Origin: Acidimicrobiia bacterium
Lineage (GTDB): Bacteria; Actinomycetota; Acidimicrobiia; Acidimicrobiales; Poriferisodalaceae
Assembly (NCBI GenBank): GCA_022827265.1
Contig: JAJDTF010000131.1
Coordinates: 1-64,000, forward strand
Reading direction: 5' to 3'
DNA: 64,000 bases
The position numbers and the translations under genes are program-made. Below are positions 1 to 64,000 of the stretch, in pieces. How positions within the stretch are numbered: the first letter of the stretch is position 1; each line of letters opens with the position of its first letter. A model generated the notes under the pieces. It did not search any database. It saw only the letters and a program-made list of their open reading frames with translations, and had not been told where the DNA came from.

Positions 1-122
1 CCGGCGCCCTTGCGCAGTAGACGCAGCGCCGCCTTGTTCAGTGAGACACCTTCGCGTTGGGCGAGGCGCCGCATCGCGTCCTCAAGATCCTCATCGAAAC
101 CTCTGACCGTGAGTTGCTTCAT
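1..122 (-). CDS. RHH-type antitoxin, N-terminal part (cut by window edge)
   Basis: The visible 40 residues read MKQLTVRGFDEDLEDAMRRL followed by AQREGVSLNKAALRLLRKGA. This is the pattern of a small ribbon-helix-helix antitoxin: a short beta strand, an amphipathic helix, then a second helix after the SLNKAA turn. Such proteins bind DNA as dimers, repress their own operon and neutralise a toxin, often of the PIN family. The ATG at 122 is preceded by AGGAG with 7 nt spacing. The rest of the gene and any toxin lie beyond the left edge, so the toxin type is unknown. The promoter and a palindrome lie just upstream. Confidence 0.75.
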   Translation of the reverse strand, partial: MKQLTVRGFDEDLEDAMRRLAQREGVSLNKAALRLLRKGA

Positions 123-149
123 GTTCGAACTCCTGAGTGAGGCAATTAT

Positions 150-176
150 GAGTCATTATAGGTCGCTATATGACTC
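150..176 (-). promoter_or_regulatory. Palindromic operator over the -10 box of the RHH antitoxin gene
   Basis: GAGTCATTATAG (150-161) and CTATATGACTC (166-176) form a near-perfect inverted repeat with a 4-nt centre; one arm carries one extra base. On the minus strand a consensus TATAAT box (160-155) lies inside the left arm, 32 nt before the ATG. No good -35 is seen. A palindrome over the -10 of an antitoxin gene is the usual autoregulatory arrangement. The operator role is inferred. Confidence 0.65.
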
Positions 177-181
177 AACCA

Positions 182-1591
182 TCATGCGTCAGTTGCTCTG
201 GTGCTGCTTTGGGCCGATACCGACCGGACGACTTCTGGTTCTTGGCTGTCGCCGGTCGTGAATTCGGCGAACAGCCTGCGAGCGACGTCGTCGAGCCGTG
301 CACGCACTACGGTCCCGTGGTCGTCGTGGGTCTCCGAGAGCACTTCGCCTTCGCGGTGCACCGCGGCGAGGGCGTCGCCTCGGGAGTAGGGGATGCGCAG
401 CTCGGTGACCTCGGTGAGGTGCCGGAGACGGTCGCCGACAGCGAGCAGGAGGTCCTCGACGCCGTCGCCGCTGCTGGCCGAGATCGCATGGGAGCCCTCG
501 TAGCGCTCCAGCAACTGCCGCACAGTCCCGCCATCGGCGGCGTCACACTTGTTGAACGCGATGAGCTCTTCGACGTCGCCGGCGCCGATCTCGCGCAGCA
601 CCGAGCGCACCACATCGATGTGCATCTCCGGCTCCGCCGCCGAGGCGTCGACGAGGTGCACCAGCAGGTGGGCCTCGGCCACTTCCTCAAGCGTTGACAT
701 GAACGCCTCGACCAGCGATGTGGGCAGCTTCTTGATGAACCCGACCGTGTCGGTGACGAGCACCGTCTCGCCGCCAGGCAATTGCAGCCGCCGGGTGGTG
801 GCATCGAGCGTGGCGAACAGCCGGTCTTCCACCAGCACATTGGCCCCGGTGAGGCGCCGCAGCAGGGTCGATTTGCCGGCGTTGGTGTAGCCCACGATCG
901 CAACCGTGTGGTAGCGGGACCGACGCCGAGACTTGCGCTGGTTCAGCCGGGTGCGCCGCAGCCCGCGCAGGTCTTTCTCGAGTCGAGCCAGCCGCCGCTG
1001 GATCCGTCGGCGATCCACCTCGAGCTGGGTCTCGCCCGGCCCCCGTGTGCCGATGCCGCCCGCCTGCTGGGAAAGTTGCCGCCCGCGCCCGCGCAGCCGG
1101 GGGAGCCGGTAGCGGAGCTGGGCCAGCTCCACCTGCGCCTTGCCTTCCAGCGTCGTGGCGTTCTGGGCGAAGATGTCGAGAATCACCGCGGTGCGGTCGA
1201 GCGCAGTGCGCTTCAGTATTCGCTCCAGGTTGAATTGCTGCGCCGGCGACAGCTCGTCGTCGAACACCACGGTGTCGGCATCGTGCTCAAGCGACGCGTC
1301 CAGGATCTCGTCGGCCTTGCCCCGTCCCACGAACGTTGCCGGGTCAGGCGCGTCCCGCCGCTGAACAATCCGCTCCACCGAGTCCGCCCCCGCGGTGTCC
1401 ACCAACCGCTCCAGCTCGTCGAGGTTGGCGTCCACCTCATCAGCAGTCCGCTCCGCCAGCTGCACCCCCACGAGCACGATCTGCTCCCGAAAAGCCCGAT
1501 CAATCAGCCCCGACTCAGCCCCCCCAAACTCCCCAAATGCCCCCCGATGACTCTCGTCGCCCGTTTGGCCCACGTCGTCAGACTCAGCCAT
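182..1591 (-). CDS. hflX: GTPase HflX
   Basis: HflX is a translation-factor-family GTPase that binds the 50S subunit and helps split or rescue stalled ribosomes in the cytoplasm. The 469-aa product has the HflX N-terminal domain, the conserved linker GGIGTRGPGETQLE (about residues 178-191), a basic helix, and the G domain with G1 GYTNAGKS (234-241), G3 DTVGF (281-285) and G4 NKCD (347-350). I place the start at the ATG at 1591, which overlaps the dapF stop as TGATG; an ATG at 1624 would lie inside dapF. It is the last gene of a dapF-hflX unit, ending 60 nt before the RHH antitoxin start. Confidence 0.95.
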   Translation of the reverse strand: MAESDDVGQTGDESHRGAFGEFGGAESGLIDRAFREQIVLVGVQLAERTADEVDANLDELERLVDTAGADSVERIVQRRDAPDPATFVGRGKADEILDASLEHDADTVVFDDELSPAQQFNLERILKRTALDRTAVILDIFAQNATTLEGKAQVELAQLRYRLPRLRGRGRQLSQQAGGIGTRGPGETQLEVDRRRIQRRLARLEKDLRGLRRTRLNQRKSRRRSRYHTVAIVGYTNAGKSTLLRRLTGANVLVEDRLFATLDATTRRLQLPGGETVLVTDTVGFIKKLPTSLVEAFMSTLEEVAEAHLLVHLVDASAAEPEMHIDVVRSVLREIGAGDVEELIAFNKCDAADGGTVRQLLERYEGSHAISASSGDGVEDLLLAVGDRLRHLTEVTELRIPYSRGDALAAVHREGEVLSETHDDHGTVVRARLDDVARRLFAEFTTGDSQEPEVVRSVSAQSSTRATDA

Positions 1592-2598
1592 CAAGATTCC
1601 AGTGACGGTGCGCCTAGTGGCCACACATGGTTGCCGAGGTGCTCTACCCAGACGCTGAGGATGGGGTGACCGTCGCCTTCGTCGGTCGAGACGGTCGCCT
1701 CGCCGCCGGGCATCTCAACGAGAGTTTCTGCGTCGGGCACCACGAGACTCCAGTCCCGTGCACGCACAGCAGCAGTGACCGCACCGGTGCCACACGCCTG
1801 CGTTAACCCTGCGCCGCGTTCCCAGACGGACATGCTGATCGACGACGAATCCGCCGAATCGGAGTCTTCGCGCCCCGTCTGCCAGATGAACTCGACATTG
1901 ATGCCGCGAGGAAAATGTGCTTCGAACGCTGCACCCAGATCGGCGGTGTCGCGTGCGTTGATCGGCCGACCAGCGTTGATCACGAGATGCGGATTGCCGA
2001 CGTCGCCGGTCTCCCGCTGCACGCTTCCGAGGGCCCGCCGGATGTGCTCGTCGAGTGAGGCCGAGATGTCCGGTCCGGGGGCCACGTGAGGCATGTGGAC
2101 CTCGGCGAGCGGATCGCGGAGCTCGACTGAGCCGTCCTCGGCTGTGGCGAGTTCGGCACTCAAGGCCACGCGCCTCACTCCGTCCGCCGTGTCAACGGTA
2201 AGTGCGAGGAGCTCGTCGGGCGCTTCGGCACCGTCACTACTCTCCATGCCCCCAACGAAGGTGCGGGCGACCTCATTGGCCAAGCACGCGAGTCCGTTGC
2301 CGCTCACTTCCGCTGACGATCCGTCGGAGTTGAACAGCGTCATCCCTACGCGCCTGACTTGTGGTCGGGAAGCTGTTTCGTCAGCCTCCGAAGCCGAATT
2401 CGGTTGCGTAACACTCATGCCAGTAGCCAGGATCAAGCCGTCGGCACCGATGCCTGTGCGTCGATCGCAGGTCGCTCGTGCGAGCTCGGCCAAGTCGCGG
2501 ACGCGCCGTTCGAGATCAGCTTTCTCGGCGTCACTCAACAGAGCGACGAGAAAGTCGTTGCCGAGACCCTGATGCTTGGCGAGCCCGAGTGCGTTCAC
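1591..2598 (-). CDS. dapF: Diaminopimelate epimerase
   Basis: DapF interconverts LL- and meso-diaminopimelate for lysine and peptidoglycan synthesis, without cofactor, using two cysteines. The 335-aa product shows GLGNDF near residue 12, RRTGIGADG near 46-54, the first active-site Cys in GNGLACLANE (C105) and the second in TQACGTGAVTAA (C269), with VGNPHLVI between. It is longer than the usual 270-290 aa because of acidic insertions around residues 62-80 and 115-130. Translationally coupled to hflX downstream through TGATG. Confidence 0.95.
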   Translation of the reverse strand: MNALGLAKHQGLGNDFLVALLSDAEKADLERRVRDLAELARATCDRRTGIGADGLILATGMSVTQPNSASEADETASRPQVRRVGMTLFNSDGSSAEVSGNGLACLANEVARTFVGGMESSDGAEAPDELLALTVDTADGVRRVALSAELATAEDGSVELRDPLAEVHMPHVAPGPDISASLDEHIRRALGSVQRETGDVGNPHLVINAGRPINARDTADLGAAFEAHFPRGINVEFIWQTGREDSDSADSSSISMSVWERGAGLTQACGTGAVTAAVRARDWSLVVPDAETLVEMPGGEATVSTDEGDGHPILSVWVEHLGNHVWPLGAPSLES

Positions 2599-2985
2599 AG
2601 GTCCATTGTCACACCTGGACCCGGAAATTCACGAGCGAATTCTCAGGTAGGGCAAAGAACTGGACCGGCGAGGGGTGGGCGGGGGCAGGGGTGCCCACGC
2701 GCAGTCATGAAGCGCCCCCAGGCCCACGCGACGTGACCAAAAGGCGCTTCATCTGTTTGAGCATGGGTGCCCCTGCCCCCGTGCACCCCGGGCGCACGTC
2801 CGGAGTCAGCGCATCGTGGTTACCGTGTCGGCGTGGTCAGTAAGCGCGAGAAGTGGCCGATACGTGCGTGGCGAGAGATCCGGCGCCGGGCGGACTGGTT
2901 GTTGGACGTCCTGCACTTCTGGTCGTGACCCGGGGATTCCCAGCAAAGCTGCCGTTTACACAGAATCGGGTCGCTGCCCGAAGCG
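2599..2985. other. 387-nt intergenic region with a nested inverted repeat
   Basis: This gap between the SDR gene and dapF, both on the minus strand, holds the nested inverted repeat at 2681-2780 described separately. A 31-codon GTG frame at 2833-2928 on the plus strand was seen but has no ribosome-binding site. Nothing else was recognised. Confidence 0.5.
2681..2780. repeat. Nested inverted repeat (two concentric hairpins)
   Basis: The outer arms GGGGGCAGGGGTGCCCA (2681-2697) and TGGGTGCCCCTGCCCCC (2764-2780) are complementary except for two central bases. The inner arms ATGAAGCGCC (2707-2716) and GGCGCTTCAT (2743-2752) are perfectly complementary. There is no T-run after either side, so this is not a standard intrinsic terminator. 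It could end SDR transcription, stabilise an RNA end, or be a small palindromic repeat element. Confidence 0.6.
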
Positions 2986-3945
2986 CTACGTCGTGGGTTC
3001 GCGCTGGCCGTAGTTCTTGAAGGTGTCGCCGATCGAGGTGGCTACCGAGGCCAGCTTCGAACGACCCTCGTTCAGCCGCGGGGCCATGGCGGTCAGACCC
3101 TCGACAGTCCAACGGCCCTCGGTGACGATGATGTCGTCGTCTGACAGCGACCAGCCCTGGTAGAGGCCGACCTCGTTGGCGCCCACATGGAACACGCCTC
3201 CAGTGAACGGGCAGTCTTCCGTCGACAGGTACGCCACCAGCGGGCTGACGTTGGCCGGGTCGTACACGTCGAACTGCGCGGGGTCATCGGGTGCCTTCAC
3301 CACGTCGCCCAGCCCGGGCGTCTGCAGCGTCAGGCGGGTGCGTGCCACCGGCGCCAGGCAGTTGACGCGCACGTTGTAGCGGGCGAGCTCGCCGGCTGCC
3401 ACGAGCGTCATCGCAGCAATACCCGCCTTGGCGCCCGTGTAGTTGAACTGACCCAAGTTGCCGAGCATCGCGCCCGATGCCGTATTGATGATCGAGCCGT
3501 TGACTTCCTTGCCCGCCTTGGACTGCTCGCGCCAGTACGCAGCCGCCCACCGGGTCGGACAGAAGTGGCCCTTCATGTGCACTTCGACGACGGCGTCCCA
3601 CTCCGGCTCGGTCATGTTGACCACGACACGGTCGCGCAGGATCCCTGCGTTGTTGACCAGCACGTGCAGGTCGCCGAAGGCCTCGACAGCCTGGTTCACC
3701 ATGCGCTGGGCGCCCTCCCAGTCGGTGACGCTGTCGCCGTTCGCTACGGCCTCACCGCCCATGGCCTCGATCTCGGACACCACCTCTTGCGCAGGTCCCT
3801 GGTCTGCGCCGGTGCCGTCGGCAGAGCCGCCGAGATCGTTCACGACGATCTTCGCCCCCTCCGACGCCATCAGCAGCGCATGCTCACGGCCGATGCCGCG
3901 GCCCGCGCCGGTGATCAGCACGACACGTCCGTCAAGTGCACCCAT
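2986..3945 (-). CDS. Short-chain dehydrogenase/reductase, HSD17B4-like
   Basis: This is an NAD(P)-dependent oxidoreductase of the classical SDR superfamily. The 319-aa product has the cofactor motif TGAGRGIG near residue 13, NNAG near 108, the catalytic Ser in NTASGAMLG and the YxxxK pair in NYTGAK. Its length, the sequence VVNDLGG after the first Rossmann half, and the C-terminal region resemble the dehydrogenase domain of peroxisomal multifunctional enzyme type 2 (3-hydroxyacyl-CoA dehydrogenases), so an acyl-CoA substrate is plausible but inferred. It stands alone, upstream of dapF and separated from it by a repeat. Confidence 0.85.
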   Translation of the reverse strand: MGALDGRVVLITGAGRGIGREHALLMASEGAKIVVNDLGGSADGTGADQGPAQEVVSEIEAMGGEAVANGDSVTDWEGAQRMVNQAVEAFGDLHVLVNNAGILRDRVVVNMTEPEWDAVVEVHMKGHFCPTRWAAAYWREQSKAGKEVNGSIINTASGAMLGNLGQFNYTGAKAGIAAMTLVAAGELARYNVRVNCLAPVARTRLTLQTPGLGDVVKAPDDPAQFDVYDPANVSPLVAYLSTEDCPFTGGVFHVGANEVGLYQGWSLSDDDIIVTEGRWTVEGLTAMAPRLNEGRSKLASVATSIGDTFKNYGQREPTT

Positions 3946-3967
3946 GTTGTTCTCCCGTCATGGATCC

Positions 3968-4044
3968 TGGAGCGGATGACCGGGGTCGAACCGGCGACCT
4001 CAACCTTGGCAAGGTTGCGCTCTAACCAACTGAGCTACATCCGC
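3968..4044 (-). tRNA. tRNA-Gly (GCC)
   Basis: A full cloverleaf on the minus strand: acceptor GCGGATG/CATCCGC, D arm GCTC/GAGC, anticodon stem CAACC/GGTTG with loop TTGCCAA (anticodon GCC), T arm GCCGG-TTCGACC-CCGGT, discriminator U and an encoded CCA. It has the usual bacterial Gly U73, unlike the second GCC tRNA at 43.5 kb. Confidence 0.97.
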
Positions 4045-4130
4045 GCGGCGGATCACTGTAGCAAGCGCCTGCCGCAGCGATGCGTGGAATCAGCAGGGTG
4101 TGGCCGCTCCGTCCGGATGCCTCGGGCCGG

Positions 4131-4355
4131 CTACTCCTCGGGAGGCCGCAGGTCGATGCGCAGCGTCAGGATCCCGTCGTCGAGGGTGGCGCTGGCATCG
4201 CCGATCATGGCGTAGTCCATGAAGTCGAGCTCGGCCTGACGGATGAAGTGACGCCGTTCCTCGCCCCCGATGGCGGGCAGGTTGCGCTTGCGCACCGCCT
4301 CGGCACGCTCGGCGAAGCGGGTGATCATTTCCTGTGGGTCGAAGGTCTCGCTCAT
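4131..4355 (-). CDS. Small conserved-looking hypothetical protein (74 aa)
   Basis: A 74-aa soluble, charged protein beginning MSETFDPQEMITRFAERAEA and ending DGILTLRIDLRPPEE, predicted as a helix-rich N-terminal half followed by a short beta-strand tail. No family is recognised with certainty. It follows the small membrane gene and metX on the same strand (gap 13 nt), so it is probably the last gene of the metX transcript, just before tRNA-Gly. Confidence 0.65.
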   Translation of the reverse strand: MSETFDPQEMITRFAERAEAVRKRNLPAIGGEERRHFIRQAELDFMDYAMIGDASATLDDGILTLRIDLRPPEE

Positions 4356-4368
4356 GTCGTTCTGGCTC

Positions 4369-4578
4369 TCATGATGGCTCGGCCGCGGTGCTCACGTCAC
4401 CTTCCCTCCGTCGTGGGGCCGTCCGGCGCAGGTACACGACGAATCCGGTCCCGCTCGCGGCGGTGAGTACGCCCAGCACCGCCACCAGCAGCCACCACAC
4501 GCCCAAGCCCGAGCCGACGGCCTCCGACGGCACGCTGGCGTGCCCATCGGCCAGCAGCGCCAAGCCCACGCCGATCAA
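4369..4578 (-). CDS. Small single-pass membrane protein (69 aa)
   Basis: The TTG start at 4578 overlaps the metX stop (TTGA), typical of coupled translation. The product has a weak hydrophobic N-terminus, one clear membrane helix around residues 27-50 (GVWWLLVAVLGVL onwards), then a basic stretch YLRRTAPRRR suggesting a cytoplasmic C-terminus. No family recognised; it could also start slightly later at a GTG. Confidence 0.5.
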   Translation of the reverse strand: MIGVGLALLADGHASVPSEAVGSGLGVWWLLVAVLGVLTAASGTGFVVYLRRTAPRRREGDVSTAAEPS

Positions 4579-5813
4579 CCGGTCGTTCCCGCAGAACCGG
4601 CATCGCTCTTGTAGATGTCATCGATGAACTCGCCCATCGGCGGGCCGGTCTGGTCTGGCTCGGTGAGGAAGCCGTCATGGCCGTTGTCGCTGTCGATGTC
4701 GACATGCTCGACCCGCATCGTGCCCCGGTTCTGCAGTGCTTCGACGATCCTGAGCTGCTGAGGCCGCGGGTAGAGGAAATCGGTGCGCACGCTCATCACC
4801 ATGGTCGGCGCGACGATGCGTGCGAGCGCGGCATCGGTGCCGCCACGGCCCCGCCCGACATCGTGCAGGTCCATCATCTTGTTGAGCACCAGGTAGGTGT
4901 TGGCGTCGAAGCGGGGCACGAACTTCGCCCCCTGGTAGTCGAGGTAGCTCTCGACGTCGAAGCGCTGCTCGAGCCGCAGCGGCAGCACCGGATCCTCGCT
5001 GTGGCGGGCGAACCGGCGATCGAACTCGTCGCCGGAGCGGTAGTGGATCATCGCGATCCGCCGCGCATTGGCGAGGCCACGATGGGGCCCGTCCCCGTCG
5101 GGTGCGTCGTAGTAGCGGCCGCCTCTGAAGTTCGGGTCGTCATAGATCGCCTGCCGCCCGACCTTGCTCCAGGCGATCTGCTGCGCGGACGCCTCCGCTG
5201 ATGCCGCGATCACGACCAGCGAGCCGACCCGCTGGGGGTAGGTGATGCCCCACTCCAGCACGGCCATGCCCCCCATGGAACCGCCCACGACGCTGAGCCA
5301 GCGGTCGATGCCGAGGTGCCGGCCGAGTGCCCACTGCGAGCGCACGACGTCACGGTTGGTGACCACGGGAAAATCGGGCCCGTAGCGCTCGCCGGTGGAC
5401 GGGTTCAGCGACGACGGGCCGGTGCTGCCTTGGCAGCCGCCGAGCACGTTCGCGCACACGATGAAGTAGCGGTTGGTGTCGAGCGGGCGGCCCGGGCCGA
5501 TGAAGTCATTCCACCAGCCCTCAGTGAGCTGAGCGGGCGGGTGTGCTGCGCCATGAGCGTGCGCATCGCCGGTCAGGGCATGGCAGACCAGCACGGCGTT
5601 GGACGCATCAGCGTCGAGTGCGCCCCAAGTCTCGTACGCGAGCACTGGCTTGTGGAGTACGCCGCCGCCCTCCAGCGTGAACGGACGATCCGGCGACAGT
5701 TCGAAGAACTGCCGATCGGCCGCGCCGAGGCCCGGGTGCCATGCACCCGAGGCGGGCAGCGGCCAGGCCGCCGCATCGTCGTTCGGGGCGCTCGCGCGCC
5801 TCGCACTGTCCAC
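4575..5813 (-). CDS. metX: Homoserine O-acetyltransferase (MetX family)
   Basis: MetX acylates L-homoserine with acetyl-CoA, or succinyl-CoA in some members, to start methionine synthesis. The 412-aa product is an alpha/beta hydrolase with the nucleophile Ser in VVGGSMGG (about S179), the Asp in VRTDFLYP and the His in DNGHDGFL. The substrate-binding segment NVLGGCQGSTGP is also present. The GTG start at 5813 is chosen because GAAGG lies 7-8 nt upstream and there is no closer alternative; the frame stays open far upstream inside the helicase gene, but that part has no MetX similarity. Acyl-donor specificity cannot be read from the sequence with certainty. Confidence 0.93.
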   Translation of the reverse strand: MDSARRASAPNDDAAAWPLPASGAWHPGLGAADRQFFELSPDRPFTLEGGGVLHKPVLAYETWGALDADASNAVLVCHALTGDAHAHGAAHPPAQLTEGWWNDFIGPGRPLDTNRYFIVCANVLGGCQGSTGPSSLNPSTGERYGPDFPVVTNRDVVRSQWALGRHLGIDRWLSVVGGSMGGMAVLEWGITYPQRVGSLVVIAASAEASAQQIAWSKVGRQAIYDDPNFRGGRYYDAPDGDGPHRGLANARRIAMIHYRSGDEFDRRFARHSEDPVLPLRLEQRFDVESYLDYQGAKFVPRFDANTYLVLNKMMDLHDVGRGRGGTDAALARIVAPTMVMSVRTDFLYPRPQQLRIVEALQNRGTMRVEHVDIDSDNGHDGFLTEPDQTGPPMGEFIDDIYKSDAGSAGTTG

Positions 5814-5855
5814 ATCTGAGCCTTCGTCCTGGGCCTTCGATTTCGGAGGCCGGGT

Positions 5856-5879
5856 TCCAGCGGCCAGATTGCCGCTGGA
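5856..5879 (-). promoter_or_regulatory. 9-bp hairpin in the metX leader
   Basis: TCCAGCGGC (5856-5864) and GCCGCTGGA (5871-5879) form a perfect 9-bp stem with a 6-nt loop, 42 nt upstream of the metX start and downstream of the helicase stop. There is no T-run. It may end helicase transcripts or be part of the metX 5' leader. I could not fit it to a known SAM riboswitch. Confidence 0.5.
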
Positions 5880-5922
5880 CAGGCAAGGGTACCGGTAGGC
5901 CCCGGTCCGTCTAAAGCCGTTT

Positions 5923-7092
5923 TCAGCGGCTGGCGTTGTCGCTGCTGGCCGCGAAGGCTGCGAGATCGTCGAGACGCTCGTCGTTCGAGAACATGTCGTG
6001 CAGTCGCAACCGCAGGCCGAGCCGGCGCTGCAGCTGGCGAACTTCGAGTTCTTCGTCCCACAGGAACATGGTGACGGCGGTGCCGCTGCGGCCCGCTCGA
6101 GCCGTCCGACCGGAGCGGTGCAGGTACGTCTTGTGCTCGGGGGGCACGTTGTAGTGCACCACCACGTCGACCTCATCGATGTGCAGTCCGCGGGCGGCGA
6201 CATCGGTAGCCACCAACGCAGCCAGCTTGCCCTTGGCGAAGTTGGCGAGCGCACGCTCCCGCTTGACCTGGGGCAGGTCGCCGTGAATGGCGCCTGCTTG
6301 CACTCCCGCCTCCCGCAGGTCACGGGTGAGCTGGTCGGCGCCCCGCTTTGTGCGGGTGAACAGCAGCGTGCGCCCGTTCGCCCCGATGATGCGGGCGGCG
6401 ACCCGCACCCGGTCCATCTTGTGCACCGACATGAACAGGTGCCCCATCTCCGAGACGGTCACCTCGCGTTCGGTGACTTCGTGGAAGACCGGGTCTCGCA
6501 GGTGCCGTTTCACCAGCGTGTCCACCACGCCGTCGAGCGTCGCCGAGAACAGCAGCGTCTGATGCTGGCCGTCGATGTGACGCAGCACCCACTCAACTTG
6601 GGGCAGGAAGCCCATGTCGGCCATCCGGTCGGCTTCGTCGACCACCACCCGCTGGATGCCCGACACGTTGACCGCACCGCGGTCGATGAGATCGATGAGC
6701 CGTCCGGGAGTGGCGATGACGACGTCCATGCCGTCCGACAGCAGCTCGATCTGCCGGTCGAGGTTGGTGCCGCCGTAGGTGGCGATCGACCGCAGGTCGG
6801 CTGCTTTGGCCAGCGGCTCGACTACGGCGGCGATCTGGTTCGCCAGCTCGCGGGTCGGCGTGAGCATGAGGGTGGTGGGGTGGCCGTCGGCGGCACGAGG
6901 CGTCAGCGCCAGCATGGGCAGGCTGAACGCCAGGGTCTTGCCGGAGCCGGTCTTGGCCTTGCCGCAGACATCCCGCCCGGTGAGTGCTTCGCCGATGGTC
7001 AATTCCTGGATGGCGAACGGCTCGGTGATTCCTTGGTCGGCCAGGGTGTCGCAGAGGGGTTCGGGTACGCCTAGTTCACTGAATGTTGTCAC
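5923..7092 (-). CDS. DEAD-box RNA helicase
   Basis: An ATP-dependent RNA helicase. The 389-aa core contains the Q motif region (FAIQELTI), motif I AKTGSGKT (about 45-52), Ia PTRELA, Ib TPGR, II VDEAD, III SAT, IV LLFTRT, V ATDVAARGLHID and VI HRSGRTARAG. There is almost no C-terminal extension, so it is a minimal helicase, unlike the longer DeaD/RhlE types with tails. The last gene before metX on the minus strand, about 110 nt away; its exact RNA target is unknown. Confidence 0.93.
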   Translation of the reverse strand: MTTFSELGVPEPLCDTLADQGITEPFAIQELTIGEALTGRDVCGKAKTGSGKTLAFSLPMLALTPRAADGHPTTLMLTPTRELANQIAAVVEPLAKAADLRSIATYGGTNLDRQIELLSDGMDVVIATPGRLIDLIDRGAVNVSGIQRVVVDEADRMADMGFLPQVEWVLRHIDGQHQTLLFSATLDGVVDTLVKRHLRDPVFHEVTEREVTVSEMGHLFMSVHKMDRVRVAARIIGANGRTLLFTRTKRGADQLTRDLREAGVQAGAIHGDLPQVKRERALANFAKGKLAALVATDVAARGLHIDEVDVVVHYNVPPEHKTYLHRSGRTARAGRSGTAVTMFLWDEELEVRQLQRRLGLRLRLHDMFSNDERLDDLAAFAASSDNASR

Positions 7093-7329
7093 GGGGGTCT
7101 TTTCGAAGGTCGTGGCCCAGGGGTTGCGCTGCCAGCTATGCGAACTGCGACAACGCTGGGCAGTGGGGCCACACGGCGAACTGCCTTGGCTGCCGAGTGT
7201 ATGGCAGCAGCGGTGCCTGACGGCGGAGCAGGGGTGCGCCGCACCGTTTGGCTACTAGTGCGCTGCGGCGTGCGCCGCTGGAAATGTCGCCGTCTTTCAG
7301 GGGGCAGACCACTACCCTGCGAAGTCCCG

Positions 7330-7400
7330 GGCGGAGTGGCCGAGTGGTTAGGCAGCGGCCTGCAAAGCCGTGTACGCCGGTTCGAATCCGGTCTCCGCCT
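7330..7400 (+). tRNA. tRNA-Cys (GCA)
   Basis: Acceptor GGCGGAG/CTCCGCC, short D stem GCC/GGC, anticodon stem GCGGC/GCCGT with loop CTGCAAA (anticodon GCA), T arm GCCGG-TTCGAAT-CCGGT, discriminator U. CCA is not encoded. Confidence 0.96.
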
Positions 7401-7479
7401 CGCCGGCCGACCGGACCCCCAACAGGCTGGAGCCGTCGGCCGAGCCATATGGGCACGGTGATAGCGTGAGCCGCCCTCC

Positions 7480-7553
7480 GGGCGATTGGCGCAGTTGGTT
7501 AGCGCGCTTGCATGACACGCAAGAGGTCACAGGTTCGACTCCTGTATCGCCCA
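7480..7553 (+). tRNA. tRNA-Val (GAC)
   Basis: Acceptor GGGCGAT/ATCGCCC, D arm GCGC/GCGC, anticodon stem CTTGC/GCAAG with loop ATGACAC (anticodon GAC), T arm ACAGG-TTCGACT-CCTGT, discriminator A, no encoded CCA. It lies 80 nt after tRNA-Cys and marks the left edge of an accessory patch, a common place for integration, though no duplicated tRNA end was found. Confidence 0.97.
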
Positions 7554-7563
7554 CCCCGGGCTT

Positions 7564-7599
7564 GTTTGCGAATTAGGTGGGTCGATGTTTGCGAATTAG
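7564..7599 (+). repeat. Two-copy direct repeat GTTTGCGAATTAG
   Basis: GTTTGCGAATTAG occurs at 7564-7576 and again at 7587-7599, period 23 nt, immediately after tRNA-Val. The core GCGAAT is shared with the 24-bp repeats at 8085-8180, in the same orientation, so the two clusters bracket the truncated gene at 7816-8019. Confidence 0.7.
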
Positions 7600-7815
7600 C
7601 CTCGAGCGCGCTCTGAGCGGGCGCGATGAGGGCCGAGTGGGCCTCACGCGTCGGGTCGGGGCCTGCCAGACGCTCCCTTGTCAAGCGGGGTGATTCAAGC
7701 TGCTGCGACGCATCGAGCAATGCCGCGACTGACACTCCATGAACTCGGCCGCCATGTCTTGCGTTGCTGTTCTCGGTCGTCCATCAGGACTTCCTCTCAC
7801 CACAAACCCCGACTG

Positions 7816-8019
7816 TCAACAACCTCCGTCAGTCTCAGATCTAGGAGAGGGACTGTCCGAGAAGTACCACCCCTTCGTGGCTCGCTGAAGGAAACCGCTC
7901 CGCGTGAGACGCTCTCGGTGGGTGCGCGACAACTCAGCAGACCGGATCACGCGTCCGTCGCCGAGCACGTGTGCGAGTTCGGCCAACGAAGAGGCCAGTT
8001 TCTCGTTCGGGGTGGGCAC
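7816..8019 (-). pseudogene. Truncated N-terminus of a Fic/AbiEi-like protein
   Basis: A GTG start with an ideal GGAGG four nt upstream begins a 67-codon frame. Residues 5-48 (EKLASSLAELAHVLGDG, ELSRTHRERLTRSGFL, KGWYF) resemble the winged-helix, AbiEi-like N-terminal domain that precedes Fic domains in some bacterial proteins. After WYF the similarity stops and the frame ends at a stop within 15 residues, so the catalytic part is missing. The good start signal with an abrupt end suggests a gene truncated by deletion or rearrangement. The family assignment is from memory of the motif and is moderately sure. Confidence 0.5.
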
Positions 8020-8084
8020 TGGGCCTCCGGCACCGGTATGGCTCTTGCGGCCTGCGAGATCGATGCTAGCCCGCTGTGTGCTCG

Positions 8085-8180
8085 AACCCGCGAATCATGT
8101 TGCGCTCAAACCGGCGAATCATGCTGTGCCCAAGCCCGCAAATTATGCCGAGTGAGAACACGCGAATGGCGAGCTGTCAG
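8085..8180 (+). repeat. Four tandem 24-bp repeats with GCGAAT core
   Basis: Cores GCGAATCATG, GCGAATCATG, GCAAATTATG and GCGAATGGCG start at 8090, 8114, 8138 and 8162, an exact 24-nt spacing. Copies 1 and 2 are closest; copies 3 and 4 are diverged. A 24-nt period would give an eight-residue repeat if translated, but no frame has convincing coding features. Related in core to the pair at 7564-7599. Confidence 0.7.
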
Positions 8181-8526
8181 CTGCCGCAGCCCGAGACAGC
8201 GAGCACATCGGCCGTGCCGCGACTCGAGCGTGCCGTAGCTCCAGCGGGGTCATCTGAAGCACAGGTCTTTGGTGCCGCGCACGTCGGCGTTCTGAACGGT
8301 CCCGCGTCCCGGCGTCGAGGAGTCTTCGCAGGTGGAGCCTCGATTTGAGAGCTCCGCAGGGCGAGCAATGCCGCAGGTCAGGGCGCCAAGCGCTAACTCG
8401 CGAACAAGCCACGCTGCGCTCGGCTCTGAACGGCTGCACGACCGACGGGGCCTGCTGCGAGATGTGGGGCGATGCGTCCGAGAAAATTGTGGTCAGACGA
8501 ACATAAAAATCACGATGAAACACACG
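8181..8526. other. 346-nt stretch with no recognisable gene
   Basis: Open frames here on both strands are rich in Arg, Ser and Ala and lack family motifs and start signals. The last 60 nt become AT-rich towards the DUF4143 gene. Nothing else was recognised. Confidence 0.5.
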
Positions 8527-8553
8527 TAATTTCTATGGTTAGCGGGTAGTCTC

Positions 8554-9867
8554 TTGGCTGTGGACTACGTGAGACGCCACTTGGAAGCGACGCTCGACGA
8601 CTCGCTCGAGGCGTCTCGTGTCGTCGTGCTGCACGGCGCGCGTCAGTCGGGGAAGACCACGCTGGCGCGTCGGGTTGCGCAGCGGCGCGGTGGCTCGTAC
8701 GTGACGCTCGACGACGACGCATCGCGGCTTGCCGCGCTGGACGACCCGATGACGTACCTGTCCAGGTTGCAGGCACCAGCGGTGGTCGATGAGGTCCAGG
8801 TCGGCGGCGACCGCGTCGTGCGGGCCGTCAAGCGTCTCGTCGACGAGTCCGACGAGCGGGGCCGGTTCCTGCTGACCGGCTCCACGAACTTCTTGTCGGT
8901 GCCTGCGATCAGCGAGTCATTGGCCGGCCGGGCACGCATCTTGCGCCTGTTCCCTTTCTCGCAGGCCGAGCTCGGCCGCAGCACTCCGGTCGACATCGCA
9001 GGCTGGTTCGAAGACTGCGAAGTCGAGCCTCCACGCGAGACCGAAGACCGCGCGCAGTACATGAGCCGCTTGTGCAGAGGCGGCTTTCCCGAGGCGGTCG
9101 CACTGTCGCCGCAGCAGCGCCGAGGCTGGCACGACAGCTACCTCGAGACAGTCATCCAGCGCGACGTCACCGAGCTCGGCGACATCCGCCGAGCCGACGC
9201 ACTCGTCGATCTGGCCCGCTGGTCGGCAGCGAGCACCGCAGGCGAGCTCAACGTCCAAGCTGCCTGCGGGCAGCTCGGCATCGATCGGTCCACGTTCGAT
9301 CGCTACTTCGCGTGGCTCCGCACCGTGTTCATGGTCCACACGGTGCCCGCGTGGTCGCGCAAGCACGCCGCCCGCGTCGTCCGGCGGCCCAAGCTGCACT
9401 TCGCCGACACCGGCATGGCAGCGGCGCTGCTGGGCATCGACGCAGACGCCTTGGCCTCACCTACCTCGACAGTCGCCGGCCCCCTGCTGGAAACGTTCGT
9501 GGTGAACGAACTGGCACAGCAGAACGCCGGCGCAGCGGGCGTGCGAATTCACCACTTGCGCGACTACGACGGCAACGAAGCAGACATCGTGCTCGAACGT
9601 CCCGACGGCGCCGTCGCAGCGGTCGAGGTCAAGGCAACGGCTAATCCCGGCGAGAACCACCTCAAACCGCTCCGATGGCTGCGAGACCGCCTCGACCGGA
9701 CCGCGCCAGGCACCTTCCGCATCGGCGTGCTGCTGCACACCGGCCCCCACTGCCACCCCATCGGTGACCGGCTCTGGCTAGCCCCCATCAACACCCTCTG
9801 GAACCAACCAGCGTCGCGCCTCCACCAGATTCAGGCGGCCCCACAGCCTCCACCAAGCCCGGGGTGA
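8554..9867 (+). CDS. AAA-type ATPase with DUF4143 domain (first copy)
   Basis: The 437-aa product has an N-terminal P-loop GARQSGKT (28-35), Walker B AVVDEVQ (76-82) and sensor-like LLTGSTN, then the DUF4143 half with a winged-helix region and a restriction-fold-like end (EADIVLERPDG, VEVKA). Such proteins are widespread, often laterally acquired and of unknown cellular role; some are linked to toxin-antitoxin or defence loci. Start is TTG at 8554 or GTG at 8560; neither has a strong RBS. TAATTT at 8527-8532 may be its -10 box. The last ~20 residues are Pro/Gln-rich and probably unstructured. Confidence 0.85.
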   Translation: MAVDYVRRHLEATLDDSLEASRVVVLHGARQSGKTTLARRVAQRRGGSYVTLDDDASRLAALDDPMTYLSRLQAPAVVDEVQVGGDRVVRAVKRLVDESDERGRFLLTGSTNFLSVPAISESLAGRARILRLFPFSQAELGRSTPVDIAGWFEDCEVEPPRETEDRAQYMSRLCRGGFPEAVALSPQQRRGWHDSYLETVIQRDVTELGDIRRADALVDLARWSAASTAGELNVQAACGQLGIDRSTFDRYFAWLRTVFMVHTVPAWSRKHAARVVRRPKLHFADTGMAAALLGIDADALASPTSTVAGPLLETFVVNELAQQNAGAAGVRIHHLRDYDGNEADIVLERPDGAVAAVEVKATANPGENHLKPLRWLRDRLDRTAPGTFRIGVLLHTGPHCHPIGDRLWLAPINTLWNQPASRLHQIQAAPQPPPSPG

Positions 9868-9948
9868 TTCACCGGCTCGATGGCGAATTGCGTCGCTCGG
9901 CCCGGGACGAGTTGAGCTGGCTGTCTGCTTGCTTGGCGATGAATGGCC

Positions 9949-9984
9949 TTGAAAAATCAGTAGTGAGCTGTGTAATTTCAACCT
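9949..9984 (+). promoter_or_regulatory. Promoter of the second DUF4143 gene, leaderless type
   Basis: TTGAAA (9949-9954), an 18-nt spacer and TAATTT (9973-9978) match a housekeeping promoter. The ATG at 9985 follows the -10 box by 6 nt, where transcription would begin, so the mRNA is probably leaderless. The sequence GTAATTTC..CTATGG resembles that before the first copy (8526-8538). Confidence 0.6.
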
Positions 9985-11154
9985 ATGGCTTCTGGGCTGC
10001 TCCCTCGCTCCGCAGCGCTGCTCATCGAGGTTGCCCTTCGGCGGAGCCCGGTCGTGGGGCTCATCGGGCCTCGGCAGTGCGGCAAGACGACGCTCGCGCG
10101 CCAGTTCGTCGCGGCTGACTCGCCGAACTACTTCGATCTCGAGGACCCTCTCAGCCTCGCCCGGCTGGATGAGCCGATGACCGCGCTCGGGCCGCTGTCG
10201 GGCATGGTCGTCATCGACGAAGTGCAGCGCCGGCCAGACCTGTTCGGCGTGCTGCGCGTGCTCGCGGACCGTGACAACAGTCCGGCCAGGTTCCTGGTTC
10301 TCGGCAGCGCCGGCCCTGAATTGCTCCGCCAGAGCGCAGAGTCGCTGGCCGGCCGCGTCGAGTACATCGAGCTCACCGGCTTGCAGGCAAACGAGCTGGG
10401 CGCCGAGCGCATGGAGACGCTGTGGCTGCGCGGCGGGTTTCCGCGTTCGCTGCTTGCCGCCAGCGATAGCGACAGCCTGATCTGGCGCAAGTCCTACGTG
10501 CAGGCATTCGTCGAGCGTGACCTGCCGCAGTTCGGGGCAGGGCTCGCAGTGCCGACGATCCATCGCATGATGCTCATGCTGGCCCACTACCACGGCCAGA
10601 TCGTCAACGTCCGGGCACTCGCGACCACCCTGAGCGTCAGCGAGACCACTGTGCGGCGCTATCTCGATCTGATGGAGCACCTCTTCCTGGTCCGCCAGCT
10701 TCGCCCGTGGCACGAGAACCTCCGCAAACGACAGGTCAAACGCCCGAAGTTCTACTTCCGCGACTCGGGACTCTTCCACCACCTGATCGGGGCCGGCACG
10801 ATGGGCGAGCTGCTCACCGACCCCCGGCTCGGCGCGTCCTGGGAGGGCTTCGTCCTCGAGAAGACGCTTGCCGAGGCGCGTCCCGACCACGCGCACTTCT
10901 GGGCAACCCACGCGGGCGCGGAACTCGATCTGCTGCTCTTTGCGAACGGCCGCAGGATCGGCGTGGAGATCAAACGGGTCGACGCCCCCCGCCGCACGCC
11001 GTCCATGACCGCAGCGCTGAGAGATCTCTCGCTCCACATGCTTTGCGTCATCTACCCCGGCGACCTGCGCTACCAGATCGGCGAGCAGATTGTGGCGATC
11101 CCCGCAGCCGACCCCTTCTCCGCCGACGCAGCAGCGCTCGGGATGGTCGAGTAG
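9985..11154 (+). CDS. AAA-type ATPase with DUF4143 domain (second copy)
   Basis: 389 aa with P-loop GPRQCGKT (28-35), Walker B MVVIDEVQRRP, LGSAGP, a central helix-turn-helix-like part (LSVSETTVRRYLDLME) and a nuclease-fold-like end (GAELDLLLF, IGVEIKR). It belongs to the same superfamily as the preceding gene but is clearly a different subfamily (low similarity outside motifs), so the pair is not a recent duplication. The ATG at 9985 has no RBS but sits 6 nt after a -10 box. Function unknown. Confidence 0.87.
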   Translation: MASGLLPRSAALLIEVALRRSPVVGLIGPRQCGKTTLARQFVAADSPNYFDLEDPLSLARLDEPMTALGPLSGMVVIDEVQRRPDLFGVLRVLADRDNSPARFLVLGSAGPELLRQSAESLAGRVEYIELTGLQANELGAERMETLWLRGGFPRSLLAASDSDSLIWRKSYVQAFVERDLPQFGAGLAVPTIHRMMLMLAHYHGQIVNVRALATTLSVSETTVRRYLDLMEHLFLVRQLRPWHENLRKRQVKRPKFYFRDSGLFHHLIGAGTMGELLTDPRLGASWEGFVLEKTLAEARPDHAHFWATHAGAELDLLLFANGRRIGVEIKRVDAPRRTPSMTAALRDLSLHMLCVIYPGDLRYQIGEQIVAIPAADPFSADAAALGMVE

Positions 11155-11178
11155 ATCAAGGACACACCGGGCACGCCG

Positions 11179-11703
11179 TCACCTCGGGGCGACGAGTGCT
11201 AGCTCGTCACGCTCGCATTCTTCGTGTGGGTGCGTCTTCCAGTCCCAAATCTGGTCGGGATCGAAGCCAGAAGCGATCGCAACCGAGTCTCCGGTGCGGG
11301 CGAATCCAGTCTCGCCCGGCAGCGAAGGCACCAACTCGCCGTCAGCGTGATTCGGCCAGTACAGGACAGGACCGACAGTGGCCTCGTTGCCACGCAACTC
11401 AGCTCGCTCGTCGTTCTCGAACACCAGCAGGTATTCGACTCCTGAGCTGTGCACTCCGAGGATGCACCTGTCGTCTGCTTGCACTTCCACGTAGTCGACG
11501 GAGTACGAGTCGTCGGTGCCGTAGAAGTTGCGTTCGATGGCCACGAGCTGAGCGCGTTCCCCTCCCGCCTTGAAGTAGCGAACGACTCCAATCACCACGG
11601 CTGGCAATGCGACGACGGCGGCCAAGATTGCGAGAAGACCGAAGAGACCGGTCCAACGGCTGCCCGGGCTGCGAATTCGACGGCGATTCACGTCCACAGC
11701 CAC
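11179..11703 (-). CDS. Membrane-anchored hypothetical protein (174 aa)
   Basis: A basic N-terminus (RRRIRSPGSR), one membrane helix at about residues 19-42 (GLFGLLAILAAVVALPAVVI), then an extracytoplasmic domain of about 130 residues with beta-strand character (SYSVDYVEVQADDRC, EYLLVFENDERAEL). Two cysteines (one in DDRC, one in HEEC) could pair. No family recognised. Convergent with the DUF4143 gene; 90 nt beyond the serpin gene on the same strand. Confidence 0.65.
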   Translation of the reverse strand: MAVDVNRRRIRSPGSRWTGLFGLLAILAAVVALPAVVIGVVRYFKAGGERAQLVAIERNFYGTDDSYSVDYVEVQADDRCILGVHSSGVEYLLVFENDERAELRGNEATVGPVLYWPNHADGELVPSLPGETGFARTGDSVAIASGFDPDQIWDWKTHPHEECERDELALVAPR

Positions 11704-11793
11704 CTGTCGTGAACATGTATGCGCTGATCCAGTACGAGAGCGCCGTCATATCGAGCACATGTGCCGGCTGGCATGTCCATGTTGAGCGCTGCT

Positions 11794-13119
11794 CTACAGC
11801 GTGGGGTTGGTGAGGCGGCCGAGGAAGAGGATGGCCTGTGTCTCATGGTGGACGATCGCCCAGAGGAAGGGTCGGTCCGCGACGATGGTCAGATCGGGTG
11901 GGGGAGGCGCCGATTCGTTGAAGGCCATGGCTGTCGTTGCGGCGGCTTCGGTTCCCTTCTCGTCGACGATCACTTTGGCGCTGTGCAGGGCCGAGGTGAT
12001 GAAGATGCCCGGGGCGATGCCGTCGAACCTGGCGCCGGGGCAGAACCCCTGTGGGCACAGCCAGGCAAAGAGATCGGCCGGCGGCAGCGTCTGCTCCCAC
12101 TTGGGCATGGTGAGGTCGACCGTGCCCCGTCGTGTTGATTGGGCCAGCTCGGCCAAGGATGCGGCGTCGAGCGAATCCTCGACCGCCGCGAGGCCGTCGG
12201 GTTCGTGGGGGACGATGAGCCACATGGCCAGTTCGCGGCCGACGTAGGGCAGCTCCACGGCGTCGGCGCCGTCCAGCCGTACATAGCGGCGGGTGACAGC
12301 TTCGGCGTCGCGCATGAACGGCACCGTCACGCGCTGGCCGGTATCGGTGATGAACTCGCCGTCGCGTGTGAAGTCGGCCAAGAAGGGCGTATCCCAGTCG
12401 GCCTTGAGGTACACGGTATTGACCAGGATCAGTTCTTGGCCTTGGACTGTGGCCGGGTTGACGATCATGGGGATCAGGCCGCGGGTGCGTCCGGATATCC
12501 ATTCGTTGACGACAGCGGCCGCTGCGTCGCTGTCGGCTGTGTCGACCGGCTGGATCGTCGCGCCGTAGTGCGCTGCTGCGGTCTCTAGGAACGCGGGTCG
12601 TGGCGAGAATCCGTCGTCGGGAAACAGCCGGTTGGCAACTTCGATGGTGTTGGGCTCTGCCGAAGCCCTTGCCAGCACGAGGTCGACCGCATTCGCAGCG
12701 CTGTGGCTGCCCTGTTCGGGAAAGCCGAAGACGTCGTCGAGCACAGCCGCAGTGTCAGGCGACGCTCCGGCACGGCTCAGGCTGAAGGCGATGCCGATGC
12801 TCGTGGGGCTCGACACAGCGTTGCCCTGCAGGTGCCGGTGGAAGTCCCAGCCAGCTGCGTTGACCCCCGCGACCCACTCAGCCGCCGGAGCATCGGGATC
12901 AGCCGGCAGACGATCAGCAACAGGCTCGATCGCCGCGGGGACGGTCGGCTCGGCAGCAGTCGTACTGGCAGCGGGTGCTGCCAGCGTGGTCGCGGGCGCT
13001 GTCGGAGTAGCTGCGGGTGCTCCGCTGGCTGCGGGGTCAGCGGTGTGCGTCGAGGTGCCGCAGGCTGCTGCGATGCAGCACAGCACGGCCAAGAGTGCGA
13101 GCAGCCTGTTCACGCCCAT
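11794..13119 (-). CDS. Secreted serpin, probable lipoprotein
   Basis: Serpins are suicide inhibitors of serine or cysteine proteases. The 441-aa product starts with a lipoprotein signal (LCCIAAAC, Cys at 20) and a 60-residue Ala/Thr/Pro linker, then a full serpin fold: SSPTSIGIAFSL, NRLF, LILVNTVYLKADWDTPF, VELPYVGRELAMWLIVP and the end RPFLWAIVHHETQAILFLGRL. The reactive-centre hinge is EKGTEAAATTAMAF, the small-residue pattern of inhibitory serpins. Counting from the hinge puts P1 near Ser in NESAPPPP, but this is uncertain. Likely displayed on the cell surface, where it would guard against external proteases. Confidence 0.93.
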   Translation of the reverse strand: MGVNRLLALLAVLCCIAAACGTSTHTADPAASGAPAATPTAPATTLAAPAASTTAAEPTVPAAIEPVADRLPADPDAPAAEWVAGVNAAGWDFHRHLQGNAVSSPTSIGIAFSLSRAGASPDTAAVLDDVFGFPEQGSHSAANAVDLVLARASAEPNTIEVANRLFPDDGFSPRPAFLETAAAHYGATIQPVDTADSDAAAAVVNEWISGRTRGLIPMIVNPATVQGQELILVNTVYLKADWDTPFLADFTRDGEFITDTGQRVTVPFMRDAEAVTRRYVRLDGADAVELPYVGRELAMWLIVPHEPDGLAAVEDSLDAASLAELAQSTRRGTVDLTMPKWEQTLPPADLFAWLCPQGFCPGARFDGIAPGIFITSALHSAKVIVDEKGTEAAATTAMAFNESAPPPPDLTIVADRPFLWAIVHHETQAILFLGRLTNPTL

Positions 13120-13297
13120 TCGAAGCTACAGCGACCAGCTGCTCATCGATGCTCAGATCTCACACCTTGCATACGTCTCCTGAACGTGCGGCAGAGCCTG
13201 ATCGGTGATGTCGTGACTCGAGCGGGTGCCGGTCGGGCTGCGGTTCGATCTCCCGATTCTGAATGTTCTGGATCGGCGTGCCAGACTTCCCGGCGGT

Positions 13298-14500
13298 ATG
13301 GCAGCCGACAGTGGGGGCGCAGCGGGGGAGCGGCCGCTTGAGGGCATTCGGGTGCTCGACTTCACGCGAGTGGTGGCGGGGCCGCTGGCTACCCGGATGA
13401 TGGCCGACATGGGTGCAGAGGTCATCAAGATCGAGCCGACGGATGGCGATCTGAGTCGGACGTTCCCGCCCTATGTCCCGGGTGACGTCAACCCGTACTT
13501 CTCCCAGCAGAACGCCGGCAAGCGATTCTGCTCGATCGATCTGCGGGCACCCGGGGCTCCGGAGATCGTGCGGGAGCTCGTGGCCCGCTGCGATGCCGTC
13601 GTGGAGAACTACCGGCCCGGCGTCATGGCCAAGTTCGGGCTCGGACCCGACGAGCTGTGCGCCGCACACCCCGCGCTCGTGTACTGCTCGGTCACCGGAT
13701 TCGGCCAGACCGGACCGTGGGCCGACAAGCGGGCATACGCACCTGTCGGACACATGGAATCGGGTTATATCGACTACGCCATCCGCGAGACCGGCGCCCG
13801 ACCCGAGAACCCGCCGCTGGTGGTGGGCGACATCGTGACGGCCATGTCGGCCGCTGCCACTGTCAACGCAATGCTGGTCAAGGCGGCCCGGACGGGCCGG
13901 GGCGGCCACATCGACGTGTGCATGGTGGAAGCGATGGTGTACATCCAGGAGTGGTCGGCGCTCGAGCTGGCGGGCGGCTGGGACGGGCCCAACGCAGGGC
14001 TCGCTCACGAATGCCCGATCCTGGTGCTGCCCGATGGGCGTGTGTGGGCCATCGCTGGCAACCCCGCCGCCTGGTTCGACGACCTGCTCAAGGCCATGGG
14101 CCGACCCGAGCTGGCCGATGACCCGCGATTCGCCACGCCCGCAGCGCGCATGGCCAACCGCTACGAGCTGTATGACGAGATGACCCAGTGGGCCGCGGGC
14201 TTTGCCGATGTGGATGACTTCCGGCGAGCGATCGAAGCAGGCACACCGTTCAGCGTGGCCGAGATGCGCTCGATCACCGAGCTGGCCGGGACTGACTGGG
14301 CTGCTCATCGCGGGCTGCTGGCCGAGACCGCCTCGGGCTTCGCCGTGCCGGCGCGCCCAGCGCTCGGCTCAGGCATCGGCACCGACGGCCATGTCGCGGC
14401 CCGCGGCGCCGACAACCGTGACGTCATCGGCGGGCTGCTCGGGTATGACAACCAGCGCCTCGACCAGCTCGAAGCAGCCGGAGTGCTCGTCACTGCCTGA
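13298..14500 (+). CDS. CaiB/BaiF (family III) CoA-transferase
   Basis: Family III CoA-transferases move CoA between carboxylic acids through an aspartyl-CoA thioester. The 400-aa product opens PLEGIRVLDFTRVVAGPLAT and has GAEVIKIE, NAGKRF, DLRAP, VVENYRPGVM and the catalytic-Asp segment VVGDIVTAM, followed by RTGRGGHIDV. ATG at 13298 follows GGCGG; an upstream in-frame start at 13226 would add 24 unconserved residues. Divergent from the serpin gene. The acyl substrate cannot be inferred; racemases such as MCR share this fold but usually differ at the active site. Confidence 0.88.
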   Translation: MAADSGGAAGERPLEGIRVLDFTRVVAGPLATRMMADMGAEVIKIEPTDGDLSRTFPPYVPGDVNPYFSQQNAGKRFCSIDLRAPGAPEIVRELVARCDAVVENYRPGVMAKFGLGPDELCAAHPALVYCSVTGFGQTGPWADKRAYAPVGHMESGYIDYAIRETGARPENPPLVVGDIVTAMSAAATVNAMLVKAARTGRGGHIDVCMVEAMVYIQEWSALELAGGWDGPNAGLAHECPILVLPDGRVWAIAGNPAAWFDDLLKAMGRPELADDPRFATPAARMANRYELYDEMTQWAAGFADVDDFRRAIEAGTPFSVAEMRSITELAGTDWAAHRGLLAETASGFAVPARPALGSGIGTDGHVAARGADNRDVIGGLLGYDNQRLDQLEAAGVLVTA

Positions 14501-14578
14501 ACCCCTCGATCAGAAGGCCCGCCCTCGACGCCTTCGACCGCAGCCGGTGCCGCTGGGCACTGCGATTAGCTTGAGCCC

Positions 14579-15646
14579 GTGCGAATCGGGGTGCTCACCG
14601 GCGGGGGCGACTGTGCAGGCCTGAACGCGGCGATCCGGGGGGTCGTGCGAGCGGCCGGACACGAGTTGGACCGCAGCGTCATCGGCTACCGGCGCGGCTG
14701 GAACGGCGTGCTCGACGGAGACAGCGTCAAGCTCGATTCCGAGGCGATGCGGGGCGTGCTGCCGCGGGGCGGCACGATGCTCGGCACCTCCCGCAGCAGC
14801 CGCCGCCTCGAAACCGAGGGTGCGGCGCCGCTGATGGCGCAGCTCGAACGCGACGGCGTGGACGCGCTGGTGACGATCGGCGGCGACGGCACGCTGATCA
14901 CTGCCGGACGGCTCTCCGACGCCGGGTTCCCGGTGATCGCCGTCCCCAAGACAATCGACAACGACGTGCAGGGCACCGATGTCTGCATCGGCTTCGACAC
15001 GGCCCTGGGAGTCGCGACCGAGGCAGTCGACCGGCTCCACACCACCGCCGAGTCGCACAACCGGATCATGGTGCTCGAGGTGATGGGCCGCCAAGCCGGG
15101 CACATCGCGGCCGGTGCTGGCATCGCCGGGGGCGCCGCTGCGATCCTTGTCCCCGAAGCTCCGTTCGACATCGACGAGATCGCCGAGCGCCTCATTGCAC
15201 GGCATCACCGCGACCGCAATGCGTCCATCGTGGTGGTCGCCGAGGGCGCGATTCCCAACGGCAGCGTCAAGGCGCCCGACACCGGCACCGACGAATGGGG
15301 CAATCGGGTCCTCGACGGCATGGGTCAGTTCGTGGGCGATCTGCTGGCGGAACGCACCGGATATGACACACGCACGACTGTGCTCGGGTACATCCAGCGA
15401 GGCGGGCCGCCGACGCCGGCCGACCGGCTGCTCGGCAGCCGGCTCGGGGCTCGTGCGGTAGAGGTGCTCATGGAGGGCACGTCAGGATGCATGGTGGGGG
15501 TGCACTCCACCGGCATCGCCCTGCGACCGCTGGCCGAGGTCGCGGGCCGCACCCGTTATCTGAGCCAGGACCAACTAGAGCTGCTGGACCTCATCTCCAC
15601 GGCGCCGGTGCTGACGCCCCTGCATACGTCGCGGCGCTGGTTCTGA
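14579..15646 (+). CDS. pfkA: 6-phosphofructokinase, group III type
   Basis: Phosphorylates fructose 6-phosphate in glycolysis. The 355-aa product has GVLTGGGDCAGLNA at the N-terminus, GGDGTL, PKTIDNDV, the MGRQAGHIA segment and QRGGPPTPADR. The donor-specificity positions read Gly (as in ATP enzymes) in GGDGT and Lys (as in PPi enzymes) in PKTID. This mixed pair is known in actinobacterial group III enzymes, which are often ATP-dependent. Start is GTG at 14579, alone upstream of a TPP riboswitch. Confidence 0.93.
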   Translation: MRIGVLTGGGDCAGLNAAIRGVVRAAGHELDRSVIGYRRGWNGVLDGDSVKLDSEAMRGVLPRGGTMLGTSRSSRRLETEGAAPLMAQLERDGVDALVTIGGDGTLITAGRLSDAGFPVIAVPKTIDNDVQGTDVCIGFDTALGVATEAVDRLHTTAESHNRIMVLEVMGRQAGHIAAGAGIAGGAAAILVPEAPFDIDEIAERLIARHHRDRNASIVVVAEGAIPNGSVKAPDTGTDEWGNRVLDGMGQFVGDLLAERTGYDTRTTVLGYIQRGGPPTPADRLLGSRLGARAVEVLMEGTSGCMVGVHSTGIALRPLAEVAGRTRYLSQDQLELLDLISTAPVLTPLHTSRRWF

Positions 15647-15703
15647 GGCTGGCTCGGAGACTGGCGGACCGGCGCCGCACGGTAGCGTGACGGCGACAAC
15701 ACA

Positions 15704-15790
15704 TACCGGGGAGCCCATGGGGCTGAGAGGGCGACAGCAGTGCTGTCGCCGACCCGAGAACCTGATCTGGGTAATGCCAGCGGAGGAAGC
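15704..15790 (+). promoter_or_regulatory. TPP riboswitch (THI element)
   Basis: The conserved elements occur in order: CGGGGAGCCC, GGCTGAGAGGGC with the CTGAGA box (15723-15728), a variable P3 hairpin GCGACAGCAG/CTGTCGC, then GACCCGAGAACCTGATCTGG, GGTAATGCCAGCG and GGAGGAAGC. The Shine-Dalgarno sequence GGAGG (15782-15786) lies in the 3' end of the element, 6 nt before the thiB ATG. Ligand binding would therefore probably block translation. Thiamine pyrophosphate as ligand is established for this class. Confidence 0.95.
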
Positions 15791-15792
15791 AC

Positions 15793-16923
15793 ATGACCAC
15801 CCACCGAGTGAGCAAGCCGTACCGACTCGCTGTCGCGGTCGCAGCCACGATGCTGCTGGTCGCAGCGTGCGGCGACGGCGACGCCCCCGAGACCAACACA
15901 CCGATCCCGCCCGAGACAGAATCCCCGGCGGAGGACGCAGCGGCCCCGGCGACGACCACCACCGAGCCGTCGATCGAGGGCACGACGGTGACGCTGATCA
16001 CCCATGACTCGTTCAACCTGTCCGACGGGACGCTCGAGGAGTTCACGGCGCAGACCGGCGTGACGGTGCAACTGCTCGAAGTCGGCGATGCCGGCACGCT
16101 CGTGGCCGAGGCGATCCTCACCAAGGACGCGCCGCTGGGCGATGTGCTCTTCGGCATCGACAACACGTTCCTGCAGCGAGGTCTCGACGCGGGCATCTTC
16201 GATCGATACGAATCGCCGGCGCTCGCTGACGTGCCCGAGGATCTGCAGATCGATCGGCGCCATCGCGTCACCCCGGTGGACTATGGCGACGTGTGCGTGA
16301 ACTACTGGAAGGACGCGGTGCCGTGGGAGCCCGTGACCCTCGACGAGCTGACCTTCCCCGAATTCGCCGACCAGCTGGTCGTGCAGCACCCCGAAACATC
16401 CTCGCCTGGATTGGCCTTCCTGCTCGCCACCATTGCAGCCTTCGGGGATGGCTGGGAGCTGTACTGGGAGGACTTGCGGGCCAACGGCGTCACAGTCACG
16501 GCCGGCTGGGAGGACGCTTACTACGGCGAGTTCATCGCTGGCGGCGGCGACCGATCAATGGTCGTGTCGTATGCCTCCAGCCCGCCGGCCGAGGTGATCT
16601 ACGCCGATCCGCCGACCGACACAGCCCCCACTGGCGTCATCACCGAGTCGTGCTACCGCCAGATCGAATTCGCCGGCATCTTGACGGGCACCGACAACGA
16701 AGCCGGAGCACGCGCGCTCATCGACTTCATGCTGAGCGAGACGTGGCAGAACGATGTCCCGCTCAACATGTTTGTCTACCCCGTCATCGAAAGCGCGACC
16801 CTCCCGCCTGAGTTCGTCGAGCACACCGCAGTGCCCCCGCATCCGCTGATGCTGGACCCGGCGGAGATCGAGGCCAACCGCGACGCCTGGACCGAGCGGT
16901 GGGTGGAGATCGTGCTGCGCTAG
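15793..16923 (+). CDS. thiB: Thiamine ABC transporter, substrate-binding lipoprotein
   Basis: The periplasmic-type binding protein of a thiamine importer. 376 aa with lipobox LLVAAC (Cys at 26), a Thr/Pro/Ala linker, then the type 2 binding fold (VTLITHDSFNLSDGTLEEF, GDVLFGIDNTFLQR, TPVDYGDVCVNYW, GLAFLLATIAAFG). ThiB proteins typically carry the early THDSF segment and GIDN, both seen here. The riboswitch directly upstream supports thiamine or its precursor as substrate. thiP follows after 52 nt. Confidence 0.92.
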   Translation: MTTHRVSKPYRLAVAVAATMLLVAACGDGDAPETNTPIPPETESPAEDAAAPATTTTEPSIEGTTVTLITHDSFNLSDGTLEEFTAQTGVTVQLLEVGDAGTLVAEAILTKDAPLGDVLFGIDNTFLQRGLDAGIFDRYESPALADVPEDLQIDRRHRVTPVDYGDVCVNYWKDAVPWEPVTLDELTFPEFADQLVVQHPETSSPGLAFLLATIAAFGDGWELYWEDLRANGVTVTAGWEDAYYGEFIAGGGDRSMVVSYASSPPAEVIYADPPTDTAPTGVITESCYRQIEFAGILTGTDNEAGARALIDFMLSETWQNDVPLNMFVYPVIESATLPPEFVEHTAVPPHPLMLDPAEIEANRDAWTERWVEIVLR

Positions 16924-16975
16924 CCCGCGTCGGGAGAACTCGCTGCCCCGTGGCGGTGTCGGTGAGCATCGGCAG

Positions 16976-18694
16976 TTGCGCGCGGCAGATGCCGGGATCG
17001 GCCCGCGTCGCGCCGTGAATCTCCCGCCGTCGTCAGACGCACAGAACTGCACCCAGGCGCCGCGGCGGCGTGCGCGGGTGGCGGTGTTGGCCGCATGGGC
17101 GCTCGCCGCCGTAGCGCCGCTCGCGTTCCTGGCGGTGTTCTTCGCCTACCCGGTGCTCACCGTGGTGGCAGACGGGCTCGACAGTCTCGGCGATCTGCTG
17201 GGGCGCTCGGTGATTCGCGGGGTGATGTGGTTCACCGTCTGGCAGGCCGTCGCGTCGACCGCGCTCACCCTCGCAGTCGGCATACCGGCGGCGGCAGCGC
17301 TGGCGCGGCTGCGACCGAGGACGCGGCGGGTCGTTCGCGCCGTCATCACCGTCCCGTTCGTGCTGCCGACAGTGGTCGTGGCCGGTGCCTTCGAAGCGGT
17401 CTTCGATCGATTCGGTCTCGATGGCGGCACGCTGTCGCTGCACCACACGGTGTGGGCGATCCTGCTGGCGCACGTGTTCTTCAACTACGCCGTGGTCGTG
17501 CGCACGGTCGGCTCGTGGTGGTCCGGCCTCGACGGCCGCAACGCGGATGCAGCGGCGGTGCTCGGCGCGACGCCGCTGCGCGCATTTCGCTACGTGACCT
17601 GGCCGCTGCTGCGGCCGGCAGTCGCGGCGGCCGCGGCGGTCACCTTCCTGTTCTCGTTCACGTCGTTCGGTGTGATCCTGATTCTCGGCGGCCCGACACA
17701 TGCCACCGTCGAGACCGAGATCTACCGGTACGCCATCACGCGGCTCGACTTCGAAACGGCCGCCGCGCTGGCGCTGTGCCAGCTCGTTGCCGTTGCGGCC
17801 CTGGTCGCGCTGGCGGGCGTGGCTGAGCGGCGCCGGGCAGTGGCTCGGCGGGCACCCGGACGAACCGCACCGCGGCGCCGCTGCAGCGTGATCGCTGTCA
17901 ATGCCGTTGTGGCCGTGGTGCTGCTCGGTGTGCCGATCATCACGTTGGTGGAGCGGTCGTTTGCGACCGGTGGCGGATACGGCGTCGCCAACTTCGCCGC
18001 GCTGGCCGATCGCGTGCAGATGCTGCCGACGACCGCGCTCGCTGCGCTGCGCCATTCGCTGGGATTCGCCGTGCTCGCGACTTTGACTGCCACCGGCGTC
18101 GGCGCATTGGCGTCGTTCGTGGTGGTGGGGGGCCGGGCGCACGCCGCGGCGACGGCCCGCGCGATCTGGTTCCGGCGACTTTTCGATGTCGGCTTGACCT
18201 TGCCGCTCGGCGTTTCCGCCGTGACTGTGGGGTTGGGGATGCTGCTGGCGCTCGACACGCCTCCGCTCGAGTTCCGTACGGCGTGGTGGATCATTCCTGT
18301 CGCGCATGCCCTGGTCGGGATGCCGTTCGTCGTCCGCACGCTGGTGCCGACGCTGCGTTCGATCGACGACCGGCTGCGGGAGGCGGCATCGGTGCTCGGT
18401 GCCTCGCCGTTACGCACCCGTCGCGAGGTCGACGTCCCGATTGCGTCGCGAGCGGTGGCGGTGGGTGCGGCGTTCGCCTTCGCCGTGTCACTCGGCGAGT
18501 TCGGGGCCACGGCGTTCCTGCCGCGACGGCCCGACACGCTCACTGCACCGCTCGCGCTGTTCCGGCTGCTCGGCACACCGGGGGAGACGCTGCAGGGTCA
18601 AGCCATGGCTCTCGCCGTCGTGCTCATGGTCGCGACGGCTGCGTCAGTGCTGGTGATCGAAGGCCTGCGCCGCACCGACGAGTCGCTGTTCTAA
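16976..18694 (+). CDS. thiP: Thiamine ABC transporter permease (ThiP-like, fused two-domain)
   Basis: 572 aa with about 12 membrane helices in two homologous halves. Each half has an EAA loop: ADAAAVLGATPLRAFRYVTWP in the first and REAASVLGASPLRTRREVDVP in the second. One chain therefore provides both permease domains, as in ThiP. The start is uncertain: TTG at 16976, or GTG at 17015, which removes a non-hydrophobic N-terminal stretch. No ATPase gene (thiQ) follows; the next gene is convergent, so the ATPase must be encoded elsewhere or shared. Confidence 0.9.
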   Translation: MRAADAGIGPRRAVNLPPSSDAQNCTQAPRRRARVAVLAAWALAAVAPLAFLAVFFAYPVLTVVADGLDSLGDLLGRSVIRGVMWFTVWQAVASTALTLAVGIPAAAALARLRPRTRRVVRAVITVPFVLPTVVVAGAFEAVFDRFGLDGGTLSLHHTVWAILLAHVFFNYAVVVRTVGSWWSGLDGRNADAAAVLGATPLRAFRYVTWPLLRPAVAAAAAVTFLFSFTSFGVILILGGPTHATVETEIYRYAITRLDFETAAALALCQLVAVAALVALAGVAERRRAVARRAPGRTAPRRRCSVIAVNAVVAVVLLGVPIITLVERSFATGGGYGVANFAALADRVQMLPTTALAALRHSLGFAVLATLTATGVGALASFVVVGGRAHAAATARAIWFRRLFDVGLTLPLGVSAVTVGLGMLLALDTPPLEFRTAWWIIPVAHALVGMPFVVRTLVPTLRSIDDRLREAASVLGASPLRTRREVDVPIASRAVAVGAAFAFAVSLGEFGATAFLPRRPDTLTAPLALFRLLGTPGETLQGQAMALAVVLMVATAASVLVIEGLRRTDESLF

Positions 18695-18705
18695 CGACGG
18701 GCGAT

Positions 18706-20838
18706 TCAGCTACGCAGTGCGGGATGATCGACGAAGTGATCGAGCGCGTCGGGGTCGTCGATGGCTTCGACGTTGGCCACCGGTCGGCCCTCCACGACGT
18801 CCCGAATCGCCAGCTCCACCAGCTTGCCCGACCGGGTCCGGGGGATCGCCGACACCTGGGCGATGACCGCGGGCACATGCCGGGGTGATGCGCCCGAACG
18901 GATCTGCGAGCGGATCCTGCCGATCAGTTCGTCGTCGAGCGTCACGCCGTCGCGCAGCTTCACGAACAGCACGACCCGGGTGTCCGCGCTGGCTGTGGAG
19001 CCGTCGTCGCTCAAGACCCGCTGGCCGATCACCACGCTCTCGAGCACCTCGTCGATCCGGTCGACCTGGCGGTAGATCTCCGCGGTGCCGATGCGCACCC
19101 CGCCGGGGTTCAGCGTGGCGTCGGATCGCCCGCTGATGATGATCCCCCCGCTCGGCGTCCATTCGGCGAAGTCGCCGTGATGCCACACTCCCTCGAAGCG
19201 TTCGAAGTAGGCGGATCGGTAGCGCGCGTCGTCGGGGTCGTCCCAGAACTGCAGCGGCATGGACACGAACGCGTTGCGGCACACCAGCTCACCCTGCGCG
19301 CCGGCGCCGAGCGACGCGCCGTCGGCATCGGCCACGTCGACGTCGAGGCCGAGCGCAGCCGCCTGGATCTCGCCGCGGTGCACCGGGCCCGTCGGGTCGC
19401 CGATCACGAAACCGCCGCAGATGTCGGTGCCCCCTGAGAACGACGCCAGGTGAACGTCGGACTTGACCTGGGAGTACACCCAGTCGAAGCCCTCGGGCGC
19501 CAAGGGCGAGCCGGTCGATGCGATGGTGCGCACGGTGTCGAGCGCATGTGTCTGTGCGGGCCGCAGGCCGGCCTTCATCGCGCCTTCGATGAACTTGGCG
19601 CTGACGCCGAGCAGCGTGACGCCCCAGTCGTCGGCCACGTCGAACAGCCGCGCTGGGCTGGGGTGGAACGGCGACCCGTCGTACAGCACCAGCGATGCTC
19701 CGCTCGCCAGCCCGGCGACGAGCCAGTTCCACATCATCCAGCCGGTGGTGGTGAAGTACATGACCCGATCGCCGGGCCGCACGTCGAAGTGCAGCCGCTG
19801 CTCGCTCCACAGCTTGAGCAGCGCGCCGCCCGCCCGGTGCACGATGCACTTCGGCTTCCCGGTGGTGCCTGACGAGTAGAGGATGTACACCGGCTGGTCG
19901 AAACCGAGCCGCTCGAACGTCAGGTCGTCGCCGGTGGCTGCGCGATGAGGCGCCAGCCACTCGCTCCACGATGTCGCCGACCCAGACTCATCGCCTGATG
20001 GTGCGGGTGCGCTGCGGTCGTACGGCGCGATGACGAGCCGCCGCAGCGACCCCGACCCGCTGGAGGTACCGAGGCTGGCGGCCACCTCAGTCGCCTTGGC
20101 AGCGGTGTGATGGCGCACGCCGTTGTAGTAGTAGCCGTCGACGGCAACCATGACGGTCGGGGAGATCTGGCCGAAGCGGTCGAGCACGCCGTCGATGCCG
20201 AAATCGGGGCTGACCGACGAGTACACAGCGCCCAGCGATGCTGTGGCCAGGAACACGATGAGCGCTTCGGGGCCGTTGGGCAGCATCGTGGCGACCCGGT
20301 CGCCCTGGCCGACCCCGTCGGCTGCCAGCGCCCGCTGGCACGCTGCCACCTCAGCCCGCAGCTCGCCGTGGGTCATGGTCAGCTGTGCTGCGTCCTCGCC
20401 GATGAACACCAGAGCGGTGTCACCGGGCTGCGGCCCGCCCGCCGCGACCGGCCGCAGGTAGTGCTCGGCAATGTTCAGGCTGGACCCGGCGAAGAACTCC
20501 AGACCAGGGCCCGGCTTCGCTTCGGCGCCCGGCGCCGAGGCAGCACTGCCCAGAGTGTCAGCCCCACCGGCCGAGATGATGCCGTGCTGCGCCGCAGTTG
20601 CGACGAATTGCGGACCGAGCTCGCCGATGCCGTCGCAGAATTCCCACACGGCGCGCCAGAACGCTCCGGGATGCTGCACGGACCACGCGTGCAGATCCGC
20701 ATAGGTGTTGCGGTCGAGCCCGATGCCGACCTGCTCGGCGAACTGCCAGAGCTGGGTCGAGCGCCGTCGCCGGTCATCGGGCCGCCACAGCACGGCATCG
20801 GCGTCGCTCGGACTACGGGAATCGGGTGCGCTGGCCAT
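18706..20838 (-). CDS. aacS: Acetoacetyl-CoA synthetase
   Basis: An AMP-forming ligase that activates acetoacetate. The 710-aa product has the ANL superfamily core motif YSSGTTGKPKCIVH, HHGDFAEW with the adenylate-binding Asp, SGRSDATLNPGGVRIG and the end RTRSGKLVELAI with the catalytic Lys. The N-terminus (VLWRPDDRRRRSTQLWQF, ADLHAWSVQHPGAFW) and the IYVL-like GGTDICGGFV segment are typical of AacS rather than acetyl-CoA synthetase. ATG at 20838 is chosen over an upstream in-frame start that adds 59 unconserved residues. About 60 residues longer than most AacS, partly from Ala/Gly-rich insertions. Confidence 0.92.
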   Translation of the reverse strand: MASAPDSRSPSDADAVLWRPDDRRRRSTQLWQFAEQVGIGLDRNTYADLHAWSVQHPGAFWRAVWEFCDGIGELGPQFVATAAQHGIISAGGADTLGSAASAPGAEAKPGPGLEFFAGSSLNIAEHYLRPVAAGGPQPGDTALVFIGEDAAQLTMTHGELRAEVAACQRALAADGVGQGDRVATMLPNGPEALIVFLATASLGAVYSSVSPDFGIDGVLDRFGQISPTVMVAVDGYYYNGVRHHTAAKATEVAASLGTSSGSGSLRRLVIAPYDRSAPAPSGDESGSATSWSEWLAPHRAATGDDLTFERLGFDQPVYILYSSGTTGKPKCIVHRAGGALLKLWSEQRLHFDVRPGDRVMYFTTTGWMMWNWLVAGLASGASLVLYDGSPFHPSPARLFDVADDWGVTLLGVSAKFIEGAMKAGLRPAQTHALDTVRTIASTGSPLAPEGFDWVYSQVKSDVHLASFSGGTDICGGFVIGDPTGPVHRGEIQAAALGLDVDVADADGASLGAGAQGELVCRNAFVSMPLQFWDDPDDARYRSAYFERFEGVWHHGDFAEWTPSGGIIISGRSDATLNPGGVRIGTAEIYRQVDRIDEVLESVVIGQRVLSDDGSTASADTRVVLFVKLRDGVTLDDELIGRIRSQIRSGASPRHVPAVIAQVSAIPRTRSGKLVELAIRDVVEGRPVANVEAIDDPDALDHFVDHPALRS

Positions 20839-21004
20839 CGAGCGCAAGCTACCCAAGGGCAGTGACGCGCATCGATCTGACCGTCCGGCAGCCACCACCG
20901 TCGCGAGAAAGCCGGCAGCGCCCCAATCGGCTGCGAAGCACCGGTTTCGCGGCGGGTGTGCGCAAGCTGACACGCTGCGAGGGACGCGGGTAGGGTCGCC
21001 GCGC

Positions 21005-21784
21005 ATGGACGGCATCTGCGACGACCTTCAGGCAGAGAACGACGCGCTCGGCGACGTGGTCGGTGGCCTCAGCGAGGAGCAGTGGCGCCTGCCCACGCCC
21101 GCAGAGGGCTGGGACAGCCGCGAGACGATGGTGCACCTGGGCATGACCGACTGGGTGGCAACGGTGGCCGTGGTCGATCCCGAGCACTTCGACGACTTCA
21201 AGGCAGCTGCGGCGCGGGGCGAGATGGATCTGCACACCGCAGCCGGGTTCGACTTCGCCTCCATGTCCGGGGCGGAGATCTGGGACTGGCTGTGCGCTGA
21301 ACGATCCAAGATGCTGGACGCCGTGCGCCCGCTCCACCCCAAGGACCGGATTCCCTGGTTCGGACCCTCCATGGGGGCGCTGTCGTTCGTGACCGCCCGG
21401 CTCATGGAGACCTGGTCGCACGGGCATGACGTAGCCGACACCCACGGACGGGAGCTGCCACGCACCGATCGACTGCGTCATGTCGCCCACATCGGGGTGA
21501 GCACGCGCGGCTGGAGCTACGCCAATCGGGGCCTCGAGGTGCCCGACGGTCCGGTACGTGTCGAGCTGGATGCCCCGAGCGGGGACGTGTGGACGTGGGG
21601 ACCCGAAGATGCGGCCGACAGAGTGAGCGGCGACGCCTACGAGTTCTGCCTCGCGGTCACCCAGCGGCGCCACCACACCGAGACGGGCCTGTCGGTCACC
21701 GGCCCGCTGGCGACAGGGTGGATGGACATCGCCCAGGCATTCGCCGGGCCGCCGACCGACGCCGAGAGCCGTCGCGCCGCTTGA
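21005..21784 (+). CDS. TIGR03084-family metal-binding protein (DinB/MDMPI-like)
   Basis: 259 aa resembling the actinobacterial TIGR03084 family within the DinB/mycothiol-dependent maleylpyruvate isomerase superfamily. Visible features are the start ICDDLQAENDALGDVV, LSEEQWRLPTPAEGWD, the metal-ligand-like His in ETMVHLGMTDW and the second site LMETWSHGHDVAD. Members bind a divalent metal through three His in a four-helix bundle and may use mycothiol, which this organism can probably make (mshC at 45.5 kb). Reaction unknown. Divergent from aacS. Confidence 0.8.
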   Translation: MDGICDDLQAENDALGDVVGGLSEEQWRLPTPAEGWDSRETMVHLGMTDWVATVAVVDPEHFDDFKAAAARGEMDLHTAAGFDFASMSGAEIWDWLCAERSKMLDAVRPLHPKDRIPWFGPSMGALSFVTARLMETWSHGHDVADTHGRELPRTDRLRHVAHIGVSTRGWSYANRGLEVPDGPVRVELDAPSGDVWTWGPEDAADRVSGDAYEFCLAVTQRRHHTETGLSVTGPLATGWMDIAQAFAGPPTDAESRRAA

Positions 21785-21789
21785 GCAGT

Positions 21790-21891
21790 GTGCTGATGCG
21801 CGCCGAGAGCCCTGCGCTGAGGCGCGTCCGGGAGGCGCGGTGCTGAAGCGCGCCCAGAGGGCATTGTGCTGAGGCGCGGCCAGGGGGCACC
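21790..21891 (+). repeat. Four tandem ~26-bp imperfect repeats ending at the coaE start
   Basis: Units begin GTGCTGA (21790), GCGCTGA (21814), GTGCTGA (21840) and GTGCTGA (21866); the last three are exactly 26 nt. Each continues NGCGCG(T/C)CC then a purine-rich tail such as GAGAG, GGGAGG, AGAGGG or AGGGGG. The next GTGCTGA in register (21892) is the coaE start codon itself. Every unit supplies a GTG with an upstream purine-rich tract, so copy number could affect coaE translation. Confidence 0.75.
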
Positions 21892-22518
21892 GTGCTGATC
21901 GTCGGTCTGACTGGCGGCATCGGTGCCGGCAAGAGCACTGTCGCGCGGCTGCTCGGCTCCCATGGTGCAGCGGTCGTTGACGTCGACGCGCTCGGGCGAG
22001 AGATCATCGCCCAAGGAGGCACAGCCGTCGAGCCAGTACTCGAGCGATTCGGCGACCACCTGCGTGCATCGGACGGCGGCATCGACCGTCCTGCGCTCGC
22101 ATCGATCGTGTTCAACGATCCCGACGAGCTCGCAGCTCTCAACGAGATCAGCCATCCGGCGATCAACGAGCTCCTCGACGAACGGATCGAGTCCATCGGC
22201 GAGGCTGGCGCGACCGATGTCGTCGTGCTCGACATGGCAGTGCTCACCGAGAGCACGCTGGGCCGCAACACCCGCTTCCCCTACGAGATCGTGGTCACCG
22301 TCGAGGCGCCGCCCGACATACGGCTGGAGCGGCTCATCGAGCGCGGCATGACCTCCGTAGATGCCAAGGCGCGACTGGTTTCCCAGGCAACCGACGAGCA
22401 GCGACGCGAAGTATCCAACTTCGTCATCGGAAACGGCGGTGGGAGCGACGAGTTGGCCGATGCCACGACGAAGCTGTGGGATGCCTTGCGCCGGCTGGCG
22501 GAAGAGCGCGCTGCATGA
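21892..22518 (+). CDS. coaE: Dephospho-CoA kinase
   Basis: Phosphorylates the 3'-hydroxyl of dephospho-CoA, the last step of CoA synthesis. 208 aa with P-loop GGIGAGKS (residues 8-15), VVDVDALGREI, HPAINELLDERI and VEAPPDIRLERLIERGM. Normal family length. Start GTG at 21892 is in register with the upstream 26-bp repeats and preceded by AGGGGG. Coupled by ATGA to the next gene. Confidence 0.94.
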   Translation: MLIVGLTGGIGAGKSTVARLLGSHGAAVVDVDALGREIIAQGGTAVEPVLERFGDHLRASDGGIDRPALASIVFNDPDELAALNEISHPAINELLDERIESIGEAGATDVVVLDMAVLTESTLGRNTRFPYEIVVTVEAPPDIRLERLIERGMTSVDAKARLVSQATDEQRREVSNFVIGNGGGSDELADATTKLWDALRRLAEERAA

Positions 22519-23372
22519 GCCGCGAAGCGCCCCCGCCCGCTCGCTACCCGCCGCAGAACCACATCCTCCGGCACTTGCGCCTCAGCCATCAGATGAGGGG
22601 TGACGGCACGCTGACTGCCACCATGCCGATCCTCGACGACCTCGCCGACGGTCCCCTGGCCGAGGGAGGCTGGCTGCGGCTCGGCGCGGTGGCCACGCTG
22701 GTGGACTCGGTGGCGGGACATCACGCCGTGCTGCAGGTGACGCCCGACTGGTCCGCCACGCTGCACCTGTCGACGGTGCTGGCTGCCCGCGCCGAGGGCG
22801 AGGTGGTGACCGCCCGGTGCTCGCCGCTGCGGGTCGGTCGGAACCAAGTCGTTACCGAGACCTCGGTGACCGACGAAGCGGGAACCGAGATTGCCCGCTC
22901 GACGTGCACCTACGCGCGCCTTCCCCGGCGCGACGACACGCCGGTCGTGGATTCCACAGCGCGCGAGAACACGGTGGACTACCGGGAGGACCACGAGCTC
23001 GACCCTCGGCCAGCACTGGACGATTACCTGCAGATCACGCCGGTGCCCGGGGAGCCGCACATCGAGCTGCCGATGCACAACCGCATCCGCAACTCGTTCG
23101 GCTCCCTGCAAGGAGGCGCGTCGATCGTGGTGGCCGAAGTCATGAGCACCCACCTTGCGGATATGTGCGACGGCGGTCAGCGAGGGTCTCGTTGCGTGTT
23201 CGCCGATGTGCACTTCCTGGCGCCGGGCCGCGGCGGACCGTTTCGCGTCGACGGCGAAGTACTCGCACGCACCGGTCACCTGGTGACGACCCGCACCCGG
23301 ATCTTCGAAACCGCCGGCAACACTGACCGGCTGCTGCAAACCGCCACTGCGACGGCTGCCTACCTCGACTGA
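22515..23372 (+). CDS. Tandem hotdog-fold thioesterase-like protein
   Basis: 285 aa with two hotdog-type halves. The first (residues 35-140) includes GGWLRLGAVATLVDSVAGHHAV and TLHLSTVLAARAEGEV; the second (170-285) includes MHNRIRNSFGSLQGGASIVV and DVHFLAPGRGGPFRVDGEV. Such PaaI-like proteins hydrolyse acyl-CoA thioesters. The start ATG at 22515 overlaps the coaE stop (ATGA). The substrate is unknown; adjacency to coaE is typical of co-transcription rather than proof of shared pathway. Confidence 0.82.
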   Translation: MSREAPPPARYPPQNHILRHLRLSHQMRGDGTLTATMPILDDLADGPLAEGGWLRLGAVATLVDSVAGHHAVLQVTPDWSATLHLSTVLAARAEGEVVTARCSPLRVGRNQVVTETSVTDEAGTEIARSTCTYARLPRRDDTPVVDSTARENTVDYREDHELDPRPALDDYLQITPVPGEPHIELPMHNRIRNSFGSLQGGASIVVAEVMSTHLADMCDGGQRGSRCVFADVHFLAPGRGGPFRVDGEVLARTGHLVTTRTRIFETAGNTDRLLQTATATAAYLD

Positions 23373-23431
23373 GCGAGCTGGGCCGAAAATGGGCATGCCG
23401 CGTGTCACACCGGCCCTCTACCGTGCAGGGC

Positions 23432-24349
23432 ATGACCACACCGCCGCACAACGCTCCGGCCCGGCCCCGGCCCGGCTTGCCGCGGCTGGCAGCGTTCGAT
23501 GTGGACGGCACCCTGATCAACCGCCAGGGCGTGCTCACCGAGCGGACTGCTTCGGCGCTTCAAGCGCTTGCCACGGCGGGCGTCATCACCGCCTTGGCCA
23601 CCGGTCGACCGTGGCCGCAAGCCCAGTCGGTCGTGCGCCAGGCGTCGGGCGTGTCGTACGCGGTGTGTCTCAATGGGGCGGTGGTGATGGACGCCGTCGC
23701 GGGCGAGCAGATCGCCGACCGCGCGATGACGCACATCGAGGCCATCGAGGCGGCAGAGATTGCCCGCAAGCTGGTGCCAGACGTGCGGTTCGGGCTCGAC
23801 ATGGCCGACGGCCGGCACGTGTGGGAGCACGACTTCGCTCCCGCCATGCCCGTCGACCTGCTTGCAGACATCAGCGTTGAACGCGTCGACGATGCACTCA
23901 GCGCTGTCGACGGGCCAGTCCTGACGTGGCTGGTGCATGCGCCGAGTGTCGACACGCTGGCGATCATCGACGAGCTGTCGCCGGAGATGCCGCTCGGCAC
24001 CGAGATTCGTCCGTCCGGCTTGGACATGGCCGAGATCGCGGCTGCCGGGGTGAATAAATCAGCGGGGCTGGAGATCATCTGCCAGCGCTACGGCTTCGAC
24101 GCCGCAGACGTCCTGGCATTCGGCGATGGGCTGAACGACATCGACATGCTGCGCTGGGCCGGTCAGGCGGTCGCGATGTCCAACGCTCCCGACTCGGTCC
24201 ACGATGCGGCCGACCGGATCGCACCGAGCAACGAGGACGATGGCGTTGCCGTCGTCGTCGAGGCGATGCTTGCCTCCGAAAGCGGGCCGCCGGCTGGGAG
24301 CGACGGCGTGTTCGCTGCTGCGCCGCACGACGGGAGGTCTGATGGCTGA
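23432..24349 (+). CDS. HAD-superfamily hydrolase, Cof/IIB type
   Basis: 305 aa: motif I AAFDVDGTL with both Asp, motif II ATGRPW, the C2B cap in the middle, motif III Lys in VNKSAGL and motif IV FGDGLNDIDML. Cof-type phosphatases act on sugar phosphates or cofactor phosphates. ATG at 23432 is favoured; a GTG at 23402 would add 10 residues. The stop overlaps the next gene by 8 nt. Confidence 0.88.
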   Translation: MTTPPHNAPARPRPGLPRLAAFDVDGTLINRQGVLTERTASALQALATAGVITALATGRPWPQAQSVVRQASGVSYAVCLNGAVVMDAVAGEQIADRAMTHIEAIEAAEIARKLVPDVRFGLDMADGRHVWEHDFAPAMPVDLLADISVERVDDALSAVDGPVLTWLVHAPSVDTLAIIDELSPEMPLGTEIRPSGLDMAEIAAAGVNKSAGLEIICQRYGFDAADVLAFGDGLNDIDMLRWAGQAVAMSNAPDSVHDAADRIAPSNEDDGVAVVVEAMLASESGPPAGSDGVFAAAPHDGRSDG

Positions 24350-24803
24350 GGAGGAGCGCCGTTCGGTATGGGAGCGAATGCGCCGCGGCATGGCCGACCA
24401 CAACGCCAAGGCCCCGCGCACGCCCATGGGCATGCCCGAAGTTGTCGATGACGACGACGCGACCGACGCTGCGGATGACACGCCCGACGGAGCGACCGCC
24501 GAACTCGTGCTGGAGCGCATCCATCACTACCGGGACACCATCCGCAGCTACCAGGTTCTCATTGAGAACCAGCGAGTCGGGCAGGTCCGCGACGACCAGA
24601 CCGAGCACTTCGTACTGCGTCCAGGCAGCTACACGCTGCGGCTGCAACTGCTGTGGATCTTCAGCCCCAGAGTGGTCGTCGAGCTGCCCGCCGGCACCGA
24701 GACGCGTCTGATCTGTGGCCCCAACGGAGGGATCCTGCAAGCGTGGCGCCTCTTCTTCGCCCCGACGACGGCGATCTTCCTCCGCATGGCGGAGGAAGCG
24801 TGA
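24342..24803 (+). CDS. Hypothetical protein (153 aa), beta-rich
   Basis: The N-terminal 50 residues are charged and probably disordered (MAEEERRSVWERMRRGMA, then an acidic run DDDDATDAADD). The remainder looks beta-rich with a hydrophobic stretch (YQVLIENQRVGQVRDDQTEH, GSYTLRLQLLWIFSPRVVVE). GGGAGG precedes the ATG. It overlaps the HAD gene by 8 nt. The end runs into the first copy of a 29-bp repeat, which supplies its stop codon. No family recognised. Confidence 0.7.
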   Translation: MAEEERRSVWERMRRGMADHNAKAPRTPMGMPEVVDDDDATDAADDTPDGATAELVLERIHHYRDTIRSYQVLIENQRVGQVRDDQTEHFVLRPGSYTLRLQLLWIFSPRVVVELPAGTETRLICGPNGGILQAWRLFFAPTTAIFLRMAEEA

Positions 24804-24845
24804 TGCAGTCTCCGCTTGGCGGAGGAAGCGTGATGCAGTCTCCGC
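24787..24845 (+). repeat. Two perfect 29-bp direct repeats, each able to form a hairpin
   Basis: Identical 29-mers start at 24787 and 24817 (period 30). Each begins TGGCGGAGGAAGCGTGATGC and ends GTCTCCGC, so GCGGAG and CTCCGC can pair within a unit. The first copy contains the stop codon of the upstream gene. Perfect identity suggests recent duplication. Confidence 0.85.
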
Positions 24846-24891
24846 CCTGCAGCCGAAGCCTGAGCAGGGGTCAACGGTAGGGTTCGCCGCC

Positions 24892-26169
24892 ATGAGCGAT
24901 CGGCGGAAATCTGTGAGTGCAACGTCGAGCGACGAGCTCAGGTCCGAGCTCGATGCCTGGCTCGCGGACAACTGGGATCCCGAAGCCAGCGTGCGGGAAT
25001 GGTGGCAGCGCCTGGCTGCAGCCGGACTGTCGAACCCGACGCTGCCCGAGCCGCACGGCCGGAGCTGGGGCCGCAGCGAGACACGGGTACTGGTCGAAGC
25101 GATGCGTGCCGCCGGTGCCATCGGGGCACCGGCAGGGCTGGGCATGCTGCTGGCGGCACCCACCGTCCTCGAGCACGGCACACCCGAACAGATCGAGCGC
25201 TTCGTGCCGGCCATTCTGAGCGGCACCGAATCGTGGTGCCAGCTCTTCTCAGAGCCCGGAGCGGGCAGCGACCTCGCCGGCCTGCAAACCAAAGCCATCC
25301 GCGACGGCGACGAATGGATCGTCACCGGCCAGAAGGTGTGGACCTCTGAGGGCGCGCACGCAGATCTCGGCATGCTGGTCGCGCGCACCGACCCTGAAGC
25401 CCCCAAGCACCGGGGCCTCACTTGGTTCGCCTTCGAGATGGACCAGGACGGCGTGGAGGTTCGGCCGCTGCGCGAGATGACCGGCCGGTCGCTGTTCAAC
25501 GAGGTGTTCATCGACGGGGCACGGGTGCCCAATGCGAATGTCATCGGCGAGCTGAACGACGGCTGGCGGGTGACCAATACAACGCTCATGGTTGAGCGGG
25601 CGGGCATCGGCGGCAGCCATGGCCTCGCATTCGCAGCGGCGCATCCCGGCTCCATAGCCGGTCACCTCGACCGGCCAGCCGGCACGTTTCGCGGCAAGCG
25701 GCTCCCGCTGGCAGCTGGAGGAGTGGGCCCCGGCACGTTCAACCAGCTCAGCGAAGAAGCTCGCACCCGCGGCCGTGAAGGCGACCCGGTCGTCCGCCAA
25801 GAACTTGCGGCGCTGCACACCGATCTCGAGGTGATGCGGCTGTCGGCGATGCGCAGTCGCCAGAAATCCCAGCGCACCGGCGGCGAAGGCAACCTGGCGA
25901 AGCTGCGCATGACAGCGGCCCTCCGCCGCGCCCGGTCGCTCGCGAGCACCATCCTCGGCGCGGACATGACCCTGTGGGGCGACGAAGCTGCGACCAGCGG
26001 CGTGCTGCAGGAGATGGCGGTCTTCTCGCCGGCGCCGTCGATCTATGGCGGCACCGACGAGATCCAGCGGAACATCCTCGGCGAACGGGTCCTGGGTCTC
26101 CCCAGAGAGCCCGGCCCCGATCCGGCTACGCCGTTTCGGGAACTTGCCCAGAACGCCACGTCTTGGTAG
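24892..26169 (+). CDS. Acyl-CoA dehydrogenase
   Basis: A flavoprotein that oxidises an acyl-CoA to the enoyl-CoA. 425 aa with the FAD/substrate-binding motif WCQLFSEPGAGSDLAGL, VTGQKVWTSEGAHAD and the C-terminal PAPSIYGGTDEIQRNILGER. The first ~25 residues are polar. ATG at 24892 is used because the upstream in-frame extension is made of the translated 29-bp repeats. Chain-length preference cannot be assigned; the sequence resembles the FadE subgroup used for sterol or branched substrates only generally. Confidence 0.92.
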   Translation: MSDRRKSVSATSSDELRSELDAWLADNWDPEASVREWWQRLAAAGLSNPTLPEPHGRSWGRSETRVLVEAMRAAGAIGAPAGLGMLLAAPTVLEHGTPEQIERFVPAILSGTESWCQLFSEPGAGSDLAGLQTKAIRDGDEWIVTGQKVWTSEGAHADLGMLVARTDPEAPKHRGLTWFAFEMDQDGVEVRPLREMTGRSLFNEVFIDGARVPNANVIGELNDGWRVTNTTLMVERAGIGGSHGLAFAAAHPGSIAGHLDRPAGTFRGKRLPLAAGGVGPGTFNQLSEEARTRGREGDPVVRQELAALHTDLEVMRLSAMRSRQKSQRTGGEGNLAKLRMTAALRRARSLASTILGADMTLWGDEAATSGVLQEMAVFSPAPSIYGGTDEIQRNILGERVLGLPREPGPDPATPFRELAQNATSW

Positions 26170-26235
26170 AGCGCTGGACCTTGCTCGTGGCTATCGGGGA
26201 GCGCAGGCCCAGCGAGCGGCACAGAATGTGAAGCG

Positions 26236-27633
26236 GTGAGCATGACCGAACCGCCCGAGGGTCCGGCGTCGCCGCAGGGCCTCGAGATCCTGCCGGAGGG
26301 CGGCGCCGACTTCGCCAGTGTGCAGGAGACGGTGGTGGAGCGACGACCGTCGTCGGCGCCGCGCTTGGCCGTGTTCGCAAGCCTCGCCGCGGCCTTGGCC
26401 GTGGCTGCGCTGGTCGTGGCGTGGGTTCGCAGCGACGGCGATTCCGATGCCGTATTGGCGCCGACGACCACTACGACCGAAGCCCCTGCCACGACGACCG
26501 CAACGGCACCGGCGCAGCCGCCGCGCACGACGCTGCCACCGCCGACTGCGCTCGACGCAGCTGTCGGCGAGCTGCCGCCCGCACGTCCCGCCGCCGAGAT
26601 GATCGCCACGCTCGCCGGCGATCCGACGGGCGACGTCCGCGGCTTCCTGTACCAGCTCGATCTGCTGACCGGCGAGGCCCGGTACGTGCCAATGCCCGGC
26701 TTGCCGCACACGCTCGTCGATCTCGACGGGGCGCTCGTGGTGGGCATCAGGCGCGACGTGCTGCGGGTGGACATCGACAGCGGCGACACCGTCGTCATCG
26801 CCGAGGACGTGGCCGAGGTGCTGCCCGCTTACAGCCCACCGGGAATCGTGGGGGTGGTGCGCGGCACTGAGCACCTGTTCGCCCGGGTGGTCGGCCCCGA
26901 CGGCGTGTTTCGCTCCGCGGTGCAGATGCCCAACGAGGCGATCGTGCACGGGGCGCTCGGCGACCACGTCGTCGTGTCGATGGCGGGCAGCGTCATGGCG
27001 CTCGACGGGCGAGACGCTGCGCTGCAGCTCGGCGCCGGCCGGGTGCTCGCAGTGGGCGACGGTCATGTTGTGCGGCTGCAGTGCGAGGAATACGGCTGCC
27101 AGATCACCGACACCTCGTTCAGTGCCACCGTGGGCGCGGATCGCCGCGACGACTGGTGCGAGGACATCTGCGCAGAGGCGTCGGGTCGCTTCGGCGAGCG
27201 CGACGACCAGGCCGAGCTCGCGCAGGACTGCTCGACGTTCTGCGAGGGCTACCCGATTGCAACCGGGGTGATTTCGGAGCGGCGAGTGGAACTGCCCGCC
27301 GAGCTGCAGGCGGCATCGCCAGGCCGCTGGAGCGAGCAAGGGCTGATGTCGCCGGATGGCAACCGCATCGCACTGCGGCTCCTGCACGGCAACGGCACGC
27401 CGGCGGGGGTCGTGGTGGTGGACCTCGCCGAGGACTGGGGCCGCCACTCGCCCGAGATCGGCGTCGACCTCGGAGATATGGCGTGGGCGCCCGACAGCCG
27501 GTACCTGCTGTACACGCTCGACAATGACGTCATGGTCTGGGATGTCGAGGCTGCCGAGGGCGAGCTGCCGTCTGGCCGGGCCCATGTGGGCGAGCCGCTC
27601 GGACAGCTCATTTTGCGTTCGCCGAGCGGCTGA
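26236..27633 (+). CDS. Membrane-anchored extracytoplasmic protein, propeller-like, Cys-rich insert
   Basis: 465 aa. A cytoplasmic tail of ~42 residues, one membrane helix (LAVFASLAAALAVAALVVAW), a Thr/Pro linker (TTTTTEAPATTTATAP), then ~340 extracytoplasmic residues with repeated short strands like a beta-propeller (GFLYQLDLLTGEARYV, LLYTLDNDVMVWDVEA). A Cys-rich insertion contains CEEYGC, WCEDIC and CSTFC, six Cys in about 57 residues, suggesting disulfides. Start GTG at 26236 or ATG at 26242. No family recognised. Confidence 0.7.
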   Translation: MSMTEPPEGPASPQGLEILPEGGADFASVQETVVERRPSSAPRLAVFASLAAALAVAALVVAWVRSDGDSDAVLAPTTTTTEAPATTTATAPAQPPRTTLPPPTALDAAVGELPPARPAAEMIATLAGDPTGDVRGFLYQLDLLTGEARYVPMPGLPHTLVDLDGALVVGIRRDVLRVDIDSGDTVVIAEDVAEVLPAYSPPGIVGVVRGTEHLFARVVGPDGVFRSAVQMPNEAIVHGALGDHVVVSMAGSVMALDGRDAALQLGAGRVLAVGDGHVVRLQCEEYGCQITDTSFSATVGADRRDDWCEDICAEASGRFGERDDQAELAQDCSTFCEGYPIATGVISERRVELPAELQAASPGRWSEQGLMSPDGNRIALRLLHGNGTPAGVVVVDLAEDWGRHSPEIGVDLGDMAWAPDSRYLLYTLDNDVMVWDVEAAEGELPSGRAHVGEPLGQLILRSPSG

Positions 27634-27652
27634 GGGGGTACGCGCGCCCGCA

Positions 27653-27726
27653 GCGGAGGCGGCAGGATCCTCAGCGACCAGCGATCCGGCAGGTCGCAAC
27701 GTCGCCGAGTCTCCTGCCGCCTCCGC
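27653..27726. terminator. Bidirectional hairpin between convergent genes
   Basis: GCGGAGGCGGCAGGA (27653-27667) and its exact complement (27712-27726) form a perfect 15-bp stem; inside the 44-nt loop GCGACC/GGTCGC can pair. It lies between the ends of two convergent genes, the expected place for a shared terminator, though there is no T-run on either side. Confidence 0.6.
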
Positions 27727-27743
27727 AGCTCGGTCGTCTGTGC

Positions 27744-28454
27744 TTAACCGTCTTTGGCGAGTTGATCTGCGGTGACGATGACGAACAGGCCGGTGGCCTC
27801 GATGAGCGGTGGAGCGTCGGGTGCGGCGCTGGCTGCGTGCACGGCGAGCTCCACGTGAGACTTGCGGCCCTCACGCCGGGTCTCGCGCCCGGAGAAGATC
27901 ACCGGCTCGTCGATCGGGACGCCGCCCCGGTAGTCGATCTCCAGGCGCGCTGTATAGGCGGCAATGCCCAGACACACCATGAGGTAGCCCAGAACGTCGT
28001 CGACCACGGCACACACCGAGCCGCCGTGGGCACGTCCCGGAGCACTCTCGAAGGCAGCGCCGAAGGTGACCAGCGCCCTCACGCCGTCGCCGTCACGGCG
28101 CATGTCGACTTCCATCGCGGTGGGATTGGCGGGTCCGCTGAAGGCTCGGTCGCTGAATGCCATGACTTCGGCACCGTCAGGCGGTCTCGGATCCACATAG
28201 CGACGGGCGAAGTAGTCGGCCGGTCGCGGAGTCGGTGCTGAGCCAGTTTCGAGCCGTTGAGCGGTCGCCTCGGCCCACGCAGCGATCTCTGCCAGCGTCT
28301 CGGGGTCGGTGCGATGACGCACGAAGGCGTGTGCCAGCCGTCGCAGTGCTCCCGCCGCAGCGCTGCGCTCGGCGAGCTGGTCGTCGGGATAGATGAGGTG
28401 CAGCTCGTTGCCTGCCTCGACATCGGCGTCGCGGCGCGGTGACGGGTCGTCCAC
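27744..28454 (-). CDS. PaaI-like hotdog thioesterase
   Basis: 236 aa. The N-terminal ~95 residues are helical and unassigned; the C-terminal half is a hotdog domain with AFESAPGRAHGGSVCAVVDD, the usual catalytic-region pattern HGG..A..D, and LEIDYRGGVPIDEPVIFSGR. Probably hydrolyses an acyl-CoA. It ends a minus-strand unit with the NTF2-like gene 6 nt upstream. Confidence 0.82.
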   Translation of the reverse strand: MDDPSPRRDADVEAGNELHLIYPDDQLAERSAAAGALRRLAHAFVRHRTDPETLAEIAAWAEATAQRLETGSAPTPRPADYFARRYVDPRPPDGAEVMAFSDRAFSGPANPTAMEVDMRRDGDGVRALVTFGAAFESAPGRAHGGSVCAVVDDVLGYLMVCLGIAAYTARLEIDYRGGVPIDEPVIFSGRETRREGRKSHVELAVHAASAAPDAPPLIEATGLFVIVTADQLAKDG

Positions 28455-28460
28455 GGGCTG

Positions 28461-28952
28461 TCAGCTGCCGAGCCGGTCAGGCTCGCCGTAGGGGTAGTCG
28501 ACCAGTTCGCTGGACGGGTGCTCGGCGTCGAAGGTCCAGTACTGGCGGATCTCGGCGATCAGCCGCTCGCCCGCGCCATCGGACGGGCCGAAGTCGTAGT
28601 GCTCGCTGCCGCGTACGGCGAATGGCATGTCGCCGTCGGGGCCCGCTGCGCTCGTGCCGGACATTCTCCATTCGATCGCCGCGGTGTCGCCGTCGGTCAC
28701 CAGCCGCTCGCAGTGCCACGACGCGCCCTGCCACTTGGCGGCGATGCGCGACCAGAAGCGCCCGATCGTCGCCGCACCTCGCACCGCTGCATGGTTGGTG
28801 TCGTAGACCACGGCGTCGTCGGTGAAGTGTCCCGCCACTGCCGCAGCGTCGCCGCTGGTGCAGGCATCGAAGTAGCCCGTGATCCGCGCTTCGATGTCCG
28901 CGGCCGCTGCCGCAGCGTCGTCGGTGATGCTCGTGTCAGCGTGCTCGCTCAT
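28461..28952 (-). CDS. NTF2/SnoaL-like fold protein
   Basis: 163 aa with the NTF2-like pattern: helix ITGYFDACTSGDAAAVAGHF, TDDAVVYDTN, GAATIGRFW, then strands WHCERLVTDGDTAAIEWRM and EIRQYWTFD. The fold serves small-molecule enzymes and binding proteins; no specific reaction is evident. ATG at 28952 excludes an Arg/Ala-rich upstream in-frame stretch. Co-directional with the thioesterase, so likely co-transcribed. Confidence 0.8.
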   Translation of the reverse strand: MSEHADTSITDDAAAAAADIEARITGYFDACTSGDAAAVAGHFTDDAVVYDTNHAAVRGAATIGRFWSRIAAKWQGASWHCERLVTDGDTAAIEWRMSGTSAAGPDGDMPFAVRGSEHYDFGPSDGAGERLIAEIRQYWTFDAEHPSSELVDYPYGEPDRLGS

Positions 28953-29014
28953 GCCGCCAGTCTCGCAGGCGGCGCGCAGACGATTCGAGGCAGAGCGCAG
29001 GGGCTGCTCGGGCC

Positions 29015-29881
29015 CTAGTGCACCGCCCACGACAGCCAGCGGCCGTCGCGCCGCTCCAGCCGCAGCTTGTGCGAGAAGCACTCCGACAGCGACTCGGCGG
29101 TGAGCACCTCGCCCAGGGGCCCGCACGCCAGCGGCACACCATCGCGCAGCAGCAGCCCGTGGGTGAACGACGGGGGGATCTCGTCGGTGTGGTGGGTCAC
29201 CAGCACCGTTGCCGGTGTCTCGGGGTCCGCGGCCAGCGACTCCAGGCTGGCCACGAGCTGCTCCCGGCCCGCGAGGTCCAGACCGGCGGTCGGCTCGTCG
29301 AGCAGCAGCAGCTCCGGTCGGCCCATGAGCGTGCGGGCCAGCTGCACCCGCTGCTGTTCGCCCGACGACAGCGTGGCGAACGTCCGGTCAGTCAGGGAAC
29401 CGGCGCCCACGCGTTCCAGGCATGCCCGCGCGCTCGATCGGTCGGCATCGGTGTAGGTGTGCCACCACGTCTCCAACGCGGCGTAGCGCGCAGTCATCAC
29501 GATGTCGAGGGCGCTGATATTCGGCCGGAACTGGTCGCGCAGTGACGAGCTCGCCAGTCCGATGCGCCGCCGGTGTTCGCGCACATCGACGGCACCCCAC
29601 CGCTCGCCCAGCACCTCGACGGTGCCAGTGGTGGGGAAGCGGTACAGCGACAGGATCTTGATGAGGCTGGTCTTGCCCGATCCGTTCGGTCCCAGCACGA
29701 TCCACCGCTCGTGGGGAGCGATCTGCCAGTCGAGCGGTCCCAGCACGGTGGTGCCGTCGTAGACGACGGTCACATTCCGCAAGGACGCAGTCACATTCCG
29801 CAGGGACGCGGCCACATGCCGCAGGGAGACTGCCGACTGGGCTGAAGGCCGATCTGCGGGCAGAGGCTTGGCGTCACTCAC
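29015..29881 (-). CDS. ABC transporter ATP-binding protein
   Basis: 288 aa with Walker A GPNGSGKT, signature LSSGEQQRVQLARTL, Walker B LLLLDEPTAGLD and H-loop VTHHTDE. The sequence resembles stand-alone ATPases of the YlmA/iron-type group, with GLASSSLRDQF after the Q-loop region. No permease partner is adjacent. The N-terminal extension carries a seven-residue repeat (SLRNVTA) encoded by three 21-bp DNA repeats, so the true start of the ATPase core may follow it. Gap of 6 nt to the exporter gene upstream. Confidence 0.87.
   Translation of the reverse strand: MSDAKPLPADRPSAQSAVSLRHVAASLRNVTASLRNVTVVYDGTTVLGPLDWQIAPHERWIVLGPNGSGKTSLIKILSLYRFPTTGTVEVLGERWGAVDVREHRRRIGLASSSLRDQFRPNISALDIVMTARYAALETWWHTYTDADRSSARACLERVGAGSLTDRTFATLSSGEQQRVQLARTLMGRPELLLLDEPTAGLDLAGREQLVASLESLAADPETPATVLVTHHTDEIPPSFTHGLLLRDGVPLACGPLGEVLTAESLSECFSHKLRLERRDGRWLSWAVH
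29771..29833 (-). repeat. Three 21-bp tandem repeats inside the ABC ATPase gene
   Basis: Units at 29771-29791, 29792-29812 and 29813-29833 share CACATTCCGCA(A/G)GGACGC; the third is diverged. They keep the reading frame and encode RNVTASL, RNVTASL and RHVAASL in the N-terminal extension. Confidence 0.85.
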
Positions 29882-29887
29882 AAGTGC

Positions 29888-32059
29888 TCACGTCTCGTCG
29901 CGACGGCCTTCGCCGGCGTGTGCCATCCACGTCGCGTACATCCCGGCGTACCGCCCGCCCAGCGCCACCAGCTCGTCGTGGGTGCCCAGCTCCACCACGC
30001 CGCCCTCGTCGATCACGGCGATGCGGTCGGCCCGCATCGCCGTGGCCAGCCGGTGCGCGATGAGCACCGCTGTGCGTCCTTCCAGCAGCAGGTCCAGAGC
30101 GCCCTCGATCTCGGCCTCGGTGCTGAGATCGACGCTGGAGGTGGCCTCGTCGAGCACGATCACCCGTGGCCGCGCCACGAACGCCCGGGCCAGCGCCAAG
30201 AGCTGCCGCTCGCCGGCCGACAGCGACACGCCCCGCTCGTGCACCTGGGTGTCCGCGCCTTCGGGCAGGCTGTCGATCAACCGGCGCAGGCCGACGAGGT
30301 CGAGCGCCGCGTCGATGTCGGCATCGAGCTGGGCGTCGCTGCCGCGACTGGCGCGGTCGCGCAGGCCGAAGGCCACGTTGTCGCGGATGGTGCCGTGGAA
30401 CAGGAACGGCTCCTGGGGGACGACGCCAAGCTGGTTGCGCAGCGACGCCAGCGTCACGTCGCGCAGATCCCACCCGTCGATGGTGATGCGACCGTCGGTC
30501 GGGTCGTAGAACCGGATGATCAGCTTCGCGATCGTGCTCTTGCCGGCCCCTGTCGGCCCGACCAGCGCGAACGTCTCGCCCGGGCGGATGTCGAGGCTGA
30601 CCTCGCTCAGCACCTCGGGAGGGTCGTCGTCGAGCGGCACTTCGCTGGCGGCGAGGCCGCTGCCGGCACCGTCGCCGTGAGCAACCGGGGTGCCGTTGCC
30701 CAGCGCAGGCACCGCCACCGGATCGAATGACGCGCTGAACTCTCGCGCCGGCATCTTGGAGGCGCCGTTCGCGCCGTCACGGTTCCCGTCACGGTTCGGG
30801 TCGCCGTTCCCCTCACCGGTCGCCGCATCGTCGTCGTAGGCGAACGAGACGTTCTCGAGCCGGATGTGACCGCCGACCGGCGGCAGCTCGGCCGCGTCGG
30901 CACGCTGGCGCACGGTCGGATGCGTGGCCAGCACCTGGCTGATCTTCTGGAGCCCGGACTGGCCTTGCTGGTGGGTGCTGTAGAGCTGCGCGAGCTGCTG
31001 GATCGGGGCGAAGAACGTCGTGACGTACAGCACGAAGGCGCCCAGCTCCCCGACGGTGAGGCTGCCTCGCACCACCATCGCCCCGCCGACGGCCAGCACC
31101 AGTCCCTGGGCGGCGATGCCGATCGCCTCGGTGCTGGGCCCGTAGATCGCCTGCACCCTGGACATGGACAGGTTGGCGTCTCGGAACCGAGCGGTCACCT
31201 TGCGGTGCCGCAGGGCGTTCTCCAGGCGCCGGCCCGTGGCCGCGATCACCCGGATCCCCGCCAGGTTCTCCGACAGGTCGGCCAGCACGTCGGCGATACG
31301 GTCGCGGATCTCGCCGTAGCCCGCCTCGCTGCGGGCCCGGAACCACAGCGTCAGCGCCACCAGCGGCGGCACGATGCCCACGAGCAGGATCAACGCCAGG
31401 ATCGGGCTGTAGGTGAACAGCACGACGGTCACGACGCCCACCGTGAGCACCTGGATCAGCAGGTTGACGAAGCCCTCGTTGATGAGCAGCGCCACGTACT
31501 CCATGTCGGAGGTCATGCGGCTGAGCAGCACCCCGGACTTGGCCGTCGTGTACCAGTCCAGCGAGAGCCGCTGGTAGTGGCTGAACAGGCGCAGCCGCAG
31601 GTCGAACATGACCTGCTCGGCGATGCGCCCGTTCAGGCGCTGGCGCAGCCGGCTGAGCAGGATGCTGACGGCGACGACGCCCACAAAGATCAGCACGACC
31701 ATGTTGAGCGCGAAGCGGTCGCCCGCCTCGATGCCGCGGTCGATGCCCTGCTGGAAGAGCACCGGCACGGCCTGCATCGCAGCGGTCTCCCCGCACAGCA
31801 GCAGCAGCGCCAGGCCGACGCCCCAGCTGTGCGGCACCAGCATGTCCCGCAGGCCGAACGGGCGCGCCCGCCCGTCCCTGGCGCCTCCGGTCACGTGGTC
31901 GAATTCGACGTCCGGCTCGGGGTGGGTCGGCTCGAGCTCCAGCAGCTTGTTCGCGCCTTCCTGCATCTCGGTCGGCACGCCGGCGAACGGCAGCCCCGCC
32001 GCGGCGCTGGCCTGCGTCGCAGTCGGCCCCATGTGGCCGGGGCCGCCGACCATCACCAT
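29888..32059 (-). CDS. Heterodimeric ABC exporter subunit (intact ATP-site motifs, altered signature)
   Basis: 723 aa: six-helix exporter domain (about 75-380), then a nucleotide-binding domain with Walker A GPTGAGKS, Walker B VIVLDEATSSVD and H-loop LIAHRLA. The signature is LSAGE rather than LSGGQ. Before Walker A a ~70-residue hydrophilic insertion (GEGNGDPNRDGNRDG onwards to PLDDDPPEV) interrupts the domain. Together with the next gene, which has the complementary defect, it probably forms an asymmetric exporter. Its start overlaps the upstream gene's stop by 7 nt. Substrate unknown (multidrug or lipid-type exporters share this layout). Confidence 0.9.
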   Translation of the reverse strand: MVMVGGPGHMGPTATQASAAAGLPFAGVPTEMQEGANKLLELEPTHPEPDVEFDHVTGGARDGRARPFGLRDMLVPHSWGVGLALLLLCGETAAMQAVPVLFQQGIDRGIEAGDRFALNMVVLIFVGVVAVSILLSRLRQRLNGRIAEQVMFDLRLRLFSHYQRLSLDWYTTAKSGVLLSRMTSDMEYVALLINEGFVNLLIQVLTVGVVTVVLFTYSPILALILLVGIVPPLVALTLWFRARSEAGYGEIRDRIADVLADLSENLAGIRVIAATGRRLENALRHRKVTARFRDANLSMSRVQAIYGPSTEAIGIAAQGLVLAVGGAMVVRGSLTVGELGAFVLYVTTFFAPIQQLAQLYSTHQQGQSGLQKISQVLATHPTVRQRADAAELPPVGGHIRLENVSFAYDDDAATGEGNGDPNRDGNRDGANGASKMPAREFSASFDPVAVPALGNGTPVAHGDGAGSGLAASEVPLDDDPPEVLSEVSLDIRPGETFALVGPTGAGKSTIAKLIIRFYDPTDGRITIDGWDLRDVTLASLRNQLGVVPQEPFLFHGTIRDNVAFGLRDRASRGSDAQLDADIDAALDLVGLRRLIDSLPEGADTQVHERGVSLSAGERQLLALARAFVARPRVIVLDEATSSVDLSTEAEIEGALDLLLEGRTAVLIAHRLATAMRADRIAVIDEGGVVELGTHDELVALGGRYAGMYATWMAHAGEGRRDET

Positions 32060-34080
32060 GAGCTGCTGGCCCCGGGCGTGCCGCCGGCGGCGGCGAATCG
32101 GTCCGGGTCGCTGGTGTCGCCCCCCGCGGCCAGCACCTCGACGTAACGGGGCTCGGTGGCCATCAGCTCGGCGTGGGTGCCGTCGGCCGCCACGTGCCCG
32201 CCGTCGAGCAGGATCACCCGGTCGGCCAGGCTGATGGTGGACAGCCGGTGAGCGATCACGATCGTCGTGCGCTCGGCGAGCAGCTCGGTGAGCGCGTCGT
32301 GGATCTTGGCCTCGTGCGCCACGTCGATGGAGCTCGTGGCGTCGTCGAGAATCAGCACGGCGGGATCAGCCAGGATCGCCCGCGCGATGGCGATGCGCTG
32401 GCGCTGGCCGCCCGAGAGGTCGTACCCGCGCTCGCCGACCACGGTGTCGTAGCCGTCTTCGAGCTCGCTGATGAATTCGTGGGCCTGCGCCGCGGTGGCA
32501 GCGGCAACCACATCGGACCTGGCGGCGTCGGGCCGTGCGTAGGCGATGTTGTCGTGAATGCTGGCCGAGAACAGGAACGGCTCGTCGGGAACGAGGCCGA
32601 CGGCCCGGCGCAGGCTGTCGCCGGTCACGGCGTTCACGTCGTGACCGGCGATCGAGATCGTGCCGCCGCCGAGGCTGTAGAAGCGCATCAGCAGCCGGGC
32701 GAGCGTCGATTTGCCGCAGCCGGTGCGCCCGACGACCGCAACCCGCTCGCCGGCGCCGATGTGCAGGTTCAGCCCGTCGAAGACCAGCGGAGCGTCGCGT
32801 TCGCCGCTCGCAGTGCCCGCGACGCCCCCGACGGTCTCGGTGCCGTACGTAAATCGGACATCGTCGAACCGCACCTCCATGCCCGCATTCCGCCCCGCCG
32901 TTTCTTCCCGCTGGGGCAGATCGATGGCGCCGGGACGGTCGGCCACCAGCAACGGCTCATCGAGCACCTGGAAGATGCGCTCCGCTGACGCCTTGGCTCG
33001 CTGGCCGAAGATGAACAGCATCCCGATAAAGCGGAACGGCGCCTGCAGCAGCAGTATGTACAGGTAGAAGGTGGCCAGATTGCCCACCGAGAGCGAGCCG
33101 CCGATGATCAGGTGCCCGCCCGCCAGCAGCACCATCGCCATTGCCAGGCGCGGTAGGTTCTCGACGACGGGCGTGTAGTGCGCCCTGGTGTTGTGCTGCA
33201 GCATGTTCGCCCAGCGCAGCCGCTGGGCCGCTCGTGCCATCTCGTCGACCTGGCGGGCCTCGGCTGCAAAGGCCTTCACGACACGCACGCCGTTCACGCT
33301 CTCGTGGGTGACGGTGGCGACCTGGGCGTTGCGTGACTGGATGATCCACGACAGCGGGAACATGATGCGGCGCAGCCGCTGGCCCAGCACGTACACGGCG
33401 GGCATGATCAGCATCGTGATGGCGGTCAGCGGCACGCTGATCCATGCCATGACCGCAATGGCCACCACGAAGCTCAAGAGCTGCACCGACACGATCGGCG
33501 CGAACGCCAGGTACATCTGCACCGAGCGGATGTCGGAGTTGGAGCGGGAGATGATCTCGCCGGTCTGCACCCGGTCGAAGAACGCAAACGACAGCCGGCT
33601 GAGATGGGCGAACAGCAGCGTGCGGAGCTGGAACTCGACCCGGTGGCCCATGGAGAAGAGCCCGTAGCGGTAGGTGTAGGTGAAGACGCCGCGGGCGAGG
33701 CCGAGCCCCACCAGGGCGATGACAAACGCCCACAGCGAGCCCGAGCCGTCGGTTTCGAGGCCGGTCACTGCGGCGTCGACGGCCAGGCCGGCGATCCATG
33801 GCGCGATGGCCCCCGCGCCGGTCGCCAGGATGGCAGCGATCACCGCGACCACGATGCGCGCCCGCTGGTGCCGCAGCAGCGGCCCGAGCCGCCGGATCCA
33901 GCTGAGCGAACGGTCTGCTCGGATCGGTTCGCCGCTGAATTCGCTGCCGAGTTCGTCGGCAGAATTCGCCTCGGGAGGCGCGCCGTCGCCAGCGTCAGTA
34001 CCGGTTGGTCGCGGACTGTTGGCGTCAGGGTCGGGCTGCGCGGCGGACTCCGCGGGCGCAGTGGGTGGGGCCACCCGCAT
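32053..34080 (-). CDS. Heterodimeric ABC exporter subunit (degenerate ATP site)
   Basis: 675 aa: a ~60-residue disordered Pro/Asp-rich N-terminus, a six-helix exporter domain, Walker A GRTGCGKS, canonical signature YDLSGGQRQR and H-loop VIAHRLS. The residue after Walker B is Asp (AVLILDDATSSID) instead of the catalytic Glu. In known heterodimers the site made of the Asp-type Walker B and the partner's altered signature is non-hydrolytic, and the partner here has exactly that altered signature. It is the first gene of a three-gene unit running to 29015. Confidence 0.91.
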   Translation of the reverse strand: MRVAPPTAPAESAAQPDPDANSPRPTGTDAGDGAPPEANSADELGSEFSGEPIRADRSLSWIRRLGPLLRHQRARIVVAVIAAILATGAGAIAPWIAGLAVDAAVTGLETDGSGSLWAFVIALVGLGLARGVFTYTYRYGLFSMGHRVEFQLRTLLFAHLSRLSFAFFDRVQTGEIISRSNSDIRSVQMYLAFAPIVSVQLLSFVVAIAVMAWISVPLTAITMLIMPAVYVLGQRLRRIMFPLSWIIQSRNAQVATVTHESVNGVRVVKAFAAEARQVDEMARAAQRLRWANMLQHNTRAHYTPVVENLPRLAMAMVLLAGGHLIIGGSLSVGNLATFYLYILLLQAPFRFIGMLFIFGQRAKASAERIFQVLDEPLLVADRPGAIDLPQREETAGRNAGMEVRFDDVRFTYGTETVGGVAGTASGERDAPLVFDGLNLHIGAGERVAVVGRTGCGKSTLARLLMRFYSLGGGTISIAGHDVNAVTGDSLRRAVGLVPDEPFLFSASIHDNIAYARPDAARSDVVAAATAAQAHEFISELEDGYDTVVGERGYDLSGGQRQRIAIARAILADPAVLILDDATSSIDVAHEAKIHDALTELLAERTTIVIAHRLSTISLADRVILLDGGHVAADGTHAELMATEPRYVEVLAAGGDTSDPDRFAAAGGTPGASSSW

Positions 34081-34112
34081 CCCGGCGAGGTTACCGGCGC
34101 CAGTGCGGCGGC

Positions 34113-34124
34113 TAGAGTATTACT
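34113..34124 (+). promoter_or_regulatory. -10 box of the vapB-vapC operon (leaderless start)
   Basis: TAGAGT (34113-34118) lies 6 nt before the vapB ATG, and no RBS is present, so transcription probably starts at the ATG. No strong -35 is visible. Confidence 0.45.
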
Positions 34125-34373
34125 ATGGCAGAACAAGTAAGGAAACGTCGCCCCGGCTGCAGCACGATCACCTCGAAGCACCAGGTCACGATCCCTGCTG
34201 CCGCGTTCGCCGCAGCAGGCCTGTGCGTGGGCGAATCGCTGCGCGGCACCGCCGTGGGGCCGGGCCAGGTGCTGCTCATCCGTGAGTCGGACCCGATAGC
34301 GGACACCGCCGGCATCTTCGACGGGGTGTACCCGCCCGACGCGCTCGATGCGCTGCGCGATGAGTGGCGCTGA
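34125..34373 (+). CDS. vapB: AbrB/MazE-type antitoxin (VapB-like)
   Basis: 82 aa with the swapped-hairpin DNA-binding pattern STITSKHQVTIPAAAFAAAG and GESLRGTAVGPGQVLLIRE, followed by a C-terminal tail (PIADTAGIFDGVYPPDALDA) expected to bind the toxin. Overlaps the PIN toxin gene by 14 nt, the normal order for a type II toxin-antitoxin pair. Divergent from the exporter operon, 44 nt away. Confidence 0.85.
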   Translation: MAEQVRKRRPGCSTITSKHQVTIPAAAFAAAGLCVGESLRGTAVGPGQVLLIRESDPIADTAGIFDGVYPPDALDALRDEWR

Positions 34374-34812
34374 GCTGCGCGGGCCGGCAGTTGTCGATGC
34401 GGGCGTCGTCATCGGTCACCTCGACACGTCCGACGCCCACCATCACGCTGCAACCGCAGCGCTGGCGCAGGTCGCGGGCACTGCGATGCGGCTGCTGCTG
34501 CCCGCGACGGCGTACGCAGAGGTCCTGGTGCACCCATTCCGCGCTGGCGCCGCGGAGGCGGCCCAGGTCGACGCCGTCCTCGCAGCGATTCCGATAGAGG
34601 TCGCCGCATTGGAGCGCAGCACGGCCCGCAGGGCCGCTGAGCTCCGAGCGGAGCATCGCTCGCTGCGCCTGCCCGATGCCTGTGTCATCGCCACCGCCGT
34701 CGAAACCGGCGCGGTACTGCTATGCACGACCGATCGCGGCTGGTCGGGCAGGCTCGTCGAGTCGCTCGCCCCGGCGCTGCAGGTGCTCACGGTGGACCGG
34801 TCGCTGACGTGA
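34360..34812 (+). CDS. vapC: PIN-domain ribonuclease toxin (VapC-like)
   Basis: 150 aa with the PIN acidic residues: D in AVVDAGVVIGHLD, E in TAYAEVLVHP, D in LRLPDACVIATA and D in CTTDRGW. VapC toxins cleave specific tRNA or rRNA sites when the antitoxin is lost. ATG at 34360 lies inside the end of vapB. All metal-binding residues are present, so it appears functional. Confidence 0.87.
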   Translation: MSGAELRGPAVVDAGVVIGHLDTSDAHHHAATAALAQVAGTAMRLLLPATAYAEVLVHPFRAGAAEAAQVDAVLAAIPIEVAALERSTARRAAELRAEHRSLRLPDACVIATAVETGAVLLCTTDRGWSGRLVESLAPALQVLTVDRSLT

Positions 34813-34881
34813 ACCCGCTCGTCCCGAATATGCACGAAGAAATCCCGGCCTGTCAGTGCGTTGCCGTGTCGGCGGGCAATG

Positions 34882-34910
34882 CCGTCAAGCGGCACCAAGC
34901 TGCTTGACGG
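34882..34910. terminator. 9-bp hairpin at the ends of vapC and the mod remnant
   Basis: CCGTCAAGC (34882-34890) and GCTTGACGG (34902-34910) form a perfect stem with an 11-nt loop. It overlaps the last codons of the mod remnant and lies 70 nt after vapC, so it could terminate both. No T-run. Confidence 0.5.
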
Positions 34911-36685
34911 ATGTCATCTCCAGACCGGTGGTGGTGACGATCTTGACGGCGATGCGTCCGGCATCAGGCTGGTCGAACGGTGCCGACCTCAGCGAGGTGA
35001 GCGCCTCCCGTTCGTCTTCGTCGATGCTGCGGCCCAGCGACGTGACCAGCCTGCGGAGGAGCCGGTCGCGGTCCGCGCCTGGGAAGTGGATGCGACGGGC
35101 GAAGAAGCTCTCCCCGTCGTGGTCGGTATCGCACATCCAGCAGGCCGCCCTCGCCGGGCAGGCTGCCTGACAGTTTCGCTTCGGCGGCAGCGCCGTCGGC
35201 TGAGGAAGACAGCGTCCAGCAGGGGAACGTCGAAGTGGCGATCCGCTGGCGGGCGATCGAGACAGCGATTGGTGAGGTGTCGCAGGTGATCCAGCGACGG
35301 CCCCATTTCTCGGCCGCCACTGCGGTTGTCGCTCCTCCGCAGGTCGGGTCGAACACGAGGTCGCCCGGGTCGGTGGCCATCAGCACGCAGCGCTCGATCA
35401 CACTGTCCGCCGTCTGCACCACGTAGCGCTTGTCTTGCGCTGCCATAGGCCGGTGCCACAGATTGTTGATCCTCCGGCCCGGAACCTCGTTCTCGTAGAG
35501 CTTCCAGTGCAGCCAGTCACTGGAATCTGACGCATCCAAGCGGCCGAGTTCGGCCAATCGATCCAAGCCAGCCGCCGAGACGCGCCAGTGCTCGCCGGGC
35601 GGGCACGGATATTCCTGGCCATTCCAGAGGTGAGGGTCCGACCGATCGGTCGTCGAGGTCCCGGGCGATGCGAGCCGTGCCCAGCGGTAGAGACGTGCAC
35701 TGTCAGGCAAGGCCGTCTCGGGGTCGCGTCTCTCATCATTCGTCATCGGACGGGTTGCTCCGTCCGGTGACTCGACCCGCGCAGCCCATGTCCACATGTC
35801 GAGCAGTCCTGCCCGGTCGATTTGTTCATACATCTGCCGGTACTTCACCTGCGCCCGGTCCTTGGCGTACCAGAGGAGAAAGTCGGCAACGCTCGGCAGC
35901 GTCTTGGCAGAAGACCCACCCGAGGTGGCGTAAGGGATGGTGGCAACGCGGTTCTCCGCGCCGAATACCTCATCGAGCAGGATCGCTGCGCGATGCACGT
36001 TCTCGTCGCCGATCTGCATGAACAGCGAGCCGCTGTCAGCCAGCAGTTCGCGCATCAGGATCAGCTTCTCGCGTGTCAGGTCGAGGTACGAGTGGTTGCC
36101 GCGCTCGTAGGTGTCGCGGAACGCCCGGATCGTGCGGGTGTCGTTGGGGCGCCCCGCCGCTCCCTCGGGCACCTCACGGCTGTCGGTGGACACTTGGAAG
36201 TTCGACTTGTAGCCCATGCCGTACGGCGGGTCGAAGTAGATCATCTGCACCTTGCCGGACATGGCCTCGCGTGCAGCGAGCGACGCCATCACCCGGGTGC
36301 TCTCCCCGTGCATCAGCCGGTTCGACCAGTTGGCCGCGTGCCGGTACCACTCGTAGGCGGCATCGGCCGACGGCAGCCCATTGAAGTCGCCGAACAGCGA
36401 CGGCTGCGGCCCGCTGCCCTGCAGCAGCTTCACGAACGCTGCTGGGTGCACCTTTTCGCGCACATACAGCGGGTGCGCCGCGTGGCCAGCGCTGTCGTCG
36501 CCCTGGCGGTCCCAGGCCAGGATCGGCTGATCGTCGATGCCCTGGCTGGCGGGAACATGGCGGACGGGCTGCCGGTCTGCGTCGCTCATGGTGGGGGCGG
36601 TCTGCTCGGTGGGCAGGTTCGCCCGCTTGGCCGACGGATGGGTGTACTGCTCGGTCTGCCGCCTTGGTTTGGCCTCAGCCATCAT
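34885..36685 (-). pseudogene. Decayed type III-like DNA methyltransferase (Mod)
   Basis: From the ATG at 36685 about 510 codons match a site-specific DNA methyltransferase of the Mod type that pairs with a Res helicase-nuclease: HPLYVREKVHP, catalytic motif IYFDPPYGMGY, AFRDTYERGNHSYLDLTREK, QIGDENVHRA and motif I VFDPTCGGATTA. After AKLSGSLPGEGG (near 35,150) the frame leaves the family. The family's usual C-terminal end reappears in another frame (FFARRIHFPGADRDRLL, PDAGRIAVKIVTTTGLEM) and stops at 34885. About 250-350 residues seem deleted and the frame shifted. The catalytic core remains readable, but a full enzyme cannot be made. The ATG overlaps the res remnant's stop (TGATG). Confidence 0.8.
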
Positions 36686-37817
36686 GCTGCTCCTTGCCGC
36701 CTCGCGTCCACATGCCGGGCACGCGCCTCGTCGATGGCGGCACCGAGGTCGGCACGCAGCCGCTGCGCGTCGGTCACCTCCGCGAAGTGCCATCGCCGCA
36801 AGCGCGCTGGCATTGGTCGCGATGCGACGACGCCAAGCCCTCCCAGTGGGCTGAAGCAACCTCGGCGCGCTCGGCCCACTGGCCGACAGCCCTCACGGCA
36901 TCATGGAACAGGTGCCGACGGCGTGTTCGCTGGCGCTGTGCGGTGCTGTCGATGCCGCGCTCCCAGCGATGCACGACGGCCGCCGCCACTGCGGTGACGG
37001 CCCGCTGCCGACGGGCCGCGCCTGTCGCGGCGCTGATCGTGGCCTCGGGGCCGACCGGGCCGACGAGCACCGCCTCGCTCGCCCCCGCCGGCGCCCAGCG
37101 GATCACCCGGTCGGGGTCGAGCTGGAACCCAGCGCTGCCGTGCTCGTGCAGGTACTGGCTGACATTGGGGACCTCGATGCGGTGGGCTTGCCGGCCGGGC
37201 ACGCTGTGCACCTCGTAGCGGGGCTTGGGCGGCGCGGGCGGCTCGCCAGCATCTTTGGCGGGCAAGAATTCGAACGGCACGCCGATCACCTCGGCGTACT
37301 CGGGTGTGAGCTTGCCGTCAGGGTCGTAGCTGTCGTAGTTCGAGCGTCTCAGTGCCCTGCCGGTGACCTGCTCGCACAGCAGCTGTGTGCTGAAGCGCCG
37401 GTAGCCGAGAACATGGGTGACGGTGCGAGTGTCCCATCCCTCGGTGAGCATCTGCACCGACACGACGCAGCGGATGTGCTCGCCGAGCCCGCCCGGTCTC
37501 CCCACCGAGTTGAGCGTGCCCCGGATGATGTCACGGGCATCGCGCGTGTCGCCGGGCTGCCTCAGCCGCTCGGCCTGCTGCCTGACTGCTGCGCTGAGCG
37601 CGCCCTCGCCCTCGATCTGCGAATGGACCAGCAGCGTGTGGACTCGATCGGTGGGGCCGTCGTGACGATAGTTGGCGAACTGCTTGCAGACGCCTTCGTG
37701 GTAGGTCGGGCCGTCACCGCGCTGCTCGGCCCAGCCGGCGATGTGGTCGGTGAGGGCGGCAGCGTTCGCGATGTCGTTCGCGACGATGATGAACACCGGT
37801 GGCGTCTCCATGCGCAT
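36682..37817 (-). pseudogene. Decayed Res-type helicase/restriction subunit
   Basis: Starts abruptly at PPVFIIVAND (about 37,805), the middle of the family; the N-terminal DEAD-type ATPase half is missing. Readable parts include QIEGEGALSAAV, the helicase motif VQMLTEGWDTRTVTHVLGYR and LLCEQVTGRALRRSNYD, then KPRYEVHSVPGRQAH and VSQYLHEHGSAGF. Near 36,830 the frame breaks; the C-terminal end (RRWHFAEVTDAQRLRADL) continues in another frame to the stop at 36682. The nuclease region is lost. The gene order res then mod with an overlapping stop-start is preserved, so this was once a coupled restriction-modification operon. Family resembles type III-like Res (BPTD_3080 group) from memory of motifs. 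Confidence 0.75.
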
Positions 37818-37903
37818 GGCCGGATCGTCGGGGAAGCACCGGTGAGGCGCTCCGGCCGTCCGGAGACCTTCGTCGCGGCGCTCTGGCCTGTCAGGATGAG
37901 CGT

Positions 37904-39295
37904 GTGGACGGCACAGAGGTGAACCTGCGCGATCCCTCGGGCATCCTCGAGACCGAGGTGGCGGCAGCGATTGCGCGCATTGCAGCCGCCGACTCGGGCC
38001 TCGGCGACGATGCCCAGCACGTGTACGACGTGCTGACCGGGGGCGAAGGCCCATCGATGCTGCGCCAGTCGCGCTTGCAGGCTTGGCTCTGGTACGAGGT
38101 GCCCAACAACTACGTGACCGACGAAGTCGGCTACAAGGAACACCTCGCTGTCACCGCCTCGCTGCTGTTCGACGAGCTGGGTCTGCATCGCTACGCGGCG
38201 ATCTGCCGGTCTCAGGCGACCGCCGAGGTTCACACTGCCTTTGACGACAGCGACAGCGCTGGGTTCGCCGCCCTGCGCAAGGCGATGCAGCGATCAGGCG
38301 TCGAGCCGCCCGATCTCGACGGATTCGAGTGGAGCGGCCTGATGGGCATCGAAGAGGCGACTGCCCGCGATGCCGTGTCCGGAGCGCTGGAGCGGGCGCT
38401 TGCCGCAGGGAAATTCACCGTCGGCGCCCGCGGCTGGCGCAAGGCGCAGGCAGCGCTGGCCGTTGCTGCGCTCGACAGCGATCATGACACGCAGCCTGGT
38501 CAGTCGTGGCGCACTGCCGTGATCACCGAGCGGCTGCAGAGATGGGTCGCCCAGGGCGAGATGATGAGTGAGCGGCTGGCGCAGGCGCGTTCGCAGGTGG
38601 CCAACCGGCTGCTGCACCCGATCGAGCCTGCACCCGACACGCTCGGCGCGATGGCCGTTCCCATGTGGCTGCTGCAGCGCTTCGGAGACAGCCAGCCGCT
38701 CACCCAAGCCGGCAACCTCAAGGTCGCCTTCATTCGCGGCCTCCACGAAGACTGCCCGTGGGGGCATCCGGAGCAGCCGCCCGGGTATCAGCAACGGCAT
38801 GTCGAAGCCGATGACACGGTGCTGTGGTCGCTGCGTGCATGGCTGCAGCGCAGTCATGCGCTGCGCAGACGGCACAATCGGCTGCATCGAACGGCTGCGG
38901 GAACCCAGATGGCCGACGATGCGGCGCTGGCCTGGGAACGGCTGACACGCCACCTGCTTCCGTCCGGATGGGACGGCTTCGTGGCCGAGCTGGCTGCGGT
39001 GCTGCTGGTCGCGAGCGATGACGGCGTCGACGAGGATCGCCTTGAACTCGACATGGCCGAGACAGCGGCTGACCTCGGATGGAGGTCGACTGTCGGCGGC
39101 GAGGAGCAGCTCCCGACGAGATGGACCATCATGCGGGCATTCTCCGAGTCGTTGCACCTGTGGAGGGAATGCGACCTGCTGACCGAAGAAGGCGACTACG
39201 GCGAGCGGCGCCTGACGCTGACAAGCGCCGGAACCTCGGCCGTGCTGACTCACCTGCGCCTGAAGGCGGCAGGCCCGCGGCACCAGCCCTTCTGA
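37904..39295 (+). CDS. Unknown protein (463 aa) divergent from the res remnant
   Basis: GTG at 37904 (or 37919). Mainly helical and soluble, no membrane segments. Visible features: LRQSRLQAWLWYEVPNNYVT, a His/Glu region LFDELGLHRYAAICRSQATA, RGWRKAQAALAVAALDSDHD, and a C-terminal winged-helix-like end (FSESLHLWRECDLLTEEGDY, LTLTSAGTSAVLTHLR). Internally about 20 Trp. I do not recognise the family. Position next to a decayed R-M system suggests, but does not show, a defence-related role. Confidence 0.7.
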   Translation: MDGTEVNLRDPSGILETEVAAAIARIAAADSGLGDDAQHVYDVLTGGEGPSMLRQSRLQAWLWYEVPNNYVTDEVGYKEHLAVTASLLFDELGLHRYAAICRSQATAEVHTAFDDSDSAGFAALRKAMQRSGVEPPDLDGFEWSGLMGIEEATARDAVSGALERALAAGKFTVGARGWRKAQAALAVAALDSDHDTQPGQSWRTAVITERLQRWVAQGEMMSERLAQARSQVANRLLHPIEPAPDTLGAMAVPMWLLQRFGDSQPLTQAGNLKVAFIRGLHEDCPWGHPEQPPGYQQRHVEADDTVLWSLRAWLQRSHALRRRHNRLHRTAAGTQMADDAALAWERLTRHLLPSGWDGFVAELAAVLLVASDDGVDEDRLELDMAETAADLGWRSTVGGEEQLPTRWTIMRAFSESLHLWRECDLLTEEGDYGERRLTLTSAGTSAVLTHLRLKAAGPRHQPF

Positions 39296-39316
39296 GCCGG
39301 CAGCGGCAGTGACGAG

Positions 39317-40648
39317 ATGACAGCCGGACTCATCGCAGGACTCGGGATTGTCGTCGCGCTCATCGTCTTGAATGGCGTGTACGTGGCAGGCGAGTTCTGC
39401 TTGCTCGCCGTGGACACCTCGCAGGTCGACGTTCTGGCCGGCCAAGGTCAGCGACGAGCCCGCGGCGTACGGTCGCTGCTGCGGCGTCTCAACTTCCATC
39501 TCGCCGGCGCCCAGCTCGGCATCACGCTCACGTCGCTGGTGCTCGGCATCATCGCCGAAGACACCGTGGGCCGGCTGATCGAATGGGCGCTAGGCGGCTG
39601 GGGCTCCTCGCTGGCATCGGCCGGAGTGGTCGCCGTGGTGGCGATCGCGCTCGCCGCGGCCTGCCAGATGGTGTTCGGTGAGCTGCTCCCGAAGAACCTG
39701 GCCGTGTCGCGGCCGCTGGGAACTGCTCTGTCGCTGGCGCCGGTGCTGCGCCTCTACGGGACCATCGCCGCGCCCCTCACGCTGCTGTTCAACGGCATCG
39801 CCAACGCCACTGTGCGCGGGCTCGGCCTCGAGCCCACCGAAGAGCTCCGCATCGTGCGCACCCGCGACGAGCTGGAGTATGTGGTGCGCTCGTCGCGCCG
39901 CAGGACGCTCAGCGACGCCCAGGCCGATCTGCTGGTGCGGACACTGCGCCTGGGTCGCAAGGACGCTGCCGACGCACTCACACCGCGCACCTCGATGTCG
40001 GCCGTGAGCGCGGCAGCCACGCTGGGAGAGCTGGTGGAGATGGCGCGCACCAGCGGGCATTCAAGGTTCCCGGTCCTCGGCGCAAGCTCTGACGACGTGC
40101 TCGGCATAGCTGAAGTCCGCGATGTGTTCAGCATCGATGCCGCCGAGCGCAACGGCACACTCGTGGCGTCGATCATGCGGCCCGTCGTAGCGGTGGCCGA
40201 GAGTCGCAAACTCGATGGCGTCCTCGCCGACATGGCAGCGTCCGACTGCCGGCTGTGCGTGGTGGTGGACGAGCACGGCGGCACTGCCGGGATTCTCACC
40301 CGCGAGGACATTGCCGAGGAACTCGTGGGCGACATCGCCGACGAGTTCGACGAGCCCGCTGTGCTCACCGTTCGCCGGCCGGGCCAACCGGTGACGCTTG
40401 CCGGCACAGCCACGCTCGACGAGGTGGAGGAGGCCGCAGGCCTGACAGTGCCAGCAGGGCCCTACGAGACGTTGGCGGGCTTCGTGCTGGAACGTCTGGG
40501 AGAGATCCCCTCCGTGGGAGCGGTGGCCACATGGAACGGCTGGCGGCTCGAGGTCACGCAGACCGATGGGCTCCGCGTGGCCGAGGTGCGCATCGGCCCC
40601 CCTGAGGTGGCCGAAGACGGCCGTGATGCGGAGGCCGACTCATCATGA
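39317..40648 (+). CDS. CNNM/CorC-type membrane protein with CBS pair (first)
   Basis: 443 aa: CNNM (DUF21) domain of about four membrane segments (LNGVYVAGEFCLLAVD, HLAGAQLGITLTSLVLG, ACQMVFGELLPKNLAVSRPLG), two CBS domains (about 205-330: TPRTSMSAVS, SGHSRFPVLG, CRLCVVVDEHGGTAGILTRE) and a C-terminal CorC_HlyC domain (TVPAGPYETLAGFVLERLG). Related proteins export Mg2+ or Co2+. The stop overlaps the next gene (ATGA). Confidence 0.92.
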   Translation: MTAGLIAGLGIVVALIVLNGVYVAGEFCLLAVDTSQVDVLAGQGQRRARGVRSLLRRLNFHLAGAQLGITLTSLVLGIIAEDTVGRLIEWALGGWGSSLASAGVVAVVAIALAAACQMVFGELLPKNLAVSRPLGTALSLAPVLRLYGTIAAPLTLLFNGIANATVRGLGLEPTEELRIVRTRDELEYVVRSSRRRTLSDAQADLLVRTLRLGRKDAADALTPRTSMSAVSAAATLGELVEMARTSGHSRFPVLGASSDDVLGIAEVRDVFSIDAAERNGTLVASIMRPVVAVAESRKLDGVLADMAASDCRLCVVVDEHGGTAGILTREDIAEELVGDIADEFDEPAVLTVRRPGQPVTLAGTATLDEVEEAAGLTVPAGPYETLAGFVLERLGEIPSVGAVATWNGWRLEVTQTDGLRVAEVRIGPPEVAEDGRDAEADSS

Positions 40649-41769
40649 CCACGCTGGCCATTGCGGTGGGTCTGGTGCTCATCGTGTTCAACGGCGCCTT
40701 CGTCGCCATCGAGTTCGGCCTCATCGGCGCGAAGCGCGCCGTGGTGGACGGGGCCGCAGCGACCGGCAGGCGATCGGCCCTCGCGGCTCAGCGCATGCAA
40801 TCCGATGTGCTGACCACGCTCGGGGGAGCGCAGTTGGGCATCACCCTGTGCTCGCTGGCAGTCGGCCGCCTCACAGAGCCAGCCATCGCCAAGCTCATCG
40901 AGCGGGCAGTGCACGGCATCGTCGAGATCCCCGACGCGGTGCTCCACGCCATCGGCTTCGGCATCGGGCTGGGCATCGTGACAGTGCTGCACATGGTGTT
41001 CGGCGAGATGGTGCCCAAGAACCTGGCGCTCATCGGGCCCGAGCGCACCCTGCTGGTGCTGGCTCGGCCCATGGCTGCCTACCTGTACGTCGCCCGCCCC
41101 ATCGCTCGTGCGCTGCAATGGGTAGCGAATGGCATGACCCGCATGCTGCGTGTCGAGCCGACCTCGGAACTGGCCGATGTGGCGACGCCTGCCGAGCTGA
41201 CGCTCATGGCACGCGACTCGCTGGCCGAGGGCCACATTGCGCCTACCGACGTGGCTCTGCTCGAACGGGCGATGCGCTTCGAAGCGACCACCCTCAGCGA
41301 GGTCATGGCACCGGCGGGGGAAGTCGCGGCTGCGCGTCTCGCCGATGGGATCGCCACGGTCGAGCAACAGTTCGCCCGGACGGGTCACTCGCGGCTGGTC
41401 GTGCTCGGCAGCGGTCCCGACGATGTGCGGGGCATGCTGCACAGCAGCGATCTGGCAGCGTTCGCCGAGCGTGGCGCTGCAGATCTGGCTGAGGCCGACC
41501 GGGTGATCGCTGCGACCCATCCCGCAGGCCGCGGCCTCGTGCGCCGGATGCTCCGGTTCGGCCCCGACGTGGCGCTGGATGAGGCGCTGCGCCGCATGCA
41601 GCGTGCGCGCATCCACCTCGCTGTCGTCGCCGACGCCGAAGGGCGCACGCTCGGGGTCGTTGCGCTCGACGATCTGCTGCGCAGCCTCATCGGCGGCCCC
41701 GACGCCAGCGTTGCGGAGCAATCCGCCACGGCCGGCGGGCCTGGGAGTGGCACACTCCCTTCTGACTAG
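40645..41769 (+). CDS. CNNM/CorC-type membrane protein (second, no CorC_HlyC tail)
   Basis: 374 aa with CNNM domain (FNGAFVAIEFGLIGAKRAVV, LGGAQLGITLCSLAVGRL, LHMVFGEMVPKNLALIGPER) and a CBS pair (TGHSRLVVLG, ARIHLAVVADAEGRTLGVV), but it lacks the C-terminal CorC_HlyC domain present in its partner. The ATGA overlap and complementary architecture suggest the two form a heteromer. Ion specificity unknown. Confidence 0.9.
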   Translation: MTTLAIAVGLVLIVFNGAFVAIEFGLIGAKRAVVDGAAATGRRSALAAQRMQSDVLTTLGGAQLGITLCSLAVGRLTEPAIAKLIERAVHGIVEIPDAVLHAIGFGIGLGIVTVLHMVFGEMVPKNLALIGPERTLLVLARPMAAYLYVARPIARALQWVANGMTRMLRVEPTSELADVATPAELTLMARDSLAEGHIAPTDVALLERAMRFEATTLSEVMAPAGEVAAARLADGIATVEQQFARTGHSRLVVLGSGPDDVRGMLHSSDLAAFAERGAADLAEADRVIAATHPAGRGLVRRMLRFGPDVALDEALRRMQRARIHLAVVADAEGRTLGVVALDDLLRSLIGGPDASVAEQSATAGGPGSGTLPSD

Positions 41770-41829
41770 GCCCTGCTGGTTAGGCTTCAACGCTCGTTGC
41801 GAGGCCCCGTGCGGCCGAGGCCACACATC

Positions 41830-43440
41830 ATGACTTGGATCGACAAAGCGCTCGACGGCTGTTCCCCGCAGGTCGTGATCAACGATTCCAAGACGCCCAG
41901 CGGACGTGCGCACGTCGGTTCGCTGCGCGGCGTGCTGATCCATGACGCGTTGGCCCGGGTGGCGCGTGAGCGTGGCCTGGAGGCCGCGTTCATGTACGGC
42001 TGCGACGACATGGATGCGGTCGACGAGATCCCGCACGGCACCGGTGAGCAGTTCGTGGAGCACCTCGGCAAGCCGCTGTGGGCGGCCCCGGCGCCCGAGG
42101 GCCTTCGAGGCGAATCGATGGCAGAGGCGTACTTCGGCGAGTTCACCGGGAAGTGGTTCGATGCCGCTGATCCGCCGGCCGATGACGCCCCCGGGCCGTT
42201 TGACACGCTCGGCGTCGAGGCCGAGTTCTACCGAATGAGCGACGTCTACCGGTCTGGCCGGCTCGACGGCATCATCGACACGTTCCTGCGAGCCGCGGCC
42301 GACGTGCGGCAGATCTACCTCAGGCTCAGCGGGGCGGAGCGTTCTGACGACTGGCTGCCGTTCCAGCCGATCTGCGAGCGGTGCGGGCGCATCGGCACCA
42401 CCTACGCCACCGACTACGACGGTGAATCCGTGGCGTACGAGTGCAGGCCCGACTTGGTGGGCTGGGCGGAGGGCTGCGGGCACCGCGGCCTCATCAGCCC
42501 GTTCGGCGGCAACGGCAAGCTGCCGTGGAAGCTGGAGTGGGCCGCCAAGTGGAAGCTCTTCGGCGTCTCGATCGAGGGCGCCGGCAAGGACCACATGGCT
42601 GCCAGCGGGTCACACGAGGTGTCGTCCGCGCTCGCCCGCCAAGTGCTCGGCTGCCCGGTGCCCGTTCCCGTGCCGTACGAGTTCTTCACGCTCGGCGGCG
42701 TCAAGATGAGCTCGTCGCGGGGCATCGGCATGACCTCGTCGGACCTGGTCGAGATGCTGCCGCCCCAACTGCTGCGCTATCTCGTGCTGCGAACCCAGCC
42801 ACGGCGCTCCATCAACTTCGACCTCGACGTGCCCAGTCTCACCAAGGCATTTGTGGAGTATGAGCGGCTCTGGCGATCCGCCGCCGGCAGCGACGTTCGG
42901 CCCAACGACAGCCAGCTCTACTCGGTCACCCGCGCATCGCCGGCCGCGGATGTGCCGCTGGCACCCGAGTTCAGCCCGCCGTTCGACTCGGTGCTGAGTC
43001 TCGCCCAGCAGCCGCACAGGCAGCTCGCGGAGCACGTCTCATCCCTCGGTGTCGAGCTGTCTGACGCCGATTCGGAATGGCTGGCTCGCAAGGAGGCCAC
43101 CGCCCGCCGGCTGATGGCGAGCAGCCCCGACCTAGCGGGCGTGGTCAAGATGCTCGATGCATCCGAAGCCGCACAGCAGCGCGGCGGACTGGACGAACGT
43201 CAGCGCAATTTCCTCGAACACTGCTCGCAGCGACTGAAGAATCTGCCCGAGTGGGATTCCGGAGCCATCCAGGATGCGCTCTTCGAAGCGGCCCGCGATG
43301 TCGGCATCGATCCACGCTCCGACGCCGCAGTCGTGTTCGGAGCTCTCTATCGGGTGCTCTTCGGATCCGAGACCGGGCCGAGGGCAGGCAGCTACCTGGC
43401 ATTCCTGGGCAGGCACGAGACCTTGACCCGGCTCGGCTAG
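41830..43440 (+). CDS. lysK: Lysyl-tRNA synthetase, class I
   Basis: Charges tRNA-Lys. 536 aa of the class I type: HIGH-like motif in SGRAHVGSLRG, a Cys-rich insertion (ICERCG, YECRPD, EGCGHRG), GAGKDHMAASGSHE and the KMSKS-type loop GGVKMSSSRG. Class I LysRS is typical of archaea and some bacteria, including some actinobacteria; the common bacterial enzyme is class II and unrelated. ATG at 41830 begins MTWIDKALD. Stand-alone gene. Confidence 0.93.
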   Translation: MTWIDKALDGCSPQVVINDSKTPSGRAHVGSLRGVLIHDALARVARERGLEAAFMYGCDDMDAVDEIPHGTGEQFVEHLGKPLWAAPAPEGLRGESMAEAYFGEFTGKWFDAADPPADDAPGPFDTLGVEAEFYRMSDVYRSGRLDGIIDTFLRAAADVRQIYLRLSGAERSDDWLPFQPICERCGRIGTTYATDYDGESVAYECRPDLVGWAEGCGHRGLISPFGGNGKLPWKLEWAAKWKLFGVSIEGAGKDHMAASGSHEVSSALARQVLGCPVPVPVPYEFFTLGGVKMSSSRGIGMTSSDLVEMLPPQLLRYLVLRTQPRRSINFDLDVPSLTKAFVEYERLWRSAAGSDVRPNDSQLYSVTRASPAADVPLAPEFSPPFDSVLSLAQQPHRQLAEHVSSLGVELSDADSEWLARKEATARRLMASSPDLAGVVKMLDASEAAQQRGGLDERQRNFLEHCSQRLKNLPEWDSGAIQDALFEAARDVGIDPRSDAAVVFGALYRVLFGSETGPRAGSYLAFLGRHETLTRLG

Positions 43441-43545
43441 TCAGCACTCGTCAGACAGCGGCCGCGCAATTCGATGGCCGCCGTACGCGGGTGGGGTTAG
43501 AGTGGCGCTTGGTCCCCGCAACCGTGTGGATCGACGAGAAGGAAG

Positions 43546-43619
43546 TGCCCCGGACGGGAGTCGAACCCGTAACCATTGCCTTGGCACGACAACGCTCTTT
43601 CCATTTGAGCTACCGGGGC
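43546..43619 (-). tRNA. tRNA-Gly (GCC), atypical
   Basis: Acceptor GCCCCGG/CCGGGGC, D arm GCTC/GAGC, anticodon stem TTGTC/GGCAA (with a T-G pair) and loop GTGCCAA, anticodon GCC; T arm ACGGG-TTCGACT-CCCGT. Odd for Gly: discriminator A instead of U, G at position 32, an A-rich D loop AAATGGAAA, no CCA. The anticodon duplicates the normal tRNA-Gly at 3968-4044. The cloverleaf is otherwise sound. Confidence 0.85.
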
Positions 43620-43620
43620 C

Positions 43621-43651
43621 AGCCGGTCACTCGCTAGTTGGGTGACCGGCT
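43621..43651. terminator. 10-bp hairpin next to tRNA-Gly
   Basis: AGCCGGTCAC (43621-43630) and GTGACCGGCT (43642-43651) pair perfectly with an 11-nt loop. On the plus strand it is followed by CTTCTCACCC, a weak pyrimidine tail, and could end lysK read-through transcription; on the minus strand it directly precedes the tRNA. Confidence 0.5.
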
Positions 43652-43707
43652 CTTCTCACCCTACGGCGTTGTCACCACAACATACGAAAGTTAATTTTGT
43701 GATCTCT

Positions 43708-43728
43708 CGCTGCATTTCAGATGCAGCG
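43708..43728 (-). terminator. 8-bp hairpin after the enoyl reductase gene
   Basis: CGCTGCAT (43708-43715) and ATGCAGCG (43721-43728) pair perfectly around a 5-nt loop, 60 nt after the stop of the minus-strand fabI gene. The following minus-strand sequence is AT-rich (AGAGATCACAAAATTAAC) but not a T-run. Confidence 0.5.
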
Positions 43729-43787
43729 AAGACCGGCCACGAAGTGTGGCAATATTCGGCGCTTCGGGCCTACGTGAGCGTGCGGCG

Positions 43788-44567
43788 TCAGGCGCCCATG
43801 GCGTGGTAGCCGCCGTCGACGTGCACGATCTCGCCGGTGGTGCCGCCGAACCAGTCCGACATCAGTGCGAGGGTGCTGCGGGCCACGGCCTCGCTGTCGG
43901 TGATGTCCCAGCCCAGCGGCGCCCGCTGCGTCCATGCGTCTTCGAATTCGGCAAAGCCGGGAATGGACTTGGCCGCCATGGTGCGGATGGGTCCTGCCGA
44001 GATCAGGTTCACCCGGATGCCCTGCGGCCCCAGCGACTTGGCCAGGTAGCGCGCCGCCGATTCGAAGGCCGCCTTGGCCACGCCCATCCAGTCGTAGACC
44101 GGCCAGGCCACGCTGGCATCGAACGTGAGCCCGACTACTGAGCCCTTCGCTTCGGCCAGCAATGGGGCCATCGGCGAGGTGAGCCCCGCGAGGCTGTAGG
44201 CCGAGATGTGGACTGCGCTGGCCACGTCGTCCCACGGGGCATGCAGGAAGTTGCCGCCCAGGCAGCTCTCAGGGGCGAAGCCGATGGCATGCAGCAGGCC
44301 GTCGAGCCGGCCCCATCGCTGCTGGAGATCGGCTCGCACGGCCTCGATCTCGTCGGGCGAGGTGACATCGCACGGCAGCACGTCGGCAGGTTCGGGCAGC
44401 TTGCGGGCCGTGCGCTCGGTGAGCCGCAGCCCCCTGCCGGCGCCGGTCAGCACCACCTCGGCGCCGTGCTCCTGCGCCAGGCGGGCCACGTTGAATGCCA
44501 GCGAGGCGTCGGTGAGCACGCCGGTGATGAGGAACTTCTTGCCTTCCACGATTCCGCTGCCTGCCAT
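43788..44567 (-). CDS. fabI: Enoyl-[ACP] reductase, InhA-like
   Basis: Reduces enoyl-ACP with NADH in fatty-acid elongation. 259 aa of the FabI/InhA branch of the SDR superfamily: GKKFLITGVLTDASLAFNVA, HAIGFAPESCLGG, the catalytic Tyr-(x)6-Lys in VYDWMGVAKAAFE and GIRVNLISAGPIRTMAA. The start is ATG at 44567, which has GGAGG 8 nt upstream and gives the typical N-terminus. The GVLTDAS segment is characteristic of actinobacterial InhA. Confidence 0.92.
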   Translation of the reverse strand: MAGSGIVEGKKFLITGVLTDASLAFNVARLAQEHGAEVVLTGAGRGLRLTERTARKLPEPADVLPCDVTSPDEIEAVRADLQQRWGRLDGLLHAIGFAPESCLGGNFLHAPWDDVASAVHISAYSLAGLTSPMAPLLAEAKGSVVGLTFDASVAWPVYDWMGVAKAAFESAARYLAKSLGPQGIRVNLISAGPIRTMAAKSIPGFAEFEDAWTQRAPLGWDITDSEAVARSTLALMSDWFGGTTGEIVHVDGGYHAMGA

Positions 44568-44692
44568 CTGCCCGCCTCCGCCTGGGGTTCCTGCGCTGCT
44601 GCTGGCAGCAGCGTTCATCGCCGGACGCTACCGCTGCGCCACCAGACGAGAGCCGGCCGGTCATATTGCTGCGGGGCGCACTCGGCCGTACC

Positions 44693-45508
44693 GTGAGCGC
44701 CGTGCCAGCAGATGCAACCCCAAACGGGGCCGCTGACGGGGTCGCAGCAGCGAGTCCCGCAAGCAGCGCCGAACCCACCCGGATCGGCATCATCGGCGGC
44801 ACCGGGCCGGCAGGAGCCGCATTGGCAGCCCGGCTGGCCGACATCGGCTGTGAGGTCACGCTGGGCTCGCGTTCGAAGTACCGGTCGATGGAAGTGGTGG
44901 ACAGCATCGTGGATCGGTGGCCCGACCGCCGCCTGCGCATCCATCCCGGCGCCAACAGCCTCGCTGCCACCGAGCCCACGGTGGTGATCGCCACGCCGTG
45001 GGACGCGGCGGCCATCACGGCACGGGACGTGGCTGAGCACCTGCGCGGCAAGGTGGTGGCAACCATGTCCAACGCGCTCGCCCGCGTCGACGACGAGTTC
45101 GTGCCGCTTATCCCGCCGAGAGGCTCCGTTGCAGCCTCGGTGCAGGCCACCCTGCCCGACTCGCGGGTTGCGGCAGCCCTCCAGCACGTGCCCGCGACCG
45201 AGCTCGGCAATCTCGACGAGCCGGTCCACGGCGACATCCTCATCTGCAGCGACCATCGCGAGGCCACCTGGCACATCGCCGAGATCGTCGACCGCATGCC
45301 CGGCGCACGAGCACTCGACTGCGGCAACCTGTCCAACGCCACCGCCATCGAAGCGTTCACCGCTGTGCTGATGCAGCTCAACACCCGGTACCGCACGCGG
45401 GTTGCGCTCCGCCTCGTGGGGCTGGATCACGTGCCGATCAGCGTGCTGGGCGGCGGGCCGAGCGGCACCGAAGCCGCCCAGCCGTCCGCTGAGACCGTTC
45501 CCGACTGA
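44693..45508 (+). CDS. F420-dependent NADP oxidoreductase-like protein
   Basis: 271 aa. After a ~30-residue Ala-rich N-terminus there is a Rossmann motif GIIGGTGPAGAALAARLADI and GSRSKYRSMEVVD, matching NADPH:F420 oxidoreductase (Fno/NpdG), then VVIATPWDAA, ATMSNAL and ALDCGNLSNATAIEAFT. Fno transfers hydride between F420 and NADP. The start could be GTG 44693 or 44702. Divergent from fabI; 44 nt upstream of mshC. F420 binding is inferred from family resemblance. Confidence 0.8.
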   Translation: MSAVPADATPNGAADGVAAASPASSAEPTRIGIIGGTGPAGAALAARLADIGCEVTLGSRSKYRSMEVVDSIVDRWPDRRLRIHPGANSLAATEPTVVIATPWDAAAITARDVAEHLRGKVVATMSNALARVDDEFVPLIPPRGSVAASVQATLPDSRVAAALQHVPATELGNLDEPVHGDILICSDHREATWHIAEIVDRMPGARALDCGNLSNATAIEAFTAVLMQLNTRYRTRVALRLVGLDHVPISVLGGGPSGTEAAQPSAETVPD

Positions 45509-45552
45509 ACCGGTCCGGCCGATCCGATGAGCCGGGCTCTGCAAGCAGAGCG

Positions 45553-46671
45553 ATGAAGCTGTACGAAACCCAGCAGCGAGCCGTCGTGCCGCTCGACGCC
45601 GAGGCTGGCAGCACCGTGCGGATGTACGTATGCGGCATCACGCCCTATGACGCCACCCACGTAGGCCACGCAGCGACGTTCCTGGCCTATGACGTGCTCC
45701 AACGCCGATTGCGAGACCTGGGATGCCACACCCGCTGCGTGCGCAACATCACCGATGTCGACGACGACCTGCTGTCACGGGCGCGTGCCATGGGCGTGCA
45801 CTACCTGGACCTGGCGGCGGGATCGTTGGTTGCATTCGACGCAGACATGGCGGCGCTGGGCCTGCTGCCCGTCGACGCTGAGCCCCGAGCGACATCGGCA
45901 ATCGCTGACATCCGGCGACTGATCGGACGGCTGCTGCGCAGCGGCCACGCCTATCGCATGAGCGACAACGTGTACTTCGACGTCTCAGCCGCACAGAGCT
46001 TCGGCGAGCTGAGCGGCCTCGATGCCGCCGAGATGGTGGAGCTGGCGCGCAGCCGTGGCGGCCGGCCCGACGACCCCGACAAGCGCAACCCGCTCGATTT
46101 CGTGCTCTGGCAGCGTTCGGCGCCAGGTGAGCCAGAGTGGTCCTCCGCGTGGGGCCTCGGTCGCCCGGGATGGCACGTGGAGTGTTCGGCACTGGCGCTG
46201 GAGCATCTCGGCGAGACAGTCGATGTGCACGGCGGCGGCAGCGACCTGGTGTTCCCGCACCACGAGTGCTCGCGGGCGCAGTCGGAGGCCGCAACCGGGC
46301 GTCCGTTCGTGCGCCACTGGATGCACACGTCGATGGTGCGGCACGGCGGCGTCAAGATGTCCAAGTCGGCGGGCAACTTGGCATTCGTGGCCGACCTGCG
46401 GGAGCGTTGGGAGCCCATGGCGGTGCGTCTGGCGCTGCTGGGCGCGCACTACCGGTCAGATTGGGACTGGTCGGAGGAACGGGTGGCCGACGCAGCCCGC
46501 CGTCTCGAACGCTGGCGTGCCGCGGGCCGAGGCGACGGCGCGCTGGCACGGGTGCGCGAACGCCTCGACGACGACCTCGACACACCGGGTGCCCTCGCCG
46601 CAATCGACACTGCCGCGGATGCCGGCGAGCCGGTCAGCGACTCAGCGGCCCTGCTGGGCGTGGTCCTATAG
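45553..46671 (+). CDS. mshC: Cysteine:GlcN-Ins ligase (mycothiol biosynthesis)
   Basis: MshC joins cysteine to glucosaminyl-inositol in mycothiol synthesis and evolved from cysteinyl-tRNA synthetase. 372 aa with YVCGITPYDATHVGHA (HIGH-type motif in the TPYD..H form typical of MshC), NITDVDDDLL, FPHHECSRAQSEAATGR and VKMSKSAGN. It lacks the long C-terminal anticodon-binding part of CysS, which supports MshC; it is slightly shorter than most MshC (about 410 aa). ATG at 45553. Confidence 0.88.
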   Translation: MKLYETQQRAVVPLDAEAGSTVRMYVCGITPYDATHVGHAATFLAYDVLQRRLRDLGCHTRCVRNITDVDDDLLSRARAMGVHYLDLAAGSLVAFDADMAALGLLPVDAEPRATSAIADIRRLIGRLLRSGHAYRMSDNVYFDVSAAQSFGELSGLDAAEMVELARSRGGRPDDPDKRNPLDFVLWQRSAPGEPEWSSAWGLGRPGWHVECSALALEHLGETVDVHGGGSDLVFPHHECSRAQSEAATGRPFVRHWMHTSMVRHGGVKMSKSAGNLAFVADLRERWEPMAVRLALLGAHYRSDWDWSEERVADAARRLERWRAAGRGDGALARVRERLDDDLDTPGALAAIDTAADAGEPVSDSAALLGVVL

Positions 46672-46703
46672 GACGCGCGAGAGCGCAGGTAGCGTTGGAC
46701 TCG

Positions 46704-47321
46704 ATGGCCGAGCCAGACGAACTTGGCGAGGTACGCGACGAGCTTCCGGAGGACTTGGACCGAGGATTTGTCGGCGCGTACAAGTTCCCCGACAATTCGC
46801 GGCGCAAGATCACCGGAGCGCTGTGCTTTGCGGTGGGCGTCTGGGCTGCGACGGCAGCGGTCGCATTGGGCGGCGATGCGGTGCTGCTCAACACCGGGGT
46901 GGCCACCGGCGGCGTGCTGCTTGCTCTCGTCGGCATCTACCAATTCGCCGCGGGTCGCCGGTTTGCGGTCAACGAGAACGAGGCGCTGGTTGCCGCCGTT
47001 GCTGATGTCGGTTTCGCTGTGGGGCATGCCAGTGCCCAGCTGGGCTGGCGCGGCTGGATGAGCCGCCCCACATGGCGCGTGCTCGTCTATTCGGCGGAGG
47101 ATCCGCCCGACACGCGAGGCTTGGTGATGGTGGACGCGCTGAACGGCGCTGTGCTGGAGAAGTGGGTCGAAGACAATCCCGAGACCTGGATCGAGACGGC
47201 CTCGGACCCTGATGCTGCCGACGAGGATGAGGCCGCTGCCGACGAGGATGAGGCCGCTCCCGACGAGGATCAGGCCGGCATCGAGACCAGCGCGACAACG
47301 GCACCCGGCGACAGGGGCTGA
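46704..47321 (+). CDS. Membrane protein with acidic repeat tail (205 aa)
   Basis: An acidic start, YKFPDNSRRKITG, two membrane helices (about residues 38-75: ALCFAVGVWAATAAVALGG, GVATGGVLLALVGIYQFAAG), a ~90-residue soluble domain (RPTWRVLVYSAEDPPDTRG) and an acidic tail with three copies of AADEDEA-type repeats. No family recognised, but its place between mshC and the PIP-synthase-like gene suggests an envelope role. Ends 2 nt before the next gene. Confidence 0.7.
   Translation: MAEPDELGEVRDELPEDLDRGFVGAYKFPDNSRRKITGALCFAVGVWAATAAVALGGDAVLLNTGVATGGVLLALVGIYQFAAGRRFAVNENEALVAAVADVGFAVGHASAQLGWRGWMSRPTWRVLVYSAEDPPDTRGLVMVDALNGAVLEKWVEDNPETWIETASDPDAADEDEAAADEDEAAPDEDQAGIETSATTAPGDRG
47214..47276 (+). 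repeat. Three 21-bp tandem repeats encoding an acidic tail
   Basis: GCTGCCGACGAGGATGAGGCC type units at 47214-47234, 47235-47255 and 47256-47276; the last differs at two bases. In frame, giving A-(A/P)-D-E-D-(E/Q)-A. Confidence 0.85.
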
Positions 47322-47323
47322 CG

Positions 47324-47917
47324 GTGTTCGACGGCAGGTTCCGCAAGGGCGTCGACAGCGTCACCGCGCCGATCGGGCGGTGCCTTGCAGCGATCGGCTT
47401 GAGCGCGGATGTGCTCACCGGGTTCGGCTTGGTGATGTCGGCCGCCAGTGCCGTCGCCATCGGCGCCGGCCAGCTCGTGCTGGGCACCGTGCTGCTGGTG
47501 GCTACGGCGCTGTCCGACCTCCTCGACGGACCGGTCGCCGCCGCTCGGGGCACGTCGTCGAGCCGGGGTGCCTTCTTCGACTCGACGGCAGACCGGGTGA
47601 CAGACGGCCTGCTGCTCGGCGGCATCGCGTGGTATCTCGCGGGCGAGCACGGCGCGCAGTGGGCGGTGCTGCCGATGGCAGTGCTCGGCGTCAGCGCAGT
47701 GATCTCCTACGAGCGCGCCAAGGCCGAGTTGCTCGGCTTCGAGGCCAAGGGCGGGCTGATGGAGCGTGCCGAGCGGACCGTGGTGCTCGCCGTCGCGGTC
47801 GCCTTCGAAGTGCTGCTCATCCCGTTGCTCTGGGTGCTGCTGGCGCTGTCTGTGGTGACTGCGGTGATGCGCTTCGTGAAGGTGTGGCGCCAGGCCAGCG
47901 CACGTATGTCGCAGTGA
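47324..47917 (+). CDS. pgsA: CDP-alcohol phosphatidyltransferase (PIP-synthase-like)
   Basis: 197 aa with about six membrane helices. The catalytic motif D-G-x2-A-R-x8-G-x3-D-x3-D appears as DGPVAAARGTSSSRG followed by AFFDSTADR; the Arg of the A-R pair is replaced by Ala if the spacing is kept, while all four acidic residues remain. In actinobacteria the homologue at this place (before patA and pimA) makes phosphatidylinositol phosphate from CDP-diacylglycerol and inositol phosphate. GTG start at 47324; the stop overlaps the next start (GTGA). Confidence 0.85.
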   Translation: MFDGRFRKGVDSVTAPIGRCLAAIGLSADVLTGFGLVMSAASAVAIGAGQLVLGTVLLVATALSDLLDGPVAAARGTSSSRGAFFDSTADRVTDGLLLGGIAWYLAGEHGAQWAVLPMAVLGVSAVISYERAKAELLGFEAKGGLMERAERTVVLAVAVAFEVLLIPLLWVLLALSVVTAVMRFVKVWRQASARMSQ

Positions 47918-48987
47918 ATGCAGTGCCGCTTCGATGGCGCGTGCGCGACCTCGCTCGCCGCCTGCGAGGGGGCGACAGGGCTCGCCGCCTGGGAGGGCGG
48001 GACAGGGCCATAGTGCTGGGGTACCAGGTGGGGGCGTCAGCCGCCCGGCTGGCTCCGCTGTGGCTCACCGAGCATGTGGCCAAGCTGGCCGGCCCGGTAC
48101 TCGCCCGGCTGATGCGTGCCAAAGCGGCGATGGTCCGGCGGCACCAGGCCCGTGCACAGCGCTGGATTACCGACCACGCCAGCAGCCCCCAGTCGGCCCC
48201 GGCATCCGTCCCCGAATCCGTCACAGCAGCGCCTCCAGCGCCCGCCCCGGAGTCGGCTGCAGACTTCCCGGGCGATCTCCACCGTGCGACCGTGGCGGCG
48301 TTCAGCTCCTATGCGCGGTACTGGCTGGAGTCGTTCCGCCTGCCTGCACTGAGCGAACTCACCTTGGACCGGGGCATCGACGTGCCGGCCTATCGCCATG
48401 TGGAGGAGGCCCTCGAACGCGGAAACGGAGTGATCTTGGCGCTCCCGCACCTGGGCGGTTGGGAGTGGGCCGGGTTCTGGATGGCGACGGTCAATCGACT
48501 GCCGATCACCGTGGTGGTGGAGCCACTCGATCCGCCGGAGCTGTTCGAGTGGTTCGCCGAATTCCGTGAACGACTGGGCATGCGAGTCGTGCCGCTGGGG
48601 CCGAACGCCGGGCGCGAGGTGCTCGGCGCACTGCGTCGGAACGAGATCGTCTGCCTGCTGTGCGACCGTGACCTCACCAGCGACGGCATCGAGGTGACCT
48701 TCGGAGACGAGCGAACGACGTTGCCGGCGGGTCCGGCAATGCTGGCGTTGCGGTCAGGCGCTGCCTTGCTGCCGACTGCCGTGTATTTCCGCCCCAGGGG
48801 CAGACACCTGGGCACGGTCCGGCCGCCGATCGATGTCACCCGGCACGGGCGTCTGCGCGACGACGTGGCCGCGGTCACGCAACGGCTCGCCGACGAGCTG
48901 GTCACGCTGATCGCCGCAGAACCGCACCAGTGGCACCTCTTCGGCCCCAACTGGCCATCAGATCGAGCCGTGGCTAAAGCCCCCTGA
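47914..48987 (+). CDS. Phosphatidylinositol mannoside acyltransferase-like (PatA/HtrB family)
   Basis: 357 aa. A basic N-terminus and Pro/Ala-rich insertion, then the LpxL/HtrB-type acyltransferase core with the H-x4-E motif in ALPHLGGWEWAG, VVVEPLDPPELFEWF, CDRDLTSDGIEVTF and WHLFGPNW. In mycobacteria PatA acylates PIM1/PIM2. GTG start at 47914 overlaps the previous stop. In related genomes pimA usually follows directly; here the AbiE-like cassette on the opposite strand intervenes. Confidence 0.85.
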   Translation: MNAVPLRWRVRDLARRLRGGDRARRLGGRDRAIVLGYQVGASAARLAPLWLTEHVAKLAGPVLARLMRAKAAMVRRHQARAQRWITDHASSPQSAPASVPESVTAAPPAPAPESAADFPGDLHRATVAAFSSYARYWLESFRLPALSELTLDRGIDVPAYRHVEEALERGNGVILALPHLGGWEWAGFWMATVNRLPITVVVEPLDPPELFEWFAEFRERLGMRVVPLGPNAGREVLGALRRNEIVCLLCDRDLTSDGIEVTFGDERTTLPAGPAMLALRSGAALLPTAVYFRPRGRHLGTVRPPIDVTRHGRLRDDVAAVTQRLADELVTLIAAEPHQWHLFGPNWPSDRAVAKAP

Positions 48988-48999
48988 CCAGCGACTTTG

Positions 49000-49885
49000 T
49001 TAGTTGGCAGCCTCGTGCAGGGCGGCCAGTTGTGCGACGGTCTGGCTGACCAGACGGCGGTCGCGTGGCGAGCAAGCAGCGATCTGCGCTTCGACACCGT
49101 CGAGCGCGGCGAGGAACGAGAACCTAGTGATCATGTGGTTGAGCCAATGCTGGGGTTCCGCGGGCTGGGTGAGCAGGCCGATGTCTTCGGAGGGCAATCG
49201 GCTGGTGTCGAAGTTGTCGAGGAGATCGGCAGGCTCGAACGGTGCATTCCCGAGCTTGTCGTCAACTGTGTCGTGCCAAGCCTTGAGGACAAGAAGGCGA
49301 CGGACAAGCGACTCATCGAAGGTGGCTTGACCGTACCAGTAGAGGTCGTACAGGTCGCGAACTTTCGCGCGCCGCCGCCATGCGGCAAGTTTCTCGGCGA
49401 TCGCTTCTTCGAGGGTGGGTGTGGGGATGGCGGGCATGTCGAACTCGTACCCGCTGTGGACCGGAAGAGCGACGGGAGTCAGCTCTTCGGCCGGGAGCCA
49501 GAGGGGCCGAGCGGAAACCTCGATGCGGGAGGCGATGGCGGGACGGCCCAGGGGGGGTGTCGATTTCGAGGTGCCCGCGCATCGGACCACGCTCGCCGAT
49601 TCGAAAGGCGACATCGTGGGTCGTGGCATTGTCGAGCGTGTCGAGGACGAGCGCGGCTGTTTCTGCGTCGGGAGCGGCGAAGTCGAGATCCGTGGAGAAG
49701 CGTCCGGCATTGCCGGCCCGCAGCTTGCGTAGCGAAGTTCCACCCTTGAGCACGACGCCGAAGCCGAAGATGCCCTGCTCGTGAAGGTAGTGAAGGGCGT
49801 AGTCTTGGGCGACATCCAGCAATGCTGGCGCTGCCATGCCAGCGCGGCCCATGTGGTGACGGGCGAGGAAGCCTTCAGTGATCAT
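49000..49885 (-). pseudogene. abiEii: AbiEii-type nucleotidyltransferase toxin, frameshifted at a C7 tract
   Basis: From the ATG at 49885 the first ~109 codons encode the nucleotidyltransferase half with GVVLKGGTSLRKL and FSTDLDFAAP, the G-S-x-D-x-D pattern of AbiEii/MenT-like toxins. At 49551-49557 a run of seven G (C on the coding strand) shifts the frame. The remainder (RPAIASRIEVSARPLWLPAE, PTPTLEEAIAEKLAAWRRRA, RDLYDLYWYG) continues in another frame to 49000. With six C instead of seven the gene would read through as one protein of about 294 aa. Either a phase switch, a recent loss, or a sequencing error. The ATG overlaps the antitoxin stop (ATGA). Confidence 0.8.
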
Positions 49886-50679
49886 CGCTGGGGGAGGTAG
49901 GCGTCGTAGACCTTCCACTCGGGGTCCCAAGTGCCTTGGCCGTCCCGCGGCCCGAGATAAGTGACGCCGTGGGCGGAGGGAAGCGTGCGCTTGATGGCGT
50001 CGGCGATGTCGTGGCGCTGAGACCAGCGGGCGACGTGACCGAGGCGAGCGAGGGCAGCAGTCGAGCGTCCTTCGGCTTCGGCCAGCACATCGTCCAAGTC
50101 AGCCGCGTGCATGGTCTCGGCCAGCCACCCGTCGGCGTTTGCCCAGTTGTGCTGCCGGGCAGGATTGGCGGTGATGGCGACGACAATGGTCGCGGCTTGC
50201 CACACCGGAAGGCCGTCTCGGTCGACGGTGGGCACACGCCAGTCGAACGCAGCGGAGCGCGCTTCGCAGAGCGCCCGCGGCGGGCGCCAGCCCGGCTGAT
50301 GCGCGTAGGTGTGGCGGCTGGGCGGATGCATCGAGTAGCCGAGTTCCCACACAGCGGACGCGAACGCTACGGCGACGCGGGCGCCGGGCTGGCGCTGCAA
50401 CAACGCCCGTAGTTCGATCCAGGGATCACCTGACCCGACCCCTGCTGCACGCGCAGCAGGGGCGAACTCCCATGCGTGTCGCGCGCGTATCGGGACGAGC
50501 CATCCCGCTCGAGTGAGTCGGTCGGCGGCTGCACGTGTGTCCAAGTGCGATCCCGTCCGGCGGATGATGTCCTGGAGCAACGCAGCCGTGACAATTTGAG
50601 GCTGGTGCAATTCGAGGTCTTGCAAAATGGCCGCAAGGCTGCGAGGCACATGTCGTGCTGTCAATTGAACATCTTTCAC
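49882..50679 (-). CDS. abiEi: AbiEi-type antitoxin
   Basis: 265 aa. An N-terminal winged helix (VPRSLAAILQDLELHQPQIV, LQDIIRRTGSHLDTRAAADR, LTRAGWLVPIRARHAWEF) followed by a domain with VAFASAVWELGYSMHPPSRH, as in AbiEi antitoxins, which repress the operon and counter AbiEii. Start is GTG at 50679, 6 nt after a consensus -10 box; an ATG at 50685 would lie upstream of the likely transcription start. Antisense within the PIM operon. Confidence 0.82.
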   Translation of the reverse strand: MKDVQLTARHVPRSLAAILQDLELHQPQIVTAALLQDIIRRTGSHLDTRAAADRLTRAGWLVPIRARHAWEFAPAARAAGVGSGDPWIELRALLQRQPGARVAVAFASAVWELGYSMHPPSRHTYAHQPGWRPPRALCEARSAAFDWRVPTVDRDGLPVWQAATIVVAITANPARQHNWANADGWLAETMHAADLDDVLAEAEGRSTAALARLGHVARWSQRHDIADAIKRTLPSAHGVTYLGPRDGQGTWDPEWKVYDAYLPQR

Positions 50680-50685
50680 ATACAT

Positions 50686-50717
50686 ATAATACGCATTGTG
50701 CGTGCTGTTGACAACAG
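50686..50717 (-). promoter_or_regulatory. abiE promoter with palindromic operator
   Basis: On the minus strand, TTGTCA (50714-50709), a 17-nt spacer and TATTAT (50691-50686) make a near-consensus promoter. The palindrome CTGTTGACAACAG (50705-50717, six-base arms about one central base) covers the -35 box and is a likely AbiEi operator. The start codon lies 6 nt past the -10, implying a leaderless transcript. Confidence 0.7.
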
Positions 50718-50934
50718 ATCCTCGAATGGAGGAACCGTCGAAACGCTTCGGAATGTCCGCAACGTCAATGCCCCGAACGGGGAAGCGAGCCACGATCGGT
50801 CTTGTTGCGGCGTCTGTGCCGCGCCTAGCGTCGCGTTCGACAGTGAGTATTCCCGCGCGGATCGCTGGCGAGGTTCGCCCGATCTGATGCGCCCATCTGA
50901 TGCAACCGCCCCTTCGACAGTGAGGAACGGCTGA

Positions 50935-52020
50935 GTGAGAATCGGGATCATCTCGCCGTACAGCCTGACCAGCGCCGGCGGCGTCCAGGTACAAGTGCTG
51001 GGTCTGGCCCGTGCGCTCGCAGCGAACGGTCACGACACTAGGGTGCTCGCGCCCTGTGACGGCGCTCCGCCCCAGACCGGTGTGACGCCGCTTGGCGCAA
51101 GCATCCCCACGTTCGCGAACGGGTCGGTCGCCCCGATTGCTCCCGACTTCGCCTGCACGCTGCGCACCGTGCGGGCGCTGCGCGACGAAGCATTCGACGT
51201 TGTGCACCTGCACGAGCCGCTGTGTCCGGGGCCCACGCAGACGGCGCTCTTCCTGAACTCGACGCCCATCGTGGGGACCTGGCACGCAGCAGGGGGCAGC
51301 CTCGCCTACCTCGTGCCGGGAACACGGTGGCTGGCGTCACGTATCGACGTTCGGGCCGCAGTCTCGGCTGATGCCGCCGAGATGGCCCGCAACGGCGTGG
51401 GCGGCGATTACGAACTCGTCTTCAACGGCGTCGAGCTCGACCACTTCGACTACGCAGCTCCCAAGCGCAACGAAGCGCCCACCATCGCCTACATCGGCCG
51501 CCACGAGCCGCGCAAGGGCCTCACCGTGCTGCTTGAGGCAATGTCACGGCTGCCCGAAGGCATTCGGCTGTGGGTGATGTCGCGCGGCCCGCAGACCGAG
51601 GAGCTGCAGCGCCGGCACCAGCGCGACACCCGCATCGAATGGCTGGGACGGGTGAGCGAGGCCGAGAAGCTGGCGCGCATCAAAGGCGCCGACGTGCTGT
51701 GCGTGCCGTCACTGCATGGCGAGAGCTTCGGCGTGGTGCTGCTGGAGGCGATGGCGGCGCGCACGCCAGTGGTGGCGAGCGACCTGCCCGGCTATCGCAA
51801 TGTCGTCAGCATCGGCGACGAAGCCGTGCTCGTGGCCCCCGGCGACCCGAAGGCGCTCGCGAAGGCGCTCATCGGCGTGCTCACGCGTCCCGAGCGGGCG
51901 GCCGATCTGGTCGCAGCGGGCCGTCAGCGCGCCGAGCAGTTCTCGATGGCCCGCCTGGCAGACATCTACGCCGACATGTACGAGCGGGCCATCTCCCAAC
52001 GCGCTGCCGCCAAGAGCTGA
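50935..52020 (+). CDS. pimA: Phosphatidylinositol alpha-mannosyltransferase (PimA-like)
   Basis: Adds the first mannose to phosphatidylinositol at the inner membrane. 361 aa GT-B glycosyltransferase of family GT4: RIGIISPYSLTSAGGVQVQV, VVHLHEPLCPGPT, VFNGVELDHF, AYIGRHEPRKGLTVLLEAM and the E-x7-E motif in GESFGVVLLEAMAA. GTG at 50935 directly follows a TGA. Because the AbiE cassette separates it from patA, pimA probably needs its own promoter in the 217 nt upstream; none was clear. Confidence 0.92.
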   Translation: MRIGIISPYSLTSAGGVQVQVLGLARALAANGHDTRVLAPCDGAPPQTGVTPLGASIPTFANGSVAPIAPDFACTLRTVRALRDEAFDVVHLHEPLCPGPTQTALFLNSTPIVGTWHAAGGSLAYLVPGTRWLASRIDVRAAVSADAAEMARNGVGGDYELVFNGVELDHFDYAAPKRNEAPTIAYIGRHEPRKGLTVLLEAMSRLPEGIRLWVMSRGPQTEELQRRHQRDTRIEWLGRVSEAEKLARIKGADVLCVPSLHGESFGVVLLEAMAARTPVVASDLPGYRNVVSIGDEAVLVAPGDPKALAKALIGVLTRPERAADLVAAGRQRAEQFSMARLADIYADMYERAISQRAAAKS

Positions 52021-52058
52021 ACGATCGGCCGACACAGCGGCCCGGCGAGCCCGATCGT
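52021..52058 (+). terminator. 8-bp inverted repeat immediately after pimA
   Basis: ACGATCGG (52021-52028) and CCGATCGT (52051-52058) pair perfectly with a 22-nt GC-rich loop, starting at the base after the pimA stop. No T-run follows; possibly an attenuator or RNA-end stabiliser. Confidence 0.45.
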
Positions 52059-52148
52059 GGCCTGCGACTGGATACGGCGGTAGAGGGCGTCGGTTCGCCG
52101 CGACGGCTGTGGGGCTGGAAGGTGGGGCGGGGGAGCGGGGGCGGTTGA

Positions 52149-53015
52149 ATGCTGCGGGTGGACCCGCTGTTCGCCATCTATCGCCGTCGAGCCGACAAGC
52201 TGCTCGCGGAGTTCTGGGCCGTCCATCTCGTGGCGGCGGCGATCGTCGGCGTGCTCGTGGCGCTGCTCACCGGGCTCGGCTGGTGGGCGCTGCCGATTGC
52301 GCTCGCTGCGGCCTGCGCGCTCGCTGCCGCCGAACTGGCTGTGGGGGAGCAACGCCTGCGCCGAGCGCTCCTCGGGGCAGGCAAGGGGCCGGGCGGTGCG
52401 AGCAGCCGTTCTGGCCTGGAGAGCGGGGCCGGCTCAGGGCCAAGCGATGCGGGCGGCCAGCCTCGCCTGGAGAACGTCGTCGACGGCGTCTGTCTGCTCG
52501 TGGGGGTTCCGGTGCCGGCGCTCGCTGTGGCGCCGACCGCAGCCGCGAATGCCACGGCGTTCGGTCGGCGGCTGGATCGCTCCACCCTCGTCGTCACCCA
52601 GGGATTGCTCGACACGCTGAATCGCATCGAGCTGGAGGCCGTGGTCGCGCGGCTGCTGACGCAGATTCGGGACGGGCGGGCGGCCTACCTGAGCACCGCC
52701 GTGACCACGGTGGGGCTTCCGGCGCTGCTGTGGCCGGCCCTCTGGCCGCTGGTGCAGGCTCGCACCGAGCGCGAGGCCAGCACCGGCAGCGACTTCGACG
52801 ACGACGCAGAAGCCGTGCGGCTGACCCGCTACCCGCCCGGTCTTGCCGATGCGCTCGAGACGATGTCGGCGGCCGGCATGAGCACTGATGCGCCGAGGGT
52901 GACCTGGCCGCTGTGGCTGGTCGATCCGCGGGCCGACGCTGCCGTTGCTCCCGACAGCCTGCCCGACTACCGGGCAGATCTCGAGACGCGGGTTGCGGTG
53001 CTGCGCGAATTCTGA
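52149..53015 (+). CDS. Catalytically dead M48-type peptidase homologue
   Basis: 288 aa. Two membrane helices (about 24-62), a Gly/Ser-rich insertion, then an HtpX/M48-like domain: LENVVDGVCLLVGVPVPALA, LDRSTLVVTQGLLDTLNRIE. Where active members have HExxH (ELEAVLAHELAHI type), this protein has ELEAVVARLLTQI: both His and the Glu are lost. The third zinc-ligand region (DDDAEAVRLTRYPPG) keeps its surroundings. It cannot be a zinc protease as read, yet the frame is intact, so it may have a regulatory or scaffold role. Sits between pimA and pdxS. Confidence 0.75.
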   Translation: MLRVDPLFAIYRRRADKLLAEFWAVHLVAAAIVGVLVALLTGLGWWALPIALAAACALAAAELAVGEQRLRRALLGAGKGPGGASSRSGLESGAGSGPSDAGGQPRLENVVDGVCLLVGVPVPALAVAPTAAANATAFGRRLDRSTLVVTQGLLDTLNRIELEAVVARLLTQIRDGRAAYLSTAVTTVGLPALLWPALWPLVQARTEREASTGSDFDDDAEAVRLTRYPPGLADALETMSAAGMSTDAPRVTWPLWLVDPRADAAVAPDSLPDYRADLETRVAVLREF

Positions 53016-53019
53016 CCAG

Positions 53020-53072
53020 CACCTCTGGGGTACCTCTGGGGCAGCACTGGGGCCGTTCCCTACACTGAGCGC
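53020..53072 (+). promoter_or_regulatory. pdxS promoter region with three 11-bp direct repeats
   Basis: CACCTCTGGGG (53020-53030), TACCTCTGGGG (53031-53041) and CAGCACTGGGG (53042-53052) recur at one helical turn, so they present the same DNA face. TACACT (53061-53066) is a likely -10, 6 nt before the pdxS ATG, again leaderless. Repeats placed over the -35 suggest an activator or repressor site, possibly for a MocR/PdxR-type regulator. Confidence 0.55.
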
Positions 53073-53972
53073 ATGAATTCAGGTGACGGAGCGTCTCATC
53101 TGGTCGGAACGGTGCGGGTCAAGCGCGGGCTTGCCGACATGCTCAGGGGCGGCGTCATCATGGATGTCGTCACACCCGAGCAGGCCAAGATCGCGGAGGA
53201 TGCCGGGGCGGTCGCCGTCATGGCGCTCGAACGCGTGCCGGCCGACATTCGCCGTGACGGCGGTGTGGCCCGCATGAGCGACCCGGCGATGATCGAGGGC
53301 ATCCAGGCGGCAGTAACGATCCCGGTCATGGCCAAAGCCCGCATCGGCCACTTCGGCGAGGCCCAGGTGCTCGAATCCCTCGATGTCGACTACATCGACG
53401 AGTCTGAGGTGCTGACGCCCGCAGACGAGGCGCATCACATCGACAAGTGGGCGTTCACCGTCCCGTTCGTGTGCGGCGCAACGAACCTGGGCGAGGCGCT
53501 GCGGCGTATCTCCGAGGGTGCCTGCATGATTCGCTCGAAGGGCGAGGCCGGCACCGGCAACATCGTCGAGGCCGTGCGTCACCTGAGGGCCATCACCGGC
53601 GACATCCGCAAGATCACCCAGGCCGATGCCGCCGAGCTGTTCGACTGGGCGAAGCAGCTGCAGTCGCCGCTCGGCTTGGTGCAGGAGATCGCCGAGACCG
53701 GACGCCTGCCGGTGCCGCTGTTCTGCGCCGGCGGCATCGCGACACCGGCCGACGCATCACTGGTGATGCAACTCGGCGCCGAGGCAGTGTTCGTGGGCTC
53801 GGGCATCTTCAAGAGCGAAGACCCTGGGCCGAGGGCCGAGGCGATCGTCGAGGCCACCACGCACTACCGCGATCCATCGGTGGTGGCCAAGGTCAGCCGG
53901 GGTCTCGGCAGCGCCATGCCAGGCCTCGAGATGGAAGGTCTCGAGACCAAGCTCGCCGACCGCGGCTGGTAG
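53073..53972 (+). CDS. pdxS: Pyridoxal 5'-phosphate synthase, lyase subunit
   Basis: Makes PLP from ribose 5-phosphate, glyceraldehyde 3-phosphate and ammonia. 299 aa: [20 protein letters not shown], the catalytic Lys in [12 protein letters not shown], the second Lys in [11 protein letters not shown] and [20 protein letters not shown]. Full family length. Forms a dodecamer with PdxT, encoded downstream. Confidence 0.97.
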
Positions 53973-54056
53973 GAGGCTGAGCCGAGCGGCCCGCGGGCCT
54001 CACCTCAGGAGCGTGGCGAATATGTGCGGGGCGGCGCGACGTCGGAGCATCACGCG

Positions 54057-54731
54057 GTGACCGCAAGCGGCGACCCGCCGCTGGTCGGTGTCGTGGCATT
54101 GCAAGGTGCTGCGGCCGAGCATGTGGCCGCCTTCCGGCGTCTCGGCGCGCTGGCAGTCGAGGTACGCACGCCCGGTGATCTCGACGGCGTCGGCGCGGTG
54201 GCGCTCCCGGGCGGAGAATCGACCACCATGTCGCACCTGCTCGGCACGAGCGGGCTGTTCGAGCCGCTGGCTGAGCGCCTGGCCGGCGGCATGCCAGCCT
54301 TCGGCACCTGCGCCGGCATGATCCTGCTGGCCGCTGAGGTGCTCGACGGGCGACCCGATCAGCGCTGCTTCGGCGCCATCGACATCTCGGTGCGCCGCAA
54401 TGCATTCGGCCGTCAAGTCGCCAGCTTCGAGGCCGACCTCGACACCGAAGGTCTCGACGAGCCGTTCGAGGCTGTGTTCATCCGGGCGCCTTGGGTGGAG
54501 CGAATCGGCAGCAGCGTGAAGGTGCTCGCAACGGTGTCACCCAGATCGACCCTCCAAGACGCATCAGCGACGCTGGCGGAAGGCCCCGATGGGCTGAAGT
54601 ATCACCGCTCAGTTCCCGTGCTGTGCCGATCCGGGCCGATCCTCGTATCGAGCTTCCACCCGGAGCTGACGGCGGATGACCGTATCCACCAGATCTTCCT
54701 GGAGATGGTCGGCGCATCCGTGGCTCGCTGA
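54057..54731 (+). CDS. pdxT: Pyridoxal 5'-phosphate synthase, glutaminase subunit
   Basis: Supplies ammonia to PdxS from glutamine. 224 aa: VGVVALQGAAAEH, PGGESTTM, the nucleophile Cys in GTCAGMILLA and the His/Glu pair in SSFHPELT. GTG at 54057 is preferred because GGAG lies 9 nt upstream and it removes an unconserved stretch; GTG at 54024 is the alternative. Pairs with pdxS. Confidence 0.94.
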   Translation: MTASGDPPLVGVVALQGAAAEHVAAFRRLGALAVEVRTPGDLDGVGAVALPGGESTTMSHLLGTSGLFEPLAERLAGGMPAFGTCAGMILLAAEVLDGRPDQRCFGAIDISVRRNAFGRQVASFEADLDTEGLDEPFEAVFIRAPWVERIGSSVKVLATVSPRSTLQDASATLAEGPDGLKYHRSVPVLCRSGPILVSSFHPELTADDRIHQIFLEMVGASVAR

Positions 54732-54809
54732 GCGTCCGACTTCAGCAGCCGCTCACAGTCGGGGCAACGGACGGGTGGGCACAGCAAGGCTGCGAGTGCG
54801 CAGCCGTCG

Positions 54810-55169
54810 CTATTGATGCGGTGGAGCGAATGCAGCAAGAATGCGCTCGATCAGAGCATCCCACCCTTCTTCTTCCCGGCCTATACGCCTCAGGGCATGG
54901 GCACCGAGCGCGAGCGCTTGGCAGAGAAGCACGATCGAGTCCGTGGCGAGCGCCGAGTCGACCAGACCCCGTCTCTTGGCTTCGTCGATGATCGCGGCAG
55001 CAGCATCGGTATCGAAGACACCCAAGAGGGTGTCGTCGCCGTGAGCGCGTCCCGCCACGCAGTGCGACCCCCCGGTCAGGGTGGCGAGTTGTTGCATGAG
55101 GTCTTCGTGCCCGTCGAAGGCACCACTGAAATCGTCGGAAATTTGGGCAGGATCCGATGTCGAGGGCAT
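54810..55169 (-). CDS. TetR-like ligand domain without DNA-binding half (119 aa)
   Basis: 119 aa, all helical, resembling the C-terminal regulatory domain of TetR proteins (TDSIVLLCQALALGAHALRR, GWDALIERILAAFAPP). The same end pattern occurs in the full TetR next door (TEVMVLCYQALDIGVQLAL, HWDDLVKRVMASWAPL). No helix-turn-helix precedes it and the upstream 118 nt contain no matching fragment in any frame. ATG at 55169 follows a good promoter. Either a truncated paralogue or a small heterodimerising regulator. Confidence 0.6.
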   Translation of the reverse strand: MPSTSDPAQISDDFSGAFDGHEDLMQQLATLTGGSHCVAGRAHGDDTLLGVFDTDAAAAIIDEAKRRGLVDSALATDSIVLLCQALALGAHALRRIGREEEGWDALIERILAAFAPPHQ

Positions 55170-55177
55170 GCGACGAA

Positions 55178-55205
55178 ATCATAGTCACAATTACAATGGA
55201 CTCAA
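55178..55205 (-). promoter_or_regulatory. Promoter of the TetR-like fragment
   Basis: TTGAGT (55205-55200), 16-nt spacer, TATGAT (55183-55178) on the minus strand, 8 nt before the ATG at 55169. Good match to a housekeeping promoter. Confidence 0.6.
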
Positions 55206-55287
55206 CTCGCCGACCGCAGACTGAGACGGCTCACTGGGCAGCCACAAATTGGCAGTCAGCGCTAATGAAATGAGTAGCCGACGGCAG

Positions 55288-55935
55288 TCAGCCTTCGAGT
55301 CGAGGATCAGTCTCCAGTGGGGCCCAACTGGCCATGACACGCTTGACCAGATCATCCCAATGCGGGGCAATCTCGCTGATGGTGCGATCTCCTGACAACG
55401 TGAGGGCGAGTTGAACGCCGATGTCGAGAGCTTGGTAGCACAGCACCATGACTTCTGTGGGCAGGTCACCATCGAGGATGCCTGCTGCTTTGCATTCGGT
55501 CACGATCGCCGAAAGGCCCTCAGCCTCTGCATTGAGCGCTTGTGCTATGCAAGCCTTCAGTGCGCTGTCGCGCCTGGCGACGACGCATGCCTCCAAGAGC
55601 AGGCTCTTGGCCGCATTCTCGGCAGACTTCAGCAGATTGGTGCCGAACGAGGCCAAGGACATCTCTGAGGCACCCTCGCCAACTCTGACGTGGGCAGCGA
55701 GGTGCTTTGCCATAGCGTATTCAACGGCGGCAACGAAGAGTTCGCGCTTGTCACGCCAACGGGAATAGATGGCCCCGGTGGTCAGCTCGCTGCGCCGCGC
55801 GATGTCGGCAACTCTGGCAGCTTCAAAACCGCGCTCGCCGAACTCGACAACGGCCGCATCCAGCAGGCGCTGAGTCGTATCGGACGAATTGCGCTTGCCA
55901 GCGCCCGTATCGTCAGCAGCATTGGTCCAAGGCAT
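55288..55935 (-). CDS. TetR-family transcriptional regulator
   Basis: 215 aa. An N-terminal TetR DNA-binding domain (TTQRLLDAAVVEFGERGFEA, VADIARRSELTTGAIYSRW, DKRELFVAAV) and an all-helical ligand domain. ATG at 55935. It lies 77 nt downstream of the ABC operon on the same strand, so it may be read from the same transcript and may regulate that operon; this is inferred from position. Confidence 0.9.
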   Translation of the reverse strand: MPWTNAADDTGAGKRNSSDTTQRLLDAAVVEFGERGFEAARVADIARRSELTTGAIYSRWRDKRELFVAAVEYAMAKHLAAHVRVGEGASEMSLASFGTNLLKSAENAAKSLLLEACVVARRDSALKACIAQALNAEAEGLSAIVTECKAAGILDGDLPTEVMVLCYQALDIGVQLALTLSGDRTISEIAPHWDDLVKRVMASWAPLETDPRLEG

Positions 55936-56012
55936 AGGACATCGACCCTACCGCGTGGCTTCCCGGTGTCGCAGTTGTCGCAGCGGCGCGCCTCAACACC
56001 GCAGCACATGCC

Positions 56013-56780
56013 TTAGTTCCGCTGATCTCCGAACCGAACTGCCGCTTCCATCGAGTCGAACCGGCGCAGCACCTCTGTCTCGACTGCATGCACGGCGGCG
56101 TCGTCGGGACGGCGAGGCCGGGGCAGGTTCACCGGGATGTCGTCGAACACCACGCCACCGGGGCGCAGCATCAGAATGCGGTCAGCGAGCTCCACTGCCT
56201 CGCCTACATCGTGGGTCACGAACAGCGCTGTCTTGCGTGTATGTGCCCAGATGCGCTGCAGGTAGTCGCGCAGCGATCGCCCGGTGAGTGCGTCCATGTG
56301 GCTGAACGGCTCGTCCATCAGCAGGACATCTGGGTTCACCAAGAATGCCCGTGCAATCCCCACGCGCTGCTGCATGCCGGCTGAGAGCTGCGCGGGATAC
56401 AGATGTGCTACATCGCTGAGGCCCACCATCGACAGGTAGAACTCGGCTTCGCGTTTGGACCGATCCGACTTGCGGTTCTGCACATACAGCATGTTGTCGA
56501 GCACGCTGCGCCACGGCAGCAGGCGCGGCTCTTGGAACACGTAGCCGACCTGAGCAGGCACGCCGTCTTGCACTACCCGCACAGCGCCGGCCGTCGGTTC
56601 CTCCACGCCCGCCACGATGTTGAGCAGCGTCGTCTTGCCGCTGCCGGAGGGACCGAGCACCGCTACGAACACGTTGCCGGTCACCGACATGGAGACCCCG
56701 CCCAGCGCTTGCACCTGCTGCGGGTACGTCGGCGTCGGCGGGTACACCTTGGTGAGATTCTCGATCAGGATGGTGGCCAT
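56013..56780 (-). CDS. ABC importer ATPase, nitrate/sulfonate/taurine type
   Basis: 255 aa: Walker A GPSGSGKT, Q-loop GYVFQEPRLLPWRSVLDN, signature LSAGMQQRVGIARAF, Walker B VLLMDEPFSHMD, H-loop VTHDVGEA. The PRLLPW segment is typical of the SsuB/TauB/NrtD group. Last gene of the six-gene operon; 49 nt after the upstream permease. Confidence 0.92.
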   Translation of the reverse strand: MATILIENLTKVYPPTPTYPQQVQALGGVSMSVTGNVFVAVLGPSGSGKTTLLNIVAGVEEPTAGAVRVVQDGVPAQVGYVFQEPRLLPWRSVLDNMLYVQNRKSDRSKREAEFYLSMVGLSDVAHLYPAQLSAGMQQRVGIARAFLVNPDVLLMDEPFSHMDALTGRSLRDYLQRIWAHTRKTALFVTHDVGEAVELADRILMLRPGGVVFDDIPVNLPRPRRPDDAAVHAVETEVLRRFDSMEAAVRFGDQRN

Positions 56781-56829
56781 TTCGTCCTTTCTCGGTCATG
56801 TGCATCAGCGAACGCGGAGACACGAGCCT

Positions 56830-57717
56830 TCATGCGATCTCGCCCTCTGCGAAGGTCAGAGTCGGCTGCTGCTGCCAGCGAGTCGATCGGTGCTCGAGAC
56901 GCCGCAGGACGAGCCAGTCCAGCAGGGTGATGAACACGACGAACAGCAGAATCCACGCGACGAATCCTTCAAAACGCTGGGCGTCGTACCAGTGCTTGGC
57001 GCGCCATCCCACACCCGAGGCGGTGCCGAACCACTCCACGATCAGGAGGCTGTTCCAGCTCGTCATGAATGCGAGGCGCACTCCGGTCACAGCGTTCGAC
57101 AGAGCGCCTCCTACCAGCAGATGCGTGGCGCGGCGCAGACGCGGCACACGGAACGCGTCGGACATCAGCGCTAGACCCGGGTCGAGCCCTCGGATTCCCG
57201 AGCTCAGGTTGACGGCCATGAACGGCACCGCTGTCAGAACCACGGCCACCACCGGAGCCGTCGAGCCGATGCCGAACCACAGCGATGCGGCGAACGCCCA
57301 CACCACCGACGGCAGCACCAGCAGTACCAGCACGGTGTCGTTCAGCACCGAACGGAACCTGCGGGAACCGCCGATCAGCAGGCCGAGCAGTCCGCCGACC
57401 GGGATGCCGATGGCCAAGCCGATGGCATAGCGCTGCAAGCTGATGCTCAACGGTCCCCAGAATTCGCCCCGACTGACGCCGCCGTGCGAACCGCCGCCCA
57501 GTTCCACACCGAGGAACGAGACCACCTCGTCGATGCTGGGCACTCGCCCGTTGACCGAGTGGAGGTACTGCCACACGACCAGCAGGATCGCGACGGCCAA
57601 GGCGTTGACGAACCATGGTTTGCGCGTCCAATGCACCGCTTCGGCAGGCGAACCCTGAGGTGTTCCGGGTACTTGGCCGAACTCGGATGTTGTCGGCAGG
57701 TCGGTTGCATAGCTCAT
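56830..57717 (-). CDS. ABC importer permease (second of two)
   Basis: 295 aa, about six membrane helices, with the SsuC/TauC-type EAA loop (LMSDAFRVPRLRRATHLLVG) and WNSLLIVEWFGTASGVGW near the end. ATG at 57717 overlaps the stop of the other permease (ATGA). It differs clearly from that partner, so the channel is probably a heterodimer rather than the usual homodimer of this group. Confidence 0.88.
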   Translation of the reverse strand: MSYATDLPTTSEFGQVPGTPQGSPAEAVHWTRKPWFVNALAVAILLVVWQYLHSVNGRVPSIDEVVSFLGVELGGGSHGGVSRGEFWGPLSISLQRYAIGLAIGIPVGGLLGLLIGGSRRFRSVLNDTVLVLLVLPSVVWAFAASLWFGIGSTAPVVAVVLTAVPFMAVNLSSGIRGLDPGLALMSDAFRVPRLRRATHLLVGGALSNAVTGVRLAFMTSWNSLLIVEWFGTASGVGWRAKHWYDAQRFEGFVAWILLFVVFITLLDWLVLRRLEHRSTRWQQQPTLTFAEGEIA

Positions 57718-58568
57718 CGCGTCGACTCCGCGGTTGCCAGCGAGACATGCGCGCCGCCGAACGCTCGACGCTCGAGCTGTCGGAACACAAAGTTCTCGAA
57801 GATGAACATCAATCCGATGAACAACGCCGTCCAGGCCAGCAGGCCGCGGACGTCGTAGCTCTCGAAGCTGCGTTTGATCTGGAATCCGACGCCGTCCGAT
57901 GATGCGAAGACCTCGGTAAGCAGGGTGATGCGCCACGCCAAGGCGAATGCTTGGCGCGCCCCGCCGATGACGGCGAGCACCGACGACGGCAGCAGCACCC
58001 CAGTGATGATCTGCGAGCGTGTGCGGCCGAACGACTCGCTCATGACAATGAGGCGCCGGTCTACTCTGGTGAGCCCTTGCGCGACGCTCGACATCACATA
58101 TGGCGTGGCCACCAGCGCTGCGGTGAGCATCGGACCGAGGCCCGACGCTCCGAACAGGATCAGCGCGAGGATCGCGAGGGCGACGGTGGGAATGCTCACG
58201 AAGAAGCGCGTCAGGATGCCCAGCAGGCCCCGCCACCAAGCGCTGTAGGCGATCACCATGCCCAGCACGATGCTGGCCGAGAGCGCCATGGTGCAGCCGA
58301 CGATGACTCGGAACAGGGACGCCCACAGCGTGGTGCCGAAACCGTCGCCGGTCACCACCTGCCACACCTCGGCGGCAACAGTGTGCGGCGGCGGCAGTTG
58401 CTGGGTGCCCAGCACGGCACCGGAGAACACGTACCACACGCCGATGAATGCCATCCAGCCGATAACCACGCCGGCGCGCAGGCCCCACCGGCCCATGACC
58501 GAGCGGCGTATCTCCCGAGCCGAGAGATCGGCGACAGCATCCGGGGTGACCGAGGTGTCGTAGGCCAC
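57714..58568 (-). CDS. ABC importer permease (first of two)
   Basis: 284 aa, about six helices (VVIGWMAFIGVWYVFSGAVL, SIPTVALAILALILFGASGL) and the loop IVMSESFGRTRSQIITGVLLP, then AWRITLLTEVFASSDGVGFQ, as in SsuC-type permeases. Begins 2 nt after the binding-protein stop. Confidence 0.88.
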   Translation of the reverse strand: MAYDTSVTPDAVADLSAREIRRSVMGRWGLRAGVVIGWMAFIGVWYVFSGAVLGTQQLPPPHTVAAEVWQVVTGDGFGTTLWASLFRVIVGCTMALSASIVLGMVIAYSAWWRGLLGILTRFFVSIPTVALAILALILFGASGLGPMLTAALVATPYVMSSVAQGLTRVDRRLIVMSESFGRTRSQIITGVLLPSSVLAVIGGARQAFALAWRITLLTEVFASSDGVGFQIKRSFESYDVRGLLAWTALFIGLMFIFENFVFRQLERRAFGGAHVSLATAESTR

Positions 58569-58570
58569 GG

Positions 58571-59665
58571 CTACTGACCTCCTGCCGGTGTAGGGCGGTT
58601 GGTGATGATCGACGGTGCCCGGGCGTCTGCCGGCAGATATCCGCCCGCCTTGAGCTGCGCAACGGCGTCTTGGTAGGTGTCAGCGTCGGCTTCGGTGAGA
58701 TACACGGTTGGGGCGATCCAGTTGTTGCGAGTCACGTAGTGCGTCAGCCAGTCGACGTGTTCCTGGGTCTGCAAGGACAAGAACTCGGGATAGGCGGCGA
58801 TGATTTCGGGATAGCTCGTATGCCAGTGCGCAAGGGCTGTCTCCCACAGGTCCAGGAAGGCGCTTGTCTCCTGCGGATGGGCGCGGTGCCACTCGCGTTC
58901 CACGAGGAACACCTTGCCGAGCAGAAGCTGGCTGGGCGTTCCCTGCATCTCGGCAAAGATCTGCGCCGCTGATCTGCCGTCGTACATCGGCCTCAGCATT
59001 CCCGCGCTCAACGCCGCTGCGCTGTCGTCAGGCTGGCAGATGCATGCGTCGGCGTCGCCGCTCTCGACGGTGTCGGCAACCACCGATGCGGCGATGATGT
59101 GCTCGAAGTCGCGGCTGCTGTCGCTGAGATCAAGCCCATGCGCCTGCTCCACGATGAGCGACCACAGCAAGGTCGACCCGAGCTGGTTCTCCATCGCGAT
59201 ACGGCCTTCCACCACCTCGGCCAAGTCCGTCGCCTGCGATGTCCGCTTCGTCGCCGCAATGGAGCCGTCGCTGGCGTACTTGCCGATGATGACCGGGGCG
59301 CTGTCGAGGCCTTGCGCGAATACCGGCACGTCGAGCGCGTCAATCAGGACGATGTCCGCGTGCCCGCTGACCAGTGCCGCGAACGGCTTAAAAGGCTGGC
59401 TGGCCTCTATGCGCAGACCGTGGGACGCCTCCCACTCGGCGAGTTCGCCGGAGTCGCCTAGCCATTGCCACAGCGGCTCGGAGGGGAGTGCAAAGCGAAT
59501 GACGTCGGCATCGGCATCTGGCGTCTCTGCGTTGGGCGCCGACGCTGCCGCGGATGGCTGATTGCTCGGATCGGCACCGCATGCGGCGCACACGACAGCC
59601 GATGCGGCGAGCATCGCCATCGCTGCGCGGCGGGCGATGCGCATTGACCTCGGCCTTTGCTTCAC
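58571..59665 (-). CDS. NMT1/SsuA-like substrate-binding lipoprotein
   Basis: 364 aa. Signal with lipobox VVCAAC (Cys near 29), then a type 2 binding fold: VIRFALPSEPLWQW, KPFAALVSGHADIVLIDALD, VEGRIAMENQLGSTLLWSLI and SGDADACICQPDDSAA. GTG at 59665 overlaps the upstream stop (GTGA); ATG at 59644 is an alternative. It matches the ATPase/permease type downstream. The substrate is unknown; this group includes riboflavin-, thiamine-precursor-, sulfonate- and nitrate-binding proteins. Confidence 0.87.
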   Translation of the reverse strand: MKQRPRSMRIARRAAMAMLAASAVVCAACGADPSNQPSAAASAPNAETPDADADVIRFALPSEPLWQWLGDSGELAEWEASHGLRIEASQPFKPFAALVSGHADIVLIDALDVPVFAQGLDSAPVIIGKYASDGSIAATKRTSQATDLAEVVEGRIAMENQLGSTLLWSLIVEQAHGLDLSDSSRDFEHIIAASVVADTVESGDADACICQPDDSAAALSAGMLRPMYDGRSAAQIFAEMQGTPSQLLLGKVFLVEREWHRAHPQETSAFLDLWETALAHWHTSYPEIIAAYPEFLSLQTQEHVDWLTHYVTRNNWIAPTVYLTEADADTYQDAVAQLKAGGYLPADARAPSIITNRPTPAGGQ

Positions 59666-61269
59666 TGGTCCTCCCGTGGTGCCTGGGCGGAAGGCGCCAG
59701 CCAGCCGGTGACGGCTCGCATGCATCCCCACTCGTCGAGAACACAGTCGGGATCGGCCTGCAGAACACGGAACCGGTCGGCTCCTGAGAAGTCGTCGGGT
59801 CCGAATTCCAGCCGCCCTCCATAGCCGGTCTCATATTGCGTGGCAGCGAGCTGCTCGACGAGCGCCTCCGCGGAGAACGGCCCGGAGATGCGCGACAGCG
59901 CGCTCACCACCACATCGAGCGCGTCGCAAGTCGCCACGAGCACACCCCATGCATCAGAGTGATGCCGGTGCCCGAACGGGTCTGCGTTCAGTGCCGAGTT
60001 GCGCAGGCTGACGCACCCGCGATCCATCTCAGCCTGTGCATCGCCCGCAGCGCGACGCGCGCTCGTGAGGAAGAAGTTGTCGGCCTGCGCCGCAGGGGCG
60101 CCCGTCAAGGTCAGCGTCGCCCCTTGAATATCGCTCGCGACCCAGCGGGGGTGCCAGTCGACGCGCTCTGCCGCGCGCATCATCCGCCGCAGTTCGAACC
60201 ATGGCGCCGTGGAGAAAACGGCAACCACGCCACGGTCGCGGTGCTTGGCGGCTTCGTTCAGATAGAACTGCTCTATCTCGCCCAGAGTCAGCCGCTCCGA
60301 GTCGGGCAGAGCGTCTAGTTCGACAGCCGCATCGGCCTGTTCGCTCGTTGTCAGGTCGCCCTCGAGGAGGCGGACACTGCTCTCGGCACTCAGCAGCTCC
60401 AGCAGTCCGAACTTCCCGGGCACGTCGGTGATGACGCCCGGGATGAAGCTCTGGCTGCCGGTGACAGCTTCGATCTCGGCGATGTCGGAACTGATGCTGA
60501 ATCGCAGACCGGAGGACGCGGCCCCTGCGGGTGGCCCGTACAGCAGCCCCACTTGGTCGCCGTCGGTGACAATCTCCGATCGCCGTGCTACTTCGATGCT
60601 GTTGGCCAGCAGGTAGCCCGCCGTGCCGTCGTCGAGGAACAGATGGCCCCTGCTGAGTACCTGTACGGTCGCCGGGACCGATGCAGAAATGCCGAGCATC
60701 GGTACATGGGCGTCAATGGCGAGACACTTCGCGCTCCGTACGTCTCCGAAAAGGCTGAGGACGATGATCGGCTGTGCTGCGAGAACGTCTGCGCACACTT
60801 TGCCGAACGACGGTCCCGGATCGGTCCAGCTCCATCGGTGAATGCTGGCCTGCACGCATCTGCCGTGGATGCCGCCGTTCGCGTTCACTTCGGTGAGATA
60901 TGCCTCGATCCCTTTCGACGGATCCTCAATGACCAGCGAGCCGAGGCCGACATCGTCGAATTCGGTCAGGTCCGGTCCTACGTAAGCGAGGCGCAGCGGC
61001 CGGTCGAGGCTGCACTGGTCGGGGCCGAACGCTGCGAGGTTGCCCCCGGCGGCGGCAGCACCCGCTCCGGTTCGTGTCGCCAAGACGTCCTGCGGGGCCT
61101 CGTCTGCACCAGCGTCGAGATTGCCAGGCTCGGCCACAGGCTGGCTGGTGCTGCCTCCGCACGCTGCGCCGATGAGCGTCAGCGCTGCTGCGGCGATGAG
61201 CAGTCGCCGCGCAGGCTCGCGGCGTGTGCCGCTGCGGCCAGGACTGCGGCGCAGCAGGGGGAGGCTCAT
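59662..61269 (-). CDS. Receptor-type (Peripla_BP/Leu-Ile-Val family) binding lipoprotein
   Basis: 535 aa. Basic N-terminus, membrane/lipobox segment LTLIGAACGG (Cys at 37), an Ala/Gly linker, then the two-lobed type 1 binding fold (LRLAYVGPDLTEFDD, GGIHGRCVQASIHRWSW, VCADVLAAQPIIVLSLFGD, GVVAVFSTAPWFELRRMM, HHSDAWGVLVATCDALDVVV). The ending carries paired Cys (DPDCVLDEWGC). Larger than usual (~400 aa). No liv-type permeases are nearby; it is coupled to both neighbours (ATGA and GTGA), so it may act as a sensor rather than a transport protein. Confidence 0.85.
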   Translation of the reverse strand: MSLPLLRRSPGRSGTRREPARRLLIAAAALTLIGAACGGSTSQPVAEPGNLDAGADEAPQDVLATRTGAGAAAAGGNLAAFGPDQCSLDRPLRLAYVGPDLTEFDDVGLGSLVIEDPSKGIEAYLTEVNANGGIHGRCVQASIHRWSWTDPGPSFGKVCADVLAAQPIIVLSLFGDVRSAKCLAIDAHVPMLGISASVPATVQVLSRGHLFLDDGTAGYLLANSIEVARRSEIVTDGDQVGLLYGPPAGAASSGLRFSISSDIAEIEAVTGSQSFIPGVITDVPGKFGLLELLSAESSVRLLEGDLTTSEQADAAVELDALPDSERLTLGEIEQFYLNEAAKHRDRGVVAVFSTAPWFELRRMMRAAERVDWHPRWVASDIQGATLTLTGAPAAQADNFFLTSARRAAGDAQAEMDRGCVSLRNSALNADPFGHRHHSDAWGVLVATCDALDVVVSALSRISGPFSAEALVEQLAATQYETGYGGRLEFGPDDFSGADRFRVLQADPDCVLDEWGCMRAVTGWLAPSAQAPREDQ

Positions 61270-63992
61270 TGGAGCCCAGCGGGGCCGACGCCGCCCGTCG
61301 TCGGCCCCCCGAACGGGGCAGGCGCCTCGAGCGTCACAGCCCGGGCAGCGGTCATGGTGATCGAGATGGGGTGAACTACGGCAGTTCCGGTGTCGTCGAC
61401 GTGGATGCGCCAAGGCCAGCGTGCGCTCACCACGGAGGTGGCGCCCACGAGCGAGAGCCGAGATTCGGGTGCGGCGGAAACCTGCCCGGCACGCTGAATC
61501 AGCAGATCGTTGCCGGGACCGATGACCAGCAGCTCGATCATGCCGTCGCCGGCCCCGTAGGCGTTCGCGAGCAGGGATTCGAGCTCGGGGGAGTCGTAGC
61601 TTGTGAAGGCGACTCCTTCCCAGCCGATCATGCCGGCCTCGCTCTCGAACCCCACAGCGGTGATGCGCAGATGCCCTGCCATGGGAGACGAGCCGAGAGT
61701 GCTGACGATCGCGCTGAGCAGGCCGGCCGCTGCAGTCCTGGGCCCCGACACGGCGAGGCACCCCACCTGCTCGAGGTTGAGCAGCAGCGGGCCTTCGAAG
61801 GTGTTGCCCACAGGCACCAGAGCGGGGCACAGCGACGGTCCTTGACCGACCGCGCTCAGGTCTCGTGCGGTGACTCCTTGCGGCAGCTCGAGGACGTACC
61901 CGCCCGAGGCCGACCTCCAGCCCGGTGGCGTGGGAACTGGGCGGTGAAGCAGCACTTCGAAGCCGTAGGTGCCCGACCGCACAGCCAGCACGTCGGGCTT
62001 GGGGCGCTGCTGACCGACGGTGACTGCCCGCAGGTGCCGCATCGCAGCTTCGATCAGTTCGAGCGACTCGCTGCCAGCCGACTGCAGCAAAGACTGCTCG
62101 AAGGCATCGGGCATTCCTGCTGCGCGCTGGCTCTGCCGCCGCCGACGAGCGAGCTGCCACAGCAGCATCGCGTCGCCGACTGCTGTTCCGGCCAGGCTGC
62201 GGCCGACCGGAGAACTCTGGACCGGCGTGGTCAGCCCGCTGGGGGTGGTTCCTGTTACCGATGGCAGGAAGTGCGGCACCCGTGGGGCCTCGGCCTCAGG
62301 CGGCCGAGGGGCTTCCGCTGTGCCCATGCCCGGCATTCCTGCGTAGGGCGCCAAGGGATCGGCGGGCGGCATCGTCGGCTCGTCGGGCCATTCGTCGAAT
62401 GTGGGCGGCGGCTCGAGGGCGGGTGGAGGCTCCGGGGCGACGTAGGCCGTCGGCGCTTCCGGCGCGGGCGACGGCGCAGCGCCGACGTATGCGGACGGCG
62501 GCTGCGGGGTCTCCGCCGCAGGATCGGCGTATACGGGAGGCGGGGTCTCCGCCGGAGGGACCTGGGCCGCGACTGGTTCGGCATCTGGAGGGTCGGCGGG
62601 CTGTGGCTCGCGGTGCGGCGGTTCGGCGATCTGCGGCTCGGCATGCGCCGATTCTTCGATGCCGTGCTCCGCTTCGAGCGGTTCGTCCGGCGCCGGCTCG
62701 GCCTCCGGCTCGACCGCTGTGTCTTCGACTGTCTCCGGGGCTGTGTCTTCGACGATTCTTGCCTCGGCGATGGAGGCCTCTTCGACGGCGTCGTCCGAAT
62801 CAGCCGGTTCGATGGTGCCGATGTCTGCCGGTGGCGCCTCGACGGCTCCGGCAGGTATGTCGGCCGCTGCCTCCGAATCGAGGGTCTCGGGCTGCGCGTC
62901 GTCACGCGGCGGCGCATCCAACGACTCGACCTCGAACGCGGCCGCCTCAGCAGGCTGCGGCTGCTCCGTCTGCATCGCCGCAGCGGCCTGGCCCGGCGCG
63001 GGTTCGGTGTGGTCGGGTGTGCTCCAAGTCGCCTCGTCGGGCTCAGACGCGGCTGGCGTCGCTTGCTCGTCTTCATCGTCGCCCGGCAGCGTCGGCGTCG
63101 GCATGGCGTCATCGGGCAGGGCTGCGACGCCCGCGGCAGGCATCGCGTCTTCTGCGGCTTCGGCCGATGCTGCTTCTCCGGCGCCCTCGTCGCCGGCGAT
63201 GTCATCGGGCTCTGAGTCGTCGCCGGCGTCGAGATCGGTGGTCTCGCCTTGTTCCTCGTCATGAGGCGCCTCGCCGTCGGGTGCCTCTGCTGGGGTCGCC
63301 GCGACCGCCGGCATCTCGAAAGCCGACGGGGGCGACAGCGGCGCAGCATCTTGGGATGGCTTCTCGGCGCTGTCGCCGCCGCGGGCAGCGATCTCGGCGA
63401 TGCCGGGCAATTCGTTGCCGAGCGGAGGCTGCGCGGCTTCGGGCAGCGCTCCTTGGGTCAGGCCGCGCCAGAACGGCACCACCTCTTCGGGTGTCGGCTC
63501 GCGGCCCCAAGCCGTGAACAGGAACGTCTCGGCGAGCGTCCAGAGGTACACAGGATCGGGGCGCCCCCACGGCAGCGGATCGCCGGGCAGGGCGAGCGCA
63601 GCACCCTCGGGCAGCAGTTCGTCCGGATCCAGGCCGGTGATGCCGGGATAGGCAGCATTCAGCGTGCGGAGCTCTGACCAGCGCTCAGGTGCATTGAGGA
63701 ACTGCGCTGCGACGCTGCGCAGCGTGTCCTCGGTGCGGGCGATGTAGTACCCCCGCACCGGCACCACCATGGGCGGCTCGTGCTGAGCGATCTCGCTCGG
63801 CGGCACGCTTGCCGGCAGTACGCCTTCGCTGTCGGTGAGGTCTTCCGGCGTCGCTGTCGAGCCGGATTCTTCTGGGTTTGGTGCACCCGTTGCATCTTCT
63901 GTGCCCAGGCGCTCGGGTTCCGGCATCGCATCGTCGTCAGTGGCGGGGATGTCCTCTCCCGTGGCGTCGTCGGATGTCTCGTCGGCGGACAT
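61266..63992 (-). CDS. LysM-domain protein with long acidic linker (possibly incomplete at 5' end)
   Basis: 908 aa from the ATG at 63992, which has GAGG 4 nt upstream, but an earlier start beyond the window is possible. Residues ~1-75 are acidic; ~76-135 look like a LysM domain (VRGYYIARTEDTLRSVAAQF, DELLPEGAALALPG); about 145-600 are Pro/Ala/Asp/Glu-rich and disordered, with YVG/YVAPEPPP-type repeats; the C-terminal ~300 residues form a domain with QLARRRRQSQR, KPDVLAVRSGTYGFEVLLH, GPLLLNLEQVGCLAVSG and MAGHLRITAVGFESEAG. This C-terminal type is seen in large actinobacterial LysM/SARP-type proteins, but the BTAD domain is not seen. First visible gene of the operon, coupled by ATGA to the receptor gene. 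Confidence 0.75.
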   Translation of the reverse strand: MSADETSDDATGEDIPATDDDAMPEPERLGTEDATGAPNPEESGSTATPEDLTDSEGVLPASVPPSEIAQHEPPMVVPVRGYYIARTEDTLRSVAAQFLNAPERWSELRTLNAAYPGITGLDPDELLPEGAALALPGDPLPWGRPDPVYLWTLAETFLFTAWGREPTPEEVVPFWRGLTQGALPEAAQPPLGNELPGIAEIAARGGDSAEKPSQDAAPLSPPSAFEMPAVAATPAEAPDGEAPHDEEQGETTDLDAGDDSEPDDIAGDEGAGEAASAEAAEDAMPAAGVAALPDDAMPTPTLPGDDEDEQATPAASEPDEATWSTPDHTEPAPGQAAAAMQTEQPQPAEAAAFEVESLDAPPRDDAQPETLDSEAAADIPAGAVEAPPADIGTIEPADSDDAVEEASIAEARIVEDTAPETVEDTAVEPEAEPAPDEPLEAEHGIEESAHAEPQIAEPPHREPQPADPPDAEPVAAQVPPAETPPPVYADPAAETPQPPSAYVGAAPSPAPEAPTAYVAPEPPPALEPPPTFDEWPDEPTMPPADPLAPYAGMPGMGTAEAPRPPEAEAPRVPHFLPSVTGTTPSGLTTPVQSSPVGRSLAGTAVGDAMLLWQLARRRRQSQRAAGMPDAFEQSLLQSAGSESLELIEAAMRHLRAVTVGQQRPKPDVLAVRSGTYGFEVLLHRPVPTPPGWRSASGGYVLELPQGVTARDLSAVGQGPSLCPALVPVGNTFEGPLLLNLEQVGCLAVSGPRTAAAGLLSAIVSTLGSSPMAGHLRITAVGFESEAGMIGWEGVAFTSYDSPELESLLANAYGAGDGMIELLVIGPGNDLLIQRAGQVSAAPESRLSLVGATSVVSARWPWRIHVDDTGTAVVHPISITMTAARAVTLEAPAPFGGPTTGGVGPAGLQ

Positions 63993-64000
63993 GTCCTCGG

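Follow-up and report, generated by a model that had tools for sequence, protein, structure and literature searches.

The region behind tRNA-Val

The window, i.e., the whole stretch of 64,000 nucleotides that was analyzed, carries a tRNA-Val gene (GAC) at 7480–7555 on the plus strand, and behind it short repeats, gene remnants and two ATPase genes follow each other up to position 11154. Homology covering the tRNA gene stops at most 14 nt from its 3′ end in nine of ten sister genomes and continues to 7652 in the tenth (G001). Directly behind the tRNA gene lies cluster 1 (7563–7599, plus strand), where the original prediction had placed a pair of 13-bp repeats with a period of 23. The pair is present and is in fact an exact 14-mer, TGTTTGCGAATTAG, at 7563–7576 and again at 7586–7599, with a spacing of 23 bp; a diverged pair (GGTGAGTTAG / CGCGAGTTAG) occupies its place in G001. 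Sites at which an exact 14-mer is repeated inside about 40 bp number five in the 64 kb, cluster 1 included. A short multicopy repeat of about 26–39 nt (7654–7692, no strand assigned) reads about GGCCTGTCAGACGCTCCCTTGTCAAG and has copies across several genomes of the genus (loci L295–L303). Positions 7743–7844 on the plus strand hold the 3′-end remnant of a coding sequence that ends in LALLFSVVHQDFLSPQTPTVNNLRQSQI and a stop codon, also given as LALLFSIVHQDFLSRETPTVNNLRQFQI and a stop, with recurrences at L100–L104. The last 88 nt of this remnant were found at full length at five loci in three sister genomes and partially elsewhere; they precede a DUF4143 gene in L100 and L101, and in L102 they follow pieces of a DUF4143 gene. 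The remnant stops at 7844, where a 5′ fragment of a Fic-family gene breaks off. This fragment (7843–8019, minus strand) retains about 59 codons, and the Fic catalytic domain is missing.

Cluster 2 (8077–8172, plus strand) lies upstream of the Fic fragment and consists of four units of about TGTGCTCAAACCCGCGAATCATGY. Their cores start at 8090, 8114, 8138 and 8162, which is an exact spacing of 24 bp. Identity to unit one is 100, 83 and 75% for the first three 24-nt units (8077–8148), and the fourth (8149–8172) has hardly more than the core left and keeps the register. The four predicted repeats are therefore real, the last of them mostly decayed, and both clusters lie on the plus strand, which bears out their predicted common orientation. 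The array has a TRF score of 82, and a comparison with dinucleotide shuffles gave P = 1/301, the floor of the test. Single GCGAATNATG-like matches are not enriched in the window (14 versus a shuffle mean of 13.3), and folding of three short repeats gave no clear signal above shuffles.

A repeat of up to 83 nt (8332–8414, minus strand) matches the 3′ flank of an AbiEi–AbiEii operon; one such operon copy is found in the same genome (contig C79), and in G003 the repeat stands beside a decayed operon. A single transposon with TIR-like ends at 7564 (plus) and 8405 (minus) was considered and rejected, because the copy at 8393–8405 sits in this AbiE-operon flank repeat. Several repeated-gene fragments are contained within 7556–8484. 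Two genes for AAA_14–DUF4143 ATPases follow on the plus strand, at 8554–9867 and 9985–11154. Both match PADLOC models of PDC-S01, a candidate defence family (E = 3.5e-137 and 5.2e-87, respectively), and both have weak HTH matches below the Pfam cut-offs. The first is preceded by a 23-bp array of its own (8483–8545, plus strand) with the units TGGTCAG, a decayed unit and TGGTTAG. A scan of viral contigs with both ATPases found no relatives.

The original prediction described two clusters with a common GCGAAT core that bracket a truncated Fic/AbiEi-like gene and suggested an old array. A single array around the gene is not supported, and a common origin of the clusters was dropped because their periods differ (23 versus 24 bp) and each resembles the arrays of another gene family: cluster 1 resembles the 22–23-bp arrays of DUF4143 genes, e.g., CGAATTAG (L245) and TTTGCAATTAG (L262), and cluster 2 has the 24-bp period of Fic genes. 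The GCGAAT core common to both is probably a coincidence. By these resemblances, the pair at 7563–7599 is probably a relic of the array of a lost DUF4143 gene, and the best reading of 8077–8172 is the decaying array of the broken Fic gene. The truncated Fic start itself is real, with 85% identity over 59 amino acids to a longer frame of a sister genome; the supposed likeness to AbiEi found no significant profile match among the N-termini scanned.

Arrays upstream of Fic genes

Conservation in relatives was observed for the 24-bp array, which was found again in two further species of the genus and in one genome of another family of the order. In G007 (contig 3, L086/L087) the array lies 5′ of the start of the same Fic gene, whose reading frame extends over 390 codons until the contig stops, and the same ATPase gene follows in divergent orientation. 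In G001, a third species, the array and the ATPase gene are present on contig C134, and a Fic gene was not found on that contig. In G357, from the other family, a close copy is flanked by the 3′ ends of two convergent frames, one of them a different Fic gene, and so does not lie at a promoter. With respect to their Fic genes, the arrays of the window and of G007 face the opposite way from the GCGAA arrays of L133, L141, L151 and L179. As for further copies within the genome, which is 93% complete, two GCGAAT motifs at such spacing occur at six places, and only the window's two clusters were recognized by eye as arrays. A loose search for any two nearby GCGAAT motifs was uninformative because 71 of 99 genomes match it, and a tighter pattern matched 10 of 397 genomes of the order, among which only the window's genome, G007 and G357 were judged to have an array of the same kind.

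A blind pattern scan for GCGAATNATG twice at the cluster spacing in a collection of 84,980 genomes returned 48 stretches. Frames were inspected at ten of these, and three have a Fic gene of the window's family behind the array. In Gammaproteobacterium UBA5109, Marinomonas arctica and Candidatus Endobugula (L133, L141 and L151), three to five units of about AATAAGCGAATAATG stand directly before a gene for a full-length homologue (518 aa) of the Fic protein that is truncated in the window; in the compared part, two of the three have the same sequence. The ends of IS21-type transposons were considered as an account of the GCGAATAATG arrays and rejected, as the three clearest arrays, those of the same three loci, precede Fic genes instead. 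Seven other stretches of the blind scan (L121, L129, L135, L139, L142, L152 and L154) look like short arrays by eye. The one in L154, at about 590–690, consists of four repeats with a 23-bp period and a GCGAATA core near an acyl-CoA-ligase-like frame; the contig is filed under Bifidobacterium breve, and its GC-rich genes give the impression of being foreign to that species.

The Fic proteins of this family combine an N-terminal part that has an HTH-like sequence with a class-II-type Fic domain. Pfam matches to Fic were obtained for L133 (E = 4.5e-13) and L141 (E = 9e-13); the window fragment is without the Fic domain, and the G007 frame ends at the contig end. The family consensus contains the catalytic-type motif HPYMDGNGRTGR and, upstream of it, SLSIEG. 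The former matches HxFx(D/E)GNGRxxR, which we take to be the class II Fic motif, and the latter matches N-terminal (S/T)xxxE(G/N), presumably the class II inhibitory motif. A published example of the inhibitory motif is SARIEG (PMC9755527). By these motifs, the full-length homologues carry the marks of putative class II Fic AMP transferases. PADLOC gave matches to SoFic, PDC-S24 and PDC-S04 for the full-length L133 protein and no match for the cut G007 frame. The N-terminal part has no meaningful Pfam match; AbiEi profiles matched none of the three N-termini scanned, and an hhalign comparison with AbiEi was not significant (E = 0.087, probability 0.7%). The structure prediction had a pLDDT of 45, too poor for a structure search.

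The Fic N-terminus was found in 2 of 39 genomes of the family, the window's own included. A longer query found weak matches in 11 of 296 genomes of the phylum, likewise including the own one, at 22–37% identity (85% for the own copy). In plasmids, tblastn returned 194 Fic records, 74 of them covering at least 80% of the query. Thirteen of the 194 records, taken from among 60 listed and picked by hand for organism spread, were combined with one viral contig into a set of 14 loci that were not chosen via the array. Twelve of these have an upstream array at P ≤ 0.01, ten of them with a best period of 24 and two with 23; no such array was obtained for Bacteroides thetaiotaomicron or for a truncated Agrobacterium gene. 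With the five loci that had been found through the array or its neighbourhood (the window, G007, L133, L141 and L151), 17 of 19 loci are significant at P ≤ 0.01, and the best period is 24 in 15 and 23 in three. Of the controls, none of 17 downstream regions reached P ≤ 0.05, and two of 19 distal upstream regions did, one of these with P ≤ 0.01.

The core of the Fic arrays varies by lineage (AAGCGAAAT, AAAACCTAA, AAAACTTG, ACCTAGC, ACGTGTA, AAATTAGTG, GTAACTG, TAAGCTAA). Six Fic proteins whose arrays have a GCGAA core have RSA(D/E)LSR in common in the HTH-like segment, and four of the six also have SRTHRERL. No simple code relates protein to core, since a Sulfitobacter protein with a CCTAA core has SRTHRERL too.

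Arrays upstream of DUF4143 ATPase genes

DUF4143 ATPases form an expanded family, with 27 matches in this genome and 4 to 41 in ten other genomes of the genus. The sample for the genus comprised 60 of 208 matches, taken from the best-scoring ones in four genomes; 59 had a usable frame (L238, which had none, was dropped), two of these were left out for an incomplete frame, and the remaining 57 were grouped at 60% identity into 36 clusters. In the 300 bp upstream of each gene, the best of all periods from 15 to 32 bp was determined, and regions that ran off the contig were dropped. Start codons were assigned without a gene caller, by a rule that used the distance to the P-loop and favoured ATG, and strands were entered by hand. 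Control genes were long GC3-rich frames of the window, likewise chosen without a gene caller and with both DUF4143 genes of the window removed.

The best upstream period is 22–23 bp in 26 of the 36 clusters. Such a period came out best less often in the controls: once among 36 downstream regions, twice among 33 distal upstream ones, three times among 36 gene interiors and three times among the upstream regions of 34 other window genes (P = 4e-8 for the last against 26 of 36, Fisher's exact test). Taken singly, the arrays are significant at P ≤ 0.01 in 11 of 36 clusters and at P ≤ 0.05 in 16. The corresponding control counts at P ≤ 0.01 are 0/33 (distal), 1/36 (downstream), 0/36 (inside) and 2/34 (other window genes), and at P ≤ 0.05 they are 3/33, 3/36 and 4/36 for the first three. 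One of the two significant regions among the other window genes is a tandem repeat at 21785–21898 (26/52 bp) upstream of a frame at 21892–22515; further tandem repeats of the window are at 24780–24867 (30 bp), 29769–29827 (21 bp) and 47214–47277 (21 bp).

Twelve of 353 plasmid loci, hand-picked for organism spread over five phyla, were examined in the same way. Eight have an upstream array at P ≤ 0.01, with a period of 22 in four, 23 in three and 32 in one (Treponema), whereas at P ≤ 0.05 the controls gave 0 of 12 downstream and 2 of 12 distal upstream. The period alone does not separate the two sides in this sample (8 of 12 upstream versus 3 of 12 downstream, P = 0.10, Fisher's exact test). 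In the phylum set of 29 loci outside the genus, the best period is 22–24 in ten, five of which are significant at P ≤ 0.01, and three more genes reach this level with a period of 32; P ≤ 0.01 was also reached by one downstream control among 29 and by two distal upstream ones among 26. The arrays are a strong feature of the genus, are frequent among the sampled plasmid genes and depend on the clade elsewhere. A 32-bp upstream period was seen in four DUF4143 genes (L316, L317, L326 and L292). The proteins of L316 and L317 share the start ..WK.SPRRKPLILNG, and L318 and L319, which start similarly, show no such repeat.

Ten groups of related DUF4143 genes were aligned. The core outlives the spacer, most clearly in L253, L278 and L231 (CAAACTGTAG), and L225 has a different number of units from L265 and L245, to which it is related (TTCCGAATCAG); the remaining groups are too alike, too different or single. 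In the window, the array of the first ATPase gene is not significant (P = 0.46), and in its orthologues the array has P ≤ 0.02 in four of five and 0.056 in the fifth, with the best triple shifted by one unit in one of the four. Because this gene has its own 23-bp array, the 24-bp cluster is not needed to explain it. No array was detected upstream of the second ATPase gene (P = 0.87). The plasmid loci L284 (Rhodoferax) and L292 (Treponema) are annotated with a Fic-family gene immediately ahead of the DUF4143 ATPase gene; Fic and DUF4143 ATPase genes are likewise neighbours in the window, but divergent.

Proposed gene-specific operator arrays and alternative explanations

Arrays of both families have at least three direct repeats with a period of 22–24 bp, mostly within about 200 bp of the start codon. 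The core of the unit, roughly 7–10 bp long, is common within an array and among orthologues and differs between paralogues. The arrays thus have a defined position and period, are specific to their gene and are scarce downstream, and it is well supported that they are cis elements of the Fic and DUF4143 genes. The repeats in the window may then be relics of gene-specific autoregulatory operator arrays of such genes, a reading to which we give a probability of about 0.6. The product of the gene would bind one unit per monomer, head to tail, and the bound product would repress its own promoter. Self-binding and repression are suggested by the position of the arrays, the head-to-tail units, the weak HTH matches of the ATPases and the precedents of AbiEi/Rv2827c and CccR. 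A toxin- or nuclease-like gene could in this way be kept quiet until its repressor is titrated or changes state. In the window, the Fic gene would have been broken with its 24-bp array left to decay, and the 23-bp pair behind tRNA-Val would be the leftover of another array whose gene is gone.

Several observations count against autoregulation: the arrays of the window and G007 face the other way, a copy in G357 lies orphaned between convergent frames, a recognizable AbiEi domain is lacking, the fold is poorly predicted, and the Fic locus of B. thetaiotaomicron is negative. The thinner pattern of DUF4143 genes outside the genus, and the failure of the period alone to separate the two sides in the plasmid sample, also count against it. 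In addition, across 37 arrays the cores are similar to the extent that the whole proteins are related, and the HTH segment adds nothing to this (partial r = 0.04). This absence of detectable covariation, together with the orientation of the window array against its Fic gene, would suit operators that are bound by a regulator encoded elsewhere, either a host factor or another paralogue. Such an outside regulator is unlikely, since paralogues have different cores and many separate regulators would be required, and plasmids of several phyla carry the arrays next to these very gene families. We consider it somewhat less likely still that the arrays are substrates of the gene product rather than operators, e.g., DNA marks, sensing sites or bait for a Fic or nuclease activity. 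PDC-S01 joins an ATPase to a PD-(D/E)XK-type domain (PMC12988326), so that a DNA site near the gene could be its recognition target. Against this, most arrays are found within 200 bp of the gene on its promoter side, and few on the opposite side. To our knowledge, Fic enzymes are not nucleases, yet the layout of their arrays is identical.

The alternative that both clusters are the ends or internal repeats of a single mobile element inserted at tRNA-Val draws on the loss of homology near the tRNA 3′ end in the sister genomes and on the repeated-gene fragments behind it. It is improbable given that the periods differ, that elsewhere arrays of this class stand on a single side of their gene, and that in G007 and G001 (contig C134) the contig with the 24-bp array shows no match to the tRNA-Val region, which points to a separate occurrence. 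Related repeats on both sides, as expected of transposon ends, were not found, the arrays being upstream with no enrichment downstream. Chance or low-complexity repeats can hardly be entertained: single GCGAATNATG-like matches are indeed no more frequent than in shuffles, but the spacing is exact, the shuffle test is at its floor, and the recurrence of the array in other species refutes this reading. Among the roles that the original prediction had offered, a candidate protein-binding array fits a class that stands upstream, and rarely downstream, of Fic and DUF4143 genes; a remnant of a mobile unit fits too, as these genes are common on plasmids and 7556–8484 holds fragments of repeated genes. 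For a recombination substrate no evidence was found: a protein search of 7556–8553 that covered Fic, DUF4143 and AbiE gave the Fic fragment as the only convincing match.

Operators of a comparable kind have been described. AbiEi, of the type IV toxin-antitoxin system AbiE, and Rv2827c bind 23-bp inverted repeats in their own promoters, AbiEi with monomers on the repeats and with negative autoregulation as the outcome (PMC7319586). The analogy with the arrays described here would be that of a DNA-binding protein of a toxin system with 23-bp repeats in its own promoter. The AbiEi repeats are, however, inverted and number two or four, whereas our arrays are direct, with at least three units, a core that differs gene by gene and a period of mostly 24 bp (Fic) or 22–23 bp (DUF4143), and the putative binding part is fused to a Fic enzyme or an ATPase, unlike in AbiEi. 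CccR, a class II Fic protein of Yersinia, represses its own promoter via two 10-bp boxes (PMC9755527). It resembles the Fic family studied here as a self-repressing Fic enzyme fused to an HTH domain, but the HTH is C-terminal, the protein is a dimer, and the site consists of two 10-bp boxes, inverted and separated by 26 bp, rather than a direct-repeat array. Plasmid iterons and CRISPR arrays are likewise regularly spaced direct repeats; the present units differ from both in being degenerate, with a core of about 7–10 bp, gene-specific and tied to Fic/DUF4143 genes. The units of cluster 2, moreover, are 75–100% identical over the full 24-nt period and leave no separate spacer, unlike a CRISPR array.

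The autoregulatory operators linked to toxin and defence genes are thus a known kind, and what appears to be new here is the private direct-repeat array. PDC-S01 has been ranked fourth in frequency among the defence systems of prokaryotes, and most PDCs still await validation (PMC12988326); the accessible part of that description makes no mention of upstream arrays. Among the matches listed for DUF4143, COG1373, PDC-S01, AAA_14, Fic and AbiEi in the titles and abstract openings of open-access PMC papers, no such arrays are described, nor was anything found on the control or trigger of PDC-S01. A private array before many PDC-S01 genes and before a widespread plasmid-borne Fic family would provide a candidate DNA ligand for each protein. 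The arrays could also help to separate paralogues and to recognize decayed copies, as the repeats outlast the gene in the window. A more far-reaching proposal, which we put forward tentatively and regard as rather doubtful, is that the PDC-S01 ATPases and this Fic family share an operator architecture with a private core per paralogue, which would let tens of paralogues in one genome be regulated separately and may include a built-in sensor. In the sensor version, the protein would rest on its own array until invading DNA or a phage product upsets the complex, which would free or trigger it.

An AbiEi–AbiEii operon of the same genome (L106, 2724–4297) was also noted, in which the AbiEi match is weak and the AbiEii match strong. 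An inverted repeat (TGCGAGGAA..TTCCTCGCA, about 2696–2724 of L106) reaches the AbiEi start, as might be expected of an AbiEi operator.

Follow-up and report, generated by a model that had tools for sequence, protein, structure and literature searches.

An SsuA/TauA-type ABC importer and a LysM/FtsK-like protein in one conserved gene unit, usually preceded by Tad pilus genes, in a group of Acidimicrobiia

Background

Why should a protein with a LysM-like domain be encoded in one tightly packed series with two binding lipoproteins and an ABC importer? We studied this question in a stretch of 64,000 nucleotides from an Acidimicrobiia bacterium (hereafter the window), which makes up positions 1-64000 of a contig 176,629 bases long, in a genome of 3.8 Mb. 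The original prediction, made from the window alone, described a coupled six-gene unit and proposed a wall-type scaffold carrying receptors and a transporter of unusual layout. The surroundings of the locus bring in Tad pili (see below), whose known roles are adhesion, competence and predation; the Tad pili of Micrococcus luteus serve in competence, i.e., DNA uptake.

Results

Organization of the locus

Six ORFs on the minus strand between 56013 and 64000 were confirmed from the sequence, and the five junction distances previously given were re-derived and found identical. The first gene of the unit encodes the LysM/FtsK-like protein (61266..64000, the 3' part of the gene being in the window). 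It is followed by a receptor lipoprotein resembling Peripla_BP_6, with its lipobox cysteine at position 37 (59662..61269), and by SBP2, a substrate-binding lipoprotein with an NMT1/SsuA/TauA fold and Cys29 (58571..59665). Next come two BPD_transp_1 permeases, the SsuC/TauC-like PermA (57714..58568) and PermB (56830..57717), and an ABC ATPase of SsuB/NrtD/CmpD type (56013..56780; 78-84% identical in distant orthologues). The reading frames overlap by 4 nt at the LysM/receptor (ATGA), receptor/SBP2 (GTGA) and PermA/PermB (ATGA) junctions, while 2 nt separate SBP2 from PermA and 49 nt PermB from the ATPase gene. The ATPase has intact Walker A (GPSGSGKT), signature (LSAGMQQR) and Walker B (LLMDEP) motifs.

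The start of the LysM gene needed correction: position 63992, formerly taken as the start, is an internal Met, and the frame runs on past the end of the window, staying open on the contig as far as 65024. The likely start, predicted from the sequence and conserved in two sister species, is MARQGFFSRLFRRRPK at 64742, ~750 bases past the window end, which would give a protein of 1158 aa. A scan of the locus for sigma-70 promoters found none, and the terminator-like matches on the minus strand lay inside genes. Upstream of the predicted LysM start lies ATAGTCGCGACTAT, a perfect palindrome; it was considered as an operator and set aside because the sister species do not keep it.

A Tad/Flp pilus cluster upstream of the unit

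The predicted gene unit is thus real, but a Tad pilus cluster lying upstream, just outside the window, had been missed. On the minus strand it comprises an SAF/RcpC protein (83212-84129), a TadZ-like ATPase (81510-83189), a TadA-type secretion ATPase (T2SSE, 79927-81456; PF00437, E = 3.7e-31), two T2SSF proteins of TadB/C type (79009-79923 and 78158-79120; PF00482 above cut-off), a Flp-like pilin recognized by similarity only (76771-77331) and two TadE-like genes (72259-72960 and 70626-71426). An A24 prepilin peptidase (84072-84590; PF01478 above cut-off) is encoded on the plus strand, and the Tad family PF13400 gave weak matches, below cut-off, in orthologues. Between TadE and LysM the window genome has two genes, for a lipoprotein (69356-70591) and a large secreted-type protein (65837-69268), plus a stretch of about 1.1 kb, carrying an ORF on the opposite strand, that separates the large protein from LysM; the LysM gene may therefore start its own transcript here.

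The genomes compared are all metagenome assemblies, and in three others the tad genes immediately precede the unit. On one 2.55-Mb contig of G461, the order RcpC-TadZ-TadA-TadB-TadC-Flp-TadE-LysM-receptor-SBP2-PermA-PermB-ATPase is found on one strand; G453 shows the same series, also on one strand, up to the contig end, and in G460 the TadE genes lie directly upstream of the unit. Where enough upstream DNA is present, the unit is usually preceded by a Tad/Flp cluster. In several other genomes the genes for the lipoprotein and the large protein, found ahead of LysM in the window genome, come after the ATPase gene instead. The adjacency of tad genes and LysM-importer unit is not strictly kept, since the sister species G002 has them on separate contigs and among different neighbours.

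Distribution of the unit and of the importer alone

To place the importer we used an SBP2 alignment to scan one genome per species and obtained 79 loci, mostly in Actinomycetota. Permease and ATPase genes adjoin SBP2 in 72 of them (tad genes in one of these only), and LysM or the receptor is present in only four. The four ABC genes by themselves are thus an ordinary free-standing actinobacterial importer of SsuA/TauA type, as a rule with two permeases, so the two permeases do not make the layout odd.

Two of the four exceptional loci, IRC4_bin_37 and SB0668_bin_6, have the same gene order with SBP2 41-44% identical. A receptor profile searched in relatives of IRC4_bin_37 gave receptor orthologues in eight genomes, whereas a receptor search across the class, centred on the window genome, recovered only the window's own; all the others came from the search around this second lineage. 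Altogether the six-gene order was recovered in nine full loci, mostly with the same overlaps: the window genome, two sisters, and G454, G456, G457, G459, G460 and G461 (in G454, G456, G457 and G459, counted as full, a contig end cuts the LysM gene at its 5' side). Three more loci, in G453, G458 and a second copy in G461, are further truncated by contig ends. In all nine loci where the start could be located, PermA and PermB overlap by 4 nt; for LysM and receptor the distance is -4 or -1 nt in eight loci. LysM and receptor orthologues living generally apart from ABC genes, which would speak against one unit, were not what we found: all close orthologues with enough sequence adjoin ABC genes, the exceptions being stray paralogues in G460, where a receptor-like gene and an SBP2-like gene each stand alone. 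The order is thus conserved across lineages whose SBP2 proteins are only ~42% identical, in agreement with the original view of the coupled genes as one unit. Within the genus the block is present in three of 11 genomes, to which the orthologous tad cluster is also restricted, and it is absent next to pdxT in the five sister species examined.

The two binding lipoproteins

Assignment of the first lipoprotein as a Peripla_BP_6 receptor is borderline: the match of the window protein is below threshold (26.9 vs 31.7 bits), while its five orthologues all match at E <= 0.01. Its fold is probably of type I; the receptor profile had no match at 0.01 among solved structures. SBP2 had no Pfam match of its own, yet its description as NMT1/SsuA-like is borne out by the family, which matches NMT1 and Phosphonate-bd, and by the structural model (pLDDT 88.7), which adopts an SsuA/TauA fold. 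Its structural matches were SsuA and PqqT (Z about 25; for SsuA, Z 25.6, rmsd 3.1, 282 aligned), CmpA/NrtA (Z 22), TauA and Thi5. None of the NCBIfam equivalog cut-offs for SsuB/C, TauB/C and NtrB/CD was reached (SsuB 177.8 vs 395 bits, SsuC 72 vs 347 bits). A second copy of the unit in G453 reads LysM-SBP2-PermA-PermB-ATPase without the receptor; the receptor is therefore accessory and dispensable, and the link of LysM to the importer is the core of the unit.

The LysM/FtsK-like protein

From its basic N-terminus the LysM protein continues with a LysM-like domain, another conserved segment, a linker and a C-terminal domain. The LysM-like domain and the YLWTLAE..WGREPSPEEVVPFWRGL segment (63453..63767) are 74-79% identical to distant orthologues. 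The Pfam family LysM (PF01476) gave no match in the window protein and sub-threshold ones in orthologues (15.1-18.4 bits vs a cut-off of 20.9; E = 0.0022 for the best, at 18.4), with fitting motif spacing; a real LysM match occurs in one homologue carrying the same C-domain. The acidic, proline-rich linker (62205..63452, about 400 aa) shows little conservation, with 31-35% identity to distant orthologues, and its acidity is as first described (97 D/E vs 9 K/R in 450 residues). The C-terminal domain (61269..62204; about 60-62% identical in distant orthologues) resembles a degenerate FtsK/SpoIIIE domain: a profile of 14 sequences matched that of EccC of type VII secretion (4nh0, E = 5e-4; 8rin, E = 0.09). 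Unlike EccC, it is a single degenerate domain in which no Walker A was found, GPLLLNLEQVGCLAVSGPRTAAAGLL standing at that place with no GK[ST]. An AlphaFold model of the domain from five sequences was poor (pLDDT 46) and did not enter the fold searches.

In several cases the contig ends within the LysM gene. Among the six genomes with a complete N-terminus, neither a signal peptide nor a transmembrane helix, as judged by a plain hydropathy scan, was detected in five (G000, G001, G002, G453 and G460). The protein of the sixth, G461, keeps two N-terminal helices, and its LysM would be inside if the N-terminus is inside. The LysM protein thus seems to be cytosolic or, in one lineage, a membrane protein with LysM inside. 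A wall-type scaffold, as once proposed, finds no support in a protein that lacks an export signal and whose C-domain is like cytoplasmic FtsK/EccC domains.

Distant homologues of the C-domain, 26-34% identical over matched parts, were found at ten loci in the same order of bacteria. These proteins, of about 990-1190 residues, have N-terminal membrane helices and the same middle domain; a recognizable LysM and a recognizable C-terminal BTAD are each present in part of them. Most adjoin tad genes, and none of the ten adjoins this importer. The FtsK-like middle domain is shared at 20-26% identity in a 14-row alignment, with search E values from 1.8e-14 to 2.3e-4. A LysM-like domain, linker, degenerate FtsK-like domain and place after TadE are common to the LysM-BTAD proteins and the window protein, whereas the latter and its close orthologues all end after the FtsK-like domain, without the BTAD (DNA-binding regulator) end, and retain the membrane helices in one lineage only. 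The LysM protein is a remodelled form derived from membrane LysM-BTAD regulators beside tad genes. Three genomes with the remodelled form also carry a more distant family member, which in two of them shares a contig with another TadA.

Divergence of the components

In the SBP2 tree the Tad-linked copies fall together in one clade with 100/100 support, a single stray row being nested among them; the Tad-linked ATPases likewise form one clade. Since each protein gives a single clade, the simplest reading is a single recruitment of the importer into the tad cluster. Between the window and G453/G454, identity is 83% for the ATPase, 79% for the LysM domain, 62% for the C-domain and 58-65% for the permeases, and falls to 42-43% for SBP2 and 37% for the receptor; as a baseline, PdxS is 83% and TadA 71% identical between the window and the distant lineage. 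Where SBP2 proteins are 40-45% identical, the ATPases of Tad-linked pairs (n = 16, few and sharing ancestry) have a mean identity of 82.5% (minimum 81.3%, range 81-84%), and those of stand-alone pairs (n = 601) one of 56.7% (maximum 69.5%). These comparisons indicate that the inner parts are nearly fixed while the outer receptors diverge, as would be expected if the inner face met a conserved intracellular partner. The high ATPase/SBP2 ratio may equally be due to fast evolution of the SBP alone.

Discussion

We conclude that an extended Tad pilus cluster with a built-in importer is present here, the six genes forming its downstream end, and propose that a cytosolic LysM/FtsK-like adaptor joins the importer to the Tad base and would coordinate capture and pilus activity; in our judgement this whole reading could equally well prove right or wrong. 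An importer of SsuABC/TauABC type would have entered the Tad cluster in a single recruitment and become translationally coupled behind the remodelled LysM protein. SBP2, usually together with the second, Peripla_BP_6-like lipoprotein, would be displayed outside, and PermA/PermB with two copies of the ATPase would form the energised importer. The LysM protein, with its dead FtsK/EccC-like domain, would serve as an adaptor within the cell, connecting the ATPase/permease side of the importer with the Tad assembly apparatus and thereby coordinating the capture of ligand with the activity of the pilus. A narrower version, in which the adaptor physically couples the two machines and either small-molecule capture gates the pilus or pilus contact drives uptake, with receptors outside that diverge fast and an almost fixed engine within, is more tentative and on balance rather unlikely.

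The main rival is that the genes are merely co-expressed: an ordinary importer of the sulfonate/taurine class would be switched on along with the Tad pili, both being of use to cells attached to a host or surface, and the LysM protein would serve the pilus only. We regard this as a credible explanation, albeit a somewhat doubtful one. The four-gene importer is self-sufficient elsewhere, as the survey indicates, taurine transport genes are reported to be enriched in sponge-associated UBA5794 actinobacteria (PMC12008989), and shared expression could account for both gene order and conservation. It fits less well with the unusual conservation of the intracellular parts, or with a LysM-importer adjacency kept without the receptor and across deep divergence. 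Genes travelling together as an island with no functional connection would match the patchy presence of the block and of its tad cluster within the genus; this is improbable given that order and start/stop overlaps persist at ~40% receptor identity, that the Tad-linked copies form one clade, and that the duplicated copy keeps the LysM-importer order.

Least probable of all is the original picture of a wall-anchored LysM protein that scaffolds two receptors and an importer outside the membrane. The LysM-like domain and the long acidic linker are present, and related LysM-BTAD proteins do have membrane helices around LysM, but the basic N-terminus, the FtsK/EccC resemblance of the conserved C-domain and the finding that five of six genomes encode the protein with neither signal peptide nor membrane helix leave it with no visible route out of the cell, and for this reason we disfavour it. 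A possible role in competence or DNA uptake, such as Tad pili have in M. luteus, was also considered.

The locus differs in several ways from the systems it resembles. The tad-1/tad-2 clusters of M. luteus share TadA, TadB/TadC, a Flp-like pilin, TadE-like minor pilins and an A24 prepilin peptidase, but the paper describing them mentions neither LysM nor an ABC transporter (PMC4322843), whereas the present cluster includes an importer and its two binding proteins. The SsuABC, TauABC and NrtABCD-CmpABCD importers have the same SBP fold, BPD_transp_1 permeases and SsuB/CmpD-like ATPase; this one differs in its two distinct permease genes, its Tad linkage and its second binding lipoprotein, and it scores far below the equivalog cut-offs of SsuABC/TauABC-type members. 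In the literature searched, no tad-LysM-ABC unit was described. Isolate names (IRC4_bin and SB0668_bin, for example) hint that several relatives may be associated with sponges, and taurine transport is reported to be enriched in the sponge members of the UBA5794 actinobacteria (PMC12008989); taurine as a ligand would be compatible with the SBP2 fold and with this supposed habitat.

The conserved joining of these genes suggests that attachment and uptake or sensing run as one system. If this is true, these bacteria, which seem to inhabit sponges, would link attachment with chemical sensing or feeding through a conserved tad cluster equipped with an importer and two receptors. The LysM protein, the ABC ATPase and the Tad base would make a concrete, testable complex, and the locus is an example of what a tad-linked LysM-BTAD regulator can become after losing its DNA-binding end.

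Gene content around the LysM-importer unit

Two further proteins accompany the unit: a large secreted-type protein of 726-1143 aa, rich in Cys, and a lipoprotein. Their genes are placed before the LysM gene in the window genome (contig positions 65837-69268 for the large protein and 69356-70591 for the lipoprotein) and after the ATPase gene elsewhere (including L140:6653-9735, a locus of SB0668_bin_6). Neither the large protein nor the accompanying lipoprotein had a Pfam match; they could possibly be pilus-tip or surface proteins. In the sister species G002, the tad (Tad/Flp pilus) genes and the unit were located on different contigs with different neighbours (C72 vs C54; loci L127/L128, L126); either the assemblies differ, or a rearrangement has its breakpoint between the genes for the large protein and the lipoprotein. 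Several related coiled-coil membrane ORFs, i.e., a repeated gene family, were interspersed on both strands of the tad region (L002:9031-9666 and L002:17983-18651, within contig positions of about 65030-74650, and contig 73282-73758), with the sequence MATIAPVTDSAGAELPDS... and ARMDERF-like repeats.

At the other end of the unit, a TetR-family regulator gene (55288-55935) and an adjoining short ORF (54810-55169) separate the ATPase gene from pdxT only in the window genome; in sister species G001 and G002 this spacing was only ~40-200 bp. The cluster of SB0668_bin_6 closes with an opposite-strand binding protein gene (L140:9826-11262) of glycine-betaine type, a ProX/OpuAC-like label assigned by eye, followed by a histidine kinase gene.

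Among the more distant genomes, G460 presented one lone receptor-like gene and one lone SBP2-like (NMT1/SsuA-fold) gene (L251:10935-12833 and L259:9769-11376), apart from LysM or permease genes; one could guess that they serve this importer as spare receptors. The LysM proteins of G461 (L255:14327-17719 and L257:3859-7236) retained two N-terminal membrane helices, and apparently are intermediates between the membrane LysM-BTAD regulators and the soluble form.
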